A stretch of DNA of 64,000 nucleotides, taken from the NCBI RefSeq assembly GCF_001717585.1, contig NZ_CP017042.1, forward strand, positions 2,076,501 to 2,140,500, written 5' to 3'. The position numbers were made by a program, and so were the translations under genes. Origin of the DNA: Selenomonas sp. oral taxon 920 (GTDB taxonomy: Bacteria > Bacillota > Negativicutes > Selenomonadales > Selenomonadaceae). This document shows positions 1-64,000 of this stretch, in pieces. Under the pieces are notes generated by a model, which was not told where the DNA came from, did no database searches, and saw only the letters and a list, made by a program, of their open reading frames with translations. Within the stretch, counting starts at the first letter, position 1. The number at the start of each line of letters is the position of its first letter.

Positions 1-401
1 GTTACGTATCCGCGGCGTCCGCTGCCGTCCGACGTCGTGCGCATGCCGGAGGCGGACTGCTTCGCGACAGCTGCCGTCAGCTCCTCACGCATCTCCTTCT
101 GACACTTCTCGCAGTACTGCCCCTTCTGGATGGGCGACCCGCACTTCTCGCACGGATAAAAGAGTTCAACCCCCGACGAGAGGAAGCGCCCCTCGCGGAT
201 CATGCGCCGAACGACGGGCTCCTGTACCCCCGTCGCCTCAACGATCTCGGGGATCCGGCTCTTCGGATGATCGCGTACGAATTCAATAATCTGCTTTTCC
301 CACTGCTCTTCCTTCTCGCGGCAGTCCATGCAGATACGAGAATTATTGATCGAAACAAATACCTTCCCGCAGCTTGAGCAGTTCTTCATCTTTCCTGCCA
401 T
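1..401 (-). CDS. Flagellar-operon zinc protein, YvyF-like (3' end cut off by window)
   Basis: Reading from the ATG at 401 leftwards gives 133 codons and runs off the window edge, so the C-terminus is missing. The protein begins MAGKMKNCSSCGKVF and has an N-terminal CxxC...CxxC pair (CSSC, CMDC), a helix-turn-helix-like middle (residues about 35-60, RIPEIVEATGVQEPVVRRMI) and a second zinc-ribbon pair (CEKC, CEKC) near residues 80-100. This layout matches the flagellar-operon protein family that includes Bacillus YvyF, thought to act as a regulator next to flgM and flgK. A good ribosome site (AGAGGAGA) sits about 8 bases before the ATG. The neighbouring flagellar genes would lie to the left of the window. 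Family assignment comes from motif pattern only. Confidence 0.8.
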   Translation of the reverse strand, partial: MAGKMKNCSSCGKVFVSINNSRICMDCREKEEQWEKQIIEFVRDHPKSRIPEIVEATGVQEPVVRRMIREGRFLSSGVELFYPCEKCGSPIQKGQYCEKCQKEMREELTAAVAKQSASGMRTTSDGSGRRGYV

Positions 402-529
402 TGACAAACTCTCCTCTCAAATAGCGGATCGGTACACGCTTGATCCAACACTATTTCCATTACGGTTCGTATTTTACAACAGGACACGCGAAAATGCAAG
501 ACTTCAGCACGGGAGCTTATCTCCATCCA

Positions 530-2641
530 TCAAGCCTGCTTTCGCCGCACGAAGATCCCGCCCTCCGGTGTCAGGATGCGGCAGCTGTTCAGCACCACCG
601 CGAGTGTCGCCGTATTGTGAATCGCCGCCGCCGCGAGCGGGCTGATCGTGCCGAGTGCACCGAGCAGCATCGCCGACGAGTTGACGAGCAGCGTTGCCTT
701 GAAGTTCTGATGCACGAGGTGCATTGTCCGCTGACCGATGCGCAGAGCCTCCACGAGACGCGTCGGATCCTCCGAATGGATCGTCACCGCCGAGGACTCC
801 GCCGCGATGTCCGTCTGCCGCCCGCCGAGCGAAACGCCCACGTCTGCAAACGCGAGTGCAGGCGCATCGTTGATGCCGTCGCCGACCATCATGACCGTAC
901 CGCGCTGACGCAGCTGGTTGACGTAGCGCGACTTGTCCTCGGGCAGTATCTCCGCATGATAGGAGTCCACATCCATCTCGCGTGCCACATCCGCAGCAAC
1001 CGCCTTCGCATCCCCTGTCAGCATGACAATCTCGTCCACACCGCAGCGGCGCAGCTGGTTCAGCGTCTTTTTCATCTTCGGACGGATCGGATCATCGATG
1101 CCGATAATGCCGATGAGCTTCGTGTCACGCGCCACATAGAGAAGATTCTTCCCTGTCACCGACGCAATGAGATTCTCCTCGTCCACAACGCCGTTTTCCT
1201 GCAAAAAGCGACGGCTGCCGACGCGGATCGTTCCGCCCGCAAAGCCCTCGAAATCCGGCACCTCGGCGAGCATGCCGCGCGCGACAATCGTCTCGGAGGA
1301 GCGGTGCTGCGGTGCCTTCCACGCCTGCTCCTCCACATATTTCTGAATCGCGACCGCGAGCGGGTGAACAGAGTGTTCCTCCGCCGAGGCCGCAAGCAGG
1401 ATCACTTCCTTTTCCTCCACGCCCTCTGTCGTACGAATGAACGTGATCTCGGGCACGCCGACCGTCAGCGTCCCCGTCTTGTCGAGCACCACCGTATCCG
1501 TGCGCGCGAGCGCCTCCACATAGTTGCCGCCCTTCACGAGAATACCGCGCTTTGCCGCCGCCGCAATGGAGGCCGACATCGCCGTCGCCGTGGAGAGCTT
1601 CAGCCCGCAGGAAAAGTCGATAAAGAGCAGGTTCAGCACCCGCCCCCAGTCGCGCGTCGCCCCGTAGACAATCGCCGCACCGAGGAAGGACACGGGTACG
1701 AGATAGTTCGCCATCTGGTCGGCGAAATTCTGCACAGGCGCACGACGCGTCTGCGCCTCCTCGACGAGGTGGACAATATGTGCGAGAGACGTATCGCCGC
1801 CCACCTTCTCCACTGCAATGACGAGCTCCCCCGCCTCGACCACGCTGCCGGCGTAGACCGGCGTGCCCTCATGCTTCATCGCAGGCGCGGACTCGCCCGT
1901 GATGGAGGCCTGCGTCACCGCCGCATCGCCGCGCAGGACGCGCCCGTCGATCACAATCTTCTCACCCGCGTGGACGGCGATGATATCGCCGGGGCACACC
2001 TCGTCGACAGACACCTTGCGCTCGACCTCGCCGTCCGGCGTCTCCTCAACAAGCCACACATCGCGCTGCCCGAGTGAGAGCAGTCCCGAGATATGTGTGC
2101 GCGCCTTCTCCGCTGCGTAGCTCGTCAGCATCTCCGCACCGTTGCTGAGTGCGAGGAGCATGAGGCTCGACTCCGGCTTGCCCGCCAGCACGGAGGCAAC
2201 GACCGCCGTTGTCGTCAGCGTGTCCGCATTCGGCTGTCGATCCTTGATCAGTCCGCCGATTCCCGTCTTGATGAAGTTGCGTGAGATTCCGAGGACGAGC
2301 AGGGAGCGCAGCACGGTCATCAAGGCAAAGAGCTCGGGCGCACCGCGCTTCAGGAGCTCCATCGCCGCAAAGCTCGCCAGCGAGATCACGGCATCACGCC
2401 GAAACTCCGCCATCTGCTCCGTCGGGGTCACCGACTTCTTCGCTGCCTCGCGCACGGCACGCTCCGCCGCCGCCAGCATACGAGCGGCAGGAATCGCCCC
2501 CTCATGCCAGACATCGACATGAGAGTCGCGTACAGAGGCCGCAGTTACCGCAGGGAAGCGGCGCATCCGCACCGCCAGACGCAGCGCATCCTCACGCGGG
2601 AGCGCCGTGCGCAGACGAATGCGCGTATGTATGAGCTTCAT
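530..2641 (-). CDS. P1B-type heavy-metal ATPase with unusual FSCG membrane motif
   Basis: 703-residue cation-pumping P-type ATPase. Visible are the actuator motif TGES (residues 248-251), the phosphorylation site DKTGT (Asp387), the P1B-type HP dipeptide (in SVHPLA), MLTGD and the hinge GDGINDAP. The N-terminal ~70 residues resemble a degenerate HMA domain with no CxxC. The transmembrane metal site, normally CPC, CPH or SPC, reads FSCGLKLS (Ser344-Cys345-Gly346), so metal specificity cannot be assigned by analogy. The ATG at 2641 overlaps the upstream stop as ATGA, indicating translational coupling with the two HMA-like genes before it. A longer frame back to 2800 would overlap the neighbour and is unlikely. 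Role: metal efflux or metal loading at the cytoplasmic membrane; the substrate is unknown. Confidence 0.9.
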   Translation of the reverse strand: MKLIHTRIRLRTALPREDALRLAVRMRRFPAVTAASVRDSHVDVWHEGAIPAARMLAAAERAVREAAKKSVTPTEQMAEFRRDAVISLASFAAMELLKRGAPELFALMTVLRSLLVLGISRNFIKTGIGGLIKDRQPNADTLTTTAVVASVLAGKPESSLMLLALSNGAEMLTSYAAEKARTHISGLLSLGQRDVWLVEETPDGEVERKVSVDEVCPGDIIAVHAGEKIVIDGRVLRGDAAVTQASITGESAPAMKHEGTPVYAGSVVEAGELVIAVEKVGGDTSLAHIVHLVEEAQTRRAPVQNFADQMANYLVPVSFLGAAIVYGATRDWGRVLNLLFIDFSCGLKLSTATAMSASIAAAAKRGILVKGGNYVEALARTDTVVLDKTGTLTVGVPEITFIRTTEGVEEKEVILLAASAEEHSVHPLAVAIQKYVEEQAWKAPQHRSSETIVARGMLAEVPDFEGFAGGTIRVGSRRFLQENGVVDEENLIASVTGKNLLYVARDTKLIGIIGIDDPIRPKMKKTLNQLRRCGVDEIVMLTGDAKAVAADVAREMDVDSYHAEILPEDKSRYVNQLRQRGTVMMVGDGINDAPALAFADVGVSLGGRQTDIAAESSAVTIHSEDPTRLVEALRIGQRTMHLVHQNFKATLLVNSSAMLLGALGTISPLAAAAIHNTATLAVVLNSCRILTPEGGIFVRRKQA

Positions 2642-3372
2642 ACCTTCCACCCTCTCATCAGCGTCAGCGCCCACCAGAGCATCTGCGAGCCCGACGGCGT
2701 ATTGTTCGTGAGCACGAGCTGACGAATGCCGCGCAGGACGAATACGCCCGCAACCACAGAACTCAGATCGAGTGCGCCGCCCGTATTCCGCTGAATCCAT
2801 CCGCTGAAATCGTGCACCGAACGGCGCACACTCTGCGCGAGTGTGGCGGGCGGCGGAGCCGTGCGTCCCTCCGCAAAGATCGCCTCCAGCCCCTCTGCAA
2901 GGATGAGAATATGCGCCTCATCCTCCGGCGCATAGACGAGCAGGATACTTCCCGCGAGCGCGTTGGCACGCACCTCCGCCACAAACGGCAGACGTGCCAG
3001 CCGCGCCTCAAGAACCTTTGCGAACTCCGGTGTCAGATACGGCGTCCGATAGCGCCGCCGCCCGCACGATGCGTGCACACAGACAAAGGGCTGCTCCGCC
3101 CGCACCTGCTCCGCGCGCTCCTGCGCCCGCACCTGTGCAGCCGCAGTTCCATGTCCACCCGTCCGGCCACCGCCAAAGAGTCCGGCAAGCGCCGAAGCTC
3201 CACCGGCAAGACCGCTTGGATCGGACGAGAACATATTTCCCTGCATGAAACGGCCATGACCGCCGCCCATCCCCTGTGCAAAGGACGCGCCGCCGCTGCC
3301 CGAGCCGCCGAGTGTCTGGCGCAGCATATTTGCAATCGACGCGCCGAGCATCAGTCCTGAAACATAGTTCAT
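2638..3372 (-). CDS. HMA-like domain protein with glycine-rich N-terminus (244 aa)
   Basis: The first ~60 residues are very rich in Gly, Ser and Ala, including a GSGSGG stretch, and start with a possible short membrane segment. The middle (residues about 95-165) looks like an HMA-type fold (RTPYLTPEFAKVLEARLARLPFV, then VRANALAGSILLVYAP) but contains no CxxC. A hydrophobic stretch follows near residues 200-225. It sits between another HMA-like gene and the P1B ATPase, with ATGA overlaps on both sides, so it is probably a partner or regulatory subunit of the pump. I recognise the domain type (HMA_2-like), not a named gene. Confidence 0.75.
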   Translation of the reverse strand: MNYVSGLMLGASIANMLRQTLGGSGSGGASFAQGMGGGHGRFMQGNMFSSDPSGLAGGASALAGLFGGGRTGGHGTAAAQVRAQERAEQVRAEQPFVCVHASCGRRRYRTPYLTPEFAKVLEARLARLPFVAEVRANALAGSILLVYAPEDEAHILILAEGLEAIFAEGRTAPPPATLAQSVRRSVHDFSGWIQRNTGGALDLSSVVAGVFVLRGIRQLVLTNNTPSGSQMLWWALTLMRGWKV

Positions 3373-3680
3373 GATGCCTTCCTCCTCGCATGGGTGCGCA
3401 TGTAGTCCTCCACGCGGCGCAGCTGGGCGTTCGCACGCAGACGCTCCGGCTCGTACGTGATAAGGATCGAGCCCGTCTCGATATTCGTCTCCACGCGCTC
3501 AATCTCCATAAGTGCGCCAAGACGAGCCTGCACCTCGGCCTCGAGCGTCGCATTGTTCACCAGCTGCTTGCTGTAGAGGCGCACACGCCCCGGCATATAG
3601 GATGCAATGTCCGTCGTACGGACGAATACATCCACCGCCGACTGCGGTATCGCATTCTTAATCGTATCAAAAATATTCAT
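3369..3680 (-). CDS. Small HMA-like protein (103 aa), first gene of the pump operon
   Basis: Contains the pattern SYMPGRVRLYSK followed by ERVETNIETGSILITYEP, typical of HMA-like ferredoxin folds that lack the CxxC metal site. I chose the ATG at 3680, giving MNIFDTIKNAIP, because AGGGAGG lies upstream; an earlier ATG at 3743 would add 21 residues overlapping the terminator region. Its stop overlaps the next gene's start as ATGA. It probably works with the 244-residue protein and the ATPase. What these Cys-free domains bind is not known. Confidence 0.75.
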   Translation of the reverse strand: MNIFDTIKNAIPQSAVDVFVRTTDIASYMPGRVRLYSKQLVNNATLEAEVQARLGALMEIERVETNIETGSILITYEPERLRANAQLRRVEDYMRTHARRKAS

Positions 3681-3760
3681 GGAAAAATCGTTTCCTCCCT
3701 TTCTTTTTATGACTATTTTTACGTCTATAATATTCTGCAGCACCTGTACCGCAGGGTCTT

Positions 3761-3800
3761 TTTGAAAAAGGGGCTGTGCGCGATGCCGCGCAACAGCCCC
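3761..3800 (-). terminator. Intrinsic terminator after the 66-aa gene
   Basis: Stem arms GGGGCTGT and ACAGCCCC at 3770-3800 enclose GC-rich bases and are followed on the minus strand by TTTTTC. It separates the small membrane protein gene from the pump operon, or acts as an attenuator within one transcript. Confidence 0.75.
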
Positions 3801-3820
3801 AAGCCCAGTGGAACGCTCTT

Positions 3821-4021
3821 TTACTTCTCCGATGCAGACTGCGCCGCAATCAGATCCTCAAGCTCCTCCTTCTGACGCTGGAGCTCCGCCAGCGAAAGAT
3901 CCGCCTGACCGGCCTCAAGAGCCGCAAGCTGCTGCGTGCGCTCCTGCATGAAGCGGTAGCCAAAAATACCTGCAACCGCACCGACTGCAAGGCCAATCCA
4001 GAAATCTGTCTTCGAGAACAT
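3821..4021 (-). CDS. Small membrane-anchored coiled-coil protein (66 aa)
   Basis: MFSKTDFWIGLAVGAVAGIF gives one N-terminal membrane helix with Gly/Ala-zipper spacing. The remaining ~40 residues are Gln-, Leu- and Glu-rich (LAALEAGQ, LQRQKEELEDLIAAQ) and look like a coiled coil. The ribosome site GAGGAGGAA is ideally placed before the ATG at 4021. It lies directly upstream of the heavy-metal pump genes. Function is not recognised; it may anchor or assemble the pump complex. Confidence 0.75.
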   Translation of the reverse strand: MFSKTDFWIGLAVGAVAGIFGYRFMQERTQQLAALEAGQADLSLAELQRQKEELEDLIAAQSASEK

Positions 4022-4051
4022 GATAATTCCTCCTCTGTTCTATTGCCCGAA

Positions 4052-4210
4052 TCAGGGCATTTTCGCTTCTTGGCGCTTTGCCTCATATCGAGTGAACGTC
4101 TCCTCATCCCCCAAAGTCCGGCTTGCGGCTTCCCTGAGCAGATTCGTTCGACGATGATAATTCCTGCGCCATGAGAACCGCAGCAATGCCGCCGTCCTCT
4201 CTGGAACCAT
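4052..4210 (-). CDS. Possible small basic protein (52 aa), doubtful
   Basis: Open frame from an ATG at 4210 ending MP-stop, rich in Arg, Glu and Thr (LLREAASRTLGDEETF). It lies between a consensus minus-strand promoter (transcription start expected near 4216) and the 66-residue gene, so it would be nearly leaderless; no ribosome site is visible. The absence of stop codons in this short stretch may be chance. The alternative is that this is simply the leader of the operon. Confidence 0.35.
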   Translation of the reverse strand: MVPERTAALLRFSWRRNYHRRTNLLREAASRTLGDEETFTRYEAKRQEAKMP

Positions 4211-4217
4211 CGTGTTG

Positions 4218-4251
4218 TTCTCAGTATATATGAGAATAACGAATATGTCAA
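4218..4251 (-). promoter_or_regulatory. Sigma70-type promoter with operator palindrome for the metal-pump operon
   Basis: On the minus strand TTGACA (4246-4251), a 17-base spacer and TATACT (4223-4228) form a near-consensus promoter. The palindrome TTCTCA-N7-TGAGAA (4218-4236) overlaps the -10 box, so a bound repressor would block initiation. The same half-site spacing occurs in the divergent promoter at 4305-4323. Confidence 0.75.
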
Positions 4252-4278
4252 TAGTCCCACGATAATCAGGAATAACTA

Positions 4279-4324
4279 TTGACTTCATACTCATATAAAT
4301 ATCATTATCATTGTATATGATAAT
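4279..4324 (+). promoter_or_regulatory. Promoter and operator for the YibE/F gene
   Basis: TTGACT (4279-4284), an 18-base spacer and CATTAT (4303-4308) make a plausible promoter. The perfect inverted repeat ATTATCAT-TGTAT-ATGATAAT (4304-4324) overlaps the -10 box. Written as TTATCA-N7-TGATAA it matches the palindrome in the divergent promoter, which suggests one regulator controls both. The sequence resembles sites of Fur-like metal regulators, but the regulator gene is not in view. Confidence 0.6.
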
Positions 4325-4360
4325 TCAAATGGTCTCAATATTCCACGAAAGGACTTCTCC

Positions 4361-5494
4361 ATGAAAATCCATCCACAACGCTTTTCTCGCTTCCTTGCCG
4401 TATGTCTCGCCCTTGCAGTCCTCCTCTATGCACTCACCCATCTGCCGAGCGGAGAGGACGGCGATCCGCCGACGTACAAGGCGGAGGTTCTTCACGTCAC
4501 GGAGGTCGAGAACGAGATCCAGAATTTTGCGCCCGGCAGTGCGCAGTACGAGGTACAGATCCGCATTGATTCCGGCTCCGCAGAGGGCAGCGAGCACACA
4601 ATCACACATCGTACACTGAACAACCCCGCCTTCGACATCCACCCTGCAGAGGGTGAGAACATCATCGTCCGTGCGGAGAACGAAAGCTACGCCATCGTCG
4701 ACTACGACCGTCTGCCCGCCATGCTCTTCCTGCTGCTTGGCTTTGCGGCACTCCTCATCCTCTTCGGCGGCGTGACCGGTGCAAAGGCACTGCTCGTCCT
4801 CCTCTTCGCCGTCCTCCTCATTGCGAAGGGACTCATCGCGTTCATCCTCTTCGCGCCCTCGCACATCCTCCTATGGACGATTCTCATCGGCGCCGTCATC
4901 ACACTCGCAACCCAGCTCATCGTCAACGGGCGCAACGTAAAGTCTGCGGGCGCGATCATCGGCACCATCGGAGGCATCCTCATCGCAGCACTTCTCGCCA
5001 TCCTCGCCATCCACTTCACCTATCTCACAGGTGTCTCCGAGGAGCAGGCAGGCATGCTCAAGGCACTCTATCTGAAAGATGTGGACTTCCGTGAGCTGCT
5101 CTTTTCCGGCATTGTGCTCGGTGCTCTTGGTGCCGTCATGGATGTCGCTGTCTCCATCGCCTCCGCGCAGTACGAGATGAAGCTGCTTGCGCCCAAGACC
5201 AAGTTTCAGACACTCGTCTCCTCCGGGCTAAATGTCGGCCGCGATGTCATGGGCACGATGGCAAACACCCTCGTCCTCGCCTACATCGGCGGCGCACTTC
5301 CGCTCATCCTCCTCATCTCCGCACAGCCCGACATCTCCCTCGTACACGTCATGAATCTAAACATGATCGCAACCGAAATCGTACGCTCCCTGATCGGCAG
5401 CATCGGGCTTCTCTGCGCCATCCCCATCACCGCCTACGCCACCGCCTTCCTCATCACCATCCGCCCGCGGCGCAAGAAAAAAGCGGAGGGCTGA
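4361..5494 (+). CDS. YibE/F family membrane protein
   Basis: 377 residues: an N-terminal signal anchor, a ~100-residue outer domain (YKAEVLHVTEVENE to AIVDYDRLPA), then seven or so hydrophobic helices containing conserved YibE/F stretches such as KALYLKDVDFRELLFSGIVLGALGAVMDV and NVGRDVMGTMANTLVLAYIGG (positions about 230-320). The family function is unsettled; transport of an ion or small solute has been suggested. AAAGGA precedes the ATG. It is transcribed divergently from the P1B pump operon and shares its operator, so the two probably respond to the same metal or stress signal. Confidence 0.85.
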   Translation: MKIHPQRFSRFLAVCLALAVLLYALTHLPSGEDGDPPTYKAEVLHVTEVENEIQNFAPGSAQYEVQIRIDSGSAEGSEHTITHRTLNNPAFDIHPAEGENIIVRAENESYAIVDYDRLPAMLFLLLGFAALLILFGGVTGAKALLVLLFAVLLIAKGLIAFILFAPSHILLWTILIGAVITLATQLIVNGRNVKSAGAIIGTIGGILIAALLAILAIHFTYLTGVSEEQAGMLKALYLKDVDFRELLFSGIVLGALGAVMDVAVSIASAQYEMKLLAPKTKFQTLVSSGLNVGRDVMGTMANTLVLAYIGGALPLILLISAQPDISLVHVMNLNMIATEIVRSLIGSIGLLCAIPITAYATAFLITIRPRRKKKAEG

Positions 5495-5501
5495 CCTCCG
5501 C
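5476..5501 (-). terminator. Terminator of the glycan operon
   Basis: GCGGAGG-loop-CCTCCGC (5483-5501) followed on the minus strand by TTTTTT (5476-5482). It overlaps the last codons of the convergent YibE/F gene, whose own transcript would also form the hairpin but without a U-tract. Confidence 0.75.
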
Positions 5502-5576
5502 CCAATATTGCCCGATGAACAATTCTCAACAACTAAATTATTTTCTCCCAAAAACACACGCATCTCTGCATATAGC

Positions 5577-7898
5577 TTAAAGGTTCAGAATGCGCGCAGT
5601 GAGACGAACAACATCTGCAACGTTGTAGCAGTCAAAGGCTTTTGCATCCAATGTGAGTTTCTCAGTCTCTGCTGAGTATCCTGTTTTATAGTCACTGAAA
5701 AGCTCCATTTGGGGATTCTCCACCTGTTTTGGCTGCGCGCAGATTGCTTCATAGAAGGCTCTGCACTGCCGATATTTCTTTATGCCGCATTGAGAAGCAG
5801 CATAAAGCAGCATTCCGCAAAACCGTTCAAACTGTACATCCGTCAAATATATACGTTTGCCAAAGTAGTCAAAGCAATGATCCTCGGCCACCTCTGCATG
5901 GATCACTCCCATTTCTTGCAGACGCATGACGCTCATATAAAATCCAAGCTTATCCGCCGTATCAATATATGGAACGCGGTACTCTCCGTCGCGCAGAACA
6001 TACTCACCCATCTGATCACACAAATACTTCTTTTTTTTGTTTATATTCGTCACTGCTGCAACATCATCATTAAAAATCAGTGTTCCTGCGCCAATCGAAT
6101 ATCCCGACATCCCGGCAGTCGTGAGGGGGCAGTTGATATGAACAACGTGATCATTCAGAAAAAGGTTGACCGTGGCCATATAAGCATCCTGGGCGATACC
6201 ATCAAGCAGCCTTCCTGTCCTTTGCCGCAATGTGTGTAAATAGCTGCGGCGAAAACCAGAATTAATGTAAAACAACGGCAAATTATAAAAAATATCGTCA
6301 ATGTGCTCCACAATATCACGATGATTGGAATACAGACCAAGTCCGTGATAGAGAGCAGACACCTCCGCCTCATAAAGAGGGACTTGAAGAATACTACGAT
6401 CATACGGCAATAATGCCGGCCATGTGTAGAACCCCCGATTCCAGCTGAACATAGGTTCTTTGGGATGATCTGCGAGTGCTTTCTTTAGGTAGGTAAGCGC
6501 CCACGGATAAACACCGTCATCCGCACCAATTGAGAAGATAAACTCCCCATGCGCATGGAGGAAGGCAAATTCAAAACTCTTATCAAGAGGGAGAGAGATA
6601 GGTGTCTTATAATAGCGAATACGAGGATCACCTATCTCCTCATAAAGCTCGCGTACAGCCGTACAGCCCTCGTCTGAGTTATCGCTCAGAACGACCTCAT
6701 AGCTTCCTGCATAATCCATCGCAAGACAAGTCTTTAACGTGTGTCGCAGCGTATCTGCCGAATTGCGCACGGGAATCACAATCGAAAAATCACAGGAGGC
6801 AGGTGCCGCAAGTAATGTCTCAGCAGATTCTCCATAGAGATAGCTAATATACTTGAGATAATCCCCCGTCCAAGCAAACGAAAGGCCATAGGAGAACTGC
6901 TTCGGCAAACAATGCGAAAGTCTCTGAATATCTCCAGCAAGTGCCGTCCGTGCATGAAGCTCTCCCATGCGCCCATCACGTGCAAAGACGATGAGCGGCG
7001 CGTCCTGCGAGATACTGCGAGTGAGCAGGCGGATAACGGCAGGGGTTGCATCGACGACGAAATCGGAATCCATGCGGCACTTGCCAACAGTAATAACAAT
7101 ACATTCCCGCTCTGTCTGTGCATCTTGGATGCATGAAAGCGCATATGTATTTATATCCTGTACCGGCAAGACTTCATCATATTCACGCAGAATAATCACG
7201 TTCTGACCTAGCAAATGCAGTACATTTGCTAGCACATCTATATCCGTACGGTCGCCTGCCGCATCATCAATCAAGAGGAACGTATAAGAACCGCCATCGG
7301 TAAACATCCGTGCCAAATAGCCGAAGTTCCCCTTATAAACAGGATGCGGATACGGCTGCCCGGCATCCTGAAGGATATAATTCTCACAGTCCTCCATATG
7401 TCCAGCCCGTTTACACCACGCCATCATCAACACAGCAGAAAGCAGCGTATTGCGCGTCACATAGTATTGCTCAGCAAGGGCATGCAGTTCATCGAGATCT
7501 GTCTGCCCCACAAGCAGATGCTCCTTCATGTCGTCCAGGACATCAAATGGCTGCTGAGGCAAAACACCCGTCTGATAGAATTCGACTAAAAAATCCAACT
7601 GGCGATGTTCGGGAGAGTTTTCGGTATAAGTGCGTCGTTTGAGTGCAAAAATATCCGAAAGCCCTTCCTGGGGATAGAATTCCTGCACAACATAGTCGAT
7701 AACATTGCGACACTTCTCAGCATCCTCTCCCTTGGCGAGCATCAGCTCTACTTCGGCGCAGATATAAGGCAGCCGCTTTGGATAGACAGAGCGCAGTTCA
7801 TCAATTCCTTCCTCCGCCTTGCACAGATCTTCTCCGCCACCACGATCGATCCATTTACGTATCTGCCGTAAGGTCGAATGGTATTCTGCTTCTGTCAT
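5577..7898 (-). CDS. Family 2 glycosyltransferase with large uncharacterised N-terminal region
   Basis: 773 residues. A GT-A catalytic domain starts near residue 370 (CDFSIVIPVRNSADTLRHTL) and carries VVLSDNSDE and the metal-binding type GADDG (in FSIGADDGVYPW). The first ~370 residues are not a family I recognise: a helical, TPR-like start followed by an alpha/beta segment (FGYLARMFTDGGSYTFLLIDD). The gene at 19269 is a full-length paralogue. The ATG at 7898 is preferred over a GTG at 7904 because TAGGAG lies 9 bases before it. Last gene of the glycan operon. Role: transfer of an activated sugar to a growing glycan or protein; acceptor unknown. Confidence 0.85.
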   Translation of the reverse strand: MTEAEYHSTLRQIRKWIDRGGGEDLCKAEEGIDELRSVYPKRLPYICAEVELMLAKGEDAEKCRNVIDYVVQEFYPQEGLSDIFALKRRTYTENSPEHRQLDFLVEFYQTGVLPQQPFDVLDDMKEHLLVGQTDLDELHALAEQYYVTRNTLLSAVLMMAWCKRAGHMEDCENYILQDAGQPYPHPVYKGNFGYLARMFTDGGSYTFLLIDDAAGDRTDIDVLANVLHLLGQNVIILREYDEVLPVQDINTYALSCIQDAQTERECIVITVGKCRMDSDFVVDATPAVIRLLTRSISQDAPLIVFARDGRMGELHARTALAGDIQRLSHCLPKQFSYGLSFAWTGDYLKYISYLYGESAETLLAAPASCDFSIVIPVRNSADTLRHTLKTCLAMDYAGSYEVVLSDNSDEGCTAVRELYEEIGDPRIRYYKTPISLPLDKSFEFAFLHAHGEFIFSIGADDGVYPWALTYLKKALADHPKEPMFSWNRGFYTWPALLPYDRSILQVPLYEAEVSALYHGLGLYSNHRDIVEHIDDIFYNLPLFYINSGFRRSYLHTLRQRTGRLLDGIAQDAYMATVNLFLNDHVVHINCPLTTAGMSGYSIGAGTLIFNDDVAAVTNINKKKKYLCDQMGEYVLRDGEYRVPYIDTADKLGFYMSVMRLQEMGVIHAEVAEDHCFDYFGKRIYLTDVQFERFCGMLLYAASQCGIKKYRQCRAFYEAICAQPKQVENPQMELFSDYKTGYSAETEKLTLDAKAFDCYNVADVVRLTARILNL

Positions 7899-7942
7899 AA
7901 ACACCTACTCCTATATCATACGGATTGGATATATCAGCTATA

Positions 7943-9772
7943 TTAACAAGCTTTAAAGATCTCGAGGAAGCCCATGCGCACGGAAAGGCTCATCTCAGCC
8001 TCCGCACATGCGACACCATCCAAACAAAACAAGGGCTTCAACCGTTCCATAAGAGGAACATCGACTTCAAAAGCTACAGTATGCATTTTATAGTGATTCA
8101 GAAGCGGATGTTCATCAAGAGCTGTCAAAAGCTGCCCATAGGGAATACTGGAAAATCTATTCACCTCGCCTAAGTCGCTATATATCTCCCGCGTCCCCGT
8201 ATCCATAATATGACAGAGTTCGTAGGCACTGCCAGGATTACGCACTGGCAAAAGCAATATGCTGCTCGGTGCAAGAAGCGCATAGAGCCGTTCAATGTCT
8301 GCGACCACATCGCCGAGAGGAAGCTCGTCCAGATAGCAGCCCGCACTAATGAGATTGTATGAACAGCCGCTTTGCACGACAGCCTCCTCTACACTGGACG
8401 CCGTAATTGTTTCATCAAAGAGGTACTCTGTATCGGGCAGATACCGTTTATCAAAAACCGCAGCTGTCATATGTGGTACCCCCCCCTCTTTCCGATACTG
8501 ATTAAGAATCATGCAGCCAAGATCACCAAAGCGTGGTTCCAGCATGAGGACATGTTCCTTCCCACAGAAGGCATGCCCTCTCCATATGTCCTCAACACCA
8601 GAAAAGCCGCCACGTGACTCCCATGCGTCCACGCCCCATTTCTCATAATAAACGCGACGCATCTCATCAAGAGCATTTCTTGGCACCTTTTGACGCCCCT
8701 CACCGAGTGTCACTCCACCGAAGTGATGCATAAATGTATCTTTAAGAAGCACCTGCCGCCAGCCAGTACGACGAAGAAGTGTTGATAGGTCATCATCCAC
8801 AAACTCGCCTCGTGTATATATTGGATCAATTAATCCCAGCTGATGAAGACGCTTCGGGACAATATACAGAAACGGCATCAGCTGACTGCGATCTTCCCAA
8901 ATGGTAGGCTTTCGATAATTATAGGTCTCCGCAAATCTCTGCATCTCTTCCATCCCATCAAAAGTATTGGGATAAGGAACAGGGATTCCCTGAAAATTAG
9001 ATACGCTTTCCTCATTACAGGTAGGAACTGCCATTGCGATGCGACCATCAGACTCCATCGCCACAAGAAGATTTTCAAGCCAATGCGGTGTGGCAACGAC
9101 ATCATTGGAGTATCCAACGTAGTATTTCCCCTCCGCAATGTACTGCGCCGCATTGAAGCCGAGAATATTGTATTTCAAATTGATCTTCTTTGTATGCGGC
9201 AGGCTCTCAAAATATTCTCGTGTACCGTCATCCGAACCGTTGTTGATCGTAATGAGTTCCACCCGCCCGCTCGAAAAATCTGTATGGGCAAATATACTCT
9301 CGACTGCCGCTTTCGTGTATTCCAACTTATTATATGCACACAGTACAATCGACACGTCGTACGTACATTCCATACGCGGTGCATGATGCAGGTCGCGCAT
9401 CGCCTGCATCAATGCTGCTTGATGTTGTGCCCTGCGTCCTTCGTCCGAAAGAACCTCTGCCGCGAGATGCCACAGGCGCTGCATTTCGAGGATGAACGGA
9501 CGGATCTCACAGGAAAACACACGTGCAAACAGGGATGGATCACGCTGCAGCTCCTCCATCGATGCCTGAATATTGCGTGCGTACAGATATACCTTTTGCA
9601 GGAGGCCGTCCGCCCCCCGCGTTTCCGCTTCGACCGCCGCCGCGATCCTGCGCAGATTATCCATCAACTCAACAACGGCGGGGGAATCCGTCCCATCCTC
9701 AATCACGGCTGCAATATAGTCCACCGCCTCCACGGATACCTCCAGCAGAGACCGCATCTGTTCCTTGTCCAT
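7943..9772 (-). CDS. Family 2 glycosyltransferase with extra N- and C-terminal domains
   Basis: 609 residues. An N-terminal helical region (1-130) is followed by a GT2 domain (YDVSIVLCAYNKLEYTKAAV, then LITINNGSDDGTRE, GYSNDVVATPHWL and GEFVDDDLSTLLRR). After residue ~400 a third region (HVLMLEPRFGDLGCMILNQY, then LISAGCYLDELPLGDVVADI) resembles a decayed methyltransferase-type Rossmann fold. It has no clear SAM glycine motif, so catalysis there is uncertain. It sits 27 bases after rfbH in the operon and probably transfers a cluster-specific sugar. Confidence 0.8.
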   Translation of the reverse strand: MDKEQMRSLLEVSVEAVDYIAAVIEDGTDSPAVVELMDNLRRIAAAVEAETRGADGLLQKVYLYARNIQASMEELQRDPSLFARVFSCEIRPFILEMQRLWHLAAEVLSDEGRRAQHQAALMQAMRDLHHAPRMECTYDVSIVLCAYNKLEYTKAAVESIFAHTDFSSGRVELITINNGSDDGTREYFESLPHTKKINLKYNILGFNAAQYIAEGKYYVGYSNDVVATPHWLENLLVAMESDGRIAMAVPTCNEESVSNFQGIPVPYPNTFDGMEEMQRFAETYNYRKPTIWEDRSQLMPFLYIVPKRLHQLGLIDPIYTRGEFVDDDLSTLLRRTGWRQVLLKDTFMHHFGGVTLGEGRQKVPRNALDEMRRVYYEKWGVDAWESRGGFSGVEDIWRGHAFCGKEHVLMLEPRFGDLGCMILNQYRKEGGVPHMTAAVFDKRYLPDTEYLFDETITASSVEEAVVQSGCSYNLISAGCYLDELPLGDVVADIERLYALLAPSSILLLPVRNPGSAYELCHIMDTGTREIYSDLGEVNRFSSIPYGQLLTALDEHPLLNHYKMHTVAFEVDVPLMERLKPLFCLDGVACAEAEMSLSVRMGFLEIFKAC

Positions 9773-9799
9773 CTCTTCTCCCTCTCGTCCAACAGCAGC

Positions 9800-11131
9800 T
9801 TACTGTACGCGCACCGCATCCTTTACTGTCTGCGCCATATAGTCGATCTTCTCATCCGTCAGCCCGGGGTAGACACCAAGCCAGAACGTATCGTTCATAA
9901 TGCGGTCGGTCTGTGTCAGTTCTCCTGCGATACGGTAGCCTTTTCCCGCAGCACGCATCGCATCAAAGCAGGGATGCTTCGTCAGATTCCCCGCAAAGAG
10001 CATCCGCGTCTGGATGCCATGCTCCTCGATATAACGCACAATTTTTGCTCGTTCGACACCTTCGCGGCAGGTCAGCAGGAAACCGAACCAGCTCGGATTT
10101 GCGTGCTCCGTTGCGGTCGGCAGGATAAAGAATTCCTCCATATCCGAAAGCGCCTCTTTGAGGTGTGTGAAATTATGCCGCCGTCGCTCGACAAAGGACG
10201 GAAGTTTCTTCAGCTGTGCGACACCAACAGCAGCCTGCAGATCCGTCACCTTCAGGTTATAGCCGAAATGCGAATAGACATATTTATGATCGTAGCCGCG
10301 CGGCAGTTCCCCATCCTGCCGATCAAAGCGGTGTCCGCAGAGATTATCCTGTCCTGATGCACAGATGCAGTCGCGCCCCCAGTCCCGCAGAGAGCGCACG
10401 ATGCGGTGCAGGAGAGCGCTATCCGTATAGACCGCACCGCCCTCGCCCATCGTCATATGATGCGGCGGATAGAAACTCGACGTACCGATGTCGCCGATCG
10501 TTCCCGTATAGCGCTCCGTTCCGCTTAGTGTGTACTGTGAGCCGAGTGCGTCGCAGTTGTCCTCGACAAGCCAGAGATTATGACGGTCACAGAACGATTT
10601 CACCGCCGCGAGATCGAACGGATTGCCGAGCGTATGCGCGATCATCACCGCCTTTGTTCGCGCGGAGAGGGCTCCCTCGAGGAGGCTCACATCCACATTG
10701 TACGTCGGCAGACTTACATCCACGAAGACGGGCACCGCACCGTACTGAATCATCGGTGCAACCGTCGTCGGAAACCCCGCCGCGACCGTGATGACCTCAT
10801 CGCCGCGCTGCACAGCACGCTCCCCGAGGAGCGGGGATGTGAGTGCCATAAAGGCAAGGAGATTCGCCGACGAGCCGGAGTTGACTAGCGAGCAATGCTT
10901 CACCCCCAAGAATGCCGCAAGACCACGTTCAAACTCCTCCGTATAGTGCCCCGCTGTCAGCCAGAACTCAAGCGCGCTCTCTACAAGATTCTCCATCTCC
11001 TCGTGGTCGTAGACACGTGCCGCATACGGCAGACGATCCCCCGGCGCAAAGCCCTCCTTCGGCGCATGATATTTCTCCGCATACTCCCGTACCAGTGCGA
11101 GAATCTTTTCGCGCATCTCCTGTTCACTCAT
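9800..11131 (-). CDS. rfbH: CDP-4-keto-6-deoxyglucose 3-dehydratase (E1, RfbH/AscC type)
   Basis: 443 residues, PLP/PMP-fold DegT family. The usual PLP lysine is replaced by histidine (SFYPPHHMTMGEGG, His224/His225), the hallmark of the C3-dehydrating E1 enzymes. The iron-sulfur cysteines are present: Cys193 and Cys255-x-Cys257-x7-Cys265, with the same close spacing as known for Yersinia E1. With an E3-type reductase it removes the 3-hydroxyl of CDP-4-keto-6-deoxyglucose, giving 3,6-dideoxyhexoses. No reductase gene of the E3 type is in the window. The gene lies between the epimerase/reductase gene and a glycosyltransferase, consistent with a CDP-dideoxy-sugar route. Confidence 0.93.
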   Translation of the reverse strand: MSEQEMREKILALVREYAEKYHAPKEGFAPGDRLPYAARVYDHEEMENLVESALEFWLTAGHYTEEFERGLAAFLGVKHCSLVNSGSSANLLAFMALTSPLLGERAVQRGDEVITVAAGFPTTVAPMIQYGAVPVFVDVSLPTYNVDVSLLEGALSARTKAVMIAHTLGNPFDLAAVKSFCDRHNLWLVEDNCDALGSQYTLSGTERYTGTIGDIGTSSFYPPHHMTMGEGGAVYTDSALLHRIVRSLRDWGRDCICASGQDNLCGHRFDRQDGELPRGYDHKYVYSHFGYNLKVTDLQAAVGVAQLKKLPSFVERRRHNFTHLKEALSDMEEFFILPTATEHANPSWFGFLLTCREGVERAKIVRYIEEHGIQTRMLFAGNLTKHPCFDAMRAAGKGYRIAGELTQTDRIMNDTFWLGVYPGLTDEKIDYMAQTVKDAVRVQ

Positions 11132-11149
11132 TTATTTCTCTCCCTGCAT

Positions 11150-12037
11150 TTACAGTAAATATCCCCTGCACAGCCCCTCAATAAATCCAGTTGTAGGCTG
11201 CCATCCCGTATCACGACGCAGTTTATCCACGGATGCCTGCAAGGAAAAATTGCCAGTCCCCTCGCCATAGGAGACTGCCGCATTTGGGGCGATGGTGCGC
11301 TGTGCCTCCGCAACAAAGTCACGCAGGGGACGATAGTCCCCATGTGCAATATTGTAGATCTCGTCCGTACGCCCCCGTTCGACAAGTGCAAGAAGCGCAT
11401 CCGCCGCGTCCGCTGCATAGAGGTAGTCCCAATTCTGTGCCCCCGTCGAGGAGAATGCGAAGGGCTTCCCTTCCCTTAGGGACTCAGCCAGTGCGGGCAG
11501 CATACGCCCCTCCTGCTCGTACTTCCCATAGAGACTGAACACGCGCCCCCAGATCCATTCTATGCCGAGTTCTGCGGCACGTACACGAGAGAGTGCACAG
11601 GCAGCAAGCTTTGCTGCGCCGTAGGCATCGCCGGGATGCGGACACGTCGCCTCCGTGATGAGCTGTGTCTGCCGCCCGTACTCCGCCTGTGAGCCCGTGC
11701 AGATAAAGCGATGGCAGCCAAGGCGTGCCGCTGCTTCGAGTGCGCTGAGTGTATGCACAATATTGCCGTACTGTATAGAAAAGTCATCACGAGCACCCTG
11801 CCATGCGAGATGGAAGAACACATCGCACGGCTCTCCGATCAGCTTGTCAAGATGTGCATATTCCGCAAGATCCGCGAAAACAAGTGTGCATTGTTCTGAA
11901 TCCACAATCCGTGCATTGTGCGGTGAGTCCGGACGCACAACGGCATAGATGTGCGCATCGTCTTCCCGCATCAGCCGCTCGACGAGGTTGCAGCCAAGAA
12001 ATCCCGCTGCACCTGTGACAATGTATTGTTTCAACAT
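11150..12037 (-). CDS. NAD(P)-dependent sugar-nucleotide reductase/epimerase (extended SDR)
   Basis: 295 residues. Glycine motif TGAAGFLG at the N-terminus, catalytic Tyr-x3-Lys in DAYGAAK (near residue 145) with upstream GSQAEYG, typical of CDP-abequose synthase, paratose synthase and related 4-ketoreductases. In a CDP-dideoxyhexose operon it would reduce the 4-keto group or a keto group on an added side chain. The ATG at 12037 was chosen; a GTG at 12040 is equally possible because GAGGA lies 8 bases before it. Exact product stereochemistry cannot be read from sequence. Confidence 0.82.
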   Translation of the reverse strand: MLKQYIVTGAAGFLGCNLVERLMREDDAHIYAVVRPDSPHNARIVDSEQCTLVFADLAEYAHLDKLIGEPCDVFFHLAWQGARDDFSIQYGNIVHTLSALEAAARLGCHRFICTGSQAEYGRQTQLITEATCPHPGDAYGAAKLAACALSRVRAAELGIEWIWGRVFSLYGKYEQEGRMLPALAESLREGKPFAFSSTGAQNWDYLYAADAADALLALVERGRTDEIYNIAHGDYRPLRDFVAEAQRTIAPNAAVSYGEGTGNFSLQASVDKLRRDTGWQPTTGFIEGLCRGYLL

Positions 12038-12109
12038 CACGGTTTTCGTCCTCAAAAAAAGCCACAGACTTTGGTAAGCATAATATATCGGGCTAAAACA
12101 AACATCTGT

Positions 12110-13219
12110 TTACCCCCCCATCTCAACCGGATAGGCATAGAGAACAGTTTCCGCAAAAGAATGCGCGTGATGTCGGACGGCAAAACGATAATCCGTCAGC
12201 TCCTCACGCAAATAAGAAAAAATACGATACATGTCAGAACAGTTGTGGTAGATGCACACTGCGATCTTTGGGCGATCACGCCTGATGACATTAATCCCCC
12301 CTTGCAGCATGTCGAGTTCACGACCTTCAATATCCGCCTTCAAAAAGCCAATGTGCTCATCCCTGAAAAGATCGTCGACCTTATAAATGACAAGGGTTTC
12401 TCCCTCATCCGATGCCCCTTCCTCAGAGATGCGCGATCCCAGCTGTGCATTTGTTCCGCTGCCGGGAACAACATGACCTTGGCAGCTTTCTTTTCCAATC
12501 CCCGCCTGAATGAGTCGGATACGCCCATCCTCAAGTGCCCATTCCCTTCGCAGTCGCTCCACACGGGCGGAAAGCGCCGCAAACGATGCAGCATTCGGCT
12601 CAATGGCATAGATGCGCGCGAATGCGCCCTGCCGATTGTTCAGATACTGCTCAATCGTATCCCCGACATACGCGCCGATGTCCACAAACACCTCACGATA
12701 TGCACATCCGTAAAACTCCGGCACAGCGAAATATTGTGCGTGCTCCATATGCTGTAAGGGGCGGTTTTCGAGATGTGCCAAAATCCGATCCGCATAGACG
12801 GCAAGCGAAGTTTCATCCAGAGCAGCTGCATTCTCCATGATTTCCTGCGCATGACGTGCGTAAACATACTCTGCCACGAGGAGGTACGGAATTCCTATGC
12901 TGCAGAGCTGCGCCCCGATTTCCCTGCATGTCCGTCGATCATCCGTGCATAGAAGCACCGCCGCATCCGCATAACCGGCGATCTTGCTCGCCGGAACAAC
13001 CGGCTTGCCATAGTAGCCCGTCCCATATTTGGATGTGTTATTGTCCACGTAGGCAATAGGATCAATGCCCTCAGCTTCAAAACATGGCAGATAAAGTTCC
13101 GTCGTCGAGCCCGTGCCGAACACAAGCCATTCCTTTTTACCGCCGCGCACCTTCTGCACCTGCTCAGCAGCGTTTCTCAGTCCCTCTTCCAGACGCTGCA
13201 GCCAATCGTTTCCCGTCAT
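12110..13219 (-). CDS. FkbM-family SAM methyltransferase with N-terminal Rossmann-like domain
   Basis: 369 residues. The C-terminal half has the SAM motif VFVDIGAYVGDTIEQYL, then IYAIEPNAASFAALSARV and DDLFRDEHIGFLKADIEGRE, all typical of FkbM O-methyltransferases. The N-terminal ~150 residues (WLVFGTGSTTELYLPCFEAE, then PIAYVDNN) look like a separate nucleotide-binding fold also seen in glycan-modifying enzymes. Its start codon overlaps the previous stop as TAATG. Likely role: O-methylation of a sugar or side chain in the glycan built by this operon. Confidence 0.82.
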   Translation of the reverse strand: MTGNDWLQRLEEGLRNAAEQVQKVRGGKKEWLVFGTGSTTELYLPCFEAEGIDPIAYVDNNTSKYGTGYYGKPVVPASKIAGYADAAVLLCTDDRRTCREIGAQLCSIGIPYLLVAEYVYARHAQEIMENAAALDETSLAVYADRILAHLENRPLQHMEHAQYFAVPEFYGCAYREVFVDIGAYVGDTIEQYLNNRQGAFARIYAIEPNAASFAALSARVERLRREWALEDGRIRLIQAGIGKESCQGHVVPGSGTNAQLGSRISEEGASDEGETLVIYKVDDLFRDEHIGFLKADIEGRELDMLQGGINVIRRDRPKIAVCIYHNCSDMYRIFSYLREELTDYRFAVRHHAHSFAETVLYAYPVEMGG

Positions 13220-14850
13220 TACAGGGGGCTCCTTCCATCTACATCAAAGAGGCTTTCCGTCACGAACGAAATCTCCATACTGCCTTTCGTTCTGGATCGT
13301 ACGTCTGCAAACATCGAGGCAATTTCCACATTCAGTTCGTCCCAGCGATTGTCCGGGTTGAGCGTTGGCAGAGACGGGTCCGCATAGCTCTCGTTATAGG
13401 CATGGCGGAACCCGTCGAATCCCGCAATTGCGACATTCTTTACCCCAATGCTGTTGAACAGCCGCAGAGCAGAAATCACGGCATTGTCGAAATGCGGCCA
13501 GCCGCGTTTGATGGCACGGTTGAAGTTCAGAACCAGTTCACTGTCTGCTTCCTCCAACTGAATGCTCGACAGCACAATTTTCTTCGTCGCCGCAAATGTC
13601 GTTTCATGGGCATTTTTTGCGTAGTCATAGCGTGCACTGTTGACAAAGAACAGATAGTCGTAAGTATAGCCGTCGCAAATCGCATTGACGCCAATCACGA
13701 CAGGATTTTCCTTTTTGATGAACGCATGCACGCTCTGTGCCTTGTCGATAACGGATCGCCCCGGTGCCACCAGAAGCACCGTCCGCCCCTCAAACGCTCG
13801 GCGCAATGCACGAACAGCATCCTCATCATCAATGTGGCGGGACTGATTCTCAAGATAACGCTGTTCCAGCAGATCATAGTCGTACTTGTGCCTCTCTGCC
13901 TGCGACAGGGATGCGATGATGTTGCGCATATCGCGTGCGTTCGCCCTGTGATTGCGCTGAAGGTAGGCAATATTGTTGACGTGACACTGGTAAAGCCCCG
14001 CGACAAAATACGGCGTGGAGTAGCCCCATGTATATGCCTGCTGAAACGGCTCCATGTAGGTATCAATCGCATCCAGTATGGCATCCAAATCATAGTTTCC
14101 GTGCTTCTTGCGGTTCAAATAACTCGCGACCAGCTCCGTCGTCGCATTCCCCGCTCCGCGTCCCATGCCGCAGAGGCTCGCATCCACCATGACGGTGCGT
14201 CCGGATGTCTCCAACAAATCGATAAAGCGAATGGTCAGGGCAAAGGAGAGCTGCTGATTGTTGTGCGAATGGAAACCAAGCCCGACTGCCTTGTCAAGCT
14301 TTGCGTCCATTACACTGACGATGCGCTCCAAGTCCTCCGCATACATCGCACCAAACGTGTCAACAACGGACAATGCGACGGGCGAGAATGCGTTGACCTC
14401 CGCCACGAGCTCCTCTAAATCCGCATTGCTGTACGCCATCGTATTTGCCGCTTGCAGGAATACCTGATATCCCTTTTCACGTATCTTTTTCGCGACAGCA
14501 ATCCCCTCCCTGTGTTTCCCATGCGGGAACACGACGCGGACGGCATTGATGGATGTTCCATCGCAGGGCGGGAGCTGCTCCGTATCGTAGCGATCCCAAT
14601 CGATCATCGCGACATACGTCGCACGTGACGACCGCTCAACGAGATAGGGGACGGCATCCCCCGGTACATGAAAAAAGCTCGTACCTTCCTCATGCGGCTT
14701 GTCTTTCAACCAACCGATCTCGATGATATCGACGCGTGCCTCCTGCAATTTCTTGATAATTCCCTTGATTGCCGGCGTTCCAAAATGTGACTCCGTAATG
14801 TATGCACCATCGCGCAGTGTGCAGTCCAGCAGCACGATTTTTTCTTCCAT
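13219..14850 (-). CDS. HMGL-type aldolase fused to a C-terminal MptE/DUF115-like domain
   Basis: 543 residues. Residues 1-300 are a DRE-TIM metallolyase: LLDCTLRDGAY at the start, ALSVVDTFGAMY, GLGFHSHNNQQL and GMGRGAGNATTE. This family includes 4-hydroxy-2-oxovalerate aldolase and homocitrate synthase, which make or break C-C bonds at 2-oxoacids. Residues ~355-543 (TVLLVAPGRSVIDKAQ, VIGVNAICDGYTYDYLFFVN) resemble the DUF115/MptE-like fold found in some flagellin-modification proteins. Next to a TPP enzyme and a dideoxy-sugar pathway, it may supply or modify a carbon branch. The exact reaction is unknown. Confidence 0.75.
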   Translation of the reverse strand: MEEKIVLLDCTLRDGAYITESHFGTPAIKGIIKKLQEARVDIIEIGWLKDKPHEEGTSFFHVPGDAVPYLVERSSRATYVAMIDWDRYDTEQLPPCDGTSINAVRVVFPHGKHREGIAVAKKIREKGYQVFLQAANTMAYSNADLEELVAEVNAFSPVALSVVDTFGAMYAEDLERIVSVMDAKLDKAVGLGFHSHNNQQLSFALTIRFIDLLETSGRTVMVDASLCGMGRGAGNATTELVASYLNRKKHGNYDLDAILDAIDTYMEPFQQAYTWGYSTPYFVAGLYQCHVNNIAYLQRNHRANARDMRNIIASLSQAERHKYDYDLLEQRYLENQSRHIDDEDAVRALRRAFEGRTVLLVAPGRSVIDKAQSVHAFIKKENPVVIGVNAICDGYTYDYLFFVNSARYDYAKNAHETTFAATKKIVLSSIQLEEADSELVLNFNRAIKRGWPHFDNAVISALRLFNSIGVKNVAIAGFDGFRHAYNESYADPSLPTLNPDNRWDELNVEIASMFADVRSRTKGSMEISFVTESLFDVDGRSPL

Positions 14851-14903
14851 TCTTTTACTCCTTTGCTATCGCAGACAACAATATATGGATAAAGGGGCTC
14901 AGA

Positions 14904-16103
14904 TCAAAACAGCTTGATGATGCGATTCGGGAGCCGCATTGTATCGCGAATCACAGACGCAATCTCATCCTGCGCGTACTGCGAGGAGATAAGCACGGGA
15001 ACATTGGGGTGCTCCCGCAGGACCGCAGGGGGAGAGATCGTCCCTACATAGGCATGTTGTCCATGATAGTTGACGTTCGAATCCACAACACCAAAAACGT
15101 TTTCCTCCGACAGAACTCCCATCTGGAAGAGAAGCGCTGTCTGTGTTGCTGCTCCCCATACAAAGGCTTTCTCTCCCCGAAGCTCTGATGCGACACGTCT
15201 GCGAACGTGCTCTACAAGCTCCGCACACGCATCCAGATACTCCTGCATCGCCGCATCATCGCGTCTGCGGTTCTCACCCACCGCCTCCGGATTGTCCGAT
15301 GAGGCAGAACAGGATCCTGCCCCATGCTGCCATATCCCATGCAGATTTCCCGCCACGCCGCAGACAGCCTCCTCGTCGCGTGCCACGGAAACAGCTTCCA
15401 TGCCAAAGGTCAAAAGCAACGCATCCAAACTGGCACGGCTGAAGAAATTGATATGTTCGGCACTGAACTCCTGATAGAGGTCTGCATGCGTCCGAAATTG
15501 CTCCATATCAGGAAGAAAGAGATAGAGCTTCCCTTGCGCAGAAAGAAGCGACAGACATTCTTTCAGATTTTCCCGCAAATCCAGCAAATGCTCCAAGACG
15601 CCGCTCAAAATAACAAGATCAAACGAATCCTCAAAGGGTTCGGGCAAGTTTCCTAGCCCCCCCTGATATGCCTCGATTCCATAGTGTTCCTTGATATGGG
15701 TGCAATTTTTCCCCGACAGCTCAAGACCGAACAAATGCGTATAGCCATGCCGCTGCAGCTCACCCAAGAGCCCGCCCGAAGCACAGCCGATATCAAGAAT
15801 GCGTGCTTCCTTGCCGACGTGTTTCGCAATAAATGCCGCCTCACGCTCATAGACTCGCTTCATTGGAGCCGAGAGTACAAAGGACGCTCCCTCATAGCGC
15901 GACAGCATCGCGTAGTAATCCGCAAGCGGCATGGATTCCTCGATGTTGCCCGCGTAGAAGAGCCCACACGCGGGACACGCACAGACATCGTAGGCACGAA
16001 AAGGCATGATGGAAGCAGCGGCAGAAAAATCACGCCGAAAGACGTGACGCGCCTTTTCTGTTGGCGTATCACAGCCGGGACACGCCGTGCGCAAAATCTT
16101 CAT
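14904..16103 (-). CDS. Sugar C-methyltransferase-type SAM enzyme
   Basis: 399 residues with the three-part layout of NDP-sugar C-methyltransferases. First comes an N-terminal zinc-binding motif (CPGC and CACPACG within residues 9-47), then a SAM domain (ILDIGCASGGLLGEL, near residue 100) with DLVILSGVLEHL, and finally a C-terminal domain (AFVWGAATQTALLFQM, then VFGVVDSNVNYHGQ). The start overlaps the TPP-enzyme stop as ATGA. In characterised relatives the substrate is a 4-keto sugar methylated at C3. The operon therefore holds two possible branch-forming enzymes, this and the TPP enzyme. Confidence 0.83.
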   Translation of the reverse strand: MKILRTACPGCDTPTEKARHVFRRDFSAAASIMPFRAYDVCACPACGLFYAGNIEESMPLADYYAMLSRYEGASFVLSAPMKRVYEREAAFIAKHVGKEARILDIGCASGGLLGELQRHGYTHLFGLELSGKNCTHIKEHYGIEAYQGGLGNLPEPFEDSFDLVILSGVLEHLLDLRENLKECLSLLSAQGKLYLFLPDMEQFRTHADLYQEFSAEHINFFSRASLDALLLTFGMEAVSVARDEEAVCGVAGNLHGIWQHGAGSCSASSDNPEAVGENRRRDDAAMQEYLDACAELVEHVRRRVASELRGEKAFVWGAATQTALLFQMGVLSEENVFGVVDSNVNYHGQHAYVGTISPPAVLREHPNVPVLISSQYAQDEIASVIRDTMRLPNRIIKLF

Positions 16104-17935
16104 TTCTTTTCACTCTTTCTTGTCGACCGCTCCTCGACGAGCGGAATAATCATATTTTCCGCGAGTTCCTCACGCGAGAGAAATGGTGCCATATCCTCCA
16201 GGGGGGGCGAAAAGAGCGAGCCGTCCGCGAGTCGTTTTGTCGCGGATTTCGGCTCAAACGGCTGATCCGTGCTGACGATGACCTCGCAGAGCAGCGGTCC
16301 GTCGGTCGCAAGAACTTTCTTGACATGATCCGCAAGCCCCTCATTTGTCCCGATGCAATCGTACGGCAACCCAAATGCAGCGGCAAGCCTTTCAAAATCA
16401 GGAAAACCAAGATCACCGCTCGCAGGACCAACCCCTACAAATGAGTGTCCCGCAAACACATTGCTCTGCGTTTGCCGAATCTGATGATACCCCTCATTAT
16501 TGAGCACAAAGAGGACAATCGGTAAACGGTTCGTCGCGATTGTCTGGAGTTCCTGCACATTCATCATGATACTGCCGTCACCCTCGATACAAAACACCCG
16601 TTCTTTACCATTTGCAACACATGCACCAATTGAGGCAGGGAGTGCGTAGCCCATCGAGCCCATCGCACCATTCAGAAGGAAACGATCACCGTCCTTGATG
16701 TAGAATGCCTGACTTCCTGCAACAGTCGCCGAGGCATTTGCGGCAATCGTCACAGCATTCTGTGGCAAATTTCGACTCATCGCATCCAGAAAAGCGTAGA
16801 GATTGACCTTCCCGGCTGCCTTCCTGTGGCGTTCCTGCACAACGGGATAGCGTGCCTTCCAAGCCTCACAACGTTCCACCCATTTCACATAGGATTTGGT
16901 TTTCCCCTCAGCCTCATGCAGAAGTGCCTCCATAAACTCTGCCGCATCTGCACAGATCGGCAAATCAACATGCACAATCCACTTTTCCATCTCGAGCGGA
17001 TCAATATCGACCATTGCCACATAGGCAGCACGTGCCCATGTCTTTGTGTCCCATCCAACCTGATTGATGCTCAGGCTTGCACCGATGGAAAGCACCATAT
17101 CGCTGTTCTGCACGGCAAAATTGCCCGCACGGTCGCCCATATTGCCGCCGCGCCCCACGTAGAGCGAATCGTCCGTTGCAATGAGATCGATGCTGCCCCA
17201 ACAGGTGACAACGGGAATACCAAGTACTTTGCGCAGCCGCCTGAAAATCTCCACACCACCCGAGAGGCGGATGCCGTTGCCCGCATAGAGAACGGGGCGC
17301 TCTGCCTCTTGCAGGTGCGCAAGAACCTCCTTCGCCGCCATATGCACATCCGTCCTGCCCTCAGGTGCAGGCGTCACATAGCCCTCCAACTCTGTCTCCT
17401 CGACATACATTCCCTGCACATCCAACGGAATGTCGACCCAACACGGTCCCGGACGCCCCTCCCGTGCAAGGAAGAATGCCTTCTCGAGCTCGTAGCGGAC
17501 TCGCTCCGGCTGCATGAGCATAACCGCATTCTTCGTCATGTTGTTGCGAACGGCAGAAACAACGTCCGCTTCCTGCCCGCCGATCGTACGAATCTTCCCG
17601 CCGCACCCTGCAATGCAGAGCGTGCTCTTCGCCTGTCCCGACAGGACAATCATCGGAATGGAGTCCTGATACGCACCAACAACACCGCTGATTGCATTGA
17701 GCGCACCCGGTCCGCTCGTTACACAGAGCGCCGCCATCTCTCCATGAAGCCGCGTATAGCACTCTGCCGCCATCGCCGCCGCCTGTTCGTGATGTTGATA
17801 GATGGTCGAAAGGGCCTCATGATGTCCCAGTGAATCATTAAGATGCATCGCGCCGCCGCCCACGACGGAAAAAACCTGATGCACACCATGTGCGGCAAGA
17901 AAGTCTGCAATATAGTCTGATACCTTGATTTTCAT
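16100..17935 (-). CDS. TPP-dependent acetolactate-synthase-like enzyme, candidate YerE-type sugar-branching enzyme
   Basis: 611 residues with the three-domain AHAS fold. The catalytic glutamate that activates TPP is Glu50 (in YQHHEQAAAMAAE). The TPP/Mg motif is EGDGSIMMN...LNNEGY near residues 475-505. CDP-sugar pathways for yersiniose and related branched sugars use such an enzyme to add an acetyl unit from pyruvate to a 4-keto sugar, and the neighbours rfbG and rfbH make that type of acceptor. The ATG at 17935 follows GGGAG; a longer start at 17989 has no support. A simple acetolactate synthase is the alternative, but no regulatory subunit or branched-chain genes are nearby. Confidence 0.8.
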   Translation of the reverse strand: MKIKVSDYIADFLAAHGVHQVFSVVGGGAMHLNDSLGHHEALSTIYQHHEQAAAMAAECYTRLHGEMAALCVTSGPGALNAISGVVGAYQDSIPMIVLSGQAKSTLCIAGCGGKIRTIGGQEADVVSAVRNNMTKNAVMLMQPERVRYELEKAFFLAREGRPGPCWVDIPLDVQGMYVEETELEGYVTPAPEGRTDVHMAAKEVLAHLQEAERPVLYAGNGIRLSGGVEIFRRLRKVLGIPVVTCWGSIDLIATDDSLYVGRGGNMGDRAGNFAVQNSDMVLSIGASLSINQVGWDTKTWARAAYVAMVDIDPLEMEKWIVHVDLPICADAAEFMEALLHEAEGKTKSYVKWVERCEAWKARYPVVQERHRKAAGKVNLYAFLDAMSRNLPQNAVTIAANASATVAGSQAFYIKDGDRFLLNGAMGSMGYALPASIGACVANGKERVFCIEGDGSIMMNVQELQTIATNRLPIVLFVLNNEGYHQIRQTQSNVFAGHSFVGVGPASGDLGFPDFERLAAAFGLPYDCIGTNEGLADHVKKVLATDGPLLCEVIVSTDQPFEPKSATKRLADGSLFSPPLEDMAPFLSREELAENMIIPLVEERSTRKSEKK

Positions 17936-18117
17936 TCTATTCTCCCTTACGAAGTTCCTATTCTCTTCGTACACATGATTAATCCTCATCCATTTTCAAC
18001 CGCAACTCAACTCAAAAAACAGTACTGCGTAAAGGAGTTTGCATTCTTCTGCGGTATCCCTATAGACTCTATCGGCTCTTATGTGTTTCTCATAAGAGTG
18101 CATCCTCATTTCATCTC

Positions 18118-19182
18118 TTAGACTTCTCCAAAGAATCCACGTATCTGCGCCTCTGTCATTGCACGCATATCGGCGCCCGTCTCCCACGCCTTCGCCCATT
18201 CCACCGTTTTCTCGACCGCTTCTTTGATGTGCCAACGCGGTTTCCACCCGAGTCCACTCTTTATTTTCGAGCAGTCAAGTTTCAAAAAATGCGCCTCGTG
18301 CGGGCCGCCGTCCGCGTGCGTCTGCCAGTATGCGCCATCGCCCCACGCACGGCAGAAAAGATCAGCAAGCTGGCCCGTCGTCACGCAGTCCGCATCGTCG
18401 GGACCGACGTTCCACGCACCGACAAGGGATGCGTCCGCTGCCTGCCGCACCGCAAGCGTGAGATAGACGGAGAGGGGTTCGAGAACGTGCTGATAGGGTC
18501 GTGTCGAGTGCGGATTGCGGATGTCGATGGTCTGCCTGCGCACGGCAGCGCGAATGCAGTCTGGAATGATTCGGTCGGGCGCGAAGTCACCGCCGCCGAT
18601 CACGTTGCCCGCACGCGCCGTTGAGACGCGCACATCGCGTGCTGCGAGGAAGCTCTGCCGGTAGCTGTAGACGGCGATCTCGGCGCAGCTCTTACTCGCG
18701 GAATATGGGTCATAGCCCATGAGCGGCTCATTCTCGCGGTAGCCCCATGCCCACTCTTTATTTTCGTAGACCTTGTCTGTCGTCACAATGAGCGCGGAGC
18801 GCACCATATCCGCCGTGCGGACGCATTCAAGCAGATTCACCGTCCCCATCACGTTTGCCGCAAAGGTATCCACGGGCTGACGGTAGCTCGTGCGCACGAT
18901 GGGCTGCGCCGCGAGATGAAAGACGACCTCGGGGCGTGCCTCATGAAATGCGCGGGAGAGCGCAGCGAGATCGCGCACATCGCCGTGCACATCCCGCATT
19001 TCTTTCCGTATACCGAGACGGCTCAACGCCTGTGCACCGCTCTCGGTCGGCGCATCGAGGGAAAACCCCGTCACCTCCGCCCCCGCCCGCAAGAGCAGGA
19101 GAGAGAGCCACATGCCCTTGAACCCCGTATGGCCCGTGAGGAATACGCGCTTTCCCGCATAGAATTTCAAACAGTCATTCAT
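18118..19182 (-). CDS. rfbG: CDP-glucose 4,6-dehydratase
   Basis: 354 residues. Glycine-rich NAD site RVFLTGHTGFKG at residues ~11-22, TTDKVYENKEWAWGYRENE and catalytic Tyr-x3-Lys in DPYSASK, all characteristic of RfbG/DdhB. It converts CDP-glucose to CDP-4-keto-6-deoxyglucose, the substrate of RfbH. The ATG at 19182 follows GGGGGAC. The expected partner rfbF (glucose-1-phosphate cytidylyltransferase), usually adjacent, is absent from the window. A 180-base gap separates this gene from the TPP enzyme; I see no gene in it. Confidence 0.93.
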   Translation of the reverse strand: MNDCLKFYAGKRVFLTGHTGFKGMWLSLLLLRAGAEVTGFSLDAPTESGAQALSRLGIRKEMRDVHGDVRDLAALSRAFHEARPEVVFHLAAQPIVRTSYRQPVDTFAANVMGTVNLLECVRTADMVRSALIVTTDKVYENKEWAWGYRENEPLMGYDPYSASKSCAEIAVYSYRQSFLAARDVRVSTARAGNVIGGGDFAPDRIIPDCIRAAVRRQTIDIRNPHSTRPYQHVLEPLSVYLTLAVRQAADASLVGAWNVGPDDADCVTTGQLADLFCRAWGDGAYWQTHADGGPHEAHFLKLDCSKIKSGLGWKPRWHIKEAVEKTVEWAKAWETGADMRAMTEAQIRGFFGEV

Positions 19183-19268
19183 CTTGTCCCCCTTCTCATC
19201 TCTATCAAAGATTTTACTGGTAAATTCGGCAGACTCCATTTTATCAGTGTCCCCATAAAATTACCAAA

Positions 19269-21575
19269 TCAAAGATTCAGAATACGTGCTTCAAACCGCA
19301 CTGCATCTGCAATATTATGGCAATCGAGTTCCGTTGAATCCAGCGTAATCATCTGGTTTCCTTTCGAATACCCTTTCTTAATATCTATGTCTGTTGCCTC
19401 ATGATCTTCAATTTGTTTCATGCGATTACAGATTTTTTCATAAAAGCGGAGGCATTGATTGTGTACGGATTTGGAACACAAGGTGCTCCCATAAAGCAGC
19501 AGCCCCCAGTATCGGTCAAAGCGCAGATCGGTCAAAAAAATATGATCCGACAAATCGGTGTAGCATTGCTCCGGGTGAATCTTCATCGGGAGGCCGAATT
19601 CTCTCAAGCGATACAAGCTCATATAGAACACAAAAGTATCCGCTGTGAGGATATATGGGATCACCATCTCTGACCTACGCGGAACATATTCTCCCCGGCG
19701 TGCGCGCAACGGAAGGTACGCTGCTGCAGGAGGAACCTCCCCAACGTGAGAGAAATCACACGTCATTGCGGCTCCGATGGAGTGTCCTGACATCCCTGCG
19801 ATTGTGAGTGGGTACTGAATCTCGACGCATGTCTCTTGCAGCAGAAGATTAACCGCCCCCATATAAAGATCCTGACACCCACCGTCAAGGATGCGGCTCG
19901 TCTGCCTCAGAATATCTCTCAAGTATCCGCGCCGGAATCCCGCGTTGATGTAAAGAAGCGGGATGCGGTATAGGAGAGACTTGATATTCGCGATGATTCC
20001 TTCATGCTCTCCGCGCAGAGAGTAGACCATATATTGCTTCGAAACTTCCCGCTCAACGAGTTGGATTTTATGTACGGATGTCCCTGTAAGCTCCGGCCAT
20101 AGATAATAATCTCGATGCCACGAAATAACAGATGCTGACGGATAATCCGCCATCGCCTTCCTAATGTATTTCAACGCCCACGGGAGCACGCCATCATCCG
20201 CGCCCAGAGAGAAAATGAACGCGCCACGTGCATGGAGGAACGCGTATTCAAAGCTCTTTGTAAGAGGGAGCGCAAATGGTGTCTTATAGTAACGAATGCG
20301 CGGATCGTTCAGTTCCTCAACGAGGTGGTACACCTCATTTCGATCCTCATCCGAGTTGTCGCTGAGGACAATCTCATAACTTCCGTCATAGTCCACCGAA
20401 AGGCATGTCTCCAATGTATACCTCAGCGTGTCAGCAGAGTTCCGCACGGGAATGACGATCGAGAAGTCGCACGTCGCAGGTGCGTCGAGCAACGGCTCAA
20501 TGTTCTCGCCGTAAAAGTAGCTGATGTACGTTAGATAATCCCCCGCCCACGCAAAGGAAAATCCATAGGAAAACTGCGGCGGCAGGCAGTGGGAAAGGCG
20601 CTGGATATTGCCCGCAAGTGCGTCCTTTGCGTGCAGTTCATCCATGCGGTCATCGCGTGCAATGACGATCAGCGGTGCTGTCTGTGCCGTGCTCCGCGCA
20701 AGGAGACGGATAACGCGGTGTGTCGCGGACTCCTCTCTGCCGTCTTCATGACGATATCGCCCCACGTCGAGTACGATCTGTTCCCCGTCGGCACGCGCCC
20801 CCTGAATGCAGTGCAGTGCATAGGTGTTCAGATTCTCTGCCTGCTCCGTCGCCGTGGTCTCGCACACGAGCATTGCCTGCTGTCCGAGGATGTCGAGTGC
20901 ACGCGCAAGTACCTGCTGATCGGAGCGCTCCTCTGCTGTGCCGACAAGCAGAAAGAGGTTGCTGTTCCCGTCCGTAAACATCCGCAATAAGAATCCGAAG
21001 TTTCCCCGATAGACTGGATCCGGATAGGGGATGCCCGTATCCTCGATGAGGATATCATCGTAGTCCTCCCGCCCCGTCAGTCTGCAGTACGCCATCATCA
21101 GAACAAAGTAGGCGAGCATATTGCGCGTGACATAGTATTCCTCGGCAAGTGCACGCATGAGGTTGGCGTTCAGCGACTCCATCAGAAATGCTGCCTTCCG
21201 CTCGTTCAGCCGTACAAAATATTCCTGTGGAAGAATGCTGTTTATGTAAAAGTCGTGTGCAAACCGTGTCTGCCGCCACGCTGGTGTCCCCTCGGGGAAT
21301 GTGCGGCTCTTGAGTTCGAATACATCCGCAAGCGCCGGCATCGGATAGAACTCCTGCGTCGTACAGTCAAGAATATTTCGGCATTTTGCCCCATCCTCGC
21401 CCCGCGCGATCATGAGAGCAACCTCGGCACAGATGTATTCGAGCCGCTTCGGAAAGATATGGTGCAGGGAGGCAAGCTCCGCCTCCGCTGCCGCCAAGTT
21501 CTCCGTCGTTCCGCATTCAATATGCGCACGCGCGCGCCGCACCACTTCTTGATACGCCGCTCCATCCATCTCCAT
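19269..21575 (-). CDS. Family 2 glycosyltransferase, paralogue of the gene at 5577
   Basis: 768 residues, collinear along its whole length with the 773-residue protein at the other end of the operon. It has the same uncharacterised N-terminal half (HIFPKRLEYICAEVALMIARG) and the same GT-A half (CDFSIVIPVRNSADTLRYTL, IVLSDNSDED, SLGADDGVLPW). The ATG at 21575 follows GGGAG at 7 bases. It is the first gene of the glycan operon. Two copies bracketing the sugar-biosynthesis genes suggest duplication followed by specialisation for different linkages. Confidence 0.85.
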   Translation of the reverse strand: MEMDGAAYQEVVRRARAHIECGTTENLAAAEAELASLHHIFPKRLEYICAEVALMIARGEDGAKCRNILDCTTQEFYPMPALADVFELKSRTFPEGTPAWRQTRFAHDFYINSILPQEYFVRLNERKAAFLMESLNANLMRALAEEYYVTRNMLAYFVLMMAYCRLTGREDYDDILIEDTGIPYPDPVYRGNFGFLLRMFTDGNSNLFLLVGTAEERSDQQVLARALDILGQQAMLVCETTATEQAENLNTYALHCIQGARADGEQIVLDVGRYRHEDGREESATHRVIRLLARSTAQTAPLIVIARDDRMDELHAKDALAGNIQRLSHCLPPQFSYGFSFAWAGDYLTYISYFYGENIEPLLDAPATCDFSIVIPVRNSADTLRYTLETCLSVDYDGSYEIVLSDNSDEDRNEVYHLVEELNDPRIRYYKTPFALPLTKSFEYAFLHARGAFIFSLGADDGVLPWALKYIRKAMADYPSASVISWHRDYYLWPELTGTSVHKIQLVEREVSKQYMVYSLRGEHEGIIANIKSLLYRIPLLYINAGFRRGYLRDILRQTSRILDGGCQDLYMGAVNLLLQETCVEIQYPLTIAGMSGHSIGAAMTCDFSHVGEVPPAAAYLPLRARRGEYVPRRSEMVIPYILTADTFVFYMSLYRLREFGLPMKIHPEQCYTDLSDHIFLTDLRFDRYWGLLLYGSTLCSKSVHNQCLRFYEKICNRMKQIEDHEATDIDIKKGYSKGNQMITLDSTELDCHNIADAVRFEARILNL

Positions 21576-21678
21576 CTATGTTCTCCCTATTCTTTGTCAA
21601 ATTCCCTCACATTCCATCTCAGCGGCGCTGTGTCATGTATGGACATCAGGCACTGCTCTTTCTCGGAAGTGATGCCCC

Positions 21679-22530
21679 CTACGAGCGCTTCTTCGCGATC
21701 ACCTCGCGCATCTTCTGCAGGTTGCGGCGGTAGTCCTTCGGACTCTGCATGGCGATAACGGTGTAAAGGGCATCGGTGATTGCCATGTGGATGAGGCGCG
21801 AGGAGACTGCCTCGGAGCTGTAGTGCACCTCGCGCCCCATGCCGTGCAGCACAACGTCGCCGAGCTTGGCAAGCGGCGAGTGGGCGTGACTTGTAATGAC
21901 GATGACGGCAGCTCCTGCCTCCCGCGCCGTTCGCACAGAGTCGAGGAGTTCGAGGGTTGCACCCGTATGCGAGACGGCAATGACGACATCCTTGGCCGTC
22001 AGCAGCGAGGCGGAGGTCGCCTGCTGATGTGCGTCGCTGTACGCCTGCACAATCATACCGAAGCGCAGGAAGCGCGTCTCGATGTCGCGGCAGACAGTGG
22101 CGGAGTTGCCGAATCCGTAGACGGCAATGCGCCGTGCCGCGCGGATAATGTCAACGGCGCGCTCGACCGCCGCATAGTCGAGCAGCTTCAGCGTATCCAT
22201 GAGTCCGTCCGTAATGTTGCGAAAGACCTTCTGCACAACCTTCTCGCCCGTATCCGCGCTGTCGATGTCCTGATAGACGGTCTCCGCCTGTGTATAGAGT
22301 TCAGCTGCAAGCGCGATCTTGAAACTCTGCAGCCCGCTGAACCCGAGTTTTTTGCAGAAGCGCGAGATCGTAATTTCGGAGCTGCCGACTTCTGCCGCAA
22401 GCTCTGAGATCGTCTGCTCCATGACCTCGCTCACATGCGCCGCCACATAATCCGCAATGCGCTTCTCCGTTCGTGTCATATGCGCATAGCAGCCGCGCAT
22501 CACGGGCAACGGCAAATGTTCCGCCGTCAT
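21679..22530 (-). CDS. RpiR/MurR-family transcriptional regulator (HTH plus SIS domain)
   Basis: 283 residues. The N-terminal helix-turn-helix (TISELAAEVGSSEITISRFCKKLGF, residues ~33-60) is followed by a sugar-isomerase (SIS) domain (IAVYGFGNSATVCRDIETRF, then VVIAVSHTGATLELLDSVRTA). SIS domains in this family bind phosphosugars. The ATG at 22530 follows GGAGGAG; longer starts reach into the upstream terminator. Placed after the sugar-acid operon, it probably senses a phosphorylated keto-sugar acid and controls that operon. Confidence 0.88.
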   Translation of the reverse strand: MTAEHLPLPVMRGCYAHMTRTEKRIADYVAAHVSEVMEQTISELAAEVGSSEITISRFCKKLGFSGLQSFKIALAAELYTQAETVYQDIDSADTGEKVVQKVFRNITDGLMDTLKLLDYAAVERAVDIIRAARRIAVYGFGNSATVCRDIETRFLRFGMIVQAYSDAHQQATSASLLTAKDVVIAVSHTGATLELLDSVRTAREAGAAVIVITSHAHSPLAKLGDVVLHGMGREVHYSSEAVSSRLIHMAITDALYTVIAMQSPKDYRRNLQKMREVIAKKRS

Positions 22531-22579
22531 CGTTCCACTCTCCTCCATTGCTGTTTTTAACATTATAGCAAAGATCGGC

Positions 22580-22619
22580 AAAAAAAACACCTCCCGCAAA
22601 AATCTGCTGCGAAAGGTGT
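22580..22619 (-). terminator. Terminator after the sugar-acid operon
   Basis: Arms ACACCT and AGGTGT plus an inner CGC/GCG (22587-22619), followed on the minus strand by a run of T (22580-22586). It ends the operon just before the rpiR gene, so rpiR is expected to have its own promoter or depend on read-through. Confidence 0.75.
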
Positions 22620-22629
22620 CCGACAAAGC

Positions 22630-23523
22630 TCAAGCTTCTTCGAGGTCGGCAAGGATCGCCCGAATCTCCCGCTCCTCTGCCTCCGTGAGCGCCGTCCCCG
22701 GTGCGCGCGTACAGGTGGATATGGGCAGACCTGCCGCGCGCACCGCCGCCTTCATGCCTGTGATGAAGAGCGGCGTTACGGCGTAGATCCGCATCAGCCC
22801 CGCAATCTTCTCTGCACAGCGAACCGCTGCTGCAAGATCGCCGCTCTCGTAGGAGCGGTGCATCCGGACGAAGAGTTCCGGCACGACGTTCGTGAGCCCG
22901 CAGAGAACTCCATCACCGCCCGAGATACGGTTCACGATGTAGTATTCGTCAAAGCCAGAGAGCACAGAAAAGCCTGGGCGCACAGGCTTTACCGTCTGAC
23001 AGATGCGCCGCGTGTGACTGATGTTGTCCACGGTGTCCTTGATCCCCACAATCGTGGGACAGCGTTGTGCGATCTCACAAACGATCTCGGGGCTGAGGTC
23101 ACTGCCCGTGCGGTCGGGGAAGTTGTAGAGCATGATGGGCAGGCTGACCGCCTTTCCGATGCGCTCGAAATAGTCGGCTGCCGCAGCAGCGGGCAGCCCG
23201 AAGTAGTAGGGTGAAACGATGTTGAGCGCGTCCGCGCCCGCCTCAGCTGCATGGGCAGCGAGGCGGACAACCTCCGCCTCCTCCGTGTGTCCGATGCCGA
23301 TAACGACCTGCGTGCGCCCCGCAGCGGTCTTCACGGCAAAGTCGATCAGCGCGCGTTTCTCTGCGTCACTGAATGCATAGAACTCACCGAGACTGCCGAG
23401 AAAGAGCAGTCCGTTCAGCCCCGCCTCAATCAGATGGTTGATGTGCCGCTCCATATTTCCATAGTCGATACTGCCGTCGTCTTTCAGAATCGTGATGACG
23501 GGTGAATTGACTCCCTTGAACAT
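22630..23523 (-). CDS. Dihydrodipicolinate-synthase-family aldolase, probably for 2-keto-3-deoxy sugar acids
   Basis: 297 residues, TIM-barrel aldolase of the DapA/NanA superfamily. The Schiff-base lysine is Lys162 (GIKDT), the catalytic tyrosine Tyr133 (LYNFPDRTG), and the carboxylate-binding loop is GSLGEF (43-48). Members such as YagE, and KDG aldolases, cleave 2-keto-3-deoxygluconate to pyruvate and glyceraldehyde. Its position beside KdgK, DgoK and a KDPG aldolase makes a non-phosphorylative KDG/KDGal cleavage more likely than lysine biosynthesis. It is 52 bases downstream of kdgK. Confidence 0.83.
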   Translation of the reverse strand: MFKGVNSPVITILKDDGSIDYGNMERHINHLIEAGLNGLLFLGSLGEFYAFSDAEKRALIDFAVKTAAGRTQVVIGIGHTEEAEVVRLAAHAAEAGADALNIVSPYYFGLPAAAAADYFERIGKAVSLPIMLYNFPDRTGSDLSPEIVCEIAQRCPTIVGIKDTVDNISHTRRICQTVKPVRPGFSVLSGFDEYYIVNRISGGDGVLCGLTNVVPELFVRMHRSYESGDLAAAVRCAEKIAGLMRIYAVTPLFITGMKAAVRAAGLPISTCTRAPGTALTEAEEREIRAILADLEEA

Positions 23524-23574
23524 AGTATCCTCCGCTCAAATGATGTAGGCAGGAGATATTTGAAACAAATACTC

Positions 23575-24531
23575 TCACTGATTTCTCTGCATAAAATCCC
23601 TGAGCTGATCCTTGGTCGGAAGCCCTTCATTGTCACCGGCAGTCATGACGACAAGTGCACCTATCGCTGCGCCGCGCCGAACAGCCTCCGGGAGTGAAAG
23701 TCCTTCAAGAATGCCGCTGAGAACACCGACGGCAAAGCCATCGCCGGCACCAACCGTATCGACAACATGTGTCACGGGGAAAGCGCTTGTGTGAAACGTA
23801 CTGCCATCATCATTTTTCGTAAAGGCTCCATCTGTTCCAAGCTTGACGATTACCGTCTTGGCACCACGTGCAAGATAGGTATCGGCAATTGCTTCCGGCT
23901 CCTTTTCTCCCGTAAGAATTTTGCCCTCTCCGTGCCCAGGCAGCACAATATCCGCGTGCGCAGCAACCTCATTGATCACACGGGTCATTTCTTCCTGCGA
24001 TGCCCATAACGTGGGGCGCAGATTGGGATCAAAGGAGATGGGAGCGCCTTGTTCTCTTGCCGTATCCATGAGATGCAGCATCGTCGTTCGGGCGTCCATT
24101 GAGAGTCCCGCCGTAATCCCCGTAACATGCAGATGATCGATCTGCTGCCAATCCACCAGCGGGAGCTCTTCTATGGTTATATGCGAAAACGCGGATCCTT
24201 TGCGGAAATTCACGACCAACGGATCCCGTCCGTCCATCGTTTTCTCCTTGAGCTGCATCCCCGTCCGCCACTGTGCATCGACACCGATGAAACGTGCACT
24301 GATCTTTTGCACCTCCATGAAGTCCAGAATATGTTCACCGAAAGGATCCTGACCGACACGGCTGATGTAGCTGACACAATGTCCGAGCCGCGTCAATCCG
24401 ACCGACACATTCATCTCAGCGCCGCAGACACTGCGTTTGAACAGCGGCGCATCTTTGAGTGCGCCAGGGGATTCTGCCGTCAGAAGCGCCATGGTTTCAC
24501 CAAAGGTCAGTACATTTGCCATCTGTGTCAT
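23575..24531 (-). CDS. kdgK: 2-dehydro-3-deoxygluconokinase (PfkB family)
   Basis: 318 residues. It begins VLTFGETMALL, has the CGAEMNVSVGLTRLG substrate loop, and ends with the PfkB signature DTVGAGDGFAVG containing the catalytic aspartate. Phosphorylates 2-keto-3-deoxygluconate to KDPG, the substrate of the aldolase encoded immediately upstream. The ATG at 24531 overlaps that gene's stop as ATGA, arguing for coupled translation. Confidence 0.88.
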   Translation of the reverse strand: MTQMANVLTFGETMALLTAESPGALKDAPLFKRSVCGAEMNVSVGLTRLGHCVSYISRVGQDPFGEHILDFMEVQKISARFIGVDAQWRTGMQLKEKTMDGRDPLVVNFRKGSAFSHITIEELPLVDWQQIDHLHVTGITAGLSMDARTTMLHLMDTAREQGAPISFDPNLRPTLWASQEEMTRVINEVAAHADIVLPGHGEGKILTGEKEPEAIADTYLARGAKTVIVKLGTDGAFTKNDDGSTFHTSAFPVTHVVDTVGAGDGFAVGVLSGILEGLSLPEAVRRGAAIGALVVMTAGDNEGLPTKDQLRDFMQRNQ

Positions 24532-25190
24532 CTCTTTTCTGTAAATTCCTGTACGGACCGGCGGTATGCCGCAGCCATCGTACGGATTTCATCCCACGCA
24601 TGAGATGCGGCACGCTGTTCATTGACTAGATTCGAGCCGATCCCGCATACGACGGCGCCCGCCGCAAGAAAGGAGCCGACATTTTCGACAGAGACACCGC
24701 CAACGGCTGCGAGCGGAATATGTGGCAGCGGTCCGCGAAGCGCTTTGAAATACGATATGCCAAGCGAATCCGCGGGGAACACCTTCACAATATCCGCGCC
24801 TTCACACCATGCCTCCTCAATCTCCGTCGGCGTGTAAGCACCGGGCAAGGCAAGCAGCCCCTTTTCCTTTGCACGGTGAATCACGGCAGGCCGCATATTG
24901 GGCGCAAGAATATATTCCGCACCGACGGCGGCAGCAGCATCCACGCCTGCACAGGTCAGAACGGTACCTGCACCAACGTGAATGGACGCGCCGAAGTATT
25001 TTTTCAGCTCCTCGATACCAACCAGCATTTCGCGCGATACATCGCCGTCCCCCGGACGCAAGGTCACCTCGATAAACTGAATTCCGCCCTGCAGGAGCGC
25101 TTCCGCAGCCGGACGAAGATGCTGGCGCGGGACATTGCGTACAATCGCAATCAGTTTATCCGCACGCAATTGATTCAATAATGGCGACAT
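24528..25190 (-). CDS. KDPG/KDPGal aldolase (Eda/DgoA family)
   Basis: 220 residues, class I aldolase. Catalytic Glu41 (FIEVTLR) and Schiff-base Lys136 (DIVKVFPA) are present, as is GAGTVLT. The phosphate-binding segment reads AAVGGVS, as I recall from DgoA-type 2-keto-3-deoxy-6-phosphogalactonate aldolases, rather than the TGGV of Eda. With DgoK next to it, cleavage of KDPGal to pyruvate and glyceraldehyde-3-phosphate is likely, with KDPG (from KdgK) a second possible substrate. Confidence 0.85.
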   Translation of the reverse strand: MSPLLNQLRADKLIAIVRNVPRQHLRPAAEALLQGGIQFIEVTLRPGDGDVSREMLVGIEELKKYFGASIHVGAGTVLTCAGVDAAAAVGAEYILAPNMRPAVIHRAKEKGLLALPGAYTPTEIEEAWCEGADIVKVFPADSLGISYFKALRGPLPHIPLAAVGGVSVENVGSFLAAGAVVCGIGSNLVNEQRAASHAWDEIRTMAAAYRRSVQEFTEKR

Positions 25191-25201
25191 GGAAACAACT
25201 C

Positions 25202-26191
25202 CTAAACCAAATGTGCCTTTCGCGCAAGCACAATCGCTCCGCGTCCCGAAAGGCCGTGACGCATCTTTTGATCCAATGGGATGATGCGCCGCCTTCCGTT
25301 CTCCAGCAGCGAGCGATACGCCTCCTGCATCACAGGGGCGGCAGCGATCCGAAAGGTTGTCTCGTCCAGCCGCCGAAACAGAGGACTTGCCTCCAATGCT
25401 GCCAAGTCGTCTGCGAGCAGCAGCCCAAGCAGATAATTCTGGGCCTCCGTGGACGAAGCATTGCCGAATAAGCGAAACACGCGCGCCATAAAGGCAGCAT
25501 GCCCGAGTCCGAATTTCCGTTCATAGGAAACGCCGCGCTGAAACGCATCTTCATCGAACACTTCTGCAAAGGCACGATCCGTACTGTCCGCAAGGATCGT
25601 GTGCATGGTCAGTGCATGCAGCAGCTCTCCCGCGAGTGTCGTAAGACAGCCGCACACAACATATCCTGCCGTCACAGAGATATACTTGTTGTGCGATCCC
25701 GGAAGGACAAGCACAACATTTTCACGCTCAGGCACCTCACACAATATGCCGGCGGCTTCCGTTTCCTCGCCGCGCATGATGTCCATATCGGCGAAGTTCT
25801 CTGCAGTAAGCGCATCATCCCCGATGTTCTTTATGCCGGGAACAAAATAAATGGGCTGTGCGCAGATCTCCGGCAAATGACACGGAACAAGTGCGTGAGA
25901 AAGTTCATCCAACGAGATGGGTGCTGTCACGTGAGGAATTTCCGTGAGGCCGACATTGGAGGTGATCATGCCCGCTCCCAGAACACACGTGATCTCATCC
26001 ACCTGCACCGAGGCATGCTCCGCGGCCTCGTGCAGGGCGTCCCGAACGGCCTTCCTCAGTTGTTGATTATGTCCGTCGATGGCCGTATTGCGAACGCCGA
26101 CAGGTCTTTGTGCTTCGGACAGTATGCTGTCATCCTCCCACAGAAACACCCTCGTGTTGCTCGTCCCGGCATCAATGGTCGCAATCAGCAT
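25202..26191 (-). CDS. dgoK: 2-dehydro-3-deoxygalactonokinase
   Basis: 329 residues of the DgoK family. N-terminal phosphate loop IDAGTSNTRVFLW, middle VLGAGMITSNVGLTEIPHV and C-terminal nucleotide segment VVLVLPGSHNKYI are all characteristic. Phosphorylates 2-keto-3-deoxygalactonate. The start overlaps the dehydrogenase gene by 7 bases, and the aldolase gene follows after 11 bases, so the steps are tightly coupled. KdgK further downstream provides a second kinase, implying that both C4 epimers of the keto acid are handled. Confidence 0.88.
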   Translation of the reverse strand: MLIATIDAGTSNTRVFLWEDDSILSEAQRPVGVRNTAIDGHNQQLRKAVRDALHEAAEHASVQVDEITCVLGAGMITSNVGLTEIPHVTAPISLDELSHALVPCHLPEICAQPIYFVPGIKNIGDDALTAENFADMDIMRGEETEAAGILCEVPERENVVLVLPGSHNKYISVTAGYVVCGCLTTLAGELLHALTMHTILADSTDRAFAEVFDEDAFQRGVSYERKFGLGHAAFMARVFRLFGNASSTEAQNYLLGLLLADDLAALEASPLFRRLDETTFRIAAAPVMQEAYRSLLENGRRRIIPLDQKMRHGLSGRGAIVLARKAHLV

Positions 26192-27198
26192 GAGCGATTC
26201 ACATCTCTGTGCGGCTTCAGCGATAGTTTCGCACGAACCTCACGATTGACAATGTTCGGCATATCGTAGCCGCATACAATTTCCGCTGCTCCGCGCGCCG
26301 TTTTCGTCTTGAGCTCCAGCTCGGACTCCTCTGAATAAAACGCAATGTGCGGCGTAACAATGACGTTGGGGAGTTTGCGCAGCGGATGATCGGCAGGCAG
26401 CGGCTCCGCCTCCGTCACATCAAGTCCTGCGGCGGCAATTTTTCCATGCATGAGGGCGTCACAGAGAGCTTCCTCATCGATCAGAGGTCCGCGCGAGGTG
26501 TTGACGACAATTGCCTCCGGCTTCATCAGAGAAAATTCTTTATGGCTGAGGAGATGATTAGTATCCTTCGTGAGCGGTACGTGAACCGAGATGATGTCCG
26601 AGGTGCGCAGAACGTCCTCCAACGACATCAATGTCCCGCCGCACGCCGCGACATCCTCCAGACGTACAAAGGGATCATAGACCGCCAGCTTCAGGTCAAA
26701 CGCCGCCGCCTTTCGCGCGAGCATGCGCGGGATACGTCCAAAGCCGAGGAGACCGAGTGTCTGCCCCGCAAGGCGCCGGATAGGCTTTGCAATCTTATAA
26801 TCCCAGCCGCCCGCACGAATCTGATCCTCCAAAAGAACGAGCTTGCGGTGGCATGCCATGAAGAGTGAAAATGCGTGGTTCGACACCTCATCAGCGCAGT
26901 AGTCGGGCACATTCAAAACACAGATGCCGAGTTCCGTCGCCGCCTCCAGATCGACCGTATTGACCCCGACGCCATAACGTGCGACGACCTTCAAGTTCGG
27001 CAGGGATTCCATGACGCGCCGTGTAATGGGCGCATACTGATCGAGCAGCCCGGCAGCATCGGCGCATTCGCGAATCACATCGTCCTCCGTTTTGCACTGA
27101 CGTGGTACCAGCTCAAGACCAACAGAGGTGACTTCTCGCTCTTCCGGGGCAAGAGAATCGTATTCGTAGTCCGTTACATAAATTTTTTTGCTTGCCAT
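26185..27198 (-). CDS. D-isomer-specific 2-hydroxyacid dehydrogenase (CtBP/SerA-like)
   Basis: 337 residues. NAD site LGLLGFGRIPRMLA (148-161) and the catalytic triad Arg236 (NTSRGPLID), Glu265 (VTEAEP) and His284 (VTPHIAF). Overall similarity is to CtBP-like phosphoglycerate or hydroxypyruvate dehydrogenases. In this operon it may interconvert a 2-hydroxy sugar acid and its 2-keto form, which would link it to the LarA-type epimerase acting on the same carbon. That link is inference. AGGAGG-like sequence precedes the ATG at 27198. Confidence 0.83.
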   Translation of the reverse strand: MASKKIYVTDYEYDSLAPEEREVTSVGLELVPRQCKTEDDVIRECADAAGLLDQYAPITRRVMESLPNLKVVARYGVGVNTVDLEAATELGICVLNVPDYCADEVSNHAFSLFMACHRKLVLLEDQIRAGGWDYKIAKPIRRLAGQTLGLLGFGRIPRMLARKAAAFDLKLAVYDPFVRLEDVAACGGTLMSLEDVLRTSDIISVHVPLTKDTNHLLSHKEFSLMKPEAIVVNTSRGPLIDEEALCDALMHGKIAAAGLDVTEAEPLPADHPLRKLPNVIVTPHIAFYSEESELELKTKTARGAAEIVCGYDMPNIVNREVRAKLSLKPHRDVNRSC

Positions 27199-27220
27199 AA
27201 TATCCTCCCAGCTAACTATT

Positions 27221-28513
27221 CTACTGCATAAACCATTTCATCGGAACGAGAATCAGATCCGGAACCAGGATAAAGAGGAAAAGCACTGCGTACTCCACAA
27301 GGATGAATGGCCATAGTTTCTGTACGAGTTCCCCGAGCCTGACATTCCCGACGCCGCAGCCGACAAAGAGCACCGTGCCGACCGGCGGTGTAAGAAGCCC
27401 GATCATGAGATCGAGCACCATAACAATGCCAAAGTAGACCGGATCAATTCCTGCCGCCTTGATGAGCGGCATAAAGATCGGCGCAAAGATAAGAATCGCC
27501 GGCGTACTGTCCATCACCATGCCAAGCAGGATGAGGAACACTGCTATGATGACCAGCAGCAGCGTCGGTGTAGACGTAAAGTCGTGCATGCTCACAACGA
27601 CCTGCTGCGGGAGCCCTGCGGTTGTGACAACCCACGCCGTACTCATCGCCGCTGCAGCGACAAGCAGAACCTGTCCCGTTGTCTTGGATGTCTGGATGAG
27701 CACGTTGACGATCTTTTTCACGTCCATTTCACGATAGATGACAATGGAAATGAAGAGCGCATATACCACTGCGATGCAGCCTGCTTCGGTCGGTGTAAAA
27801 ATACCGAACCGTATGCCGCCGACGATGATAAACGGCATAAAGAGCGCAAAGATGGAATCCTTAAACGCTGTCAACACCTCGGAGGCTTTTGCACGCTCCC
27901 CAACGGGATAGTTGTTGCGCTTCGCCATGATATACCAGAGAATCATCAGTGCAAGGGCAATGATAAGTCCGGGCACAATCCCCGCCATAAAGAGGCGCCC
28001 GATGGAAGTCTGCCCGCTGACACCGAATAAAATCAGCGGCACGCTCGGTGGAATGATCGGCGCAATCATCGCCGAAGCACAGACAAGAGCAACCGACGTG
28101 GCGCGATCGTATCCCATCTGAATCATCATGGGGATCAGAATCGCACCGAGCGCTGCTGCATCGGCAACAGCCGATCCGGACAGCCCCGCAAAGATAGTAC
28201 TGGCAATAATGACAACATAGCCCAGCCCGCCGCGCACATGCCCGACAAGGCTCGCAACAAAAGTCACGATGCGCTTGGAGATGCTGCCGGCACTCATGAT
28301 CTCACCGGCTAAAATAAAAAACGGAATCGCAAGCAGCGTAAAGCTGTTCGCCCCAAAGACAACCGCCTGAGCGAGCATCTGCGGGCTGAAATTGCCGATG
28401 TAAAGCAGCATGACCGCAGATACAAGAAGCAGCCCGTAGGCGATGGGAACGCCGATCATCAGCAGGAAAAAGAGCGCTGAAAGAAATACCGCAATGATGT
28501 CTATGCCGTTCAT
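27221..28513 (-). CDS. dctM: TRAP transporter large permease, DctM (system 2)
   Basis: 430 residues, about twelve membrane helices, with family segments GLSGSAVADAAALGAILIPMM, IPPSVPLILFGVSG and MDSTPAILIFAPIFMPL. Forms the Na+-driven channel of a TRAP transporter with the small permease and the periplasmic binding protein encoded upstream. The start overlaps dctQ as ATGA. Neighbouring sugar-acid genes point to uptake of an aldonate or uronate. Confidence 0.93.
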   Translation of the reverse strand: MNGIDIIAVFLSALFFLLMIGVPIAYGLLLVSAVMLLYIGNFSPQMLAQAVVFGANSFTLLAIPFFILAGEIMSAGSISKRIVTFVASLVGHVRGGLGYVVIIASTIFAGLSGSAVADAAALGAILIPMMIQMGYDRATSVALVCASAMIAPIIPPSVPLILFGVSGQTSIGRLFMAGIVPGLIIALALMILWYIMAKRNNYPVGERAKASEVLTAFKDSIFALFMPFIIVGGIRFGIFTPTEAGCIAVVYALFISIVIYREMDVKKIVNVLIQTSKTTGQVLLVAAAAMSTAWVVTTAGLPQQVVVSMHDFTSTPTLLLVIIAVFLILLGMVMDSTPAILIFAPIFMPLIKAAGIDPVYFGIVMVLDLMIGLLTPPVGTVLFVGCGVGNVRLGELVQKLWPFILVEYAVLFLFILVPDLILVPMKWFMQ

Positions 28514-28989
28514 TCTACATCCTCCCTCTTATTCTGCACATTGTCCTTCATCTCGTGCAGTGTCAGGAGTATAATGCTCACGGCGAACACGACCATCGAC
28601 ACGGTGATGTAGGAAAAAGGAATCCCCGTTGCGGAGCTGACGTTATTGTTCGTCACGATCACCTGCTCAATGCCGCCGATCAGAAGAATGCCCATCGCCA
28701 GCAGCACAAAGCAGTGTGCAAGCAGGTTGCATCGATGCTGCCATGCGATCGGCAGACGAGCGGTGAAAACATCAACCTTTAGGTGCAGCCCGTCAATCCC
28801 GGCAAGAATCCCACCGAGAAAGATGAACCATACAAAGAGATTGACAGCTGCCTCATCACTCCACGTCAGCCCCGTGTTAAAACAATAACGCAGAACCACA
28901 TTGATGAATACCAGAAGAACGATGCCGCTCATAGCAGCAGATGCAAGAAGCGCTACGAACCGTTCAAGTTTTTTCAGAAAATCTGTCAT
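28510..28989 (-). CDS. dctQ: TRAP transporter small permease, DctQ (system 2)
   Basis: 159 residues with four membrane helices; the pattern FINVVLRYCFNTGLTWSDEAAV is typical of DctQ. I chose the ATG at 28989 (MTDFLKK), preceded by GGGGG, over a start at 29052 that would run into the terminator hairpin. Partner of the DctM encoded next. Confidence 0.88.
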   Translation of the reverse strand: MTDFLKKLERFVALLASAAMSGIVLLVFINVVLRYCFNTGLTWSDEAAVNLFVWFIFLGGILAGIDGLHLKVDVFTARLPIAWQHRCNLLAHCFVLLAMGILLIGGIEQVIVTNNNVSSATGIPFSYITVSMVVFAVSIILLTLHEMKDNVQNKREDVE

Positions 28990-29027
28990 GCGCTGCACGC
29001 CCCCATCATTTTTACATCGATCATTAG

Positions 29028-29068
29028 AAAAAGGGCGTCGCCAAGGGTTCACCCTTTGGCGGCGCCCT
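29028..29068 (-). terminator. Hairpin with U-tract between dctP and dctQ (system 2)
   Basis: A long stem of GGGCGCCGCCAAGGG-type arms (29033-29068) followed on the minus strand by TTTTTC. It lies between the binding-protein gene and the permease genes, so it probably lets only part of the transcripts continue and keeps the binding protein in excess. Confidence 0.8.
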
Positions 29069-29081
29069 CATCAGATGCCGA

Positions 29082-30101
29082 TTACTGTGCCTCTTTCATA
29101 ATGGAATCCAGACGATCTTTTCCAATATCGCCGGAGAACTTATCGTAGATGGGCTTCGCCTCTTCCTTCATCTTCGCAATTTCTTCCGGAGAGAGGGTAT
29201 CAACCGTCACGCCATGCTCTTTGATTTTCCCCAGATACTCCGTATCAAGGCGGCGGTTGGTCTCGCGCTGATAAGTTTTAGCCTCATTTGCACACTTTTG
29301 GATGAGCTTCTGATCCTCCGGGGAAAGCTTGTCCCATGTCTTCTTGCTGATCATAAGCACATAGGGGGTGTAAAAGTGATGCGAGATCGTCATATACTTC
29401 TGCGTCTCATAGAAACCCGCATCATAGATGATCGTATTTGGATTCTCCTGACCATCCAACGTTTTTTGTTCAAGTGCTGTGAACACTTCGTTGAACGCCA
29501 TCGGCTGCGGGTTTGCATTCCATGTCTTGAACGTTTCAAGATGGATCGGATTCTGCATGGTACGGAGCTTCAATCCCGCAAGATCCTCCACTTTCGTTAC
29601 GGGATGCTTGCTGTTCGTTATATTGCGGAACCCATTTTCAAAATAGCACAGACCAACAATATTGACCGTTTCAAGCGATTTCAAAATCTCCTGTCCATTG
29701 GGGCCATCGAGCACTTTATCTGCCTGCTCGGGAGCCGTGAAAAGGAAGGGAAGATCAAAGGCCAGGAAGGATTTGCTGAACTCGGAAACGGGAGAACTCG
29801 ATGGCAGTGTGATGTCAAGAGTCCCCATCTGCAGGGCCTCCATCATAGATTTATCGTTTCCTAACTGTCCATCGCCGAACAGCTCAACGGTAATGCGTCC
29901 GCCGCTCTCCTTCTCGACAAGCTCCTTAAACTTCTTCAGACCTTGTCCGCCCGAGCTGTTGTCTATGCTCGAACCAAAACCGGCTTTCAGCGTAACATTC
30001 CCTGCCGCCTTCTGCCCTCCGCTGTCGCCGCCGCAGCCTGTCAGCATCACTGACATGAGCAGCATCGCAAGACCGGTCAGAATCCCTACAATCTTCTTCA
30101 T
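29082..30101 (-). CDS. dctP: TRAP transporter solute-binding lipoprotein, DctP (system 2)
   Basis: 339 residues. Signal peptide MKKIVGILTGLAMLLMSV ending in the lipobox LTGCGG, then a DctP fold (GQGLKKFKELVEKESGGRI, LKLRTMQNPIHLETFK, FNEVFTALEQKTLDGQENP). The conserved Arg in LRTMQNP should bind the substrate carboxylate. The ATG at 30101 follows GGAGG. Captures a sugar acid or similar carboxylate outside the membrane for DctQM. Confidence 0.92.
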   Translation of the reverse strand: MKKIVGILTGLAMLLMSVMLTGCGGDSGGQKAAGNVTLKAGFGSSIDNSSGGQGLKKFKELVEKESGGRITVELFGDGQLGNDKSMMEALQMGTLDITLPSSSPVSEFSKSFLAFDLPFLFTAPEQADKVLDGPNGQEILKSLETVNIVGLCYFENGFRNITNSKHPVTKVEDLAGLKLRTMQNPIHLETFKTWNANPQPMAFNEVFTALEQKTLDGQENPNTIIYDAGFYETQKYMTISHHFYTPYVLMISKKTWDKLSPEDQKLIQKCANEAKTYQRETNRRLDTEYLGKIKEHGVTVDTLSPEEIAKMKEEAKPIYDKFSGDIGKDRLDSIMKEAQ

Positions 30102-30189
30102 CACAGCACCTCCATACAGCCTGACGTTCACTCATCCGAACACGATGTGTGCATACCGCATGATCAAAGGATCGACACACATATGCCTG

Positions 30190-30232
30190 ATAGATTTATT
30201 TCATTATATTCGAAATCTATGACATATGTCAA
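30190..30232 (-). promoter_or_regulatory. Consensus promoter with operator for the dctP2 operon
   Basis: On the minus strand TTGACA (30227-30232), an 18-base spacer and TATAAT (30203-30208) are perfect consensus boxes. An inverted repeat ATAGATTT-N15-AAATCTAT (30190-30220) flanks and covers the -10 region, so repression by a dimeric regulator is likely. The RpiR protein of this cluster is the obvious candidate, untested. Confidence 0.78.
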
Positions 30233-30272
30233 GCTTTTCCTGCTCAATTCTGATATATCAATCATTATCCGA

Positions 30273-31535
30273 TCATTCAGGAAGTCGCCACAGCCCCGTT
30301 GCAGGATTTCGGATAAAGTATATCTCCTCCCCATCCGGCATCGTCTGCCAGCCGTCTTGAAGAACATCCGGATCATAGCGCCGCATCGCCTCTGCTGCAT
30401 CCATACAGTGAAAGCCGACATGCTCAATTTCCTCACGGCTCATCTTTGCCGGATCGACCGCATAGGTGATGGAAAATCTGCCGTCTGAGGAGCCGTGGAT
30501 CAGATGTGCGGGAACCATATATTGATTGGGGAAGCAATTTTCTCTGTAAAATCCCAGAATTTTATCGCGTCCGACATATCCATAGGCGCGAATCGCCCGA
30601 TCGACTTCCTCGTTTTCTCCAAACGCGTGGATGCCCGGCGCCAACAGCAAAAGTTCTCCACCGTCCGCAATTGCCATACGTGAACGATAGATCCCCTTGT
30701 TCCCCACCCACGTTGTCTTGAGTTCATAAGGATCCAAATACGCCACAATTTTTTTCGCTGGTCGATCGAGATAAGTGATATTTCGCTTCTGAGAAAGCGC
30801 AACCGCCTTCTCAAACGGCTTTCGGCTGTCTCCGATATAAAGACCATGAAGATGTGTCCCCGCATGATCTGTTGTCGTAACGGTCAGCAAATAGACGAGC
30901 GGCAGCCCTTGCAGACAGTGTTCCTGCGCATAGTCAAACAGCTGGCGCGCAGGGGCGTGATCGTTGCCGAGTGCCTGCTCAATCCCACAGATGGCGCCGA
31001 GCATATGACTCTTGTTGATCATCTGCCGACCGCCGAGTCCGACAAAGATATTCTTGCTGTAGTTCGCCATCCCGACGACCTCGTGCGGAACGACCTGACC
31101 GACCGAAAGAATCAGGTCATAGCTGCCCTCCCAGAAGCGTCGATTTACCTCGATGTCAATTGGCTCGGCAAAATTCCCTTCCGAGATTTTTGCTACAAGC
31201 TCTGCCGGGATCTCTCCGATGCGTACCGTATCGGTCTGCCACCGATGGTAGAGAAACACATCCGCAGGAATGTCCCCAAACATTTTCTGCCGTTCATCCG
31301 CCGAGAGCATCGCATGCGTCCCGACCGCCGGCATAATATCAATCTCAGCCGTTCTATGCAGGCACTTGTAAAGAAGCTGTGTCAGCTCCCCCGCCATAGA
31401 AAAACAGCGCGTATAGTCCGGCGGCACGATAAGCACCCTTTTCGCATTGGGAAACTGACGCAGGAGGCTGTCCACTGCCGCTTCGATATCTGCGGGAACA
31501 ATATCGCTTCGCGATTCCAGATAGATTTCTTCCAT
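30273..31535 (-). CDS. LarA-family nickel-pincer 2-hydroxyacid racemase/epimerase
   Basis: 420 residues. Key positions match Lactiplantibacillus plantarum LarA: His151 (VVPHEVVG), Lys161 (ANYSKN) and His177 (INKSHMLGA) have exactly the 10- and 16-residue spacing of His174, Lys184 and His200. In LarA these are a catalytic base, the residue carrying the nickel-pincer nucleotide, and a nickel ligand. GTH (His74) corresponds to the other catalytic histidine, and DYTR is at 40-43. The larB, larC and larE genes that make the cofactor are 5 kb away. It lies downstream of TRAP system 1 and upstream of TRAP system 2. Substrate: probably an aldonate, with C2 epimerisation of gluconate a good guess given gntK and gnd nearby. 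The ATG at 31535 was preferred over a GTG at 31538. Confidence 0.85.
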   Translation of the reverse strand: MEEIYLESRSDIVPADIEAAVDSLLRQFPNAKRVLIVPPDYTRCFSMAGELTQLLYKCLHRTAEIDIMPAVGTHAMLSADERQKMFGDIPADVFLYHRWQTDTVRIGEIPAELVAKISEGNFAEPIDIEVNRRFWEGSYDLILSVGQVVPHEVVGMANYSKNIFVGLGGRQMINKSHMLGAICGIEQALGNDHAPARQLFDYAQEHCLQGLPLVYLLTVTTTDHAGTHLHGLYIGDSRKPFEKAVALSQKRNITYLDRPAKKIVAYLDPYELKTTWVGNKGIYRSRMAIADGGELLLLAPGIHAFGENEEVDRAIRAYGYVGRDKILGFYRENCFPNQYMVPAHLIHGSSDGRFSITYAVDPAKMSREEIEHVGFHCMDAAEAMRRYDPDVLQDGWQTMPDGEEIYFIRNPATGLWRLPE

Positions 31536-31547
31536 CACAGCTCACTC

Positions 31548-32834
31548 TCAGTAGAATAGGTTGACAATCCCGACGCTGCATGCGGGTACGGTTGTCATAA
31601 CAATGATCGCAAAGAGAAGCAGCACGTAAAACGGCACGGCTTCCTTGATGAACGCGCCCGTTTTGCACTTCGTCACGCTGCACGTGATAAACATGAGCAT
31701 CCCCATCGGCGGAGTAATCGAGCCGACCGCCATATTGAAGATGAACACCATGGCAAAGTGGATCGGGTCAATGCCGAGCTGCGCCGCAATCGGCGCAAAC
31801 AGAGGAATCAAGATGATGAGCGCCGCATTCCCTTCGAGGAACATACCGACAATGAGGAGGAAGATGTTCACAATGACAAGGAACTGCCACGGTTCGGTGA
31901 TGTATGTGAGAACCATCTGCGTAAAGTACTGCGGAACCATCTCCTTCGTCAGGATCCACGAAAAAGCGGAGGCAGCCGCAATAATCATCATGATCGAAGA
32001 GGATGCAATGACCGTTTCCTTAATCCCCTCCAAGAAGATATTCCATGTCAGCTCGCGATAGTAGAGTCCCAGCACAATCGAGTACATGATTGCAACAACG
32101 CCCGCCTCCGTCGGAGTAAAGACACCGAGGCGAATCCCGCCGATGATGACGATAGGAAGGATGAGAACAGGGATCGCACCGCGCAGCGCACTGAGGAATG
32201 CCTGCGCCGTGATTGGCTCTGTGCGCGTGGCCTTGTAGTTTCGCTTATGTGAGATAATGCTGACCATAATCATCAGCAGGATGCAGAGCAGTATCCCCGG
32301 ACCGAAGCCCGCTACAAACAGCTTGCCGATCGATATATTCGCGATTGAACCGTAGATAATCAGGGCAATGCCCGGCGGGATCAGCGGGGTGATGATCGCC
32401 GCCATTGCGGTAATGACCGAGGAGAATTCCAGACTGAAGCCACGCTTCACCATCTCCGGCACAATCATCTTCGACTGCATCGCGGCGTCCGCATAGCTCG
32501 ATCCGGAGATGCCGCCCATCAGGGTTGCGAGCAGGACGCTGACTTGTCCAAGTCCGCCGACAAAGCCTCCGACCAAGATATCACAAAAGTTCATCAGACG
32601 CTTCGTAACACCAGAACATCCCATAAAAATACCGGCACAGACAAAGAAAACAATCGCCAGCAGGGCGACGTTCTCCGAGCCCGCAATCATCCGCTGTACC
32701 AGGATGCGGCTCGTAATCCCCGGCGTCAGAATAAAATATGCAGCGCTTGCTCCCATAACTGACACAAAGACGGGCACTCTCATGAAGAGGAGCACCAGCA
32801 TGGAAACAAATGCGACAACAACTGCGAATGACAT
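31548..32834 (-). CDS. dctM: TRAP transporter large permease, DctM (system 1)
   Basis: 428 residues with the multi-helix DctM pattern: GGISGSSYADAAMQSKMIVPEM, LIPPGIALIIYGSIANISIGK and FTPTEAGVVAIMYS. Only 12 bases separate it from the LarA homologue, so transporter and epimerase are co-expressed. It is diverged from system 2 rather than a recent duplicate. Confidence 0.93.
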   Translation of the reverse strand: MSFAVVVAFVSMLVLLFMRVPVFVSVMGASAAYFILTPGITSRILVQRMIAGSENVALLAIVFFVCAGIFMGCSGVTKRLMNFCDILVGGFVGGLGQVSVLLATLMGGISGSSYADAAMQSKMIVPEMVKRGFSLEFSSVITAMAAIITPLIPPGIALIIYGSIANISIGKLFVAGFGPGILLCILLMIMVSIISHKRNYKATRTEPITAQAFLSALRGAIPVLILPIVIIGGIRLGVFTPTEAGVVAIMYSIVLGLYYRELTWNIFLEGIKETVIASSSIMMIIAAASAFSWILTKEMVPQYFTQMVLTYITEPWQFLVIVNIFLLIVGMFLEGNAALIILIPLFAPIAAQLGIDPIHFAMVFIFNMAVGSITPPMGMLMFITCSVTKCKTGAFIKEAVPFYVLLLFAIIVMTTVPACSVGIVNLFY

Positions 32835-32837
32835 ATA

Positions 32838-33362
32838 TTATTCCCCCTCGTTCGCCTCTTTTTCCAATGCTCCGTGTGAAGCAGCGGATTGGCGCATCCG
32901 CTCGATGAACGTTACGGTAAAACTCACGATCATGATAAGGCAGCCAATGGGTACAGCAACGTAAATCAGCGTGTAGGGGATATGGAGAATATTGGTCACG
33001 CGCCCCATCATTTCCATCTGCTGGACAATCAGACCACTCGCATATGTCACAAAGCTCAGCGCGGCGACAACCAAAATATAATCGATGATCTCTATGACAC
33101 GCTGTCCCAAATGCGGCAGTCTGTCCACCAAAAATTCAATGCTGACATGACTGTTTGATCGAAACGCTGCGCCGGCACCCAAAAATGTAATCCAGACAAA
33201 GAGCCAGAGTTGAACTTCCTCACACCATGTGATGGGGCTGTTGATAATATACCGGCATATTACATTTGCAAATGTCAATATGATGAGTACTATGACCGAA
33301 GCACCGGTGACAATCAGATCCAGATTCTTCAAATAGTATAATGCGTTTTTTTCATGCGCCAT
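32838..33362 (-). CDS. dctQ: TRAP transporter small permease, DctQ (system 1)
   Basis: 174 residues, four membrane helices, with the family stretch FANVICRYIINSPITWCEEV. The ATG at 33362 (MAHEKNAL) is preceded by GGGAGG; an upstream start at 33383 is less well supported. Three bases separate it from dctM. Confidence 0.88.
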   Translation of the reverse strand: MAHEKNALYYLKNLDLIVTGASVIVLIILTFANVICRYIINSPITWCEEVQLWLFVWITFLGAGAAFRSNSHVSIEFLVDRLPHLGQRVIEIIDYILVVAALSFVTYASGLIVQQMEMMGRVTNILHIPYTLIYVAVPIGCLIMIVSFTVTFIERMRQSAASHGALEKEANEGE

Positions 33363-33416
33363 CGTTCTTCTCGCCTCCCACAAAATATGCTGTATTCATC
33401 AATCGGTGCTATACAG

Positions 33417-33450
33417 GTGCGGGAAGGGGGCTCTTACCCCCTTCCCGCAC
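33417..33450 (-). terminator. Perfect 14-bp hairpin between dctP and dctQ (system 1)
   Basis: GTGCGGGAAGGGGG and its exact complement at 33417-33430 and 33437-33450, with a 6-base loop. On the minus strand no U-tract follows, so it probably protects the upstream dctP message from 3' decay or slows read-through rather than ending transcription outright. Confidence 0.65.
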
Positions 33451-33465
33451 TTTAAACACGCAGTA

Positions 33466-34488
33466 TCACTTGTTGATGATGCCGAGTATTTTGTCCCGAA
33501 GTCCCGGGGACCATTCCTTTGCTGCATCCGAGCTGTAGAAACTCTCAGAGTTCTTTTTGAACTCATCGCGCATCGCGGCATCCGGCTCAATGATCGTAAC
33601 GCCCTGTGCCTTAAGCGATTCCATTGCCTTTTTATCCGCCTGTGCTTGAAGTTCGCTGTTATACTTGTTTGCCTCCTCAGCCGTCGAGGTCAGGATATCC
33701 TGCTGTTCCTTCGTCAGGCCTTCCCAGAAGGTCTTGCCGCAAACCCACGAGGTAAGATCATGGATATGCCCATCAAGCACAATGTATTTTGCAACCTCGC
33801 CATACTTCGCACTGTCAAGGAATTGCAGCGAGTTCTCAAGGCCGTCGATCGTGCCCTGCTGAAGCGCCGTATAGGCCTCACCGAGAGGCATTGGTGTCGG
33901 AGCAATCCCCAATGCCTTGAAGCTTTCGATCTGGATCGTATTGTTCGGAACGCGAATCTTTTGTCCCTTAAGATCAGAGACCGCATGATAGGGCTTTGCC
34001 AGAGCGAGATGTCTCGTGCCGTAGATCCAGCTGGTGACGATCTTCAGTCCCTTTTCCTCCACCTTGCCGGACTGTTCCCTGTACCAGTCGCTCCCTACAA
34101 CCTTCCATACCTGATCCCAGTTGTCAAACAGATACGGAGCGAACATAATCCCGAAGTCTTTTACGCCGCGATCCGCATACCATGCGCCGTTTGCGAGCGT
34201 CATAACAGGCTCGCCGGCAATCATTTGGTCAATCAGATCATTCTTCGAGCCGAGCTGACTGGATGGATAGAGTTCAAGCTCCATCGTGCCGTTGCTCTTC
34301 TCCGCAACAAGCTGCTTCCACTTATTCAGCGCCACATCAAGAGGCTCACCGGGATTGTTTTCATAACCGATGCGCAGAACAACCTTTCCTTTGCTGTCAG
34401 CTGCCTGCTTATCGCCGCCGCAGCCGCCGACCAACATCATTCCTGCAGCGAGCATAACGCCCAGAAAAAGGCTCAGAAATCGCTTCAT
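33466..34488 (-). CDS. dctP: TRAP transporter solute-binding lipoprotein, DctP (system 1)
   Basis: 340 residues. Signal peptide MKRFLSLFLGVMLAAGMML with lipobox VGGCGG. The mature part has NKWKQLVAEKSNGTMELELY, QKIRVPNNTIQIESFKALG with the substrate-binding Arg, and MPLGEAYTALQQGTIDGLEN, all DctP hallmarks. First gene of the dctP-dctQ-dctM-larA transcript. Confidence 0.92.
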   Translation of the reverse strand: MKRFLSLFLGVMLAAGMMLVGGCGGDKQAADSKGKVVLRIGYENNPGEPLDVALNKWKQLVAEKSNGTMELELYPSSQLGSKNDLIDQMIAGEPVMTLANGAWYADRGVKDFGIMFAPYLFDNWDQVWKVVGSDWYREQSGKVEEKGLKIVTSWIYGTRHLALAKPYHAVSDLKGQKIRVPNNTIQIESFKALGIAPTPMPLGEAYTALQQGTIDGLENSLQFLDSAKYGEVAKYIVLDGHIHDLTSWVCGKTFWEGLTKEQQDILTSTAEEANKYNSELQAQADKKAMESLKAQGVTIIEPDAAMRDEFKKNSESFYSSDAAKEWSPGLRDKILGIINK

Positions 34489-34591
34489 AGTAACTCCTCC
34501 TTAATACCATCTACAACATCTGTGATCTCTGAAGATATCAACCTGCCCTCCAATCTTTCATAACACTGTGAACGTCCTTGTGAAACGTTTA

Positions 34592-34646
34592 TAAACAAAA
34601 GCATCCAGATCATCGCAGGAACACGCTCTGCTCGTTTCAAGGATGC
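34592..34646 (-). terminator. Probable terminator after gnd
   Basis: GCATCC (34601-34606) pairs with GGATGC (34641-34646) around an inner hairpin (GCAGG/CTGC-type), followed on the minus strand by TTTTGTTT. It separates gnd from the TRAP operon. The long loop makes it weaker than the others here. Confidence 0.5.
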
Positions 34647-34654
34647 CTTACTTT

Positions 34655-36085
34655 TTACGTATAGTGTTCCTGCCACACATGGTGGAAAGCCCCCGCCTTG
34701 TCCGTACGCTCAAAGGTATGCGCACCAAAGTAGTCACGCTGTGCCTGAATGAGGTTTGCACCAAGTTGTCCGCTGCGCAGGGCGTCGATGTACTGCATGG
34801 CAGCAGAGAATGCAGGAATTGGTACACCGCACTGCACGGCGAGGCAGACTGTGCTGCGCAGACTCTCCATGTTCCGATTGATCGAGGAGAGAAAGAACTC
34901 ATCGAACATGAGGTTCTTGAGGTTCGGCTCGCGCTCATAGGCATCCGTGATGCGCTGCAGGAACTCCGCCTGAATAATGCACCCCGCCCGGAAGATGGAG
35001 GCAATCTTTCCAAAGTCAAGCGACCAGCCGAACTCTTCCTTGGCCGCGCGGTAAAGAGAGAACCCCTGCGCATAGGCGACAATCTTCGCCGTATAGAGGC
35101 TGCGGCGCACGCGTTCGATAAAGTTCTCATCCACCACGATCTCTGCTGCAGGAGGTCCTGTCATCACCTGTGCCGCATGCCTGCGCTCCTCCGTAAGATT
35201 CGAGAGCACGCGCGCGTTGCAGGCGGCGGAGATCATGGAAAGATCAACGCCGCGTGTGAGTGCCTCAAGGCTCGTCCAGCGCCCAGTCCCCTTCTGTCCC
35301 GCACGGTCAACGATGAGATCAACGAGGGCCTTGCCCGTTTCCTCATCTTGTTCGGCGAAGATATCTGCTGTGATGCCGATGAGGTAGCTCCGAAGCTCTC
35401 CTCCGTTCCACTCATGGAAGATCGCACCGATACGTTCGTTGGAGAGTCCGCCGACGTGCTTCAGAATAAGGTAGGTCTCCGCAATCAGCTGCATATCCGC
35501 ATACTCAATACCGTTGTGCACCATCTTGACATAATGCCCTGCCCCATCAGCACCGATATAGGCACAGCAGGGCTCACCGTCCACATGTGCCGCGATGGAC
35601 TCAACAATGGGGCGGATGGAATCGTAAAGTGCTGCACTCCCGCCCGGCATCAGTGCAGGGCCAAAACGTGCCCCCTTCTCGCCGCCGGACACACCCATTC
35701 CAAAATAATGCAGTCCTTTTTCCTCGACCTGCTTCGTGCGGCGAATGGTATCCTGAAAGAACGAGTTGCCGCCGTCAATAATCACATCTCCCGTCTCCAT
35801 GATGCCGAGCAGCGCCTCGATGACCAAATCCACCGGTCGCCCCGCCTGCACCATAAGCACAACACGACGCGGCTTTTTAAGCGAGTGCACAAAGTCCTCG
35901 AGCGTGTAAAAAGGCTCTATGTTCTCGTGCGGATGTTCTGCAGCAAACTGTTGTGTCTGCTCAGGGGATCGATTGAAAACAGCAACCTTAAACCCATGGT
36001 CCGCAATATTGAGGGCAAGATTACTCCCCATGACCGCCATGCCATAAACACCGATATCCATCTGCCCTGTGCTGCACTGTGCCAT
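34655..36085 (-). CDS. gnd: 6-phosphogluconate dehydrogenase, decarboxylating
   Basis: 476 residues, the usual length. NADP site IGVYGMAVMGSNLALNIADHG, catalytic region FGMGVSGGEKGARFGPALMPGG, KMVHNGIEYADMQLIAE with the catalytic Lys, and a C-terminal AQRDYFGAHTFERTD. Converts 6-phosphogluconate to ribulose-5-phosphate, so together with GntK it forms a complete gluconate-to-pentose route. The ATG at 36085 follows GAGGAG. Confidence 0.95.
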   Translation of the reverse strand: MAQCSTGQMDIGVYGMAVMGSNLALNIADHGFKVAVFNRSPEQTQQFAAEHPHENIEPFYTLEDFVHSLKKPRRVVLMVQAGRPVDLVIEALLGIMETGDVIIDGGNSFFQDTIRRTKQVEEKGLHYFGMGVSGGEKGARFGPALMPGGSAALYDSIRPIVESIAAHVDGEPCCAYIGADGAGHYVKMVHNGIEYADMQLIAETYLILKHVGGLSNERIGAIFHEWNGGELRSYLIGITADIFAEQDEETGKALVDLIVDRAGQKGTGRWTSLEALTRGVDLSMISAACNARVLSNLTEERRHAAQVMTGPPAAEIVVDENFIERVRRSLYTAKIVAYAQGFSLYRAAKEEFGWSLDFGKIASIFRAGCIIQAEFLQRITDAYEREPNLKNLMFDEFFLSSINRNMESLRSTVCLAVQCGVPIPAFSAAMQYIDALRSGQLGANLIQAQRDYFGAHTFERTDKAGAFHHVWQEHYT

Positions 36086-36125
36086 AATTTTCTCCTCGCC
36101 ATGATGCAAATACAAATCTGTTTCC

Positions 36126-36146
36126 TTAAGGCATCGCTGATAAAAT
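36126..36146 (+). repeat. Copy of the dispersed AAGGAATCRCTGATAAA motif
   Basis: TTAAGGCATCGCTGATAAAAT upstream of gnd closely matches the arms of the palindrome at 49592-49660 and fragments elsewhere in intergenic DNA. The rest of the 36086-36392 gap holds AT-rich sequence and the larC terminator; I see no gene in it. Confidence 0.45.
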
Positions 36147-36331
36147 AGCCTCTGTCATATTGGCGTTGATTTTTGTCGACACAGAGAGGACGAAAAAGAT
36201 GCGTCAAGACGATCGGACTGAATTTACCAACGCCTATTTAACCTTACTTACGTCTAGAATATCATATCGTATTTCTATATGCAATATTTTCTTCATTTCT
36301 TTCATTGTTTTTTGATTGTTGTGTTTCTATT

Positions 36332-36367
36332 CAAAAACCTCGCATCAACAACCATGCCAATGCGAGG
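36332..36367 (-). terminator. Terminator after larC
   Basis: CCTCGCAT (36338-36345) and ATGCGAGG (36360-36367) form the stem; TTTTTG follows on the minus strand. It ends the gntK-larE-larB-larC transcript. Confidence 0.8.
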
Positions 36368-36392
36368 ATTTTCCTGCCCTGTGAACCACTGA

Positions 36393-37688
36393 TCACACAA
36401 GCTCTTTCATAATTTTGTGATAAACCTCCGGATACGGCAGTCCAGTTGCCCGACACAGTGCGGCGACGCTCTCATATTCCGGATAGCAGCGCCGCTCGGC
36501 ACCATGCCCCCCTATCTCCGGAACAAGGCACTCCTTGACGCGGATGGTTCCAAGAGAGGTCTCCGCGGTTCGCTCCGTCCGCCGCAGAACAGTACGCTTC
36601 ATACGTACTCTGCGGATGCCGATACTGGTCGTTTCGGCAAAAATAATCTGTTCCATGCGCGGCACTCTTTCCTCGGCACATAGAACTGTCAGAAGATAGG
36701 CGGGACGATTTTTCTTCATGAAAACAGGTGTATAATGTACGTCCTTTGCTCCTTCTGCAAGAAGCCTCTCCATGGTATAGGCAAGCGTCTCGGCACTGCA
36801 GTCGTCGATATTCGTATTCAGCTGATAAATCTCATCACACGTCGCACATGAATGCATCGGCTCAACAACCATAGCACGCAGGATGCCCGGCAGTGCCTGT
36901 TCCCGCTTCCCTGCACCAAGACCGATTTTTTTCACGGAAAATGCGCGAGGAAGGCGGTCAGACGTACGAATGGCGGCAGCAATCGCCGCTCCTGTCGGTG
37001 TGACATATTCTCCCGTTGCGCCTGTGATATGGAGATTCAGCGAATGCACCTGTGCAATGTTCAGAACCGCAGGAACAGGAATCGGAAGGTTTCCGTGCTG
37101 ACAGCGGATCGTCCCCACCCCCTCATAGATTACCGAGAGGATGACTTCCTCAAACCCCAGCTGATCCATACATACTGCAGCTGCAGTGATGTCAACGATG
37201 GAGTCCACCGCGCCGACTTCGTGAAAATGCACCTGTTCAATAGTCGTCCCATGTGCCTTCGCTTCCGCTTCTCCCAATATCTGAAAGATGCGGCGGGCGA
37301 TCGTCCGCGCTCGTTGTGTAAGCTGTGCGCCGTCCAGAATCTCCAGCACATCACGCAAGCTCCGATGGCAATGATGTGCTGTATGCTTGTTGCCGTCCAT
37401 CAAATGACGGGGGCTATCTTCGCCGACATCCATATGCTGCGGATATAGATATGCCATATCATGATCGTGGTTTTCATGGATCTCGTCCAGTATCACACAA
37501 AAATCGCAAGCATCCAGCCCGTTTTTCCGTACACGCCGAATTTCCACGCGAAAGCCGGGAATTGGCAAGCTGTCAAGCGCCCTGCGCAGCGTCTCCTCAT
37601 CTGCGCCCAGATCCAACAGTGCCGCCACAAACATATCACCGCTGATGCCTGCATAACACTCTAAATACAGCGCTTCTTTTCCTGCCAT
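36393..37688 (-). CDS. larC: Nickel insertion protein LarC, full length in one frame
   Basis: 431 residues. N-terminal LYLECYAGISGDMFVAALLDLGA, a histidine-rich segment (residues ~75-115, with HENHDHDMAYL and NKHTAHHCHR) likely to hold nickel, HFHEVGAVDSIVDI, and the C-terminal half with LNTNIDDCSAETLAYTME. LarC inserts nickel into the pincer nucleotide using CTP. In L. plantarum it is made from larC1 and larC2 by ribosomal frameshifting; here the two halves are one uninterrupted gene. The ATG at 37688 has GAGGGG upstream; a GTG at 37694 overlaps the larB stop but leaves no room for a ribosome site. Confidence 0.93.
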   Translation of the reverse strand: MAGKEALYLECYAGISGDMFVAALLDLGADEETLRRALDSLPIPGFRVEIRRVRKNGLDACDFCVILDEIHENHDHDMAYLYPQHMDVGEDSPRHLMDGNKHTAHHCHRSLRDVLEILDGAQLTQRARTIARRIFQILGEAEAKAHGTTIEQVHFHEVGAVDSIVDITAAAVCMDQLGFEEVILSVIYEGVGTIRCQHGNLPIPVPAVLNIAQVHSLNLHITGATGEYVTPTGAAIAAAIRTSDRLPRAFSVKKIGLGAGKREQALPGILRAMVVEPMHSCATCDEIYQLNTNIDDCSAETLAYTMERLLAEGAKDVHYTPVFMKKNRPAYLLTVLCAEERVPRMEQIIFAETTSIGIRRVRMKRTVLRRTERTAETSLGTIRVKECLVPEIGGHGAERRCYPEYESVAALCRATGLPYPEVYHKIMKELV

Positions 37689-37690
37689 AG

Positions 37691-38449
37691 TCACCCCTCG
37701 CCCTTCTGCAGCGCAAGCCGATTGATCTGGGCTGCAAGATAGCCCGCACCGTAGCCGTTGTCAATATTGACTGTCGCAACACCATTGGCACAGGAGTTAA
37801 GCATGGTAAGGAGCGCTGAGACCCCTTGAGCACCCGCCCCGTATCCGACGGAAGTCGGTACACCGATGACCGGATTCCGTACAAGTCCTCCAAGAACGCT
37901 GGCAAGCGCTCCCTCCATACCAGCGACGGCAATGACGCAGTACGCGGATTGAATGCGCTCCAAATGAGCCAGCAAACGATGCAGTCCACTCACACCTACA
38001 TCATAGATACGCTCCACATACACTCCAAAGTATTCCGCTGTTTGTGCCGCCTCCTCGGCAACGGGGATATCAGCTGTACCGGCTGTGCAGACGACAACAC
38101 GGCCGCGCAGTTCCTTGTTTGCCGATACAATCTTGAGCAGCCGCGACACAGGATCATACTGCATATCAGGGAATATTTCACAGAGCCGTTCGTATTGATC
38201 CTGTGTTGCCCTCGTACCAAGTGCCTCACCACGATCCAGAACCAGATGTTTGAATATCTGGACCAACTGCTCATCCGTTTTTCCGCTGCAAAAAACGACC
38301 TCCGCGAAACCGGAGCGAGAGTACCTGTGTGTATCCAGTTTTGCGCAGCCAAGTTCTTCAAACGGCGCACGCCGAAAATACGCCTCTGCATCTGCAATCG
38401 AAAGCTCGTTGTTCTTTACCTTTTGAAGGATTTCTCTTATGTCCATCAT
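37691..38449 (-). CDS. larB: Pyridinium-3,5-biscarboxylate mononucleotide synthase LarB
   Basis: 252 residues with the PurE-like C-terminal half: VVVCTAGTADIPVAEEAAQTA, IAVAGMEGALASVLGGLV and GVPTSVGYGAGAQGVSALLTM. LarB carboxylates and hydrolyses nicotinic acid adenine dinucleotide, the first step of nickel-pincer cofactor synthesis. The start overlaps the larE stop as ATGA. Confidence 0.93.
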   Translation of the reverse strand: MMDIREILQKVKNNELSIADAEAYFRRAPFEELGCAKLDTHRYSRSGFAEVVFCSGKTDEQLVQIFKHLVLDRGEALGTRATQDQYERLCEIFPDMQYDPVSRLLKIVSANKELRGRVVVCTAGTADIPVAEEAAQTAEYFGVYVERIYDVGVSGLHRLLAHLERIQSAYCVIAVAGMEGALASVLGGLVRNPVIGVPTSVGYGAGAQGVSALLTMLNSCANGVATVNIDNGYGAGYLAAQINRLALQKGEG

Positions 38450-39237
38450 GCCAACATCTCGTTCATACTGCCGGTGCGGTAGCCCTGCAGATCCATGGTG
38501 ATATAGCGGAACCCATACCCACGAAGCGCGCCTGTGATCTGTTCCCGCAGATGCAGCAGCTGTTCAAACTCATGCGGCAAAACCTCGATGCGTGCAATTT
38601 CTCCATGAATCCGCACACGCAGCTGATGAAATCCCAGATCGAGCAGCAGCTGCTCTGCCTTATCGACCATCTCAAGTTTCTGCTTCGTAATCTCCTCCCC
38701 ATAGGGAAAGCGTGAAGAAAGACAAGCAAAGGACTGTTTTGCCCATGTACTGAGTCCGAGTTGACGGGAGTACGCCCGTATCTCATCTTTGGTCAGACGG
38801 ACGTGACGCAGAGGGCTTCTGACCTGGAGTTCCGCCACAGCCTGCAGCCCCGGTCGATAATCCCCCTCATCGTCCATGTTCGAGCCCTCGACAATATGAG
38901 TTATATTGTTTTTCTCCGCAATGCACCGAATCTTCTCGAACAATTCATGCTTGCACAGATAGCAGCGATTCTTTGGATTCTGTGAGAAGCCTTCAATACT
39001 GAGTTCCTCAGAATCCACAATGATGTGGTGGATTCTCTCGGAACGACAAAAGGCCATTGCCTCATTCAGTTCCCGCTGAGGGAATGCTGCCGACCTTGCT
39101 GTAACGGCGATTGCCCCATCTGCCAAGACATCATGGGCCACTTTTAGCAAAAAGGTGGAGTCCACGCCCCCCGAAAAGGCGACAGCGACACTATGCAGCT
39201 CTGTCATATACGCTTTCAATGCTTCCAGCTTGTCCAT
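38446..39237 (-). CDS. larE: Sulfur-transfer protein LarE
   Basis: 263 residues. ATP-pyrophosphatase loop SGGVDS (22-27), CYLCKHELF, EGSNMDDEGDYRPG, and Cys172 in SFACLSSRFPYG at the position of the sacrificial cysteine (Cys176) of L. plantarum LarE. It adds sulfur to the pyridinium biscarboxylate. The ATG at 39237 follows GGGGGA; longer frames begin inside the gntK region and lack support. Confidence 0.92.
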   Translation of the reverse strand: MDKLEALKAYMTELHSVAVAFSGGVDSTFLLKVAHDVLADGAIAVTARSAAFPQRELNEAMAFCRSERIHHIIVDSEELSIEGFSQNPKNRCYLCKHELFEKIRCIAEKNNITHIVEGSNMDDEGDYRPGLQAVAELQVRSPLRHVRLTKDEIRAYSRQLGLSTWAKQSFACLSSRFPYGEEITKQKLEMVDKAEQLLLDLGFHQLRVRIHGEIARIEVLPHEFEQLLHLREQITGALRGYGFRYITMDLQGYRTGSMNEMLA

Positions 39238-39274
39238 TGCATCCCCCATCATACATATTTTTTTGTTCTGTCGC

Positions 39275-40822
39275 TCAGCAGTCCGCCTGATACGCCGCGA
39301 TCTCGGCGAATTCCTTCTGCAGATTGTGATAGAGCCGCCCGCTGATATCCGCCAGATGTGCGTAGGTCTTGTGATTTTCCTCGTCGGGCATGTAGACCTT
39401 CTTTGCATGTACGAGGTCAGCCGTATCCGCGATCCCCTTCATTTCGCCTGCCGAGATAAAGCCCAGTACCGCTGCGCCGTACGCGGCCCCTTCACTGTTG
39501 CTCGGAAGGACAAGCGGCTCGCCGAGCACGTCCGCGAGAATCTGCATCCAGAGCGGCGACTTCGTAAAACTGCCGCTCGCACGGATATCGCGCACCGCGC
39601 CGAATTCACGCAGAGCATCAAAGACGCTGTGCATGCCGTAGCAAATCCCCTCCATCACTGCGCGAATCATATGGGAGCGGCTGTGGTTCAGCGAGAGTCC
39701 GAAGAAGAGCCCACGCAGATCGGAGTTCCAATACGGTGCGCGCTCGCCCGTGAAGAACGGCAGGAGGATCAGTCCGTCCGCACCCGCCGCCACCTTCGCA
39801 GCCTTCATCGTCATCAGGTCATAGGCATCCACGTCCAGTGCTGCCATCTGCGCCTCGCTGAAATGGCAGATCTTATCGCGCATCCAACGCAGGATCATGC
39901 CGCCGTTGTTGATCGCGCCGCCCGCAACCCAGAGCCCGTCCACGAGGTTGTAGCACCATGTACGCATCTTCTCATCGGTGCGCGGCTCGCCGACGAGCAT
40001 GCGCATGGCACCGCTCGTGCCGATGGTCGCACTCAGCTGCCCCGCCGCGACCGCACCGATTCCCACGTTGACAAGCACGCCGTCCGTCGCACCAATCACA
40101 ACGGGCAGACCTGCCGTGAGATGCATCCGCTCCGCCGCAGCCGCCGTGAGCGCACGTGCCTCGGTTGTCGAGACGACGGGCGGCAGCATTTCCTCCGCAG
40201 TCCCGATGAATTTTAGGATCTCTGCATCCCACGCAAGTGCGCGCGCATTGTAGAGGGCCGTCGTGCTCGCCGTCGAACGGTCAATGAGGAATTCCCCCGT
40301 GAACGCATGGAAGAGATGATCCTTGATCGAGCCGATGAACTTCGTGCGTGCGAAGAGTTCGGGGCGATTCTCTTTCAGCCAGAGGATCTTTGCCAGCGGA
40401 TAACACGCGTGCATGGGGCAGCCTGTGCGTTCATAGAACGAGCGGCAGAGTGCGGGTTCCGTTTCCTTCAGCGCACGCACGATGCCCGCACTGCGGCTGT
40501 CTGCCCACGTCTGCATATCCGAGAGCGGCTTCTTCTCCGCATCGAGCGGGATCAGGCTGTGCATGACTGTACTGAGTGCGATGCCGGATGGTATCCGTCC
40601 CTGATGGCGCAGTGCATCCGCCGCCTCGCGCACCACCTGTTCCGTCGCCGCAAGGATCTCCGACGGGCGTTCCTCTGCCCAGTCCGGATGCGGCGTGCGC
40701 AGTGGATAGAACGCCTCAGCCGCCGCGCGGCTCACCCCCGACGCCTCGTACGCGATCGCGCGTACGCCCGTCGTTCCGACATCCACGCCGATCCATATGC
40801 TCTGTTCTTTCACACTGCCCAT
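39275..40822 (-). CDS. gntK: FGGY-family kinase, probably gluconokinase
   Basis: 515 residues. N-terminal ATPase motif IWIGVDVGTTGVRAIAYE, middle WADSRSAGIVRALK, TIGTSGAMRMLV and VAGGAINNGGMILRW, and C-terminal RASGSFTKSPLWMQILADVLG. Length and motifs are closest to Gram-positive FGGY gluconate kinases; xylulokinase is the main alternative. gnd nearby and the larEBC genes in the same operon support gluconate as substrate. The ATG at 40822 was chosen (MGSVKEQS). Confidence 0.8.
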   Translation of the reverse strand: MGSVKEQSIWIGVDVGTTGVRAIAYEASGVSRAAAEAFYPLRTPHPDWAEERPSEILAATEQVVREAADALRHQGRIPSGIALSTVMHSLIPLDAEKKPLSDMQTWADSRSAGIVRALKETEPALCRSFYERTGCPMHACYPLAKILWLKENRPELFARTKFIGSIKDHLFHAFTGEFLIDRSTASTTALYNARALAWDAEILKFIGTAEEMLPPVVSTTEARALTAAAAERMHLTAGLPVVIGATDGVLVNVGIGAVAAGQLSATIGTSGAMRMLVGEPRTDEKMRTWCYNLVDGLWVAGGAINNGGMILRWMRDKICHFSEAQMAALDVDAYDLMTMKAAKVAAGADGLILLPFFTGERAPYWNSDLRGLFFGLSLNHSRSHMIRAVMEGICYGMHSVFDALREFGAVRDIRASGSFTKSPLWMQILADVLGEPLVLPSNSEGAAYGAAVLGFISAGEMKGIADTADLVHAKKVYMPDEENHKTYAHLADISGRLYHNLQKEFAEIAAYQADC

Positions 40823-40861
40823 CGTGCCGCCTTTCTGTGAAAACAACGATGAATTTTCTAC

Positions 40862-40889
40862 ATTGTAGCACGTCCACAGATAAAGGCAA
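40862..40889 (-). promoter_or_regulatory. Promoter of the gntK-larEBC operon
   Basis: On the minus strand TTGCCT (40884-40889), a 16-base spacer and TACAAT (40862-40867), about 40 bases before the gntK start. Confidence 0.6.
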
Positions 40890-40945
40890 TATATTTATCT
40901 TATTTTACATTTCAAAACGTCTATTTTCTATCATATTATATGTAC

Positions 40946-40975
40946 AGCAAAGGCTGCACCCCGATGTGCAGCCTT
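40946..40975 (-). terminator. Hairpin after the YitT gene
   Basis: AAGGCTGCAC (40950-40959) and GTGCAGCCTT (40966-40975) form a perfect 10-bp stem. Only a weak T-tract follows on the minus strand. Confidence 0.6.
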
Positions 40976-40981
40976 CGCTTA

Positions 40982-41902
40982 TTAGTGAATCGCTTTCTTC
41001 TTAAACCGTCCGCCCACGATGTCGTGCACGGCGTTGATCGTGACGAAGGCATTCTCGTCCTTGTCGAGAACGATCTCCTTCAGCTTGTCGAGTTCCAGGC
41101 GCGTGACAACGCAGTAGAGAACTTCCTTCGCCTCGCCCGTGTAGCCGCCCGCGCCGTGCAGCAGTGTCACGCCGCGCCCGAGGCGCTCGTTGAGTGCCGC
41201 GGTCATTTCCTCATGCTCATTCGTGACGATCATGACGGCGTACGACTCATCGAGCCCCTTCAGCACCACGTCGATCATCTTTGCAATGACAAAGTAGGCA
41301 AAGAGCGAGTACATCGCCTTGTCCCAGCCGTAGAGCAGACCTGCCGACGAGAGGATGAAGAGGTTGATGAACATGACAACCTCGCCGACGGAGAACTGCG
41401 TGCGCGCGTCCATGATGATGGCGACGATCTCCGTCCCGTCGAAGCAGCCGCCCGTACGCATGACGATACCGACACCAAGCCCCGTCACGACGCCGCCGAA
41501 GATCGCGGCAAGAAACGGATCGGTCGTCACCTGCGGTACGCCGTGAAGCGCGCCCGACCAGATCGAGAGCATGATAATCGCAAAGACAGTCGAGAGTGCA
41601 AAGCTCTTGCCAATCTGCTTGTAGCCCATGTAGACGAACGGAATGTTGTAGAGCACGAGAAAGACGCCGAGCCCCATCCCTGTGATCGTCTGCGACATGA
41701 TCGAGAGGCCGACCACACCGCCGTCGATGACGTTGTTCGGAATCAAGAAGAGTTCCAATCCCACTGCTGTGATGAGTGCGCCGAGGATCAGGGGCAGGCC
41801 CTTCTTGATGTAGAACATGATCCCCTTGTGCGCTGGCACCTTCTTCGGCTTTGCCTCCGCCGGCACGCTCCCCTGTTCCATCGTATCCATTTCTGCTGTC
41901 AT
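40982..41902 (-). CDS. YitT-family membrane protein (DUF161 plus DUF2179)
   Basis: 306 residues. Five or so membrane helices (LPLILGALITAVGLELFLIP, then FLVLYNIPFVYMGYKQIGKS, IMRTGGCFDGTEIVAIIM) followed by a cytoplasmic ~80-residue DUF2179 domain (YAVMIVTNEHEEMTAALNER). The family is common in Firmicutes and its function is unresolved. I prefer the ATG at 41902 (GGGGAG before it) to the one at 41920, because the promoter (-35 TTGTCA 41961-41966, -10 TATAAT 41938-41943) places the transcript start near 41931, leaving no complete ribosome site for the longer form. Confidence 0.85.
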   Translation of the reverse strand: MTAEMDTMEQGSVPAEAKPKKVPAHKGIMFYIKKGLPLILGALITAVGLELFLIPNNVIDGGVVGLSIMSQTITGMGLGVFLVLYNIPFVYMGYKQIGKSFALSTVFAIIMLSIWSGALHGVPQVTTDPFLAAIFGGVVTGLGVGIVMRTGGCFDGTEIVAIIMDARTQFSVGEVVMFINLFILSSAGLLYGWDKAMYSLFAYFVIAKMIDVVLKGLDESYAVMIVTNEHEEMTAALNERLGRGVTLLHGAGGYTGEAKEVLYCVVTRLELDKLKEIVLDKDENAFVTINAVHDIVGGRFKKKAIH

Positions 41903-41991
41903 CGTACTCCCCTGTTCCATTTCATTTTCTGCCTCCTATTATAGAGGAAAGAGTATGTAGTGACAAGCCTGCGGACATGAGAATGGATTTC

Positions 41992-42020
41992 TTGACTTTA
42001 ATATGACTACGCTATATGAT
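41992..42020 (+). promoter_or_regulatory. Promoter of fruK
   Basis: TTGACT (41992-41997), 17-base spacer, TATGAT (42015-42020), about 40 bases before the fruK start. No FruR-type regulator gene is visible. Confidence 0.65.
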
Positions 42021-42066
42021 ATTTTTAATGGATACATTGTCATTGGATAAAGGGAGGGATATTTGC

Positions 42067-42975
42067 ATGATCTACACCGTTACCTTCAATCCGTCGATCG
42101 ACTACATCGTACGGCTTGAGAACTTCACTGCGGGCGAGATCAACCGCGTGAACTACGAGCAGATCCTGCCGGGAGGAAAGGGCATCAATGTCTCCATCGT
42201 GCTGAAAAATCTCGGGCACGACTCAACCGCACTCGGCTTCCTCGCGGGTTTTACTGGCGTTGCGATGCAGCAGATGCTGCACGCGTTCGGCGTAACGGAC
42301 GATTTTGTGCGTCTCGATGAAGGCTTCTCACGCATCAACGTCAAGATCAAGGCGGAGAGCGAGACCGAGATCAACGGGCAGGGGCCCGTTATTACCGAGG
42401 CGGCGCAGCGCGCACTGTTTGAAAAGCTCGATCGGCTGCAGATCGGCGACACACTCGTCCTCGCAGGCTCGATCCCGAACACGCTGCCCGACGACATCTA
42501 CGAGCGCATCATGGAGCGTCTGGAAGGGCGCGGCATCCGCATCGTGGTGGACGCGACGAAGAATCTGCTGCGGCGCGTACTGAAGTACCGCCCGTTCCTC
42601 ATCAAGCCGAACAATCACGAGCTCGGCGAGATGTTCGGTGTTGAACTCAAAACGGACGACGACATCATCTTTCACGCCAAAAAATTACAGGAGGAGGGCG
42701 CAACGAACGTACTCATCTCGATGGCGGGCGACGGCGCGATCCTGCTCACTGCGGAGGGCGTGTTCTACCGCTCCGCCGCACCGAAGGGCACACTCGTCAA
42801 CTCCGTGGGTGCGGGCGACTCGATGGTCGCGGGCTTCCTCGCAGGATTCATGGAGTCCGACGGCAGCTATGAGCGCGCGTTCTACATGGGGGTCGCGACC
42901 GGCTCCGCCTCCGCATTCTCGGAGAACCTCGCCACACGCGAAGAGGCGCTTGCACTGCTAAAGACGATTGTTTGA
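42067..42975 (+). CDS. fruK: 1-phosphofructokinase (PfkB family)
   Basis: 302 residues. Start MIYTVTFNPSIDYIV, LPGGKGINVSIVLKNLG substrate loop, PNNHELGEMFG, and the PfkB signature NSVGAGDSMVAGFLAG with the catalytic aspartate. Phosphorylates fructose-1-phosphate produced by the PTS encoded next. The ATG at 42067 follows GGAGGG. The 354 bases between this gene and fruA hold no gene but a structured element. Confidence 0.92.
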   Translation: MIYTVTFNPSIDYIVRLENFTAGEINRVNYEQILPGGKGINVSIVLKNLGHDSTALGFLAGFTGVAMQQMLHAFGVTDDFVRLDEGFSRINVKIKAESETEINGQGPVITEAAQRALFEKLDRLQIGDTLVLAGSIPNTLPDDIYERIMERLEGRGIRIVVDATKNLLRRVLKYRPFLIKPNNHELGEMFGVELKTDDDIIFHAKKLQEEGATNVLISMAGDGAILLTAEGVFYRSAAPKGTLVNSVGAGDSMVAGFLAGFMESDGSYERAFYMGVATGSASAFSENLATREEALALLKTIV

Positions 42976-42991
42976 GTACCGTATCGCAGAG

Positions 42992-43284
42992 GCGTGATGC
43001 GGTGTCACAAAGCGAACCTTAGTGAAGCAAGTGAGAAAATACTGACCTGTCCAAGAAGCAAGTCCGTAGGACGAAGCTGATTGGGAAACAGGTCGTATGG
43101 GAAAACGTCCCAAGAACACGAGCGATAGCGATGTGTGATTGGTTGACGTTGACCGCTCGCGCGGTACGCCCCGTCGGATTTCTTTCGTTCAAGCGAAGCG
43201 CGTTTAAGAAGTCCGACGGTATTTAAGCGTACAAGCGCACGATCACTTGCGCAACGAGGTGTTCGCGTGGGACACCCATCACGC
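42992..43284 (+). ncRNA. Structured intergenic element, copy A
   Basis: A nested series of stems closes the whole region: GCGTGAT/ATCACGC (42992-42998 with 43278-43284), GGTGTC/GACACC, GCGAAC/GTTCGC, GCAAGTGA/TCACTTGC (43027-43034 with 43243-43250), GTACGC/GCGTAC (43164-43169 with 43227-43232) and CCGTCGGA-type arms (43171-43184 with 43206-43219). Extra local hairpins occur at 43044-43094 (GACCTGT/ACAGGTC) and near 43153-43166. Copy B at 55997-56175 has the same order of stems with different paired sequence. Unpaired bases are conserved instead (CTTAGTG, AACGAGG, TTTCTTTCGTTCAAGCG). It could be an RNA gene, a cis element or a dispersed structured repeat; no protein gene is inside. Confidence 0.6.
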
Positions 43285-43329
43285 AGAACGACACAAAACT
43301 CAGCACAATGAAAAAGGAGGGGTTTTCCC

Positions 43330-45231
43330 TTGCATATCAACGACCTTCTGAAACCCGAGAGCATCGCCCTCGGCGTTTCCGCGCCCGCCTCGAAGGAGGC
43401 GGCGATCCGTCTCCTCGCAGACTGCATGGAGAAGGGCGGCAATCTCAGTGACAAAGAGCAGTACATAAGGGACGTGCTCGCCCGCGAGGAGAGCGGCACC
43501 ACCGGGCTCGGCGACGGCATCGCAACGCCGCATGCCAAGAGCGACGGCGTGAAGGCGGCAGGACTTGCCGCGATGACCGTCCCCGACGGCATGGACTTTG
43601 CCGCGATGGACGGCAACCCAAGCCGCCTCTTCTTCATGATCGCTGCACCGAACGGCGCGAACGACGAGCACCTCGCCATTCTCTCAAAGCTCGCAACCAT
43701 GATTATGGACCCCGACTTCAAGGAGGCACTGATCGCCGCCAAGACCGTCGAGGAGTTCCGTCAGCTCGTCGACGACAAGGAGAACGACCGCTTTGTCGCA
43801 CCGAGTGCCGAGACGGCGGCCGAGGAAGCGACGCCCGCCGCCGATCATATCCAGATCCTCGCCGTCACTGCCTGTCCCACGGGCATCGCACACACCTTTA
43901 TGGCGGCGGAGAGCATCGAGCAGCACGCGAAGAAGCGCGGCCTCACGGTCAAGGTCGAGACGAACGGCTCGGCGGGCGTGAAAAACGTCCTCACACCGGA
44001 GGAGATCGCCGCCGCCGACGGAATCATCGTCGCGGCGGACAAGAACGTCGCCATGTCCCGCTTTGACGGCCGCCGCGTTGTCATCACAAAGGTCGCAGAC
44101 GGCATCAACAAGGCGGACGAGCTCATCGACCGTGCACTCTCGGGCAGCGCGCCCATCTACCGTGCGAGCGGTGCAGATGAGGCGGAGAATGCGGACGGCG
44201 GCGAGGAGGAAAGCCTCGCACGCCAGATCTACAAGCATCTCATGAACGGTGTCTCACACATGCTCCCGTTCGTTGTGGGCGGCGGCATTCTCATCGCACT
44301 CGCCTTCCTCTTCGACGACTACAGCATCGACCCGTCGAAGTTTGGCTCGAACACACCGCTCGCTCAGTTCTTCATGCAGGTCGGCGGTGCCTCGTTCGGC
44401 TTCATGCTCCCCGTCCTCGCGGGCTTCATCGGCATGTCGATTGCCGATCGCCCGGGACTTGCCGTAGGCTTTGTCGGCGGCGCACTCGCGGGTACGACGG
44501 GCACGGGCTTCCTCGGTGCGCTACTCGCGGGCTTCGTCGGCGGCTACGCCGTCAACGCCCTCAAGAAGGTGTTCGCAGGGCTCCCCGCATCCCTCGACGG
44601 CATCAAGCCCATCCTGCTCTATCCGTTCTTCGGCATCCTCATCATGGGGTTCATCTCGCTCTACATCATCGCACCGCCCGTCTCCGCGATCAACAACTGG
44701 ATGATTGCAACGCTCGGCGGCATGGATCCATCGGCGCGCGTCCTCATGGGACTGATCGTCGGCGGCATGATGGCGGTCGACATGGGCGGCCCGATCAACA
44801 AGGCGGCGTACGTCACAGGCACGGGGCTTCTTGCCTCAGGTGAGTACCACGTCATGGCGGCGGTCATGGCAGGCGGCATGGTGCCGCCGCTGGCGATTGC
44901 GCTCGCAACCACGTTCTTTAAGAACCGCTTCACAGAGAGCCAGCGCAAGGCGGGCATTACGAACTACGTCATGGGACTCTCCTTTATCACCGAGGGCGCG
45001 ATCCCGTTCGCAGCGGCGGATCCCGTGCGCGTCATTCCCTCGATGGTCGTCGGCTCTGCACTCGCGGGCGCACTCACCATGTTCTTTGACTGCACCCTGC
45101 GTGCACCGCACGGCGGCATCTTCGTCGTCCCGACCATCGGCAGCCCGCTCATGTACCTCATGAGCATCCTCATCGGTGCCGTCGTCGGTGCGATCATTCT
45201 CTCCCTGCTGAAGAAGCCGATCAAAGGGTAA
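43330..45231 (+). CDS. fruA: PTS fructose transporter, fused EIIA-EIIB-EIIC
   Basis: 633 residues. EIIA (1-150) with phosphohistidine His68 (GIATPHAKSD), EIIB (~172-270) with phosphocysteine Cys182 (AVTACPTGIAHTF), and an EIIC membrane domain (~300-630) with MGGPINKAAYVTGTG. Imports fructose as fructose-1-phosphate for FruK. It begins with TTG, supported by GGAGG 9 bases upstream; no in-frame ATG before the EIIA core fits. Confidence 0.93.
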   Translation: MHINDLLKPESIALGVSAPASKEAAIRLLADCMEKGGNLSDKEQYIRDVLAREESGTTGLGDGIATPHAKSDGVKAAGLAAMTVPDGMDFAAMDGNPSRLFFMIAAPNGANDEHLAILSKLATMIMDPDFKEALIAAKTVEEFRQLVDDKENDRFVAPSAETAAEEATPAADHIQILAVTACPTGIAHTFMAAESIEQHAKKRGLTVKVETNGSAGVKNVLTPEEIAAADGIIVAADKNVAMSRFDGRRVVITKVADGINKADELIDRALSGSAPIYRASGADEAENADGGEEESLARQIYKHLMNGVSHMLPFVVGGGILIALAFLFDDYSIDPSKFGSNTPLAQFFMQVGGASFGFMLPVLAGFIGMSIADRPGLAVGFVGGALAGTTGTGFLGALLAGFVGGYAVNALKKVFAGLPASLDGIKPILLYPFFGILIMGFISLYIIAPPVSAINNWMIATLGGMDPSARVLMGLIVGGMMAVDMGGPINKAAYVTGTGLLASGEYHVMAAVMAGGMVPPLAIALATTFFKNRFTESQRKAGITNYVMGLSFITEGAIPFAAADPVRVIPSMVVGSALAGALTMFFDCTLRAPHGGIFVVPTIGSPLMYLMSILIGAVVGAIILSLLKKPIKG

Positions 45232-45252
45232 AATTCCAGACGCAAAACTATT

Positions 45253-45291
45253 TCCCTCGGACAGGATCAAACATCTCGTCCGAGGGATTTT
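45253..45291 (+). terminator. Terminator of the fructose genes
   Basis: TCCCTCGGAC (45253-45262) and GTCCGAGGGA (45278-45287), followed by TTTTC. Confidence 0.8.
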
Positions 45292-45302
45292 CATGCGCAC
45301 GT

Positions 45303-45330
45303 AAAAACAGCCCATCCGTGCGGATGAGCT
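45303..45330 (-). terminator. Terminator of pfkA
   Basis: AGCTCATCCG and CGGATGGGCT on the minus strand (45309-45330), then TTTTT. Confidence 0.78.
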
Positions 45331-45359
45331 GCTGCATGTGTATATTTGCCAAAGGCTCC

Positions 45360-46325
45360 TTACGCCAAAACGCGCGAGAGGCGCACGAGCTCGGGATCGA
45401 GTGTCTTGGAATTGTTGACCGCCTCAAAGAGGTTGACGCCGACCACCTGTCCCTCGTTGAAGCTGTATACTACGTCGCTCACACCCGAGATGATCGCAAG
45501 TGCCGCCTTCTCTCCGAGCATGGAGGCCTTGATGCGATCCTCGACCGTCGGCGAGCCGCCGCGCTGAATGTGTCCGAGCACCGAAACGCGCGTGTCGATC
45601 TCCGTCTTTTCGCGGATGATCTTGCCGATCTCCACCGCCGAGCCCGCCCCCTCCGCGACTACGATGATGCTGTAGCGTTTGCCGCGCTCGTACATCTCCT
45701 TCAGCTCAAGACTGATCTCCTCAAGGTCAAATGCGACCTCCGGCACGAGGATGTACTCCGCACCGCCGGCAATGCCCGACATCATCGCGAGCCAGCCCGA
45801 GTGCCGGCCCATGACCTCGACGAGGATGATGCGGCGGTGTGCCGATGCCGTATCGCGCAGCTTGTTGATCGCATCCACGATCGTATTGCACGCCGTATCA
45901 CAGCCAATCGTGTAGTCCATGCCCCAGACATCGTTGTCGATCGTGCCCGGCAGTCCAACGATCGGCATGCCCGTCTCCTTGCTGAGGAGCGACCCGCCCG
46001 TGAGCGAGCCGTCGCCGCCGATGATCACAAGCCCCTCTATGCCGTGCTTGCGCAGATTCTCGAACGCCGCCTTACGCCCCTCAGGCGTCATAAACGTCTT
46101 GCTGCGCGCCGTCCCAAGGAACGTTCCGCCGCGCTGGATCAGGTCGCTGACACTCCGCGTGGTGAGCTGTTCGATGTCGTCGTGCACCATGCCGCTGTAG
46201 CCGTTGTGCACGCCGTAGACCTCAACGCCCTCATAGATCGCCGTCCGCACCACCGCGCGTGCCGCCGCATTCATGCCCGGACTGTCTCCGCCCGAGGTCA
46301 CAACCGCAATTGCTTTTTTCAGCAT
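45360..46325 (-). CDS. pfkA: ATP-dependent 6-phosphofructokinase
   Basis: 321 residues. ATP site VVTSGGDSPGMNAAARAVVR, GGDGSLTG, catalytic LPGTIDNDVWG and fructose-6-phosphate site VEVMGRHSGWLAM, all of the bacterial ATP-PFK type. Central glycolytic step. Convergent with fruA. Confidence 0.95.
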   Translation of the reverse strand: MLKKAIAVVTSGGDSPGMNAAARAVVRTAIYEGVEVYGVHNGYSGMVHDDIEQLTTRSVSDLIQRGGTFLGTARSKTFMTPEGRKAAFENLRKHGIEGLVIIGGDGSLTGGSLLSKETGMPIVGLPGTIDNDVWGMDYTIGCDTACNTIVDAINKLRDTASAHRRIILVEVMGRHSGWLAMMSGIAGGAEYILVPEVAFDLEEISLELKEMYERGKRYSIIVVAEGAGSAVEIGKIIREKTEIDTRVSVLGHIQRGGSPTVEDRIKASMLGEKAALAIISGVSDVVYSFNEGQVVGVNLFEAVNNSKTLDPELVRLSRVLA

Positions 46326-46424
46326 AAAAACATCCCCCGTCCCCTATGCTTGCGCAAATAGAATTCTTCCCTATATTTTACGAAAGCCCACGCGAAAAGT
46401 AAAGTATTTCTCAGAAAATAGTAA

Positions 46425-46453
46425 AGGAACCGCTGACAAGTGCAGCGATTCCT
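46425..46453 (-). terminator. Hairpin after the short chemoreceptor, built from the dispersed motif
   Basis: AGGAACCGCTG (46425-46435) pairs with CAGCGATTCCT (46443-46453) and is followed by TTTACTATTTTC on the minus strand, so it can act as a terminator. Its sequence is a version of the AAGGAATCRCTG motif seen elsewhere. Confidence 0.6.
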
Positions 46454-46470
46454 CAATCACACCTTGAAAA

Positions 46471-47673
46471 TTACACCTTAAATCGCCCAACAAGCGTGTT
46501 CAGATCGGCAGCAAGCCCCTTGAGCTGCTCGGCCGTTGCAGCAAATGCGTCGAGGGAGGCAGTCTCCTGCTCGATGGCGGCCGCCGAGTCCGTTGTGAGC
46601 CTCGCAATCTCGTGCGCCGCCTTCACGACCTCCTCCGATGCCGCCGCCGCAACCTGAGCACAGGCGCGCACCGCCTCGATGGAGGTAAGCACCGCCGTTC
46701 GGTTCACGTTCTCCGCCTGTGCGAGTGTCTGCATCTCCTCTAGATGCGCAGAGATGCCGCTGATGCTCGTGGCAAGCATCTGGATATTCTCGTCCTGCTC
46801 GCTTGCGTGCGCGGCAACATTCGTGATGGCAACGGCGTTGTACTCGACCGCCTTGCTGTTCTCGACGCTCGCCTGCCACATCGTATCTGACAGTCCCGCA
46901 ACCTCTGTCGCATACGCCTGAGCTTTCTGCATGATCTGGCGCAGTTCGCTGACAAACGTATTGAACGACTGCACGATGCGGCCGATCTCATCATGGTGCT
47001 TCGCGGTGAGCTGCTGGGTGAGATCCGCCTCCTTGCCCGCGACCTCGCGGAACGATGCAGTCAGTGCCGCAATCGGCCGCAATACCTCCATGATGATGCA
47101 GTAGGAGGACACAGCAAAGACAAGGAACGCAAGGACGATCACGCCCACGCCGATCTCTTTGGAAACGCCGATCTTTGCCTGGCTGGCATTGTCATACGCC
47201 GTGACGAGCTTGTCCACCTCAGTCACATAGCCGTCAACCTCGGCGACAACGACGGCGTTTGCCTCGTGCTTTTCCTCCGTGCCCACAGCCCCCGTGACGG
47301 CGAACACATGCGTGCGGTACTCCTCCCAGAGAGGCTGCAGCGTGCGAAGCTGTTCCTGGATCGCCGCATCCGAGGCCGGTGCAAGATTCAGTTCTGCATC
47401 CCCCCGGCGAAGCCCCGCAAGGATGCGGTCGTACATCTCGATCTGCGCCATCATCGTGTGCCGCAGTTCCGACGCCTCATCCGCATCCGCAGAAACCATA
47501 CGTGCCGAGAGCCACGCGAGCTGATAGGCACGCATCCGCAGGGAGCCGGACGCATTGACGGCAGGTGCATTTCCATCCAGCTGTGCAAAGGTGACAAAGT
47601 TCAGACCGACAAGCCCAATGATAAAGACAAAGAGGGCAACGAGCGTGATTCGTAACTTGTTATGAATTGTCAT
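46471..47673 (-). CDS. Chemoreceptor-like protein lacking the signalling tip (400 aa)
   Basis: N-terminal membrane helix, a periplasmic helical domain with [16 protein letters not shown] (a NarX/PilJ-type P-box), a second helix and a HAMP domain (LRPIAALTASFREVAGKEADL). The rest is the membrane-proximal coiled coil only. Compared with the 554-residue neighbour, about 150 residues are missing between QTLAQAENVNRTAV and IEAVRACAQVAAAASEEVV, including the whole CheA/CheW-binding hairpin tip. The protein ends in the same LVGRFKV tail. The ATG at 47673 was chosen; the longer frame has no support. It probably cannot control CheA directly and may modulate the neighbour by forming mixed dimers (inference). 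Confidence 0.8.
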   Translation of the reverse strand: MTIHNKLRITLVALFVFIIGLVGLNFVTFAQLDGNAPAVNASGSLRMRAYQLAWLSARMVSADADEASELRHTMMAQIEMYDRILAGLRRGDAELNLAPASDAAIQEQLRTLQPLWEEYRTHVFAVTGAVGTEEKHEANAVVVAEVDGYVTEVDKLVTAYDNASQAKIGVSKEIGVGVIVLAFLVFAVSSYCIIMEVLRPIAALTASFREVAGKEADLTQQLTAKHHDEIGRIVQSFNTFVSELRQIMQKAQAYATEVAGLSDTMWQASVENSKAVEYNAVAITNVAAHASEQDENIQMLATSISGISAHLEEMQTLAQAENVNRTAVLTSIEAVRACAQVAAAASEEVVKAAHEIARLTTDSAAAIEQETASLDAFAATAEQLKGLAADLNTLVGRFKV

Positions 47674-47803
47674 GTTGTTCTCTCGTTTCAATAAAAAGTC
47701 CCCTCTATTATTATATCGCAGAAAGGGTGCTGTGCAATAGCCCCCATTGAATAAATCCGCGTGATCTGCAATGTTTTCACACGGATTTAAGGAATCACTG
47801 CGG

Positions 47804-49468
47804 TCAGACCTTGAACTTTCCGACGAGCCCATCCATTTTCGCCGACAGACCGGAGAGCTGCTCTGCAGCTGCGACGATCTGCTCCATGTTCGCACTCTGC
47901 TCCTCGATGGCAGCCGCCGACTCCTCGGAGAGCCCCGCGATCTGCTTTGCCGCCGACGCGACGTGCCCCGATGTGCCCGCAACACTCTGTGCACTTGCCG
48001 ATGCCGTCTGGTTCAGCCGCACAATCTCAGCGGCTGCCCTGCGGGTCTCCTCAGAGCTTGCGGCAATGGCGTTCAGCGAGGTGCGTACCGCACCGACCGC
48101 CTCCGTGATCTTTGCAAGCTCTCCGACAAGCTCTTGATTCGCTCTGTGCGTCGCGTGTACCTGCTGACGGATGCTCTCCATCTTCGCCGTGACATCGTCT
48201 GCCGCGAGACTCGAGTTCTCGGCGAGTTTTCGAACCTCCTCCGCAACGACGGCAAAGCCGCGCCCGCTCTCGCCCGCACGTGCCGCCTCAATCGCTGCGT
48301 TGAGCGCGAGCAGGTTGGTCTGCCCCGAGAGTCCCTTGATGAGCTCGATGATCTGGTTGATCTCCTCCGCATACTGCGTGAGGGTCTGCACGTTCCGATC
48401 CATGGTCATGACGATATCGCGCAGAACATCGGTCTGTGCTGCGACACGCGCCGCACCGTCCCGGCCGTCCGCCGCCTTTTCTTCAGAATCCGCCGAGAGT
48501 ACGGCGGAGCGTTCGGCAGAGGCGAGCATCTGCGCCATATTCGCCGCGATCTGTGTCACGCTGTCCGCAAGTGCCTGCATGTCGCCGTTCTGTGCGTTCG
48601 CCTGTCCTGCAACATTCGTCACGGACCCGGCGACCTGCTCGACTGCCTGACTGCTCTCACCGCTTGCCTTCGAGAGCGCGTCGGCGAGCTGTGCGACCTC
48701 CGCCGCGTTCTCCTGTGCACCGCGCATGATCGTGCGCAGTTTCCCGACGAAGGTGTTGAAGTAGAGAACAACGCGTCCGATCTCATCGTCGCGCTCCGCA
48801 TGGAGCTGCTGCGTCAGATCGCCCTCTCCCTCGGAAATTTCATGGAACGAGTTTGTCAGCACGGCGAGCGGACGCAGGATCTGCGTGAGGATCAGCCAGA
48901 GTGCACCGCCCACCACGAATATGGCGAGGAGGATCACGCCGAGCTGAATGTTCTTGGAGTTTTCGATCTTTGTCTGGCTTGCGGCATCGTAGGCGGCAAC
49001 CAGCTTGTTGACCTCCGCGACGAAGGGCGCGACCTCCTGCGCCACCTTTGTCTCTGCGGCGCGGCGCGTCTCCTCGTCCGTACCCTCGATGACGGCGCGC
49101 ACGTCGCTGCGGTACGCCTCCCAAAGAGGCTTCAGCACGGCGAGCTGTCGCTGCACCGCCTCATCGGCAGGCGCGGTCAGCCCCATTGCTGCGTCCCCTT
49201 GCGCAAGCCCTGCAAGAATTTGATCGTAGTCCGCGACATTTTTCTGCATCGCAGCACGCAGTGTCTGCGCCTCGTCCTCATCCGCCGACGCGAGACGGGC
49301 GGCTCCCCACGAGAGCTGATATGCACGCATCCGCAGCGATCCGGAGGCGTTGACGGCGGGCGAGTCCCCCTTGAGCTCGTTGAAGGTAAAAAAGTTCAGC
49401 CCGACCAGTCCCACGATAAATACGAAGAGCAGAATCAGGATTGTCTGTAGTTTGCTGCGTATGCTCAT
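47804..49468 (-). CDS. Methyl-accepting chemotaxis protein with PilJ/NarX-like sensor domain
   Basis: 554 residues. Two membrane helices (about 10-30 and 185-205), a four-helix sensor with the P-box-like [16 protein letters not shown] near residue 45, HAMP ([24 protein letters not shown]), and a complete signalling domain whose tip reads [21 protein letters not shown]. Ends in LVGKFKV with no CheR tether. In NarX and McpN-type sensors this P-box binds nitrate or nitrite, so such a ligand is possible. The ATG at 49468 follows GGGGGAGA. Confidence 0.92.
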
Positions 49469-49591
49469 GCCCGTCTCCCCCTTGCTGTGCAGCGCGAAAC
49501 TCCGTCGCGCGCTGCACAGCCTCTGAAAGTGTATGTGATACTATGAATTATAGCATAAGACATTCGGGAGAGCCATGAAAATTATCTATTA

Positions 49592-49660
49592 TTTAAGGAA
49601 GCACTGATAAATTCAGCACTGCCATCTTGACGGACTTCATTTTATCAGCGATTCCTTAAA
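49592..49660. repeat. Palindromic element with 20-base arms
   Basis: Left arm 49592-49611 and right arm 49641-49660 (TTTATCAGCGATTCCTTAAA) are complementary at 18 of 20 positions around a 29-base loop. Shorter matches to the arm occur at 19238-19254, 36126-36146, 46425-46453, 47786-47800, 56848-56879 and 60921-60936, all intergenic. It looks like a small dispersed palindromic element. Confidence 0.6.
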
Positions 49661-49697
49661 AAGATCTGCTGCACGAAGTTTTCGCTTCATGCAGCAG
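49658..49697 (-). terminator. Terminator of the MsrA-like gene
   Basis: CTGCTGCACGAAG (49666-49678) and CTTCATGCAGCAG (49685-49697) form a 13-bp stem with one mismatch; TTTTT follows on the minus strand and merges with the palindromic element. Confidence 0.8.
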
Positions 49698-49703
49698 ACA
49701 CAT

Positions 49704-50261
49704 TCACAATTTGACAAGTTCGCGCAGACGCGCGAGGTCGATGTAGGTCTCGGTGTCGGGGTGGCGGCTGAGATATGCTTGATGCTCATCAGATGCCGCC
49801 TGAAACGAGGTCAGCCGCTCCATGGTCGCGTGCAGAACGCGCCGCGCCGCCGCGCTGCTGTTCGGGTCGTTGAGCGTCAGATGCTCGCCCGTGGCGGGAC
49901 AACGCCCCTTGCCCGCGAGAAAGGTAAGGTAGAGTGCGACCTGCGGCTCGTCCTCCGCGCTCTCATAGAAGACGCCCGCACGGTACATACTGCCGCGCAC
50001 ATAGCCCTGTCCGTCGATGCTGTACGGCGTGACGACGGCGAAGTGGAGGTCTAGGAGCTGCGAGATGTCGATCTTCTTCGGATCGTAGCAGATCTCGACC
50101 CCCATGCGCCCGCCTGCCGCGCCCGTTGCCACATCCTCATGCGATGCATTCTCTGCGGCGTTGATGTAGCCCGTGCGGACGCTCGTGATGCCGCGCCGTC
50201 CGCGAAAAACCTCCTCAAGCTCGTACATATCCGCACCCGAGAGACAGATGCGTTTTTTCAT
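49704..50261 (-). CDS. MsrA-fold protein lacking the catalytic cysteine
   Basis: 185 residues, matching peptide-methionine (S)-S-oxide reductase over its length (LEEVFRGRRGITSVRTGYIN, VEICYDPKKIDISQLLDLHF, SIDGQGYVRGSMYRAGVFYE, TETYIDLARL). However, the active-site GCFW is replaced by ADMY (residues 10-13), so the nucleophilic Cys is Asp11. Cys6 lies nearby but is out of register. It is either catalytically dead or does other chemistry. The ATG at 50261 follows GAGG; the gene begins 8 bases after the meaB stop and so belongs to the mutase operon. Confidence 0.75.
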   Translation of the reverse strand: MKKRICLSGADMYELEEVFRGRRGITSVRTGYINAAENASHEDVATGAAGGRMGVEICYDPKKIDISQLLDLHFAVVTPYSIDGQGYVRGSMYRAGVFYESAEDEPQVALYLTFLAGKGRCPATGEHLTLNDPNSSAAARRVLHATMERLTSFQAASDEHQAYLSRHPDTETYIDLARLRELVKL

Positions 50262-50269
50262 AGCGCACC

Positions 50270-51448
50270 TCAATTCGTAAAGAGATCAACCTGCCGCCCC
50301 GCCGCACGGCGCACATCGAACACGCCGAGGAGTTCGGCGACCGCCTGTGTCGGCGAGATGCCGCCTGTGAGGATCGCCTCCTTCACCTCGGGCATGCGCC
50401 CGCGCACAACGGCATCGTCGAAGAACAGGTTGTGCAGATGCTCGTCGATCATGCTGTTCATCCAGTCGAGCAGCTGCCCGTCACGCCGCTTCTTCCACAC
50501 GCCGCTCTCCGTGGTCTTCTCGCGGAAGATGCGGATGATCTCCCAGAGCTCGGCAAGTCCTGTTTTCTCGATCGCGGAGGCAAGGTAGGCGTGCGTCTCC
50601 CAGCCCGGCGTTGCGGGGCGGATAAACTCGATCATGCGCTCGTACTGCCCGCGCGCAACCTTTGCCTTCAGCAAATTGTCGCCGTCCGCCTTGTTGATGA
50701 CGATCGCATCCGCAAGCTCCATGATGCCCTTCTTGATGCCCTGCAGCTCATCGCCCGCACCCGTCAGCACGACGAGCAGAAAGAAGTCGACCATCGAGCG
50801 CACGGTCGTCTCGGACTGTCCGACACCGACCGTCTCGATGATGATGACATCGTAGCCCGCCGCCTCGCAGAGCAGCATCGTCTCGCGGCTCTTGCGGGCG
50901 ACGCCGCCAAGAGTGCCGCCTGCGGGCGACGGGCGGATGAATGCCTCTGGGCGCCGTGAGAGCGTGCCCATGCGCGTCTTGTCGCCGAGGATCGAGCCCT
51001 TCGTCACGGAACTCGTCGGGTCAACGGTGAGAACGGCGACGCGATGCCCCGCATCGCAGAGCATATTGCCGAACGCCTCGATCATCGTGGACTTGCCCGC
51101 GCCGGGGACACCTGTGATGCCGATGCGCAGGGCATTGCCCGTCTTTGGCAGAAGCCTTTGCAGGACTCGCTGTGCGAGCTTAAAATGCTTGCTGCTGTTG
51201 CTCTCGATGAGGGTGATCGCGCGCGAGAGCGTCATGCGGTCACCGCGTTCCACGCCCGCCACATAATCATCCTCACTCAGAACGAGCTTGCGGCGCGGCA
51301 TCCCCGTACCGTTCAGCAGTTTTGGATTGATATTGCCGACGGTCAGATCCTTGATGCCCTCGATGCCGCCCATCACACTTGTCGTGAACTTGCAGTCCGC
51401 ATCTTCGGGTACCCAGTCAGGCCGTTCTGTGGTATATTTTTCGCTCAT
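50270..51448 (-). CDS. meaB: MeaB/ArgK-type GTPase, methylmalonyl-CoA mutase chaperone
   Basis: 392 residues. Walker A GVPGAGKST (113-121), VLTVDPTSSVTKGSILGDKTRM, IETVGVGQSE and the base-recognition NKADG. G3E GTPases of this type load adenosylcobalamin into the mutase and protect it. An N-terminal extension of roughly 60 residues relative to typical MeaB is visible. The ATG at 51448 follows AGGAGG. Confidence 0.92.
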   Translation of the reverse strand: MSEKYTTERPDWVPEDADCKFTTSVMGGIEGIKDLTVGNINPKLLNGTGMPRRKLVLSEDDYVAGVERGDRMTLSRAITLIESNSSKHFKLAQRVLQRLLPKTGNALRIGITGVPGAGKSTMIEAFGNMLCDAGHRVAVLTVDPTSSVTKGSILGDKTRMGTLSRRPEAFIRPSPAGGTLGGVARKSRETMLLCEAAGYDVIIIETVGVGQSETTVRSMVDFFLLVVLTGAGDELQGIKKGIMELADAIVINKADGDNLLKAKVARGQYERMIEFIRPATPGWETHAYLASAIEKTGLAELWEIIRIFREKTTESGVWKKRRDGQLLDWMNSMIDEHLHNLFFDDAVVRGRMPEVKEAILTGGISPTQAVAELLGVFDVRRAAGRQVDLFTN

Positions 51449-51468
51449 AATTCCTCCTTTCGTATGGC

Positions 51469-51498
51469 AAAACGCCGCCCTCTTGTTTGAGGGCGGCG
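51469..51498 (-). terminator. Hairpin between mutB and meaB
   Basis: CGCCGCCCTC (51473-51482) and GAGGGCGGCG (51489-51498) followed on the minus strand by TTTTG. A partial terminator that would lower MeaB relative to the mutase. Confidence 0.7.
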
Positions 51499-51510
51499 CC
51501 ATTGTATACC

Positions 51511-53709
51511 TTAACCTGCGGCTTCTTCCTTCGCGCGTGCGATGAGAAGGGTCAGGAGCTTGATGCCCGCCTCGGGGATGTTCGTGCCCGGTGCGAAGAT
51601 CGCGACCGCGCCGTGCTCGTAGAGGTTGTCATAGTCCTGTACGGGGATAACGCCGCCAATACAGACCATGATGTCGTCACGTCCGAGCTTCTTCAGCTCA
51701 TCGACAAGCTGCGGCAGGAGCGTGTTGTGCCCCGCTGCGAGCGAGCTGAACCCGACCATGTGCACGTCGTTGTCGACCGCATCCTGCGCCGTCTCGGCAG
51801 GGGTCTGGAAGAGAGGGCCCACGTCGACGTCCCAGCCCATGTCGGCGAAGGAGGACGCAATGACCTTCTGTCCGCGGTCGTGTCCGTCCTGTCCCATCTT
51901 CGCGACGAAGATACGCGGACGGCGGCCTGTGAGTTCTTCGAACTCGTCCGCCATCTCGCGGGCGCGGTCGAGCTCGGTCTTGTCCGTGAACTCGGAGGAG
52001 TAGACACCCGAGATCGTATGAATGACCGCCTGGAAGCGTCCGGATACCTTCTCCACCGCATCGGAGATCTCGCCGAGCGAAGCGCGGACGCGTGCCGCGT
52101 CGACAGCCGCTTCGAGCAGGTTGCCGTTGTCGCGCGTCTCTGCCGCCTTTGTGATGCCCTCGAGGCAGCGGCGTACATCGTCCGCATTGCGCTCTGCGCG
52201 CAGCTTTTCGAGACGCTCGACCTGTGCCTGACGCACGGCCGTGTTGTCGATCGCGAGGATCTGCAGGGGGTCTTCCTTTTCGAGGCGGTACTTGTTCACG
52301 CCGACGATGCTCTCGATGCCGGAGTCGATCTGCGCCTGACGGCGTGCTGCCGCCTCCTCGATGCGCATCTTCGGGAGCCCCGTCGAGATCGCCTTTGCCA
52401 TGCCGCCGAGTGCCTCGACCTCCTGGATATGCGCCCAAGCGCGGCGGATGATCTCGTTTGTGAGAGCCTCGACGTAGTACGATCCGCCCCACGGGTCGAT
52501 GATCTTGCAAACGCTCGTCTCGTCCTGGATGTAGAGCTGCGTGTTGCGCGCAATACGCGCCGAGAAGTCCGTCGGCAGTGCGATCGCCTCGTCGAGTGCG
52601 TTCGTATGGAGGGACTGCGTGTGGCCGAGTGCCGCGCCCATCGCCTCCATCGCCGTGCGGGCGATGTTGTTGAACGGATCCTGCGCCGTCAGCGACCAGC
52701 CCGATGTTTGGCTGTGCGTACGGAGTGCCATCGACTTGTCGTTCTTCGCGTCGAACGACTTGACAATCTTCGCCCAGAGGACACGTGCCGCACGCATCTT
52801 TGCGATCTCCATGAAGTAGTTCTTGCCGATTGCCCAGAAGAACGAGAGACGCTTTGCAAAGTCGTCGACGGCGAGCCCCGCCTTGATGCCCGTGCGGATG
52901 TACTCAAGGCCGTCCGCGAGCGTGTAGCCGAGCTCGATGTCTGCAGGCGCACCCGCCTCCTGCATATGGTAGCCGGAGATGGAGATGCTGTTGAACTTCG
53001 GCATGTACTTCGTCGTGTACTCGAAGATATCGCCGATGATGCGCATGGACATCTCAGGCGGGTAGATGTAGGTGTTGCGAACCATGAACTCTTTCAGAAT
53101 ATCGTTCTGAATCGTACCTGCCATGATCTTTTTGTCAACGCCCTGCTCCTCGCCCGAGACGATGAAGAACGCGAGGATCGGCAGAACCGCGCCGTTCATC
53201 GTCATGGAGACGGACATCTGGTCGAGCGGGATGCCCGAGAACAGGATGTTCATATCCAGCATGGAGCAGACCGAAACGCCTGCTTTGCCCACGTCACCGA
53301 CGACGCGTGGGTTGTCCGCATCGTAGCCGCGGTGGGTCGGGAGGTCGAACGCGATGGAAAGGCCCTTCTGACCTGCGGCGAGGTTGCGGCGGTAGAACGC
53401 ATTCGACTCCTCCGCCGTCGAGAAACCTGCGTACTGGCGCACTGTCCACGGACGGAAGACGTACATCGTGGAGTACGGGCCGCGCAGACACGGCGGAATG
53501 CCGCTCGCAAAGTCGAGGTGGGTCATACGCTCGTATACGTCGTGATCGTAGAAGGGGCTCACAGGTACACGCTCCATCGTCTTGTGCGTGAGTGCCTCAA
53601 ACGTCCGCCCCGTCGTCCCCTCGAAGAGGGCGCGCCACTCCTTGGAGTCTGCGGACGGGCTTTCGCCGAGGCTCATCCCGGTGAAATCCGGGTTCGTAAA
53701 GCCTGCCAT
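51511..53709 (-). CDS. mutB: Methylmalonyl-CoA mutase, large (catalytic) subunit
   Basis: 732 residues. N-terminal TIM barrel with the CoA- and substrate-binding stretch [20 protein letters not shown] and [12 protein letters not shown]. The C-terminal cobalamin domain has DGHDRG (608-613) with His610 as lower cobalt ligand, then [10 protein letters not shown] and [10 protein letters not shown]. Interconverts succinyl-CoA and methylmalonyl-CoA in propionate formation. The start overlaps the mutA stop as TAATG. Confidence 0.96.
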
Positions 53710-55895
53710 TACGCAATCATCCCTTTCTTTTTCTGAAGGCGCTCAAGCACCTCGTAGCAGTTCGCCTTGACGGAGATGTATTCATCAATGCCCGCGTTGT
53801 TGTAAGTCTCAAGGAGATCCTTCGGCGCTGCGCCCGCGAGGAATACGCGCGCATTCGGCAGAACCTCGTGGAGCTTCGGTGCAAGTGCAGGCACGATCTC
53901 GGGATAGGTCGCATCCGTGGAGCAGATGACCACCGCATCCGCGCCGCTCTTGCCCGCCGCCTCGGCGGCCTCCTCGACGGTCTTGAACCCGTCGTTGCCG
54001 AGCACCTCGAACGCGCCGACCTGCAGGAAGCCTGTGGTAAAGTCTGCACGCGCCTTGTGCTGCGGGATGGGGCCCATGTTCGCGAGGAATATCTTGACGT
54101 TGTCGTTCTTCTGTGCCTTGTAGTCCTCGGTGCGGCGGCGCAGTGCCTCAAAACGCTCGCTCCAGCGGTGCGGTGCGATCGCCGTGACCGTCTCCGCCGC
54201 GCCCTTGCCGTCCGTGACCGCCGCCATCAGCTCTGCAATCGTCGCACCTGCAAACGCCGCCTCGATGCCGTGCTCGAGTGTGCCGTCCGCCTTGAATGCC
54301 GCAAGCACCTCGTCGCGGTGCTTTGTGTCGATGTCGGAGAGATATGCCTCGATGTCTTTCGTGCGCTGTGCCTTGAGTGCCGCCGTATCCTCCGCACGCG
54401 TTTCGAGCAGGACCTCTGTCATGTTCGGGTACATATTGTTGCCGACGATGCGGTCTTTGCGGATGTCCGCCTTCTTGAAGCGGTCTGCGAGAATCTTTGC
54501 GATCTCGTCCTGCACCGAGCCGGCACGGAGTGCCGCAACGATGCCGCCCTGCTTTTCGATGCTCTGGAACTCTGCCCAGATCTTTTCCTTCATCTGGCGT
54601 GTCAGCGTCTCAACCGCCCACGAACCGCCCGCAGGATCGATCGGCTGCAGCATGCCGAACTCCTCCTGCAGCATGATCTGGATGTTGCGTGCAATGCGGC
54701 GAGAGAACTCGTCTCCCTTGCGGATGGGCTCGTCGAACGGCGCACTCTCGAACGAATCGATGCCGCCCACAACGCCCGAGAAGATCTCCGTCGTGTTGCG
54801 GAGCATGTTGACGTACGGATCGTAGATAGTCTTGAAGAAGAGCGCAGGACGTGCGTGAATCCGCATCTTCTGCGACTCGGCATTGCCGCCGAACGCCTTG
54901 ACGATCTGTGCCCAGATGGGGCGCACAGCGCGCAGTTTTGCGATCTGCAGGAAGAAGTTCGCGCCCATCGAGAAGCCGAACGCAATCTGTCCTGCCGCCT
55001 CGTCAACCGTCAGCCCGCGCTCGCACAGCGCACGCAGATACGCTGCTGCCGTCGCCAGACACGCTGCGACCTCCTGCACATCGTTTGCACCGCCGCTGCT
55101 GTAGACATCGCTGCGGACAAACACCGTGCGCAGATGCGGCGCATGTGTTGTCGCCCAGCGTGCCGCTGCGGCGAGGCTGTCATAGTGTGCGTCGAGCGAT
55201 GCGGGGAGCTTGCCGTCGGTCACGAGTGCGCCGATCGGGTCTGCCCCAACGATGCCCTGCACCTTCGTCATGTCGTCCCCTGCCGCACGGCGTGCCGCCG
55301 CGACGAGCGAGAGGAGCGGGAGAGCATTCGCACCCGCATAGACATAGAGCGGAAACTTCGCGAGATCAAGCCCCTCAAGGAGCGTGTGCATATCGTCGAC
55401 CGTCGTCACGCTCGTGCCGATGTCGCCGACCTTCTCCGCCTGACGCGCATCCACACCCGCACGCGAAGCGGTGTCGAGCACGATATGATAGATCGTCGAC
55501 CCCTTGTCGTTCTCGTGCCGCAGGAGCTCATTGTTCTCGGAGGGCAGTGTCTCGTCACATGCCTGCGCGATGCCCCACGGCTTTCCGATGTAGCCGGCGG
55601 GATCCACGCCGCGCAGGTAGTCGCCCATGCCGGGCATGATGCTCTTCGGCAGGATGTCCTCCGTGTGTTTCCGCGTATACATAGGGTCAAAGGTGATGCC
55701 CTCGTAGGTCTTCGTGAACATGACCTTCTCATAGGGAGCACCCTTGAGCAGCGCTTCACACGCTTCCTTCCACTCCGCATCCGTCGGCGGCGTAAATTCA
55801 TCGAGCGAGACATCGGGGAAGTCCTCGACATCCGCAGATTTCTTCAGAAGCTTCTGAAGTTCTTCGTCACTCGACCGCTCTTTTTCTTCCGGCAT
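53709..55895 (-). CDS. mutA: Methylmalonyl-CoA mutase, small subunit
   Basis: 728 residues, same fold as MutB but without the DxHxxG cobalamin ligand in its C-terminal domain ([21 protein letters not shown], then [19 protein letters not shown]), as usual for the non-catalytic subunit. N-terminal [28 protein letters not shown]. The ATG at 55895 follows AAGGAGGA. First gene of mutA-mutB-meaB-msrA-like. The epimerase and decarboxylase genes of the pathway are not in the window. Confidence 0.95.
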
Positions 55896-55933
55896 AGTAC
55901 GTCCTCCTTTAATTTATTGCGGGAAGGCTCTGC

Positions 55934-55948
55934 TAGTTCTATGAACTA
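55934..55948. promoter_or_regulatory. Possible operator upstream of mutA
   Basis: Perfect palindrome TAGTTC-TAT-GAACTA, about 40 bases before the mutA start. No convincing -10 box was found, so its role is a guess. Confidence 0.35.
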
Positions 55949-55996
55949 ACACAAAAGTAAAGCAATTCTGTGCAGGAAGGAGATGTGTTCGTGGCA

Positions 55997-56175
55997 ATCT
56001 GTGCGATGCTCCAAAGCAAACCCTAGTGGAGCAAGCGGAAGCGAGGACACGTTCTGCCCCTGCGGATTTCTTTCGTTCAAGCGCGCAGCGCGCGTTTAAG
56101 AAGTCCGCAGGTATTTAGGCAGATAAGTGTCCGACCGCTTGCGTAACGAGGCGTTTGCGTGGAGTTCGCACAGAT
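55997..56175 (+). ncRNA. Structured intergenic element, copy B
   Basis: Nested stems in the same order as copy A: ATCTGTGCGA/TCGCACAGAT (55997-56006 with 56166-56175), CTCCA/TGGAG, GCAAAC/GTTTGC (56016-56021 with 56153-56158), GCAAGCGG/CCGCTTGC (56031-56038 with 56135-56142), GGACAC/GTGTCC, TCTGCC/GGCAGA (56053-56058 with 56118-56123) and CTGCGGA-type arms (56060-56072 with 56098-56110). It lacks the extra hairpins of copy A. Paired bases differ from copy A in a compensatory way, while CTAGTG, AACGAGG, GTATTTA and the apical loop are kept. It lies between mutA and the cobalamin riboswitch, with neighbours on the opposite strand. Confidence 0.6.
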
Positions 56176-56211
56176 GGCTATTTGACATCATACACGGAAT
56201 TGCATTCCTTG

Positions 56212-56246
56212 AAAAAAAATCGCTCTGAGCTTCCACCCTCAGAGCG
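56212..56246 (-). terminator. Strong terminator downstream of the riboswitch leader
   Basis: CGCTCTGAG (56221-56229) and CTCAGAGCG (56238-56246), followed on the minus strand by eight T (56212-56219). It closes whatever is transcribed from the riboswitch promoter before reaching copy B and mutA. Confidence 0.82.
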
Positions 56247-56343
56247 CGCCCCTAATACAAAGGGGCAAAACGAGAACTGAAAAGATGAGCAATGTTTCCC
56301 CAAGGAGCGCATACTCCTTCATCCCGGGGAAATCTCTGGGCAT
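56239..56343 (-). CDS. Possible 34-aa hydrophobic peptide under the riboswitch, doubtful
   Basis: Frame from ATG 56343 (or 56322, 27 residues) to a TGA at 56239 lying inside the terminator stem. The end of the peptide (LLIFSVLVLPLCIRGAL) would form a membrane helix. It is the only open frame between the riboswitch's hairpin and the strong terminator, but no ribosome site is visible for either start. It may be a small membrane protein, a remnant of a lost B12 gene, or chance. Confidence 0.25.
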   Translation of the reverse strand: MPRDFPGMKEYALLGETLLIFSVLVLPLCIRGAL

Positions 56344-56416
56344 GGGATTCTTTTCACATGCACACAGATCTCCTCAGGATCGCTCCACACGCCGCAAGAA
56401 GGGTGTTCTATGCAAA

Positions 56417-56455
56417 GAAAAAGCCCTTTCCGCGGTGTGCAGAACGGGCTTTTTC
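56417..56455 (-). terminator. Terminator hairpin of the cobalamin riboswitch
   Basis: GAAAAAGCCC (56417-56426) and GGGCTTTTTC (56446-56455) form the stem; on the minus strand the descending arm ends in TTTTTC. About 110 bases downstream of the B12 box, it is the likely expression platform. Confidence 0.7.
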
Positions 56456-56564
56456 GGTATCGTTACTCAGTTCCCCATGTGGTCCGGTCTAAGCGCCAAA
56501 CTCTCTCTCGAGGCGAACGAATCCGCAAAATCTCCATCCCCATCACTCGCAGGTCAATCGGTGA

Positions 56565-56765
56565 TTGTTAATCAAGCAGGTCTCCTGGCTCCAGTTCATC
56601 GCTCATCCACACCTTCCCGGAGATTTCTCCCCAGTGACTGCTGACGCGAGGTCAGCGCGTGGACTCGCTCCCTGTTACAGTGGCGTGACCGCTCCGGCTT
56701 ATGAAATCAATGATTCCCATACCGGATTCCCTATGAAGCATTGAGGCTTTGATGATGTCAAAACC
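56565..56765 (-). ncRNA. Cobalamin riboswitch
   Basis: On the minus strand the element carries GGTATGGGAATC near its 5' end, the AAGCCGGAGCGGTCACGCC-type core with GCCACTGT, and the B12 box AGCCAGGAGACCTGC (56571-56592 region). These are the hallmark parts of AdoCbl-binding riboswitches. A consensus promoter lies upstream and terminators follow. No recognisable B12 transport or synthesis gene follows; the next gene is the B12-dependent mutase operon about 670 bases away, beyond two terminators. Boundaries are approximate. Confidence 0.88.
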
Positions 56766-56810
56766 TCTGCACTTGATCCAATACATATTTAGTTTTTATG
56801 GTACGATAGA

Positions 56811-56839
56811 ATAGTAACACCGAAATCACTTCTTGTCAA
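56811..56839 (-). promoter_or_regulatory. Promoter of the cobalamin riboswitch transcript
   Basis: On the minus strand TTGACA (56834-56839), 17-base spacer, TACTAT (56811-56816). It directly follows the U-tract of the preceding terminator. Confidence 0.75.
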
Positions 56840-56841
56840 CT

Positions 56842-56879
56842 AAAAAAGAATCACTGCGTGAATTATCTCACAGTGATTC
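56842..56879 (-). terminator. Terminator of the 3D-domain gene
   Basis: GAATCACTG (56848-56856) and CAGTGATTC (56871-56879) with inner pairs CGTGA/TCACA, followed by TTTTTT on the minus strand. The stem is again a version of the GGAATCRCTG motif. Confidence 0.8.
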
Positions 56880-56898
56880 CCTTCATGCATTATATACC

Positions 56899-57708
56899 TT
56901 ACTCGAGGACATAGACCTCGACGGAGCGGCGTCCGAATTGGATCGCCTCGTCATAGCTCTCCATACAGAGATCAATCGTATGTCCGACGATCGCACCGCC
57001 CGTATCCGCGGCAATCGCCTCGCCGTAGCCCGGTATGTAGAGACGCGTGCCGAGCGGAATGACGTTCGGATCGACCGCGACGACACCACGCCGTGCGGGA
57101 ATGCCGCTCGCTGTGATGCCGCTGCCGCCGCCGTCGCTCGGAAGATATGCCGATGCGTGCATCGTATATGCCGCACGGTAGCGCGGAATGCCGCGGCTGA
57201 CGCGCTCTTCCTCACGTTCACGTGCGCGGCGCTGTTCGGCGGCCTGCTCGTTCTCTGTCAGCCGAATCGCAAGGTTCGCCGTGATCGGCGTATCCGCAGC
57301 AGGCGTTACATCCACCTCATGCGGATTGTAGCCGTACTCTGCCATAACATCGCCGACCGTGCGCCCGCTCGTCATAACCTGCTGCGTGTCATCCCAGAAC
57401 GAGATGCTCACAGGAACGGCGCGGCGCACGGAAATCTCGGTATGGCGCTCATCTGCGCTGCGGAACACCTCGTAGGTATCCTTCGCGCCGAGTTTCACGC
57501 CCAACTTCTCAAAGATATCATTGGGTCTCGTCTGTACCGTCATATCGGTGATGGTCTCGCCGTCAACGTGCACGCTCACGCGCTGCATGTTCTTCGGCAG
57601 ACCGTTCATCGTGAATCCACTGGAGAAGAGCATCATCCCCGCCAAGGTGGCGCAGAACATCGTGTTCTTCTTTGTCTGAATCAGCTGGCCCAGTTTCGTC
57701 CACTGCAT
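56899..57708 (-). CDS. 3D-domain cell-wall protein with DUF348 domain
   Basis: 269 residues. N-terminal signal or membrane segment (TMFCATLAGMMLFSSGF), a ubiquitin-like DUF348 region (VHVDGETITDMTVQTRPNDIF), a charged linker (EQRRAREREEERV), and a C-terminal 3D domain with its three aspartates in VAVDPNVIPLG, AADTGG and TIDLCM. 3D domains are double-psi barrels found in lytic transglycosylase-like, resuscitation-type wall enzymes. Probably acts on peptidoglycan outside the membrane. Confidence 0.85.
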   Translation of the reverse strand: MQWTKLGQLIQTKKNTMFCATLAGMMLFSSGFTMNGLPKNMQRVSVHVDGETITDMTVQTRPNDIFEKLGVKLGAKDTYEVFRSADERHTEISVRRAVPVSISFWDDTQQVMTSGRTVGDVMAEYGYNPHEVDVTPAADTPITANLAIRLTENEQAAEQRRAREREEERVSRGIPRYRAAYTMHASAYLPSDGGGSGITASGIPARRGVVAVDPNVIPLGTRLYIPGYGEAIAADTGGAIVGHTIDLCMESYDEAIQFGRRSVEVYVLE

Positions 57709-57834
57709 AGAACTCCCCCTTTACTGACGGTATTTTCCCACTTCAAGCTGAATTTTTCATGAAAAATGGGATTCAGCTTTAAATTGAGAGTGTTTTTCTC
57801 ATCTGGTTCACCACTTTAGGGAAAATTGTCCCAC

Positions 57835-57875
57835 AGAAAAGCCCTGCGTGCGGAAGCGTGCTCCACGCGCAGGGC
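57835..57875 (-). terminator. Terminator of the metG-tatD operon
   Basis: GCCCTGCG (57841-57848) and CGCAGGGC (57868-57875), then TTTTCTG on the minus strand. Confidence 0.72.
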
Positions 57876-57990
57876 GACAATTTACGAAAGAATAATAAAT
57901 TTGTTTCAATTTCAGTTCAACAAGACAGGTATATCTGGCTTGTGTTCTGAGATTCGTCCCCAACGCGAGGGTGGGACTCGCGCCGCTGTG

Positions 57991-58776
57991 TCACCCCATT
58001 TTCAGCTTCGGATACAGCCGCCGCGCATTCTCCGTTGTATAGCGTGCAACCTCCTCCACGGTCTCGCCGCGCAGCTCTGCAATCTTTGCCGCGACGTGCA
58101 CGACGTAGGCAGGCTCGTTGCGCTTGCCGCGCTTCGGCACGGGCGCGAGGTACGGGCTGTCCGTCTCGATGAGGAGACTCTCCTGCGGAGCTTCGCGCAC
58201 GATTGCGGGCAGCTTTCCCGCATTCTTGAACGTCAGAGGACCGTCGACGCCGATATAGTAGCCGAGCTTCCACAGTTCGCGCGCTGTCTCCAGACTGCCC
58301 GAATAGCAGTGCAGTACGCCTGTGAGATCACGCCCCGCTGCCTGCAGGATGGCGAGTGTATCCCCGTGCGCCTCACGGTCGTGGATGCACACGGGCAGCC
58401 CCGCCGCACGTGCGAGATTCAGTTGGGTCACAAAGAGTTCGCGCTGCAGGGCGCGTACCTTCGGATCTTTCTCCCAGTAGTAGTCGAGTCCGATCTCGCC
58501 AATGGCGACCACCTTCGGATGCTTCGCCCACGTGAGCAGCTGCGCACGCTCCGCATCCGTCAGCACACACGCGCTCTCGGGGTGCACACCGACAGCGGCG
58601 TAGAGCGTGGGATACTGCTCCGCATCGGCGACCACCTGCGCGGATGCCGCCATCGTATCGCCCATGCTGATGATCTGCGTGACCCCCGCCGCGGCGGCAC
58701 GCGCAATCATCTCTGCGCGGTCGTCATCGTAGCGTTCGTCATACAGATGCGCGTGCGTATCAATGAATGTCGTCAT
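57991..58776 (-). CDS. tatD: TatD-family metal-dependent DNase/hydrolase
   Basis: 261 residues. Metal ligands in IDTHAHLYD (start), GEIGLDYYW, CIHDREAH, LHCYSG and LIETDSPYLAP, the standard TatD set. The start overlaps the metG stop as ATGA; the metG-tatD pairing is common in Firmicutes. Confidence 0.93.
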   Translation of the reverse strand: MTTFIDTHAHLYDERYDDDRAEMIARAAAAGVTQIISMGDTMAASAQVVADAEQYPTLYAAVGVHPESACVLTDAERAQLLTWAKHPKVVAIGEIGLDYYWEKDPKVRALQRELFVTQLNLARAAGLPVCIHDREAHGDTLAILQAAGRDLTGVLHCYSGSLETARELWKLGYYIGVDGPLTFKNAGKLPAIVREAPQESLLIETDSPYLAPVPKRGKRNEPAYVVHVAAKIAELRGETVEEVARYTTENARRLYPKLKMG

Positions 58777-60317
58777 TTTTCGATCTCAATGCGCGGGAAA
58801 AGCTGCTGCGCCGTACCGACCGTGTGACCGTCAGGCAGTCCGCCCCACGCGGCATCGGAGAGCTGCACCGCCGCAAAGTCCGACGTGAATCCCAGCTGCT
58901 CGTGGATGCGGCGTGCAGTCACGGGCAGGAACGGGGAGATCAGGATGCTCGTGATGCGCAGCGACTCGACGAGATGATAGATCACGGAGTCGAGCTCTGC
59001 CGCCTTCGCCTCGTCCTTTGCGAGCGTCCACGGTGCGGTCTCATCGATGTACTTGTTCGTACGCGAGATCAGTGCCCACGCCGTCTTAATCGCGGCAGAG
59101 AGCTCCATGCGCTCCATCTGCGCCGTATAGTCCGCGACCGTCGCTGCAGCCATTTCCTCAAGCACCGCATCGAAGTCCGTGCGCCCTGCGCCCTTTGTGA
59201 TAACGCCCTTCCGATACTTCTTCGCCATCGAAAGGGTTCTGTGCAGCAGATTGCCGAGATCGTTCGCCAGATCCGAGTTGATGCGCCCGATGAGTGTGTC
59301 GCGCGAGATGTTGCCGTCCTGCCCGAGCGTGATCTCGCGCAGCAGGAAGTAGCGCACGGCATCCGCGCCGAACTCCTCAATGAGCGCGATCGGATCGACC
59401 ACGTTGCCGACGGATTTCGACATCTTTGCCCCGTCCACGATGAGCCAACCGTGCCCATAGACCTTTTTCGGCAGGTCAATGCCGAGTGCCATCAGCATAC
59501 AGCCCCAGATGATCGTGTGGAAGCGCACAATCTCCTTGCCGACGAGATGCACGTCCGCCGGCCAGTAGTGGTTGAATTTTTCCTTGTCGTGCATATAGCC
59601 GATCGGCGTGAGGTAGTTCGTGAGCGCATCGAACCAGACGTAGACGACGTGCTTCGGGTCAAACGGCACGGGGATACCCCAGTCGAACGAGGTGCGAGAG
59701 ACGCACAGATCCTCCAGCCCCTGCTCGATGAACGCAATCATCTCGTTGTGGCGCGAGACGGGCTGGATGAAATCGGGATGTTCGTTGATGTAGGCAAGCA
59801 GACGGTCAGCATATTTGCTCATGCGGAAGAAGTACGCCTCCTCCGCGACCTCCTGCACGGGGCGGTGGCAGTCGGGGCAGCAGCCGTTCTCGTCGAGCTG
59901 CAGCTTCGTCCAGTAGCTCTCGCACGGCGTACAGTAGAGCCCTTTGTACTCTCCCTTGTAGATGTCGCCCTGATCGTAGATTTTTTGGAAAATATGCTGT
60001 ACGAGTTCGTGGTGACGCTCCTCCGACGTGCGGATAAAGTCGTCATAGGAGATGCCGAGCAGCCGCCACAGCTCCTGAAAGCCCGCAACAATGCGGTCGA
60101 CGTACTGAAGGGGCGTTACGCCCTCCTTCTCCGCCGCCTGTTGGATCTTCTGCCCGTGCTCGTCCGAGCCGGTCAGAAAGAACACATCGTAGCCCGCAAG
60201 CCGCTTGAACCGCGCAATCGTGTCCGCAACCGTCGTGCAGTAAGCGTGTCCGATGTGCAGCTTCGCGCTCGGATAGTAAATCGGTGTAGTGATGTAAAAG
60301 GGAGTCTTTTCACTCAT
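58773..60317 (-). CDS. metG: Methionyl-tRNA synthetase (short form)
   Basis: 514 residues. HIGH motif at 21-24, zinc cysteines C129-x2-C132 and C147-x2-C150, KMSKS at 298-302, then the anticodon-binding helical domain. The C-terminal EMAPII-like tRNA-binding/dimerisation domain (about 100 residues) found in many bacterial MetRS is absent. Charges tRNA-Met. Confidence 0.96.
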   Translation of the reverse strand: MSEKTPFYITTPIYYPSAKLHIGHAYCTTVADTIARFKRLAGYDVFFLTGSDEHGQKIQQAAEKEGVTPLQYVDRIVAGFQELWRLLGISYDDFIRTSEERHHELVQHIFQKIYDQGDIYKGEYKGLYCTPCESYWTKLQLDENGCCPDCHRPVQEVAEEAYFFRMSKYADRLLAYINEHPDFIQPVSRHNEMIAFIEQGLEDLCVSRTSFDWGIPVPFDPKHVVYVWFDALTNYLTPIGYMHDKEKFNHYWPADVHLVGKEIVRFHTIIWGCMLMALGIDLPKKVYGHGWLIVDGAKMSKSVGNVVDPIALIEEFGADAVRYFLLREITLGQDGNISRDTLIGRINSDLANDLGNLLHRTLSMAKKYRKGVITKGAGRTDFDAVLEEMAAATVADYTAQMERMELSAAIKTAWALISRTNKYIDETAPWTLAKDEAKAAELDSVIYHLVESLRITSILISPFLPVTARRIHEQLGFTSDFAAVQLSDAAWGGLPDGHTVGTAQQLFPRIEIEK

Positions 60318-60450
60318 AAATCATGCCTCGTTTCGATTTGATGTACTATATAGTAGCACAGACAATGCATGGTGACAACTGCGGCGGCATTCTTATCTCT
60401 TACACATTGGATAAAATGATACGATAAAATAATCAGAGGGGGGGAGACAT

Positions 60451-60921
60451 ATGAGGATACGCATTCCTGATTGGGTGGTATGCCTATTTATCGTTTATAT
60501 CACAGCAATGATAATGCGCGATACATATTTAGATATATCCCCCCAAGTGAAGCAGTTTGAATCGACCATCGTGGACGCCTATCTGCAGATACCATATCCG
60601 CCGGGAACCGTCATCACGGAGCCGTTCGATATCTGGAGAAAGGAAGAGCACCGCCACCTTTCCTATCGGTGCAAGTCCCTGCTCACGCCGGTCGAGCTCA
60701 CTGCGTTCTATGATGACTTTTTTCAAAAGCTTGGCGCACAGAAAACAGTCTCACATCAAACCAGAACACAGCGCCCGCCACATCCGCGAACCATTGTCTC
60801 AACGAGTTACACCTATCACACAGAGGACTGTGTTTATTATATCCGCTTTTACAAGGGCGATGTGCTCTGGACGAACATCTCCATCAGCATTCATGCCGCT
60901 GCGGACAATCGTCTCCGCTAG
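60451..60921 (+). CDS. Small membrane-anchored protein of unknown function, paralogue 1
   Basis: 156 residues: one N-terminal membrane helix (WVVCLFIVYITAMIM) and an extracytoplasmic domain. Shared with the gene at 61330 are IWRKEEHR.LSY.CKSLL, FYDDFFQK.GA and TEDCVYY..FY. GAGGGGGGGAG precedes the ATG. I do not recognise the family. The two conserved cysteines (CKS and EDC) could form a disulfide. Confidence 0.75.
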   Translation: MRIRIPDWVVCLFIVYITAMIMRDTYLDISPQVKQFESTIVDAYLQIPYPPGTVITEPFDIWRKEEHRHLSYRCKSLLTPVELTAFYDDFFQKLGAQKTVSHQTRTQRPPHPRTIVSTSYTYHTEDCVYYIRFYKGDVLWTNISISIHAAADNRLR

Positions 60922-60982
60922 GGAATCGCTGATACATTTCTGTATCGGGGATGAACGTCGGTGTCCGTATGTATCGCTATGG

Positions 60983-61300
60983 TCAAGCGGGGACATTTTT
61001 GATCGCGTGAATGACCTTGTCTGCAACCGCTCGATACGCTGTCCAACCGCGATAACAGCAATTACAGTCACAACAGACATGGCCAATAAACCCTGCCAAC
61101 TCATCAGGAGCAGGGGCATTCCGCCACGGGGGACACGCCTCCAGCCGCTTGCAGATCAAGTGAACTTCATGCTCATATTCGTCTGGCGGCGCAGATGGAA
61201 ACAAATGCAGGGGGTCCCATTCGTCTATGACCTTTTTCACGGCGAGAAAGGTCTCCAACTGCGGCACGGATGCTCTTAAATACAGATTCATGTATCGCAT
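60983..61300 (-). CDS. DUF1871-like protein (105 aa)
   Basis: The stretch VIDEWDPLHLFPSAPPDEYEHEV matches the signature of DUF1871 (Bacillus YugE-like) small cytoplasmic proteins. The C-terminal third has an unusual CCDCNCC cluster that could bind metal. GGAG lies 5 bases before the ATG at 61300. It is on the opposite strand between two paralogous genes. Function unknown; YugE-type proteins are often linked to contact-dependent or immunity-type loci, which I cannot confirm here. Confidence 0.6.
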   Translation of the reverse strand: MRYMNLYLRASVPQLETFLAVKKVIDEWDPLHLFPSAPPDEYEHEVHLICKRLEACPPWRNAPAPDELAGFIGHVCCDCNCCYRGWTAYRAVADKVIHAIKNVPA

Positions 61301-61329
61301 AATTTCTCCAAGTTAAGAAGGGGATCCGA

Positions 61330-61800
61330 ATGAGAAAACGAATCGCCAAGTGGTATCTGTGCTTTTTCTTGGTCATGATCACAGTGATCGCGCTTCGCTC
61401 CGCCTATTTCAGCCTCTCTCCGCAGGGAAAACAGCATGAGGAAACCATTGTAAACGCCTATATGGAGATCCCTTATTCGCCGGAAACCGTCATAGTGAAA
61501 CCGTTCACAATATGGCGGAAGGAGGAGCACCGATCGCTCAGCTATACCTGCAAATCTCTCCTTCCCCTGCAAAAACTGCGTGCATTCTACGACGATTTCT
61601 TCCAAAAACAGGGAGCAAAGCGGACGATCTCACATGATCGAGAGATTATCCGCTCACCGCGTCGTCAGGAGATTATTGCAGTAAATTGCACCTACCGAAC
61701 GGAGGACTGCGTCTATTACTTCAAGTTCTATCAGAGCGACCCCACATGGTCCGTCGTCACCATCAGCATTCGCGCGGCAACCGACACGCGCGGCAATTAA
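61330..61800 (+). CDS. Small membrane-anchored protein of unknown function, paralogue 2
   Basis: 156 residues, the same length as paralogue 1 and similar throughout (IWRKEEHRSLSYTCKSLLPL, FYDDFFQKQGAK, YRTEDCVYYFKFYQ), with one N-terminal membrane helix. The stop overlaps the convergent rsmI stop by 4 bases. Probably a tandem duplication later interrupted by the DUF1871-like gene. Confidence 0.75.
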   Translation: MRKRIAKWYLCFFLVMITVIALRSAYFSLSPQGKQHEETIVNAYMEIPYSPETVIVKPFTIWRKEEHRSLSYTCKSLLPLQKLRAFYDDFFQKQGAKRTISHDREIIRSPRRQEIIAVNCTYRTEDCVYYFKFYQSDPTWSVVTISIRAATDTRGN

Positions 61801-62639
61801 CGCTCCTCCGCCAAGAGCGCCTGATACACATCCCGCCGTGAGATGCCAAGCTCCTGCGCGGTACGGCGCATAGCGTCTTTCTTGTCGAGTCCCTCGGCGA
61901 TATGCGCCTCGTAGCGCTCCGTGAGGGACATCTCCTCCACATCATCCGCAGCGGCGGCAGATTCGTCCGCGCCCGCGACGATGAGAACAAACTCGCCGCG
62001 CGGCTCGTGCTCCCGATAGTGTGCGAGGAGGTTGCCGAGCGTCGTGCGGCGCAGCTCTTCGAACTTCTTCGTAAGCTCGCGCGCAGCGCACGCACGCCGC
62101 TCTGCGCCGAGTTTCGCCGCAAGAGCGGCAAGCGTCTCGCGCAGACGATGCGGCGCCTCGTAGAAGATCAGTGTCTCGGGGTAGGCGGCGATGCGCGCAA
62201 GGAGCTCGCGCCGCTTCTTCTCCTTGCGCGGGAGGAAGCCGACGAAAGTGAATCCCTCCAACGGCAGTCCCGCGCAGATGAGCGCAGAGAGTGCGGCGTT
62301 CGCGCCCGGCAGCGGCGTGACGGGGATGCCCTCCGCAATTGCACGCCGCGCGAGGTCGCCGCCGGGGTCGGCGATGCCCGGCAGCCCTGCGTCGCTGACA
62401 CAGACGACGGTCTCGCCCGCCCGCATCCGCGCAATCAGCTCCGCTCCCTTTTCCTCCTTGTTGTGCTCGTGGTAGCTCGTCATGGGCGTGTGGATGTCGT
62501 AGTGCGCGAGAAGTCCGCGCGTGTGCCGCGTGTCCTCAGCGGCGATCACATCCGCCGTGCGCAGCATCTCGACGGCGCGATAGGTGATGTCGCCGAGGTT
62601 GCCGATGGGCGTCGCACAGAGATAGAGCTTTCCTGTCAC
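61797..62639 (-). CDS. rsmI: 16S rRNA (cytidine1402-2'-O)-methyltransferase
   Basis: About 280 residues of the tetrapyrrole-methylase fold: LYLCATPIGNLGDITYRAVEML, AAEDTRHTRGLL, VSDAGLPGIADPG, LPGANAALSALICAGLP and FYEAPHRLRETL. It 2'-O-methylates C1402 of 16S rRNA. The start is taken as GTG at 62639 because GGAGG is 7 bases upstream; an ATG two codons earlier (62645) leaves almost no spacing but cannot be excluded. Confidence 0.92.
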   Translation of the reverse strand: MTGKLYLCATPIGNLGDITYRAVEMLRTADVIAAEDTRHTRGLLAHYDIHTPMTSYHEHNKEEKGAELIARMRAGETVVCVSDAGLPGIADPGGDLARRAIAEGIPVTPLPGANAALSALICAGLPLEGFTFVGFLPRKEKKRRELLARIAAYPETLIFYEAPHRLRETLAALAAKLGAERRACAARELTKKFEELRRTTLGNLLAHYREHEPRGEFVLIVAGADESAAAADDVEEMSLTERYEAHIAEGLDKKDAMRRTAQELGISRRDVYQALLAEER

Positions 62640-62821
62640 TGTCATTCCTCCGCTGTATTTTCTTCTTTTGTTTATACGGCACGGACGCTGCATTGTCAAG
62701 TGAGGGTTATGAAAACACCCCACTCTTAAAATTTCGATTATATTTCTCATTTTTGACTTTTCATTTTCCCTGCATTCATATATAGTAGGGACAGAAACAA
62801 GGAATAACGAGGGGGATATCC

Positions 62822-63508
62822 ATGGACGAAAAAGCACGTGTCCTCATTGTCGAGGACGAAGTTCGCATTGCACGTTTTCTGCAGATGGAGCTTGAGCACG
62901 AGGGCTTCGAAGCAGAGACCGAGGGCAATGGCACGCGCGCCTATGAGCGCATCATTCAGGAGAATTTCGACATCATTCTGCTCGATGTCATGCTGCCGGG
63001 GATGGACGGCATTGAAATCTGCCGCCGTGTCCGCACGGTCTCGAACGTGCCGATCATCATGCTGACGGCACGCGATGCGGTCGAGGATCGCGTGGAGGGG
63101 CTCGACATCGGCGCGGACGACTACATCACGAAGCCGTTTGCCGTGCCCGAGCTGCTCGCGCGTCTCCGCAACGCACTGCGCCGCCGCGACATCTCGACGG
63201 AGGATGCCTCCGACCGGCTCACGGTGAAGAATCTCATCATGTTCCTCTCGCGCTACGAGGTACAGGTGGACGGCGAGACCGTCGCCCTCACGAAGCGCGA
63301 ATACGATCTTCTCGAATATCTCCTGCGCAACAAGCGCACCGTGCTGACGCGCGATCAGATTCTGCAGGAGGTATGGGGGTTCGACTACACAGGAGAAACG
63401 AACGTAGTCGATGTCTATATCCGCTACCTGCGCGCCAAGCTGGATGACCGCTTCAACAAGAAGTACATCTACACGGTGCGGGGTGTCGGATATGTTGTCC
63501 GCGACTAA
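62822..63508 (+). CDS. OmpR/PhoB-type response regulator
   Basis: 228 residues. Receiver domain with acidic pocket ED (11-12), phospho-acceptor Asp55 (IILLDVMLPGMDG) and the conserved Thr/Lys (TAR, TKPF), then a winged-helix DNA-binding domain (LTKREYDLLEYLLRNKRTV, YIRYLRAKLDD, YTVRGVGYVVRD). AGGGGGATATCC precedes the ATG. Overlaps the kinase gene that follows. Confidence 0.95.
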   Translation: MDEKARVLIVEDEVRIARFLQMELEHEGFEAETEGNGTRAYERIIQENFDIILLDVMLPGMDGIEICRRVRTVSNVPIIMLTARDAVEDRVEGLDIGADDYITKPFAVPELLARLRNALRRRDISTEDASDRLTVKNLIMFLSRYEVQVDGETVALTKREYDLLEYLLRNKRTVLTRDQILQEVWGFDYTGETNVVDVYIRYLRAKLDDRFNKKYIYTVRGVGYVVRD

Positions 63509-64000
63509 TTCGCGCCTAGCCCGTTGGATCGACCGCCACTTCTACATCCGCATCTCTACAAAGATCACTGTGATGTACGCCGCAATCCTCTTTTTCGTAC
63601 TCATCTTATCAACGGCGATTCTGGGGATTGGCGCGTACATCTATTTTTATCGGCAAGCGGAGGTCGACCTCGACCGCAGCATCCGCCATGTGATGGGCAA
63701 TATCGAGAGCGGCAATGCGGCAGAGGCAAAGTTCTGGTTCGATGGGCCTGTGATCCCCGGTGTCATCGTGCGCATCACGGACAATGAGGGGCGCGTTGTG
63801 CTCGATACGGATGCCCATTTCCCCTCGATTGAGACGATCGAGGCAGGACGCGTGTCAACACCGATCTGGGCAAATCCCGAGATGGAGGTCTCCGAGTTCC
63901 AGGGCGGTGCGGTCTATCATGCGCGGCGCAATGTCGAGTATGGAGGAATCCGCTATCAGATCCACTTTCTCCGTACGATTACCACAGAAAAGGACTTTTT
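63492..64000 (+). CDS. Sensor histidine kinase, N-terminal part (runs off window)
   Basis: 169 codons are visible from the ATG at 63492, which lies inside the last 17 bases of the response regulator gene. A membrane helix (about residues 28-50, MYAAILFFVLILSTAILGIG) is followed by an extracytoplasmic sensor domain (VDLDRSIRHVMGNIES, VIVRITDNEGRVVLDTDAHF). The HAMP, His-kinase and ATPase domains would lie beyond the edge. The assignment rests on the pairing with the regulator and on topology. Confidence 0.82.
   Translation, partial: MLSATNSRLARWIDRHFYIRISTKITVMYAAILFFVLILSTAILGIGAYIYFYRQAEVDLDRSIRHVMGNIESGNAAEAKFWFDGPVIPGVIVRITDNEGRVVLDTDAHFPSIETIEAGRVSTPIWANPEMEVSEFQGGAVYHARRNVEYGGIRYQIHFLRTITTEKDF

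Follow-up and report, generated by a model that had tools for sequence, protein, structure and literature searches.

A hairpin repeat found twice in the window (the whole stretch of 64,000 nucleotides from Selenomonas sp. oral taxon 920 analysed here) belongs to a family of non-autonomous MITE-like elements of Selenomonadaceae that occurs dozens of times per genome. We favour, at a probability of roughly 0.65, a reading in which this family carries a long covarying hairpin core, was moved by an ISL3-type transposase and, less certainly, has a plus strand that works when folded.

Two copies of a nested hairpin

Copy 1 lies on the plus strand between two genes that, from their protein sequences, we take to be fruK-like and fruA-like. 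Its nested hairpin occupies positions 42992-43284 within an inferred inserted stretch of about 332 bp (42976-43307, exact ends uncertain). Copy 2, also on the plus strand, lies between a presumably mutA-like gene and its riboswitch, with the hairpin at 55997-56175 in an inferred inserted stretch of about 220 bp (55975-56194). The region 42976-43300 folds as one nested hairpin at -144.6 kcal/mol (z -9.6; 0 of 100 shuffles as stable), and 55980-56195 does so at -120.3 kcal/mol (z -10.6; 0 of 200 shuffles as stable). The apical domain with its loop, which is conserved across genera, lies at 43173-43217 in copy 1 and, in the sequence as read, at 56061-56110 in copy 2, both on the plus strand. Each domain matches TTTCTTTCGTTCAAGCG, a motif that with up to three mismatches allowed has two occurrences in the window, both exact, where 0.19 are expected. 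Neither copy wholly contains a reading frame of 80 amino acids or more.

The original prediction had described compensating base changes in one nested hairpin, with a shared order of stems and different outer stems. Both copies read and fold as described, and the shared order stands. The difference in the outer stems does not hold throughout, as these consist of a recognisable inner part (roughly TGCGATGYYCC / GGRCACGCA) and a variable outer part. Copy 1 additionally carries a structured insert of about 120 bp in its 5' arm (insert A, about 43040-43159, plus strand), which is missing from copy 2 and from the other short copies.

Copy 1 is absent from the orthologous sites in G002, G009 and G005 (loci L092, L094 and L095), where 2-6 bases lie between the aligned flanks, and copy 2 is absent from those in G009, G005 and G002 (L106, L107 and L113). 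Empty orthologous sites were found for further copies as well. Together with the dispersed copies and the maintained fold, these sites bear out the proposal of a mobile structured element, and the mobility of the hairpin element is well supported.

The surroundings of both copies have features of their own. A cobalamin riboswitch (56558-56791, minus strand) lies in the leader of the mutA-like gene (55895-56791), and copy 2 is inserted, in antisense, between this riboswitch and the start codon; the orthologous leaders of G002, G005 and G009 have no such insertion. The gap between the fruK-like and fruA-like genes is a hot spot (copy 1 of the window, L096 and L098-L101) that holds different copies in different genomes and in both orientations, with one copy nested within the arms of another in L096 and L099.

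Pairing is maintained while the paired letters change

Among the 51 predicted pairs of alignment A1 (thirteen short copies aligned by sequence alone), 22 show a double change that keeps the pairing. In an alignment of 82 distinct copies fitted to the covariance model, 95.6% of cells are paired and 31 of 51 pairs contain double changes, with 446 double-change cells against 146.5 (sd 11.5) in shuffles. The covariation score is 0.339, compared with 0.031-0.085 when the partners are slid by 1-3 columns. A divergent set of 14 sequences from other genera, again aligned by sequence alone, has double changes in 41 of 60 pairs. Its double-change cells number 157, compared with 46.9 for shuffles and 69 for the highest of the slid versions; the structure prediction used this very alignment and so has an advantage in the comparison. 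Alignment A3 was left out of the counts, as its row L198 came from the wrong stretch. The wrongly centred stretches L168, L174, L178, L179, L182 and L189 were discarded when copies from other genera were read.

From genus to genus the stems are largely replaced. What stays is a loop similar in sequence to CGTYCAAGCGNAGCGCGTTTAA, together with three-by-three internal loops that carry G..A on each strand. Twelve comparisons of orthologous copies give the short-term picture: of 16 changes that started from a paired state, 11 preserved the pair and five broke it, a further four changes mended a mispair, and no double change was seen in the modelled pairs. At the orthologous site of copy 2, one outer pair reads T-A, T.G and C-G in three genomes. 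Over the family as a whole, pairing is maintained while the paired letters change.

Copy number and distribution

A BLAST search with copy 2 returned 27 pieces in its own genome at E <=1. Covariance model R1 gave at least 24 matches in this genome and at least 28, 74, 40, 54, 39 and 36 in six others of the genus, all lower bounds at E <=0.001 with 150 candidates scored per genome; two other genomes of the genus had 0 matches at that threshold. In the family, 41 of the 151 genomes scanned had matches, and these represent 10 of the 30 genera (E <=0.001); in a class-wide draw of 300 genomes all 27 with matches (E <=1e-5) fell within the element's own family. The scan of Selenomonas and other Negativicutes genomes that had been suggested at the outset thus yielded many further copies, which covary beyond shuffles. 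An apical-loop scan of named genomes gave at least 80 loci. The matches listed include the oral species S. infelix, S. felix, S. noxia, S. flueggei, S. massiliensis and Centipeda periodontii, together with rumen Selenomonas and one Mitsuokella bin. Also among them are three bins whose labels may be wrong, two given as Bacteroidaceae and one as Clostridiales.

Copies adjoin many different genes, which rules out the leader of one gene, and a terminator was rejected since no T run was seen after the arms in the copies inspected. The original prediction held that copies are not tied to the direction of their neighbours. Both orientations do occur, yet 40 of 42 copies lie between two genes that share a strand, antisense to these genes in 26 cases and sense in 14 (53 copies examined, orthologous duplicates included, of which 42 had confident gene calls and 11 did not). 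Viral spread was also considered and set aside: four viral contigs carry the 17-base motif inside open reading frames with no hairpin around it, and we take these matches as chance.

Termini, target duplications and a candidate transposase

Complete copies measure about 215-240 bp, or longer with inserts, and are flanked by GGYTCTATGATAAATGTTACGGA-like repeats. The span from one pattern match to the other is 207-231 bp, rising to 332 bp with insert A and 381 bp with another insert. The terminal pattern has 116 matches in 11 of 14 genomes, against 3 for the reversed control. Target duplications of 8 bp are perfect in 8 of 24 copies (0.37 expected), and at least 7 of 8 letters agree in 13 of 24 (0.86 expected). 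Since the 24 copies include two orthologous pairs (L018/L256 and L259/L356), along with three short degenerate matches, the eight perfect duplications represent seven insertions. The clean empty site of L003 suggests duplication of TA only.

Neither copy in the window has termini recognisable to the pattern scan, the best match at either being 13 of 23, a level reached or exceeded by 30 of 400 random window stretches. In inferred inserted length, copy 1 is close to complete copies that carry insert A, and copy 2 to those that lack it.

Of 40 genomes, 16 have a match to an ISL3 transposase. Within the genus, five genomes with long ISL3 matches (G001, G002, G006, G007 and G012) have 5, 18, 21, 34 and 21 terminal matches, whereas the eight genomes without an ISL3 match have 0-6 and G009, with an ISL3 fragment, has 2. 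Ends like those of the hairpin element are found in 8 of 22 ISL3 loci (0 of 22 for reversed patterns), six of these eight resting on a composite pattern built after seeing one of the ends; in most of the loci just a single such end was identified. At six ISL3 loci (L289, L290, L294, L296, L305 and L316) at most one element-like end was identified. L304, in the same genus, is an ISL3 element whose ends are clear and whose 8-bp duplication is perfect, but its end letters differ, and G007, the genome richest in terminal matches, holds ISL3 copies with other ends. Taken together, the ends, the duplications and the co-occurrence across genomes make it likely that an ISL3 transposase moved the complete copies.

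The concern that the hairpin might be an inactive fragment of a protein-coding transposon is answered, as far as tested, by the loci with an ISL3 transposase match, of which 29 of 30 lack a hairpin match and one has it. An autonomous element between far-apart terminal repeats was likewise rejected, as L267 and L268 enclose ordinary-looking host genes between two copies. At the L003 site, a pre-existing palindrome was discarded as the source of the arms, since the corresponding empty sites L064 and L066 have none.

The large hairpin and the dispersed copies would also suit a guide-type RNA of IscB or TnpB (HEARO-like) or the hairpin of a single-strand transposase (REP/RAYT, IS200/IS605). The HEARO model, one of the Rfam models searched, has no match up to E 10 in either copy of the window and none at gathering scores in 13 further loci. 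To our knowledge single-strand transposition makes no target duplication, and 8-bp duplications are present here. We regard this origin as very improbable. More generally, Rfam at gathering scores finds only the cobalamin riboswitch in the whole window, outside both copies. With the cutoff relaxed to E 10, copy 1 stays unmatched and copy 2 has only a chance snoRNA match at its right end; the weak microRNA matches are what any hairpin gives, and no Rfam family fits. The expectation that the element matches no known RNA family is thereby upheld.

Nested insertions, inverted cores and remnants

Insert A is itself a dispersed structured unit. We counted 16 distinct copies in the fetched loci, nine of them within this hairpin and on the same strand. 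Of the remaining seven, five lie among other hairpin repeats, the one in L139 is cut by the locus end, and the one in L390 (a Mitsuokella bin) lies within a related hairpin in the other orientation. Beyond the window, sites of insert A include L070, L273, L284, L326, L381 and L390. A further dispersed repeat, whose ends resemble GGGAATCGCTGATAAA, is found within hairpin copies or next to them in L017, L018, L085, L108, L120, L142 and L147.

At one orthologous site (L034 and L047), the flanks align in opposite orientation and the core in the same orientation at 96% identity, so that the core flipped in place between G006 and G002; in G006 it is also inverted relative to its own terminal repeats. 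L072, L093 and L142 are remnants that have lost internal parts and retain the outer arms, which is what an unstable palindrome would be expected to leave. In rumen Selenomonas (G111, G127 and G135), hairpins of two types form a head-to-head pair, and the unit that contains them is about 570 bp long and ends in AAATTACAGTTTG.

These observations bear on whether the repeat could be the gene of a stand-alone small RNA that is incidentally mobile and acts in trans on the host. The deep conservation of loop and fold would fit such a gene. A copy number that ranges from 0 to 74 in one genus, placement in either orientation beside the neighbouring genes, remnants with internal deletions (L072 and L093) and complete transposon-like termini all argue against it, and we consider it improbable.

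Possible selection on a folded strand

Were the palindrome all that counts, the plus strand should show G.T and A.C with equal frequency. With the wobble as the minor state, alignment A2 has 134 G.U against 42 A.C cells (29 against 6 pairs, p 1e-4) and A1 has 23 against 11 (17 against 5 pairs, p 0.017). The divergent set A4, with 18 G.U and 23 A.C cells in 13 and 13 pairs, has no G.U preference. The rumen copies are mixed: with one side changed, 34 cells of type II still pair and 8 become A.C, and for type I 37 still pair and 27 become A.C, 19 of the latter in a small stem outside the main hairpin. Sequences with more than 12% differences were dropped from these counts, 4 of 49 for type I and 3 of 24 for type II. 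The G.U excess is therefore evident among the oral genus's recent copies and lacking at depth; cells do not count as independent events, and the same signal would be expected from a single DNA strand.

A purely DNA-level palindromic MITE could account for part of these data. Its arms would be kept alike by arm-to-arm copying (quasi-palindrome correction or template switching) or through a DNA hairpin, with no RNA selected. Several other genera have single hairpins whose arms, 15-20 bp long and nearly perfect, vary between copies; the rumen copies have hybrid arms, cores flip in place, and the divergent set lacks the G.U preference, all of which speak for this explanation. However, arm-to-arm copying should erase internal loops, and the conserved internal loops persist in every alignment set read; recent copies, moreover, favour G.U. 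We hold this explanation to be possible, though rather unlikely. A palindrome at the DNA level accounts for the mobility. The retained internal loops and the preference for G.U over A.C in recent copies suggest selection on a folded plus strand, which probably acts as RNA, making an RNA function of the hairpin plausible.

Under the reading we favour, an ISL3-type transposase acting on the termini would have moved the complete copies, and copies without recognisable termini, both of those in the window included, would be old or derived. With less certainty, the shape of the core would be kept since the plus strand works folded, most likely as RNA. This RNA could be read from the element itself or within a surrounding transcript and might be bound or processed via the conserved apical loop, which in turn may make insertions tolerable or help the element spread.

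A bolder form of this reading, which we offer tentatively and think doubtful, would make the hairpin a portable RNA domain riding on different transposon ends, ISL3-like in oral Selenomonas and the AAATTACAGTTTG head-to-head unit in the rumen, with plus-strand selection across 10 genera. If true, a transposon-borne RNA function would have outlived the near-total replacement of its stems. The interiors of MITEs are usually treated as drifting transposon debris; here the interior is the best-kept part, with a single fold and a single loop across ten genera although the stems have been replaced. If selection acts on the folded strand, the family would amount to an experiment of nature on the reason for hairpins in small mobile repeats. 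Material to compare comes from dozens of copies in each genome, from empty sites and flipped cores, and from nested insertions and internal deletions.

Comparison with known elements

A full-text search of one PMC collection returned no paper on such a Selenomonas element, and the portion of PMC8040213 available makes no mention of Selenomonas. Correia/NEMIS, ERIC and RUP are small non-coding dispersed repeats, with empty and filled sites, whose transcripts are said to form long stem loops and may affect surrounding transcripts, according to the available part of PMC2229807. The Selenomonas element shares with them the dispersed non-coding stem-loop repeats and the empty and filled sites. They are described there with TA at their termini, whereas the Selenomonas element has 8-bp duplications, ISL3-like ends and a conserved loop and covarying fold across genera. 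Closest in layout is QMITE2 of another host, Coxiella burnetii, likened here by description only, with direct repeats of 7-9 bp, terminal repeats of 23-29 bp, a core of 113-145 bp and a predicted transcript that is strongly folded. The description in the accessible part of PMC10969869 includes no evidence of covariation, whereas the Selenomonas element covaries. The pneumococcal BOX, RUP and SPRITE repeats are likewise interspersed and structured, in another host (excerpts of PMC3049150 and PMC10969869).

ISL3-family insertion sequences have terminal repeats similar to those of the element and the same 8-bp duplication, but they carry a transposase, whereas the hairpin element has no transposase gene. 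BOX repeats have a modular layout, which is not seen in the Selenomonas element. Stem-loop MITEs as such are already known, and the hairpin element is a new, well-kept family of them.
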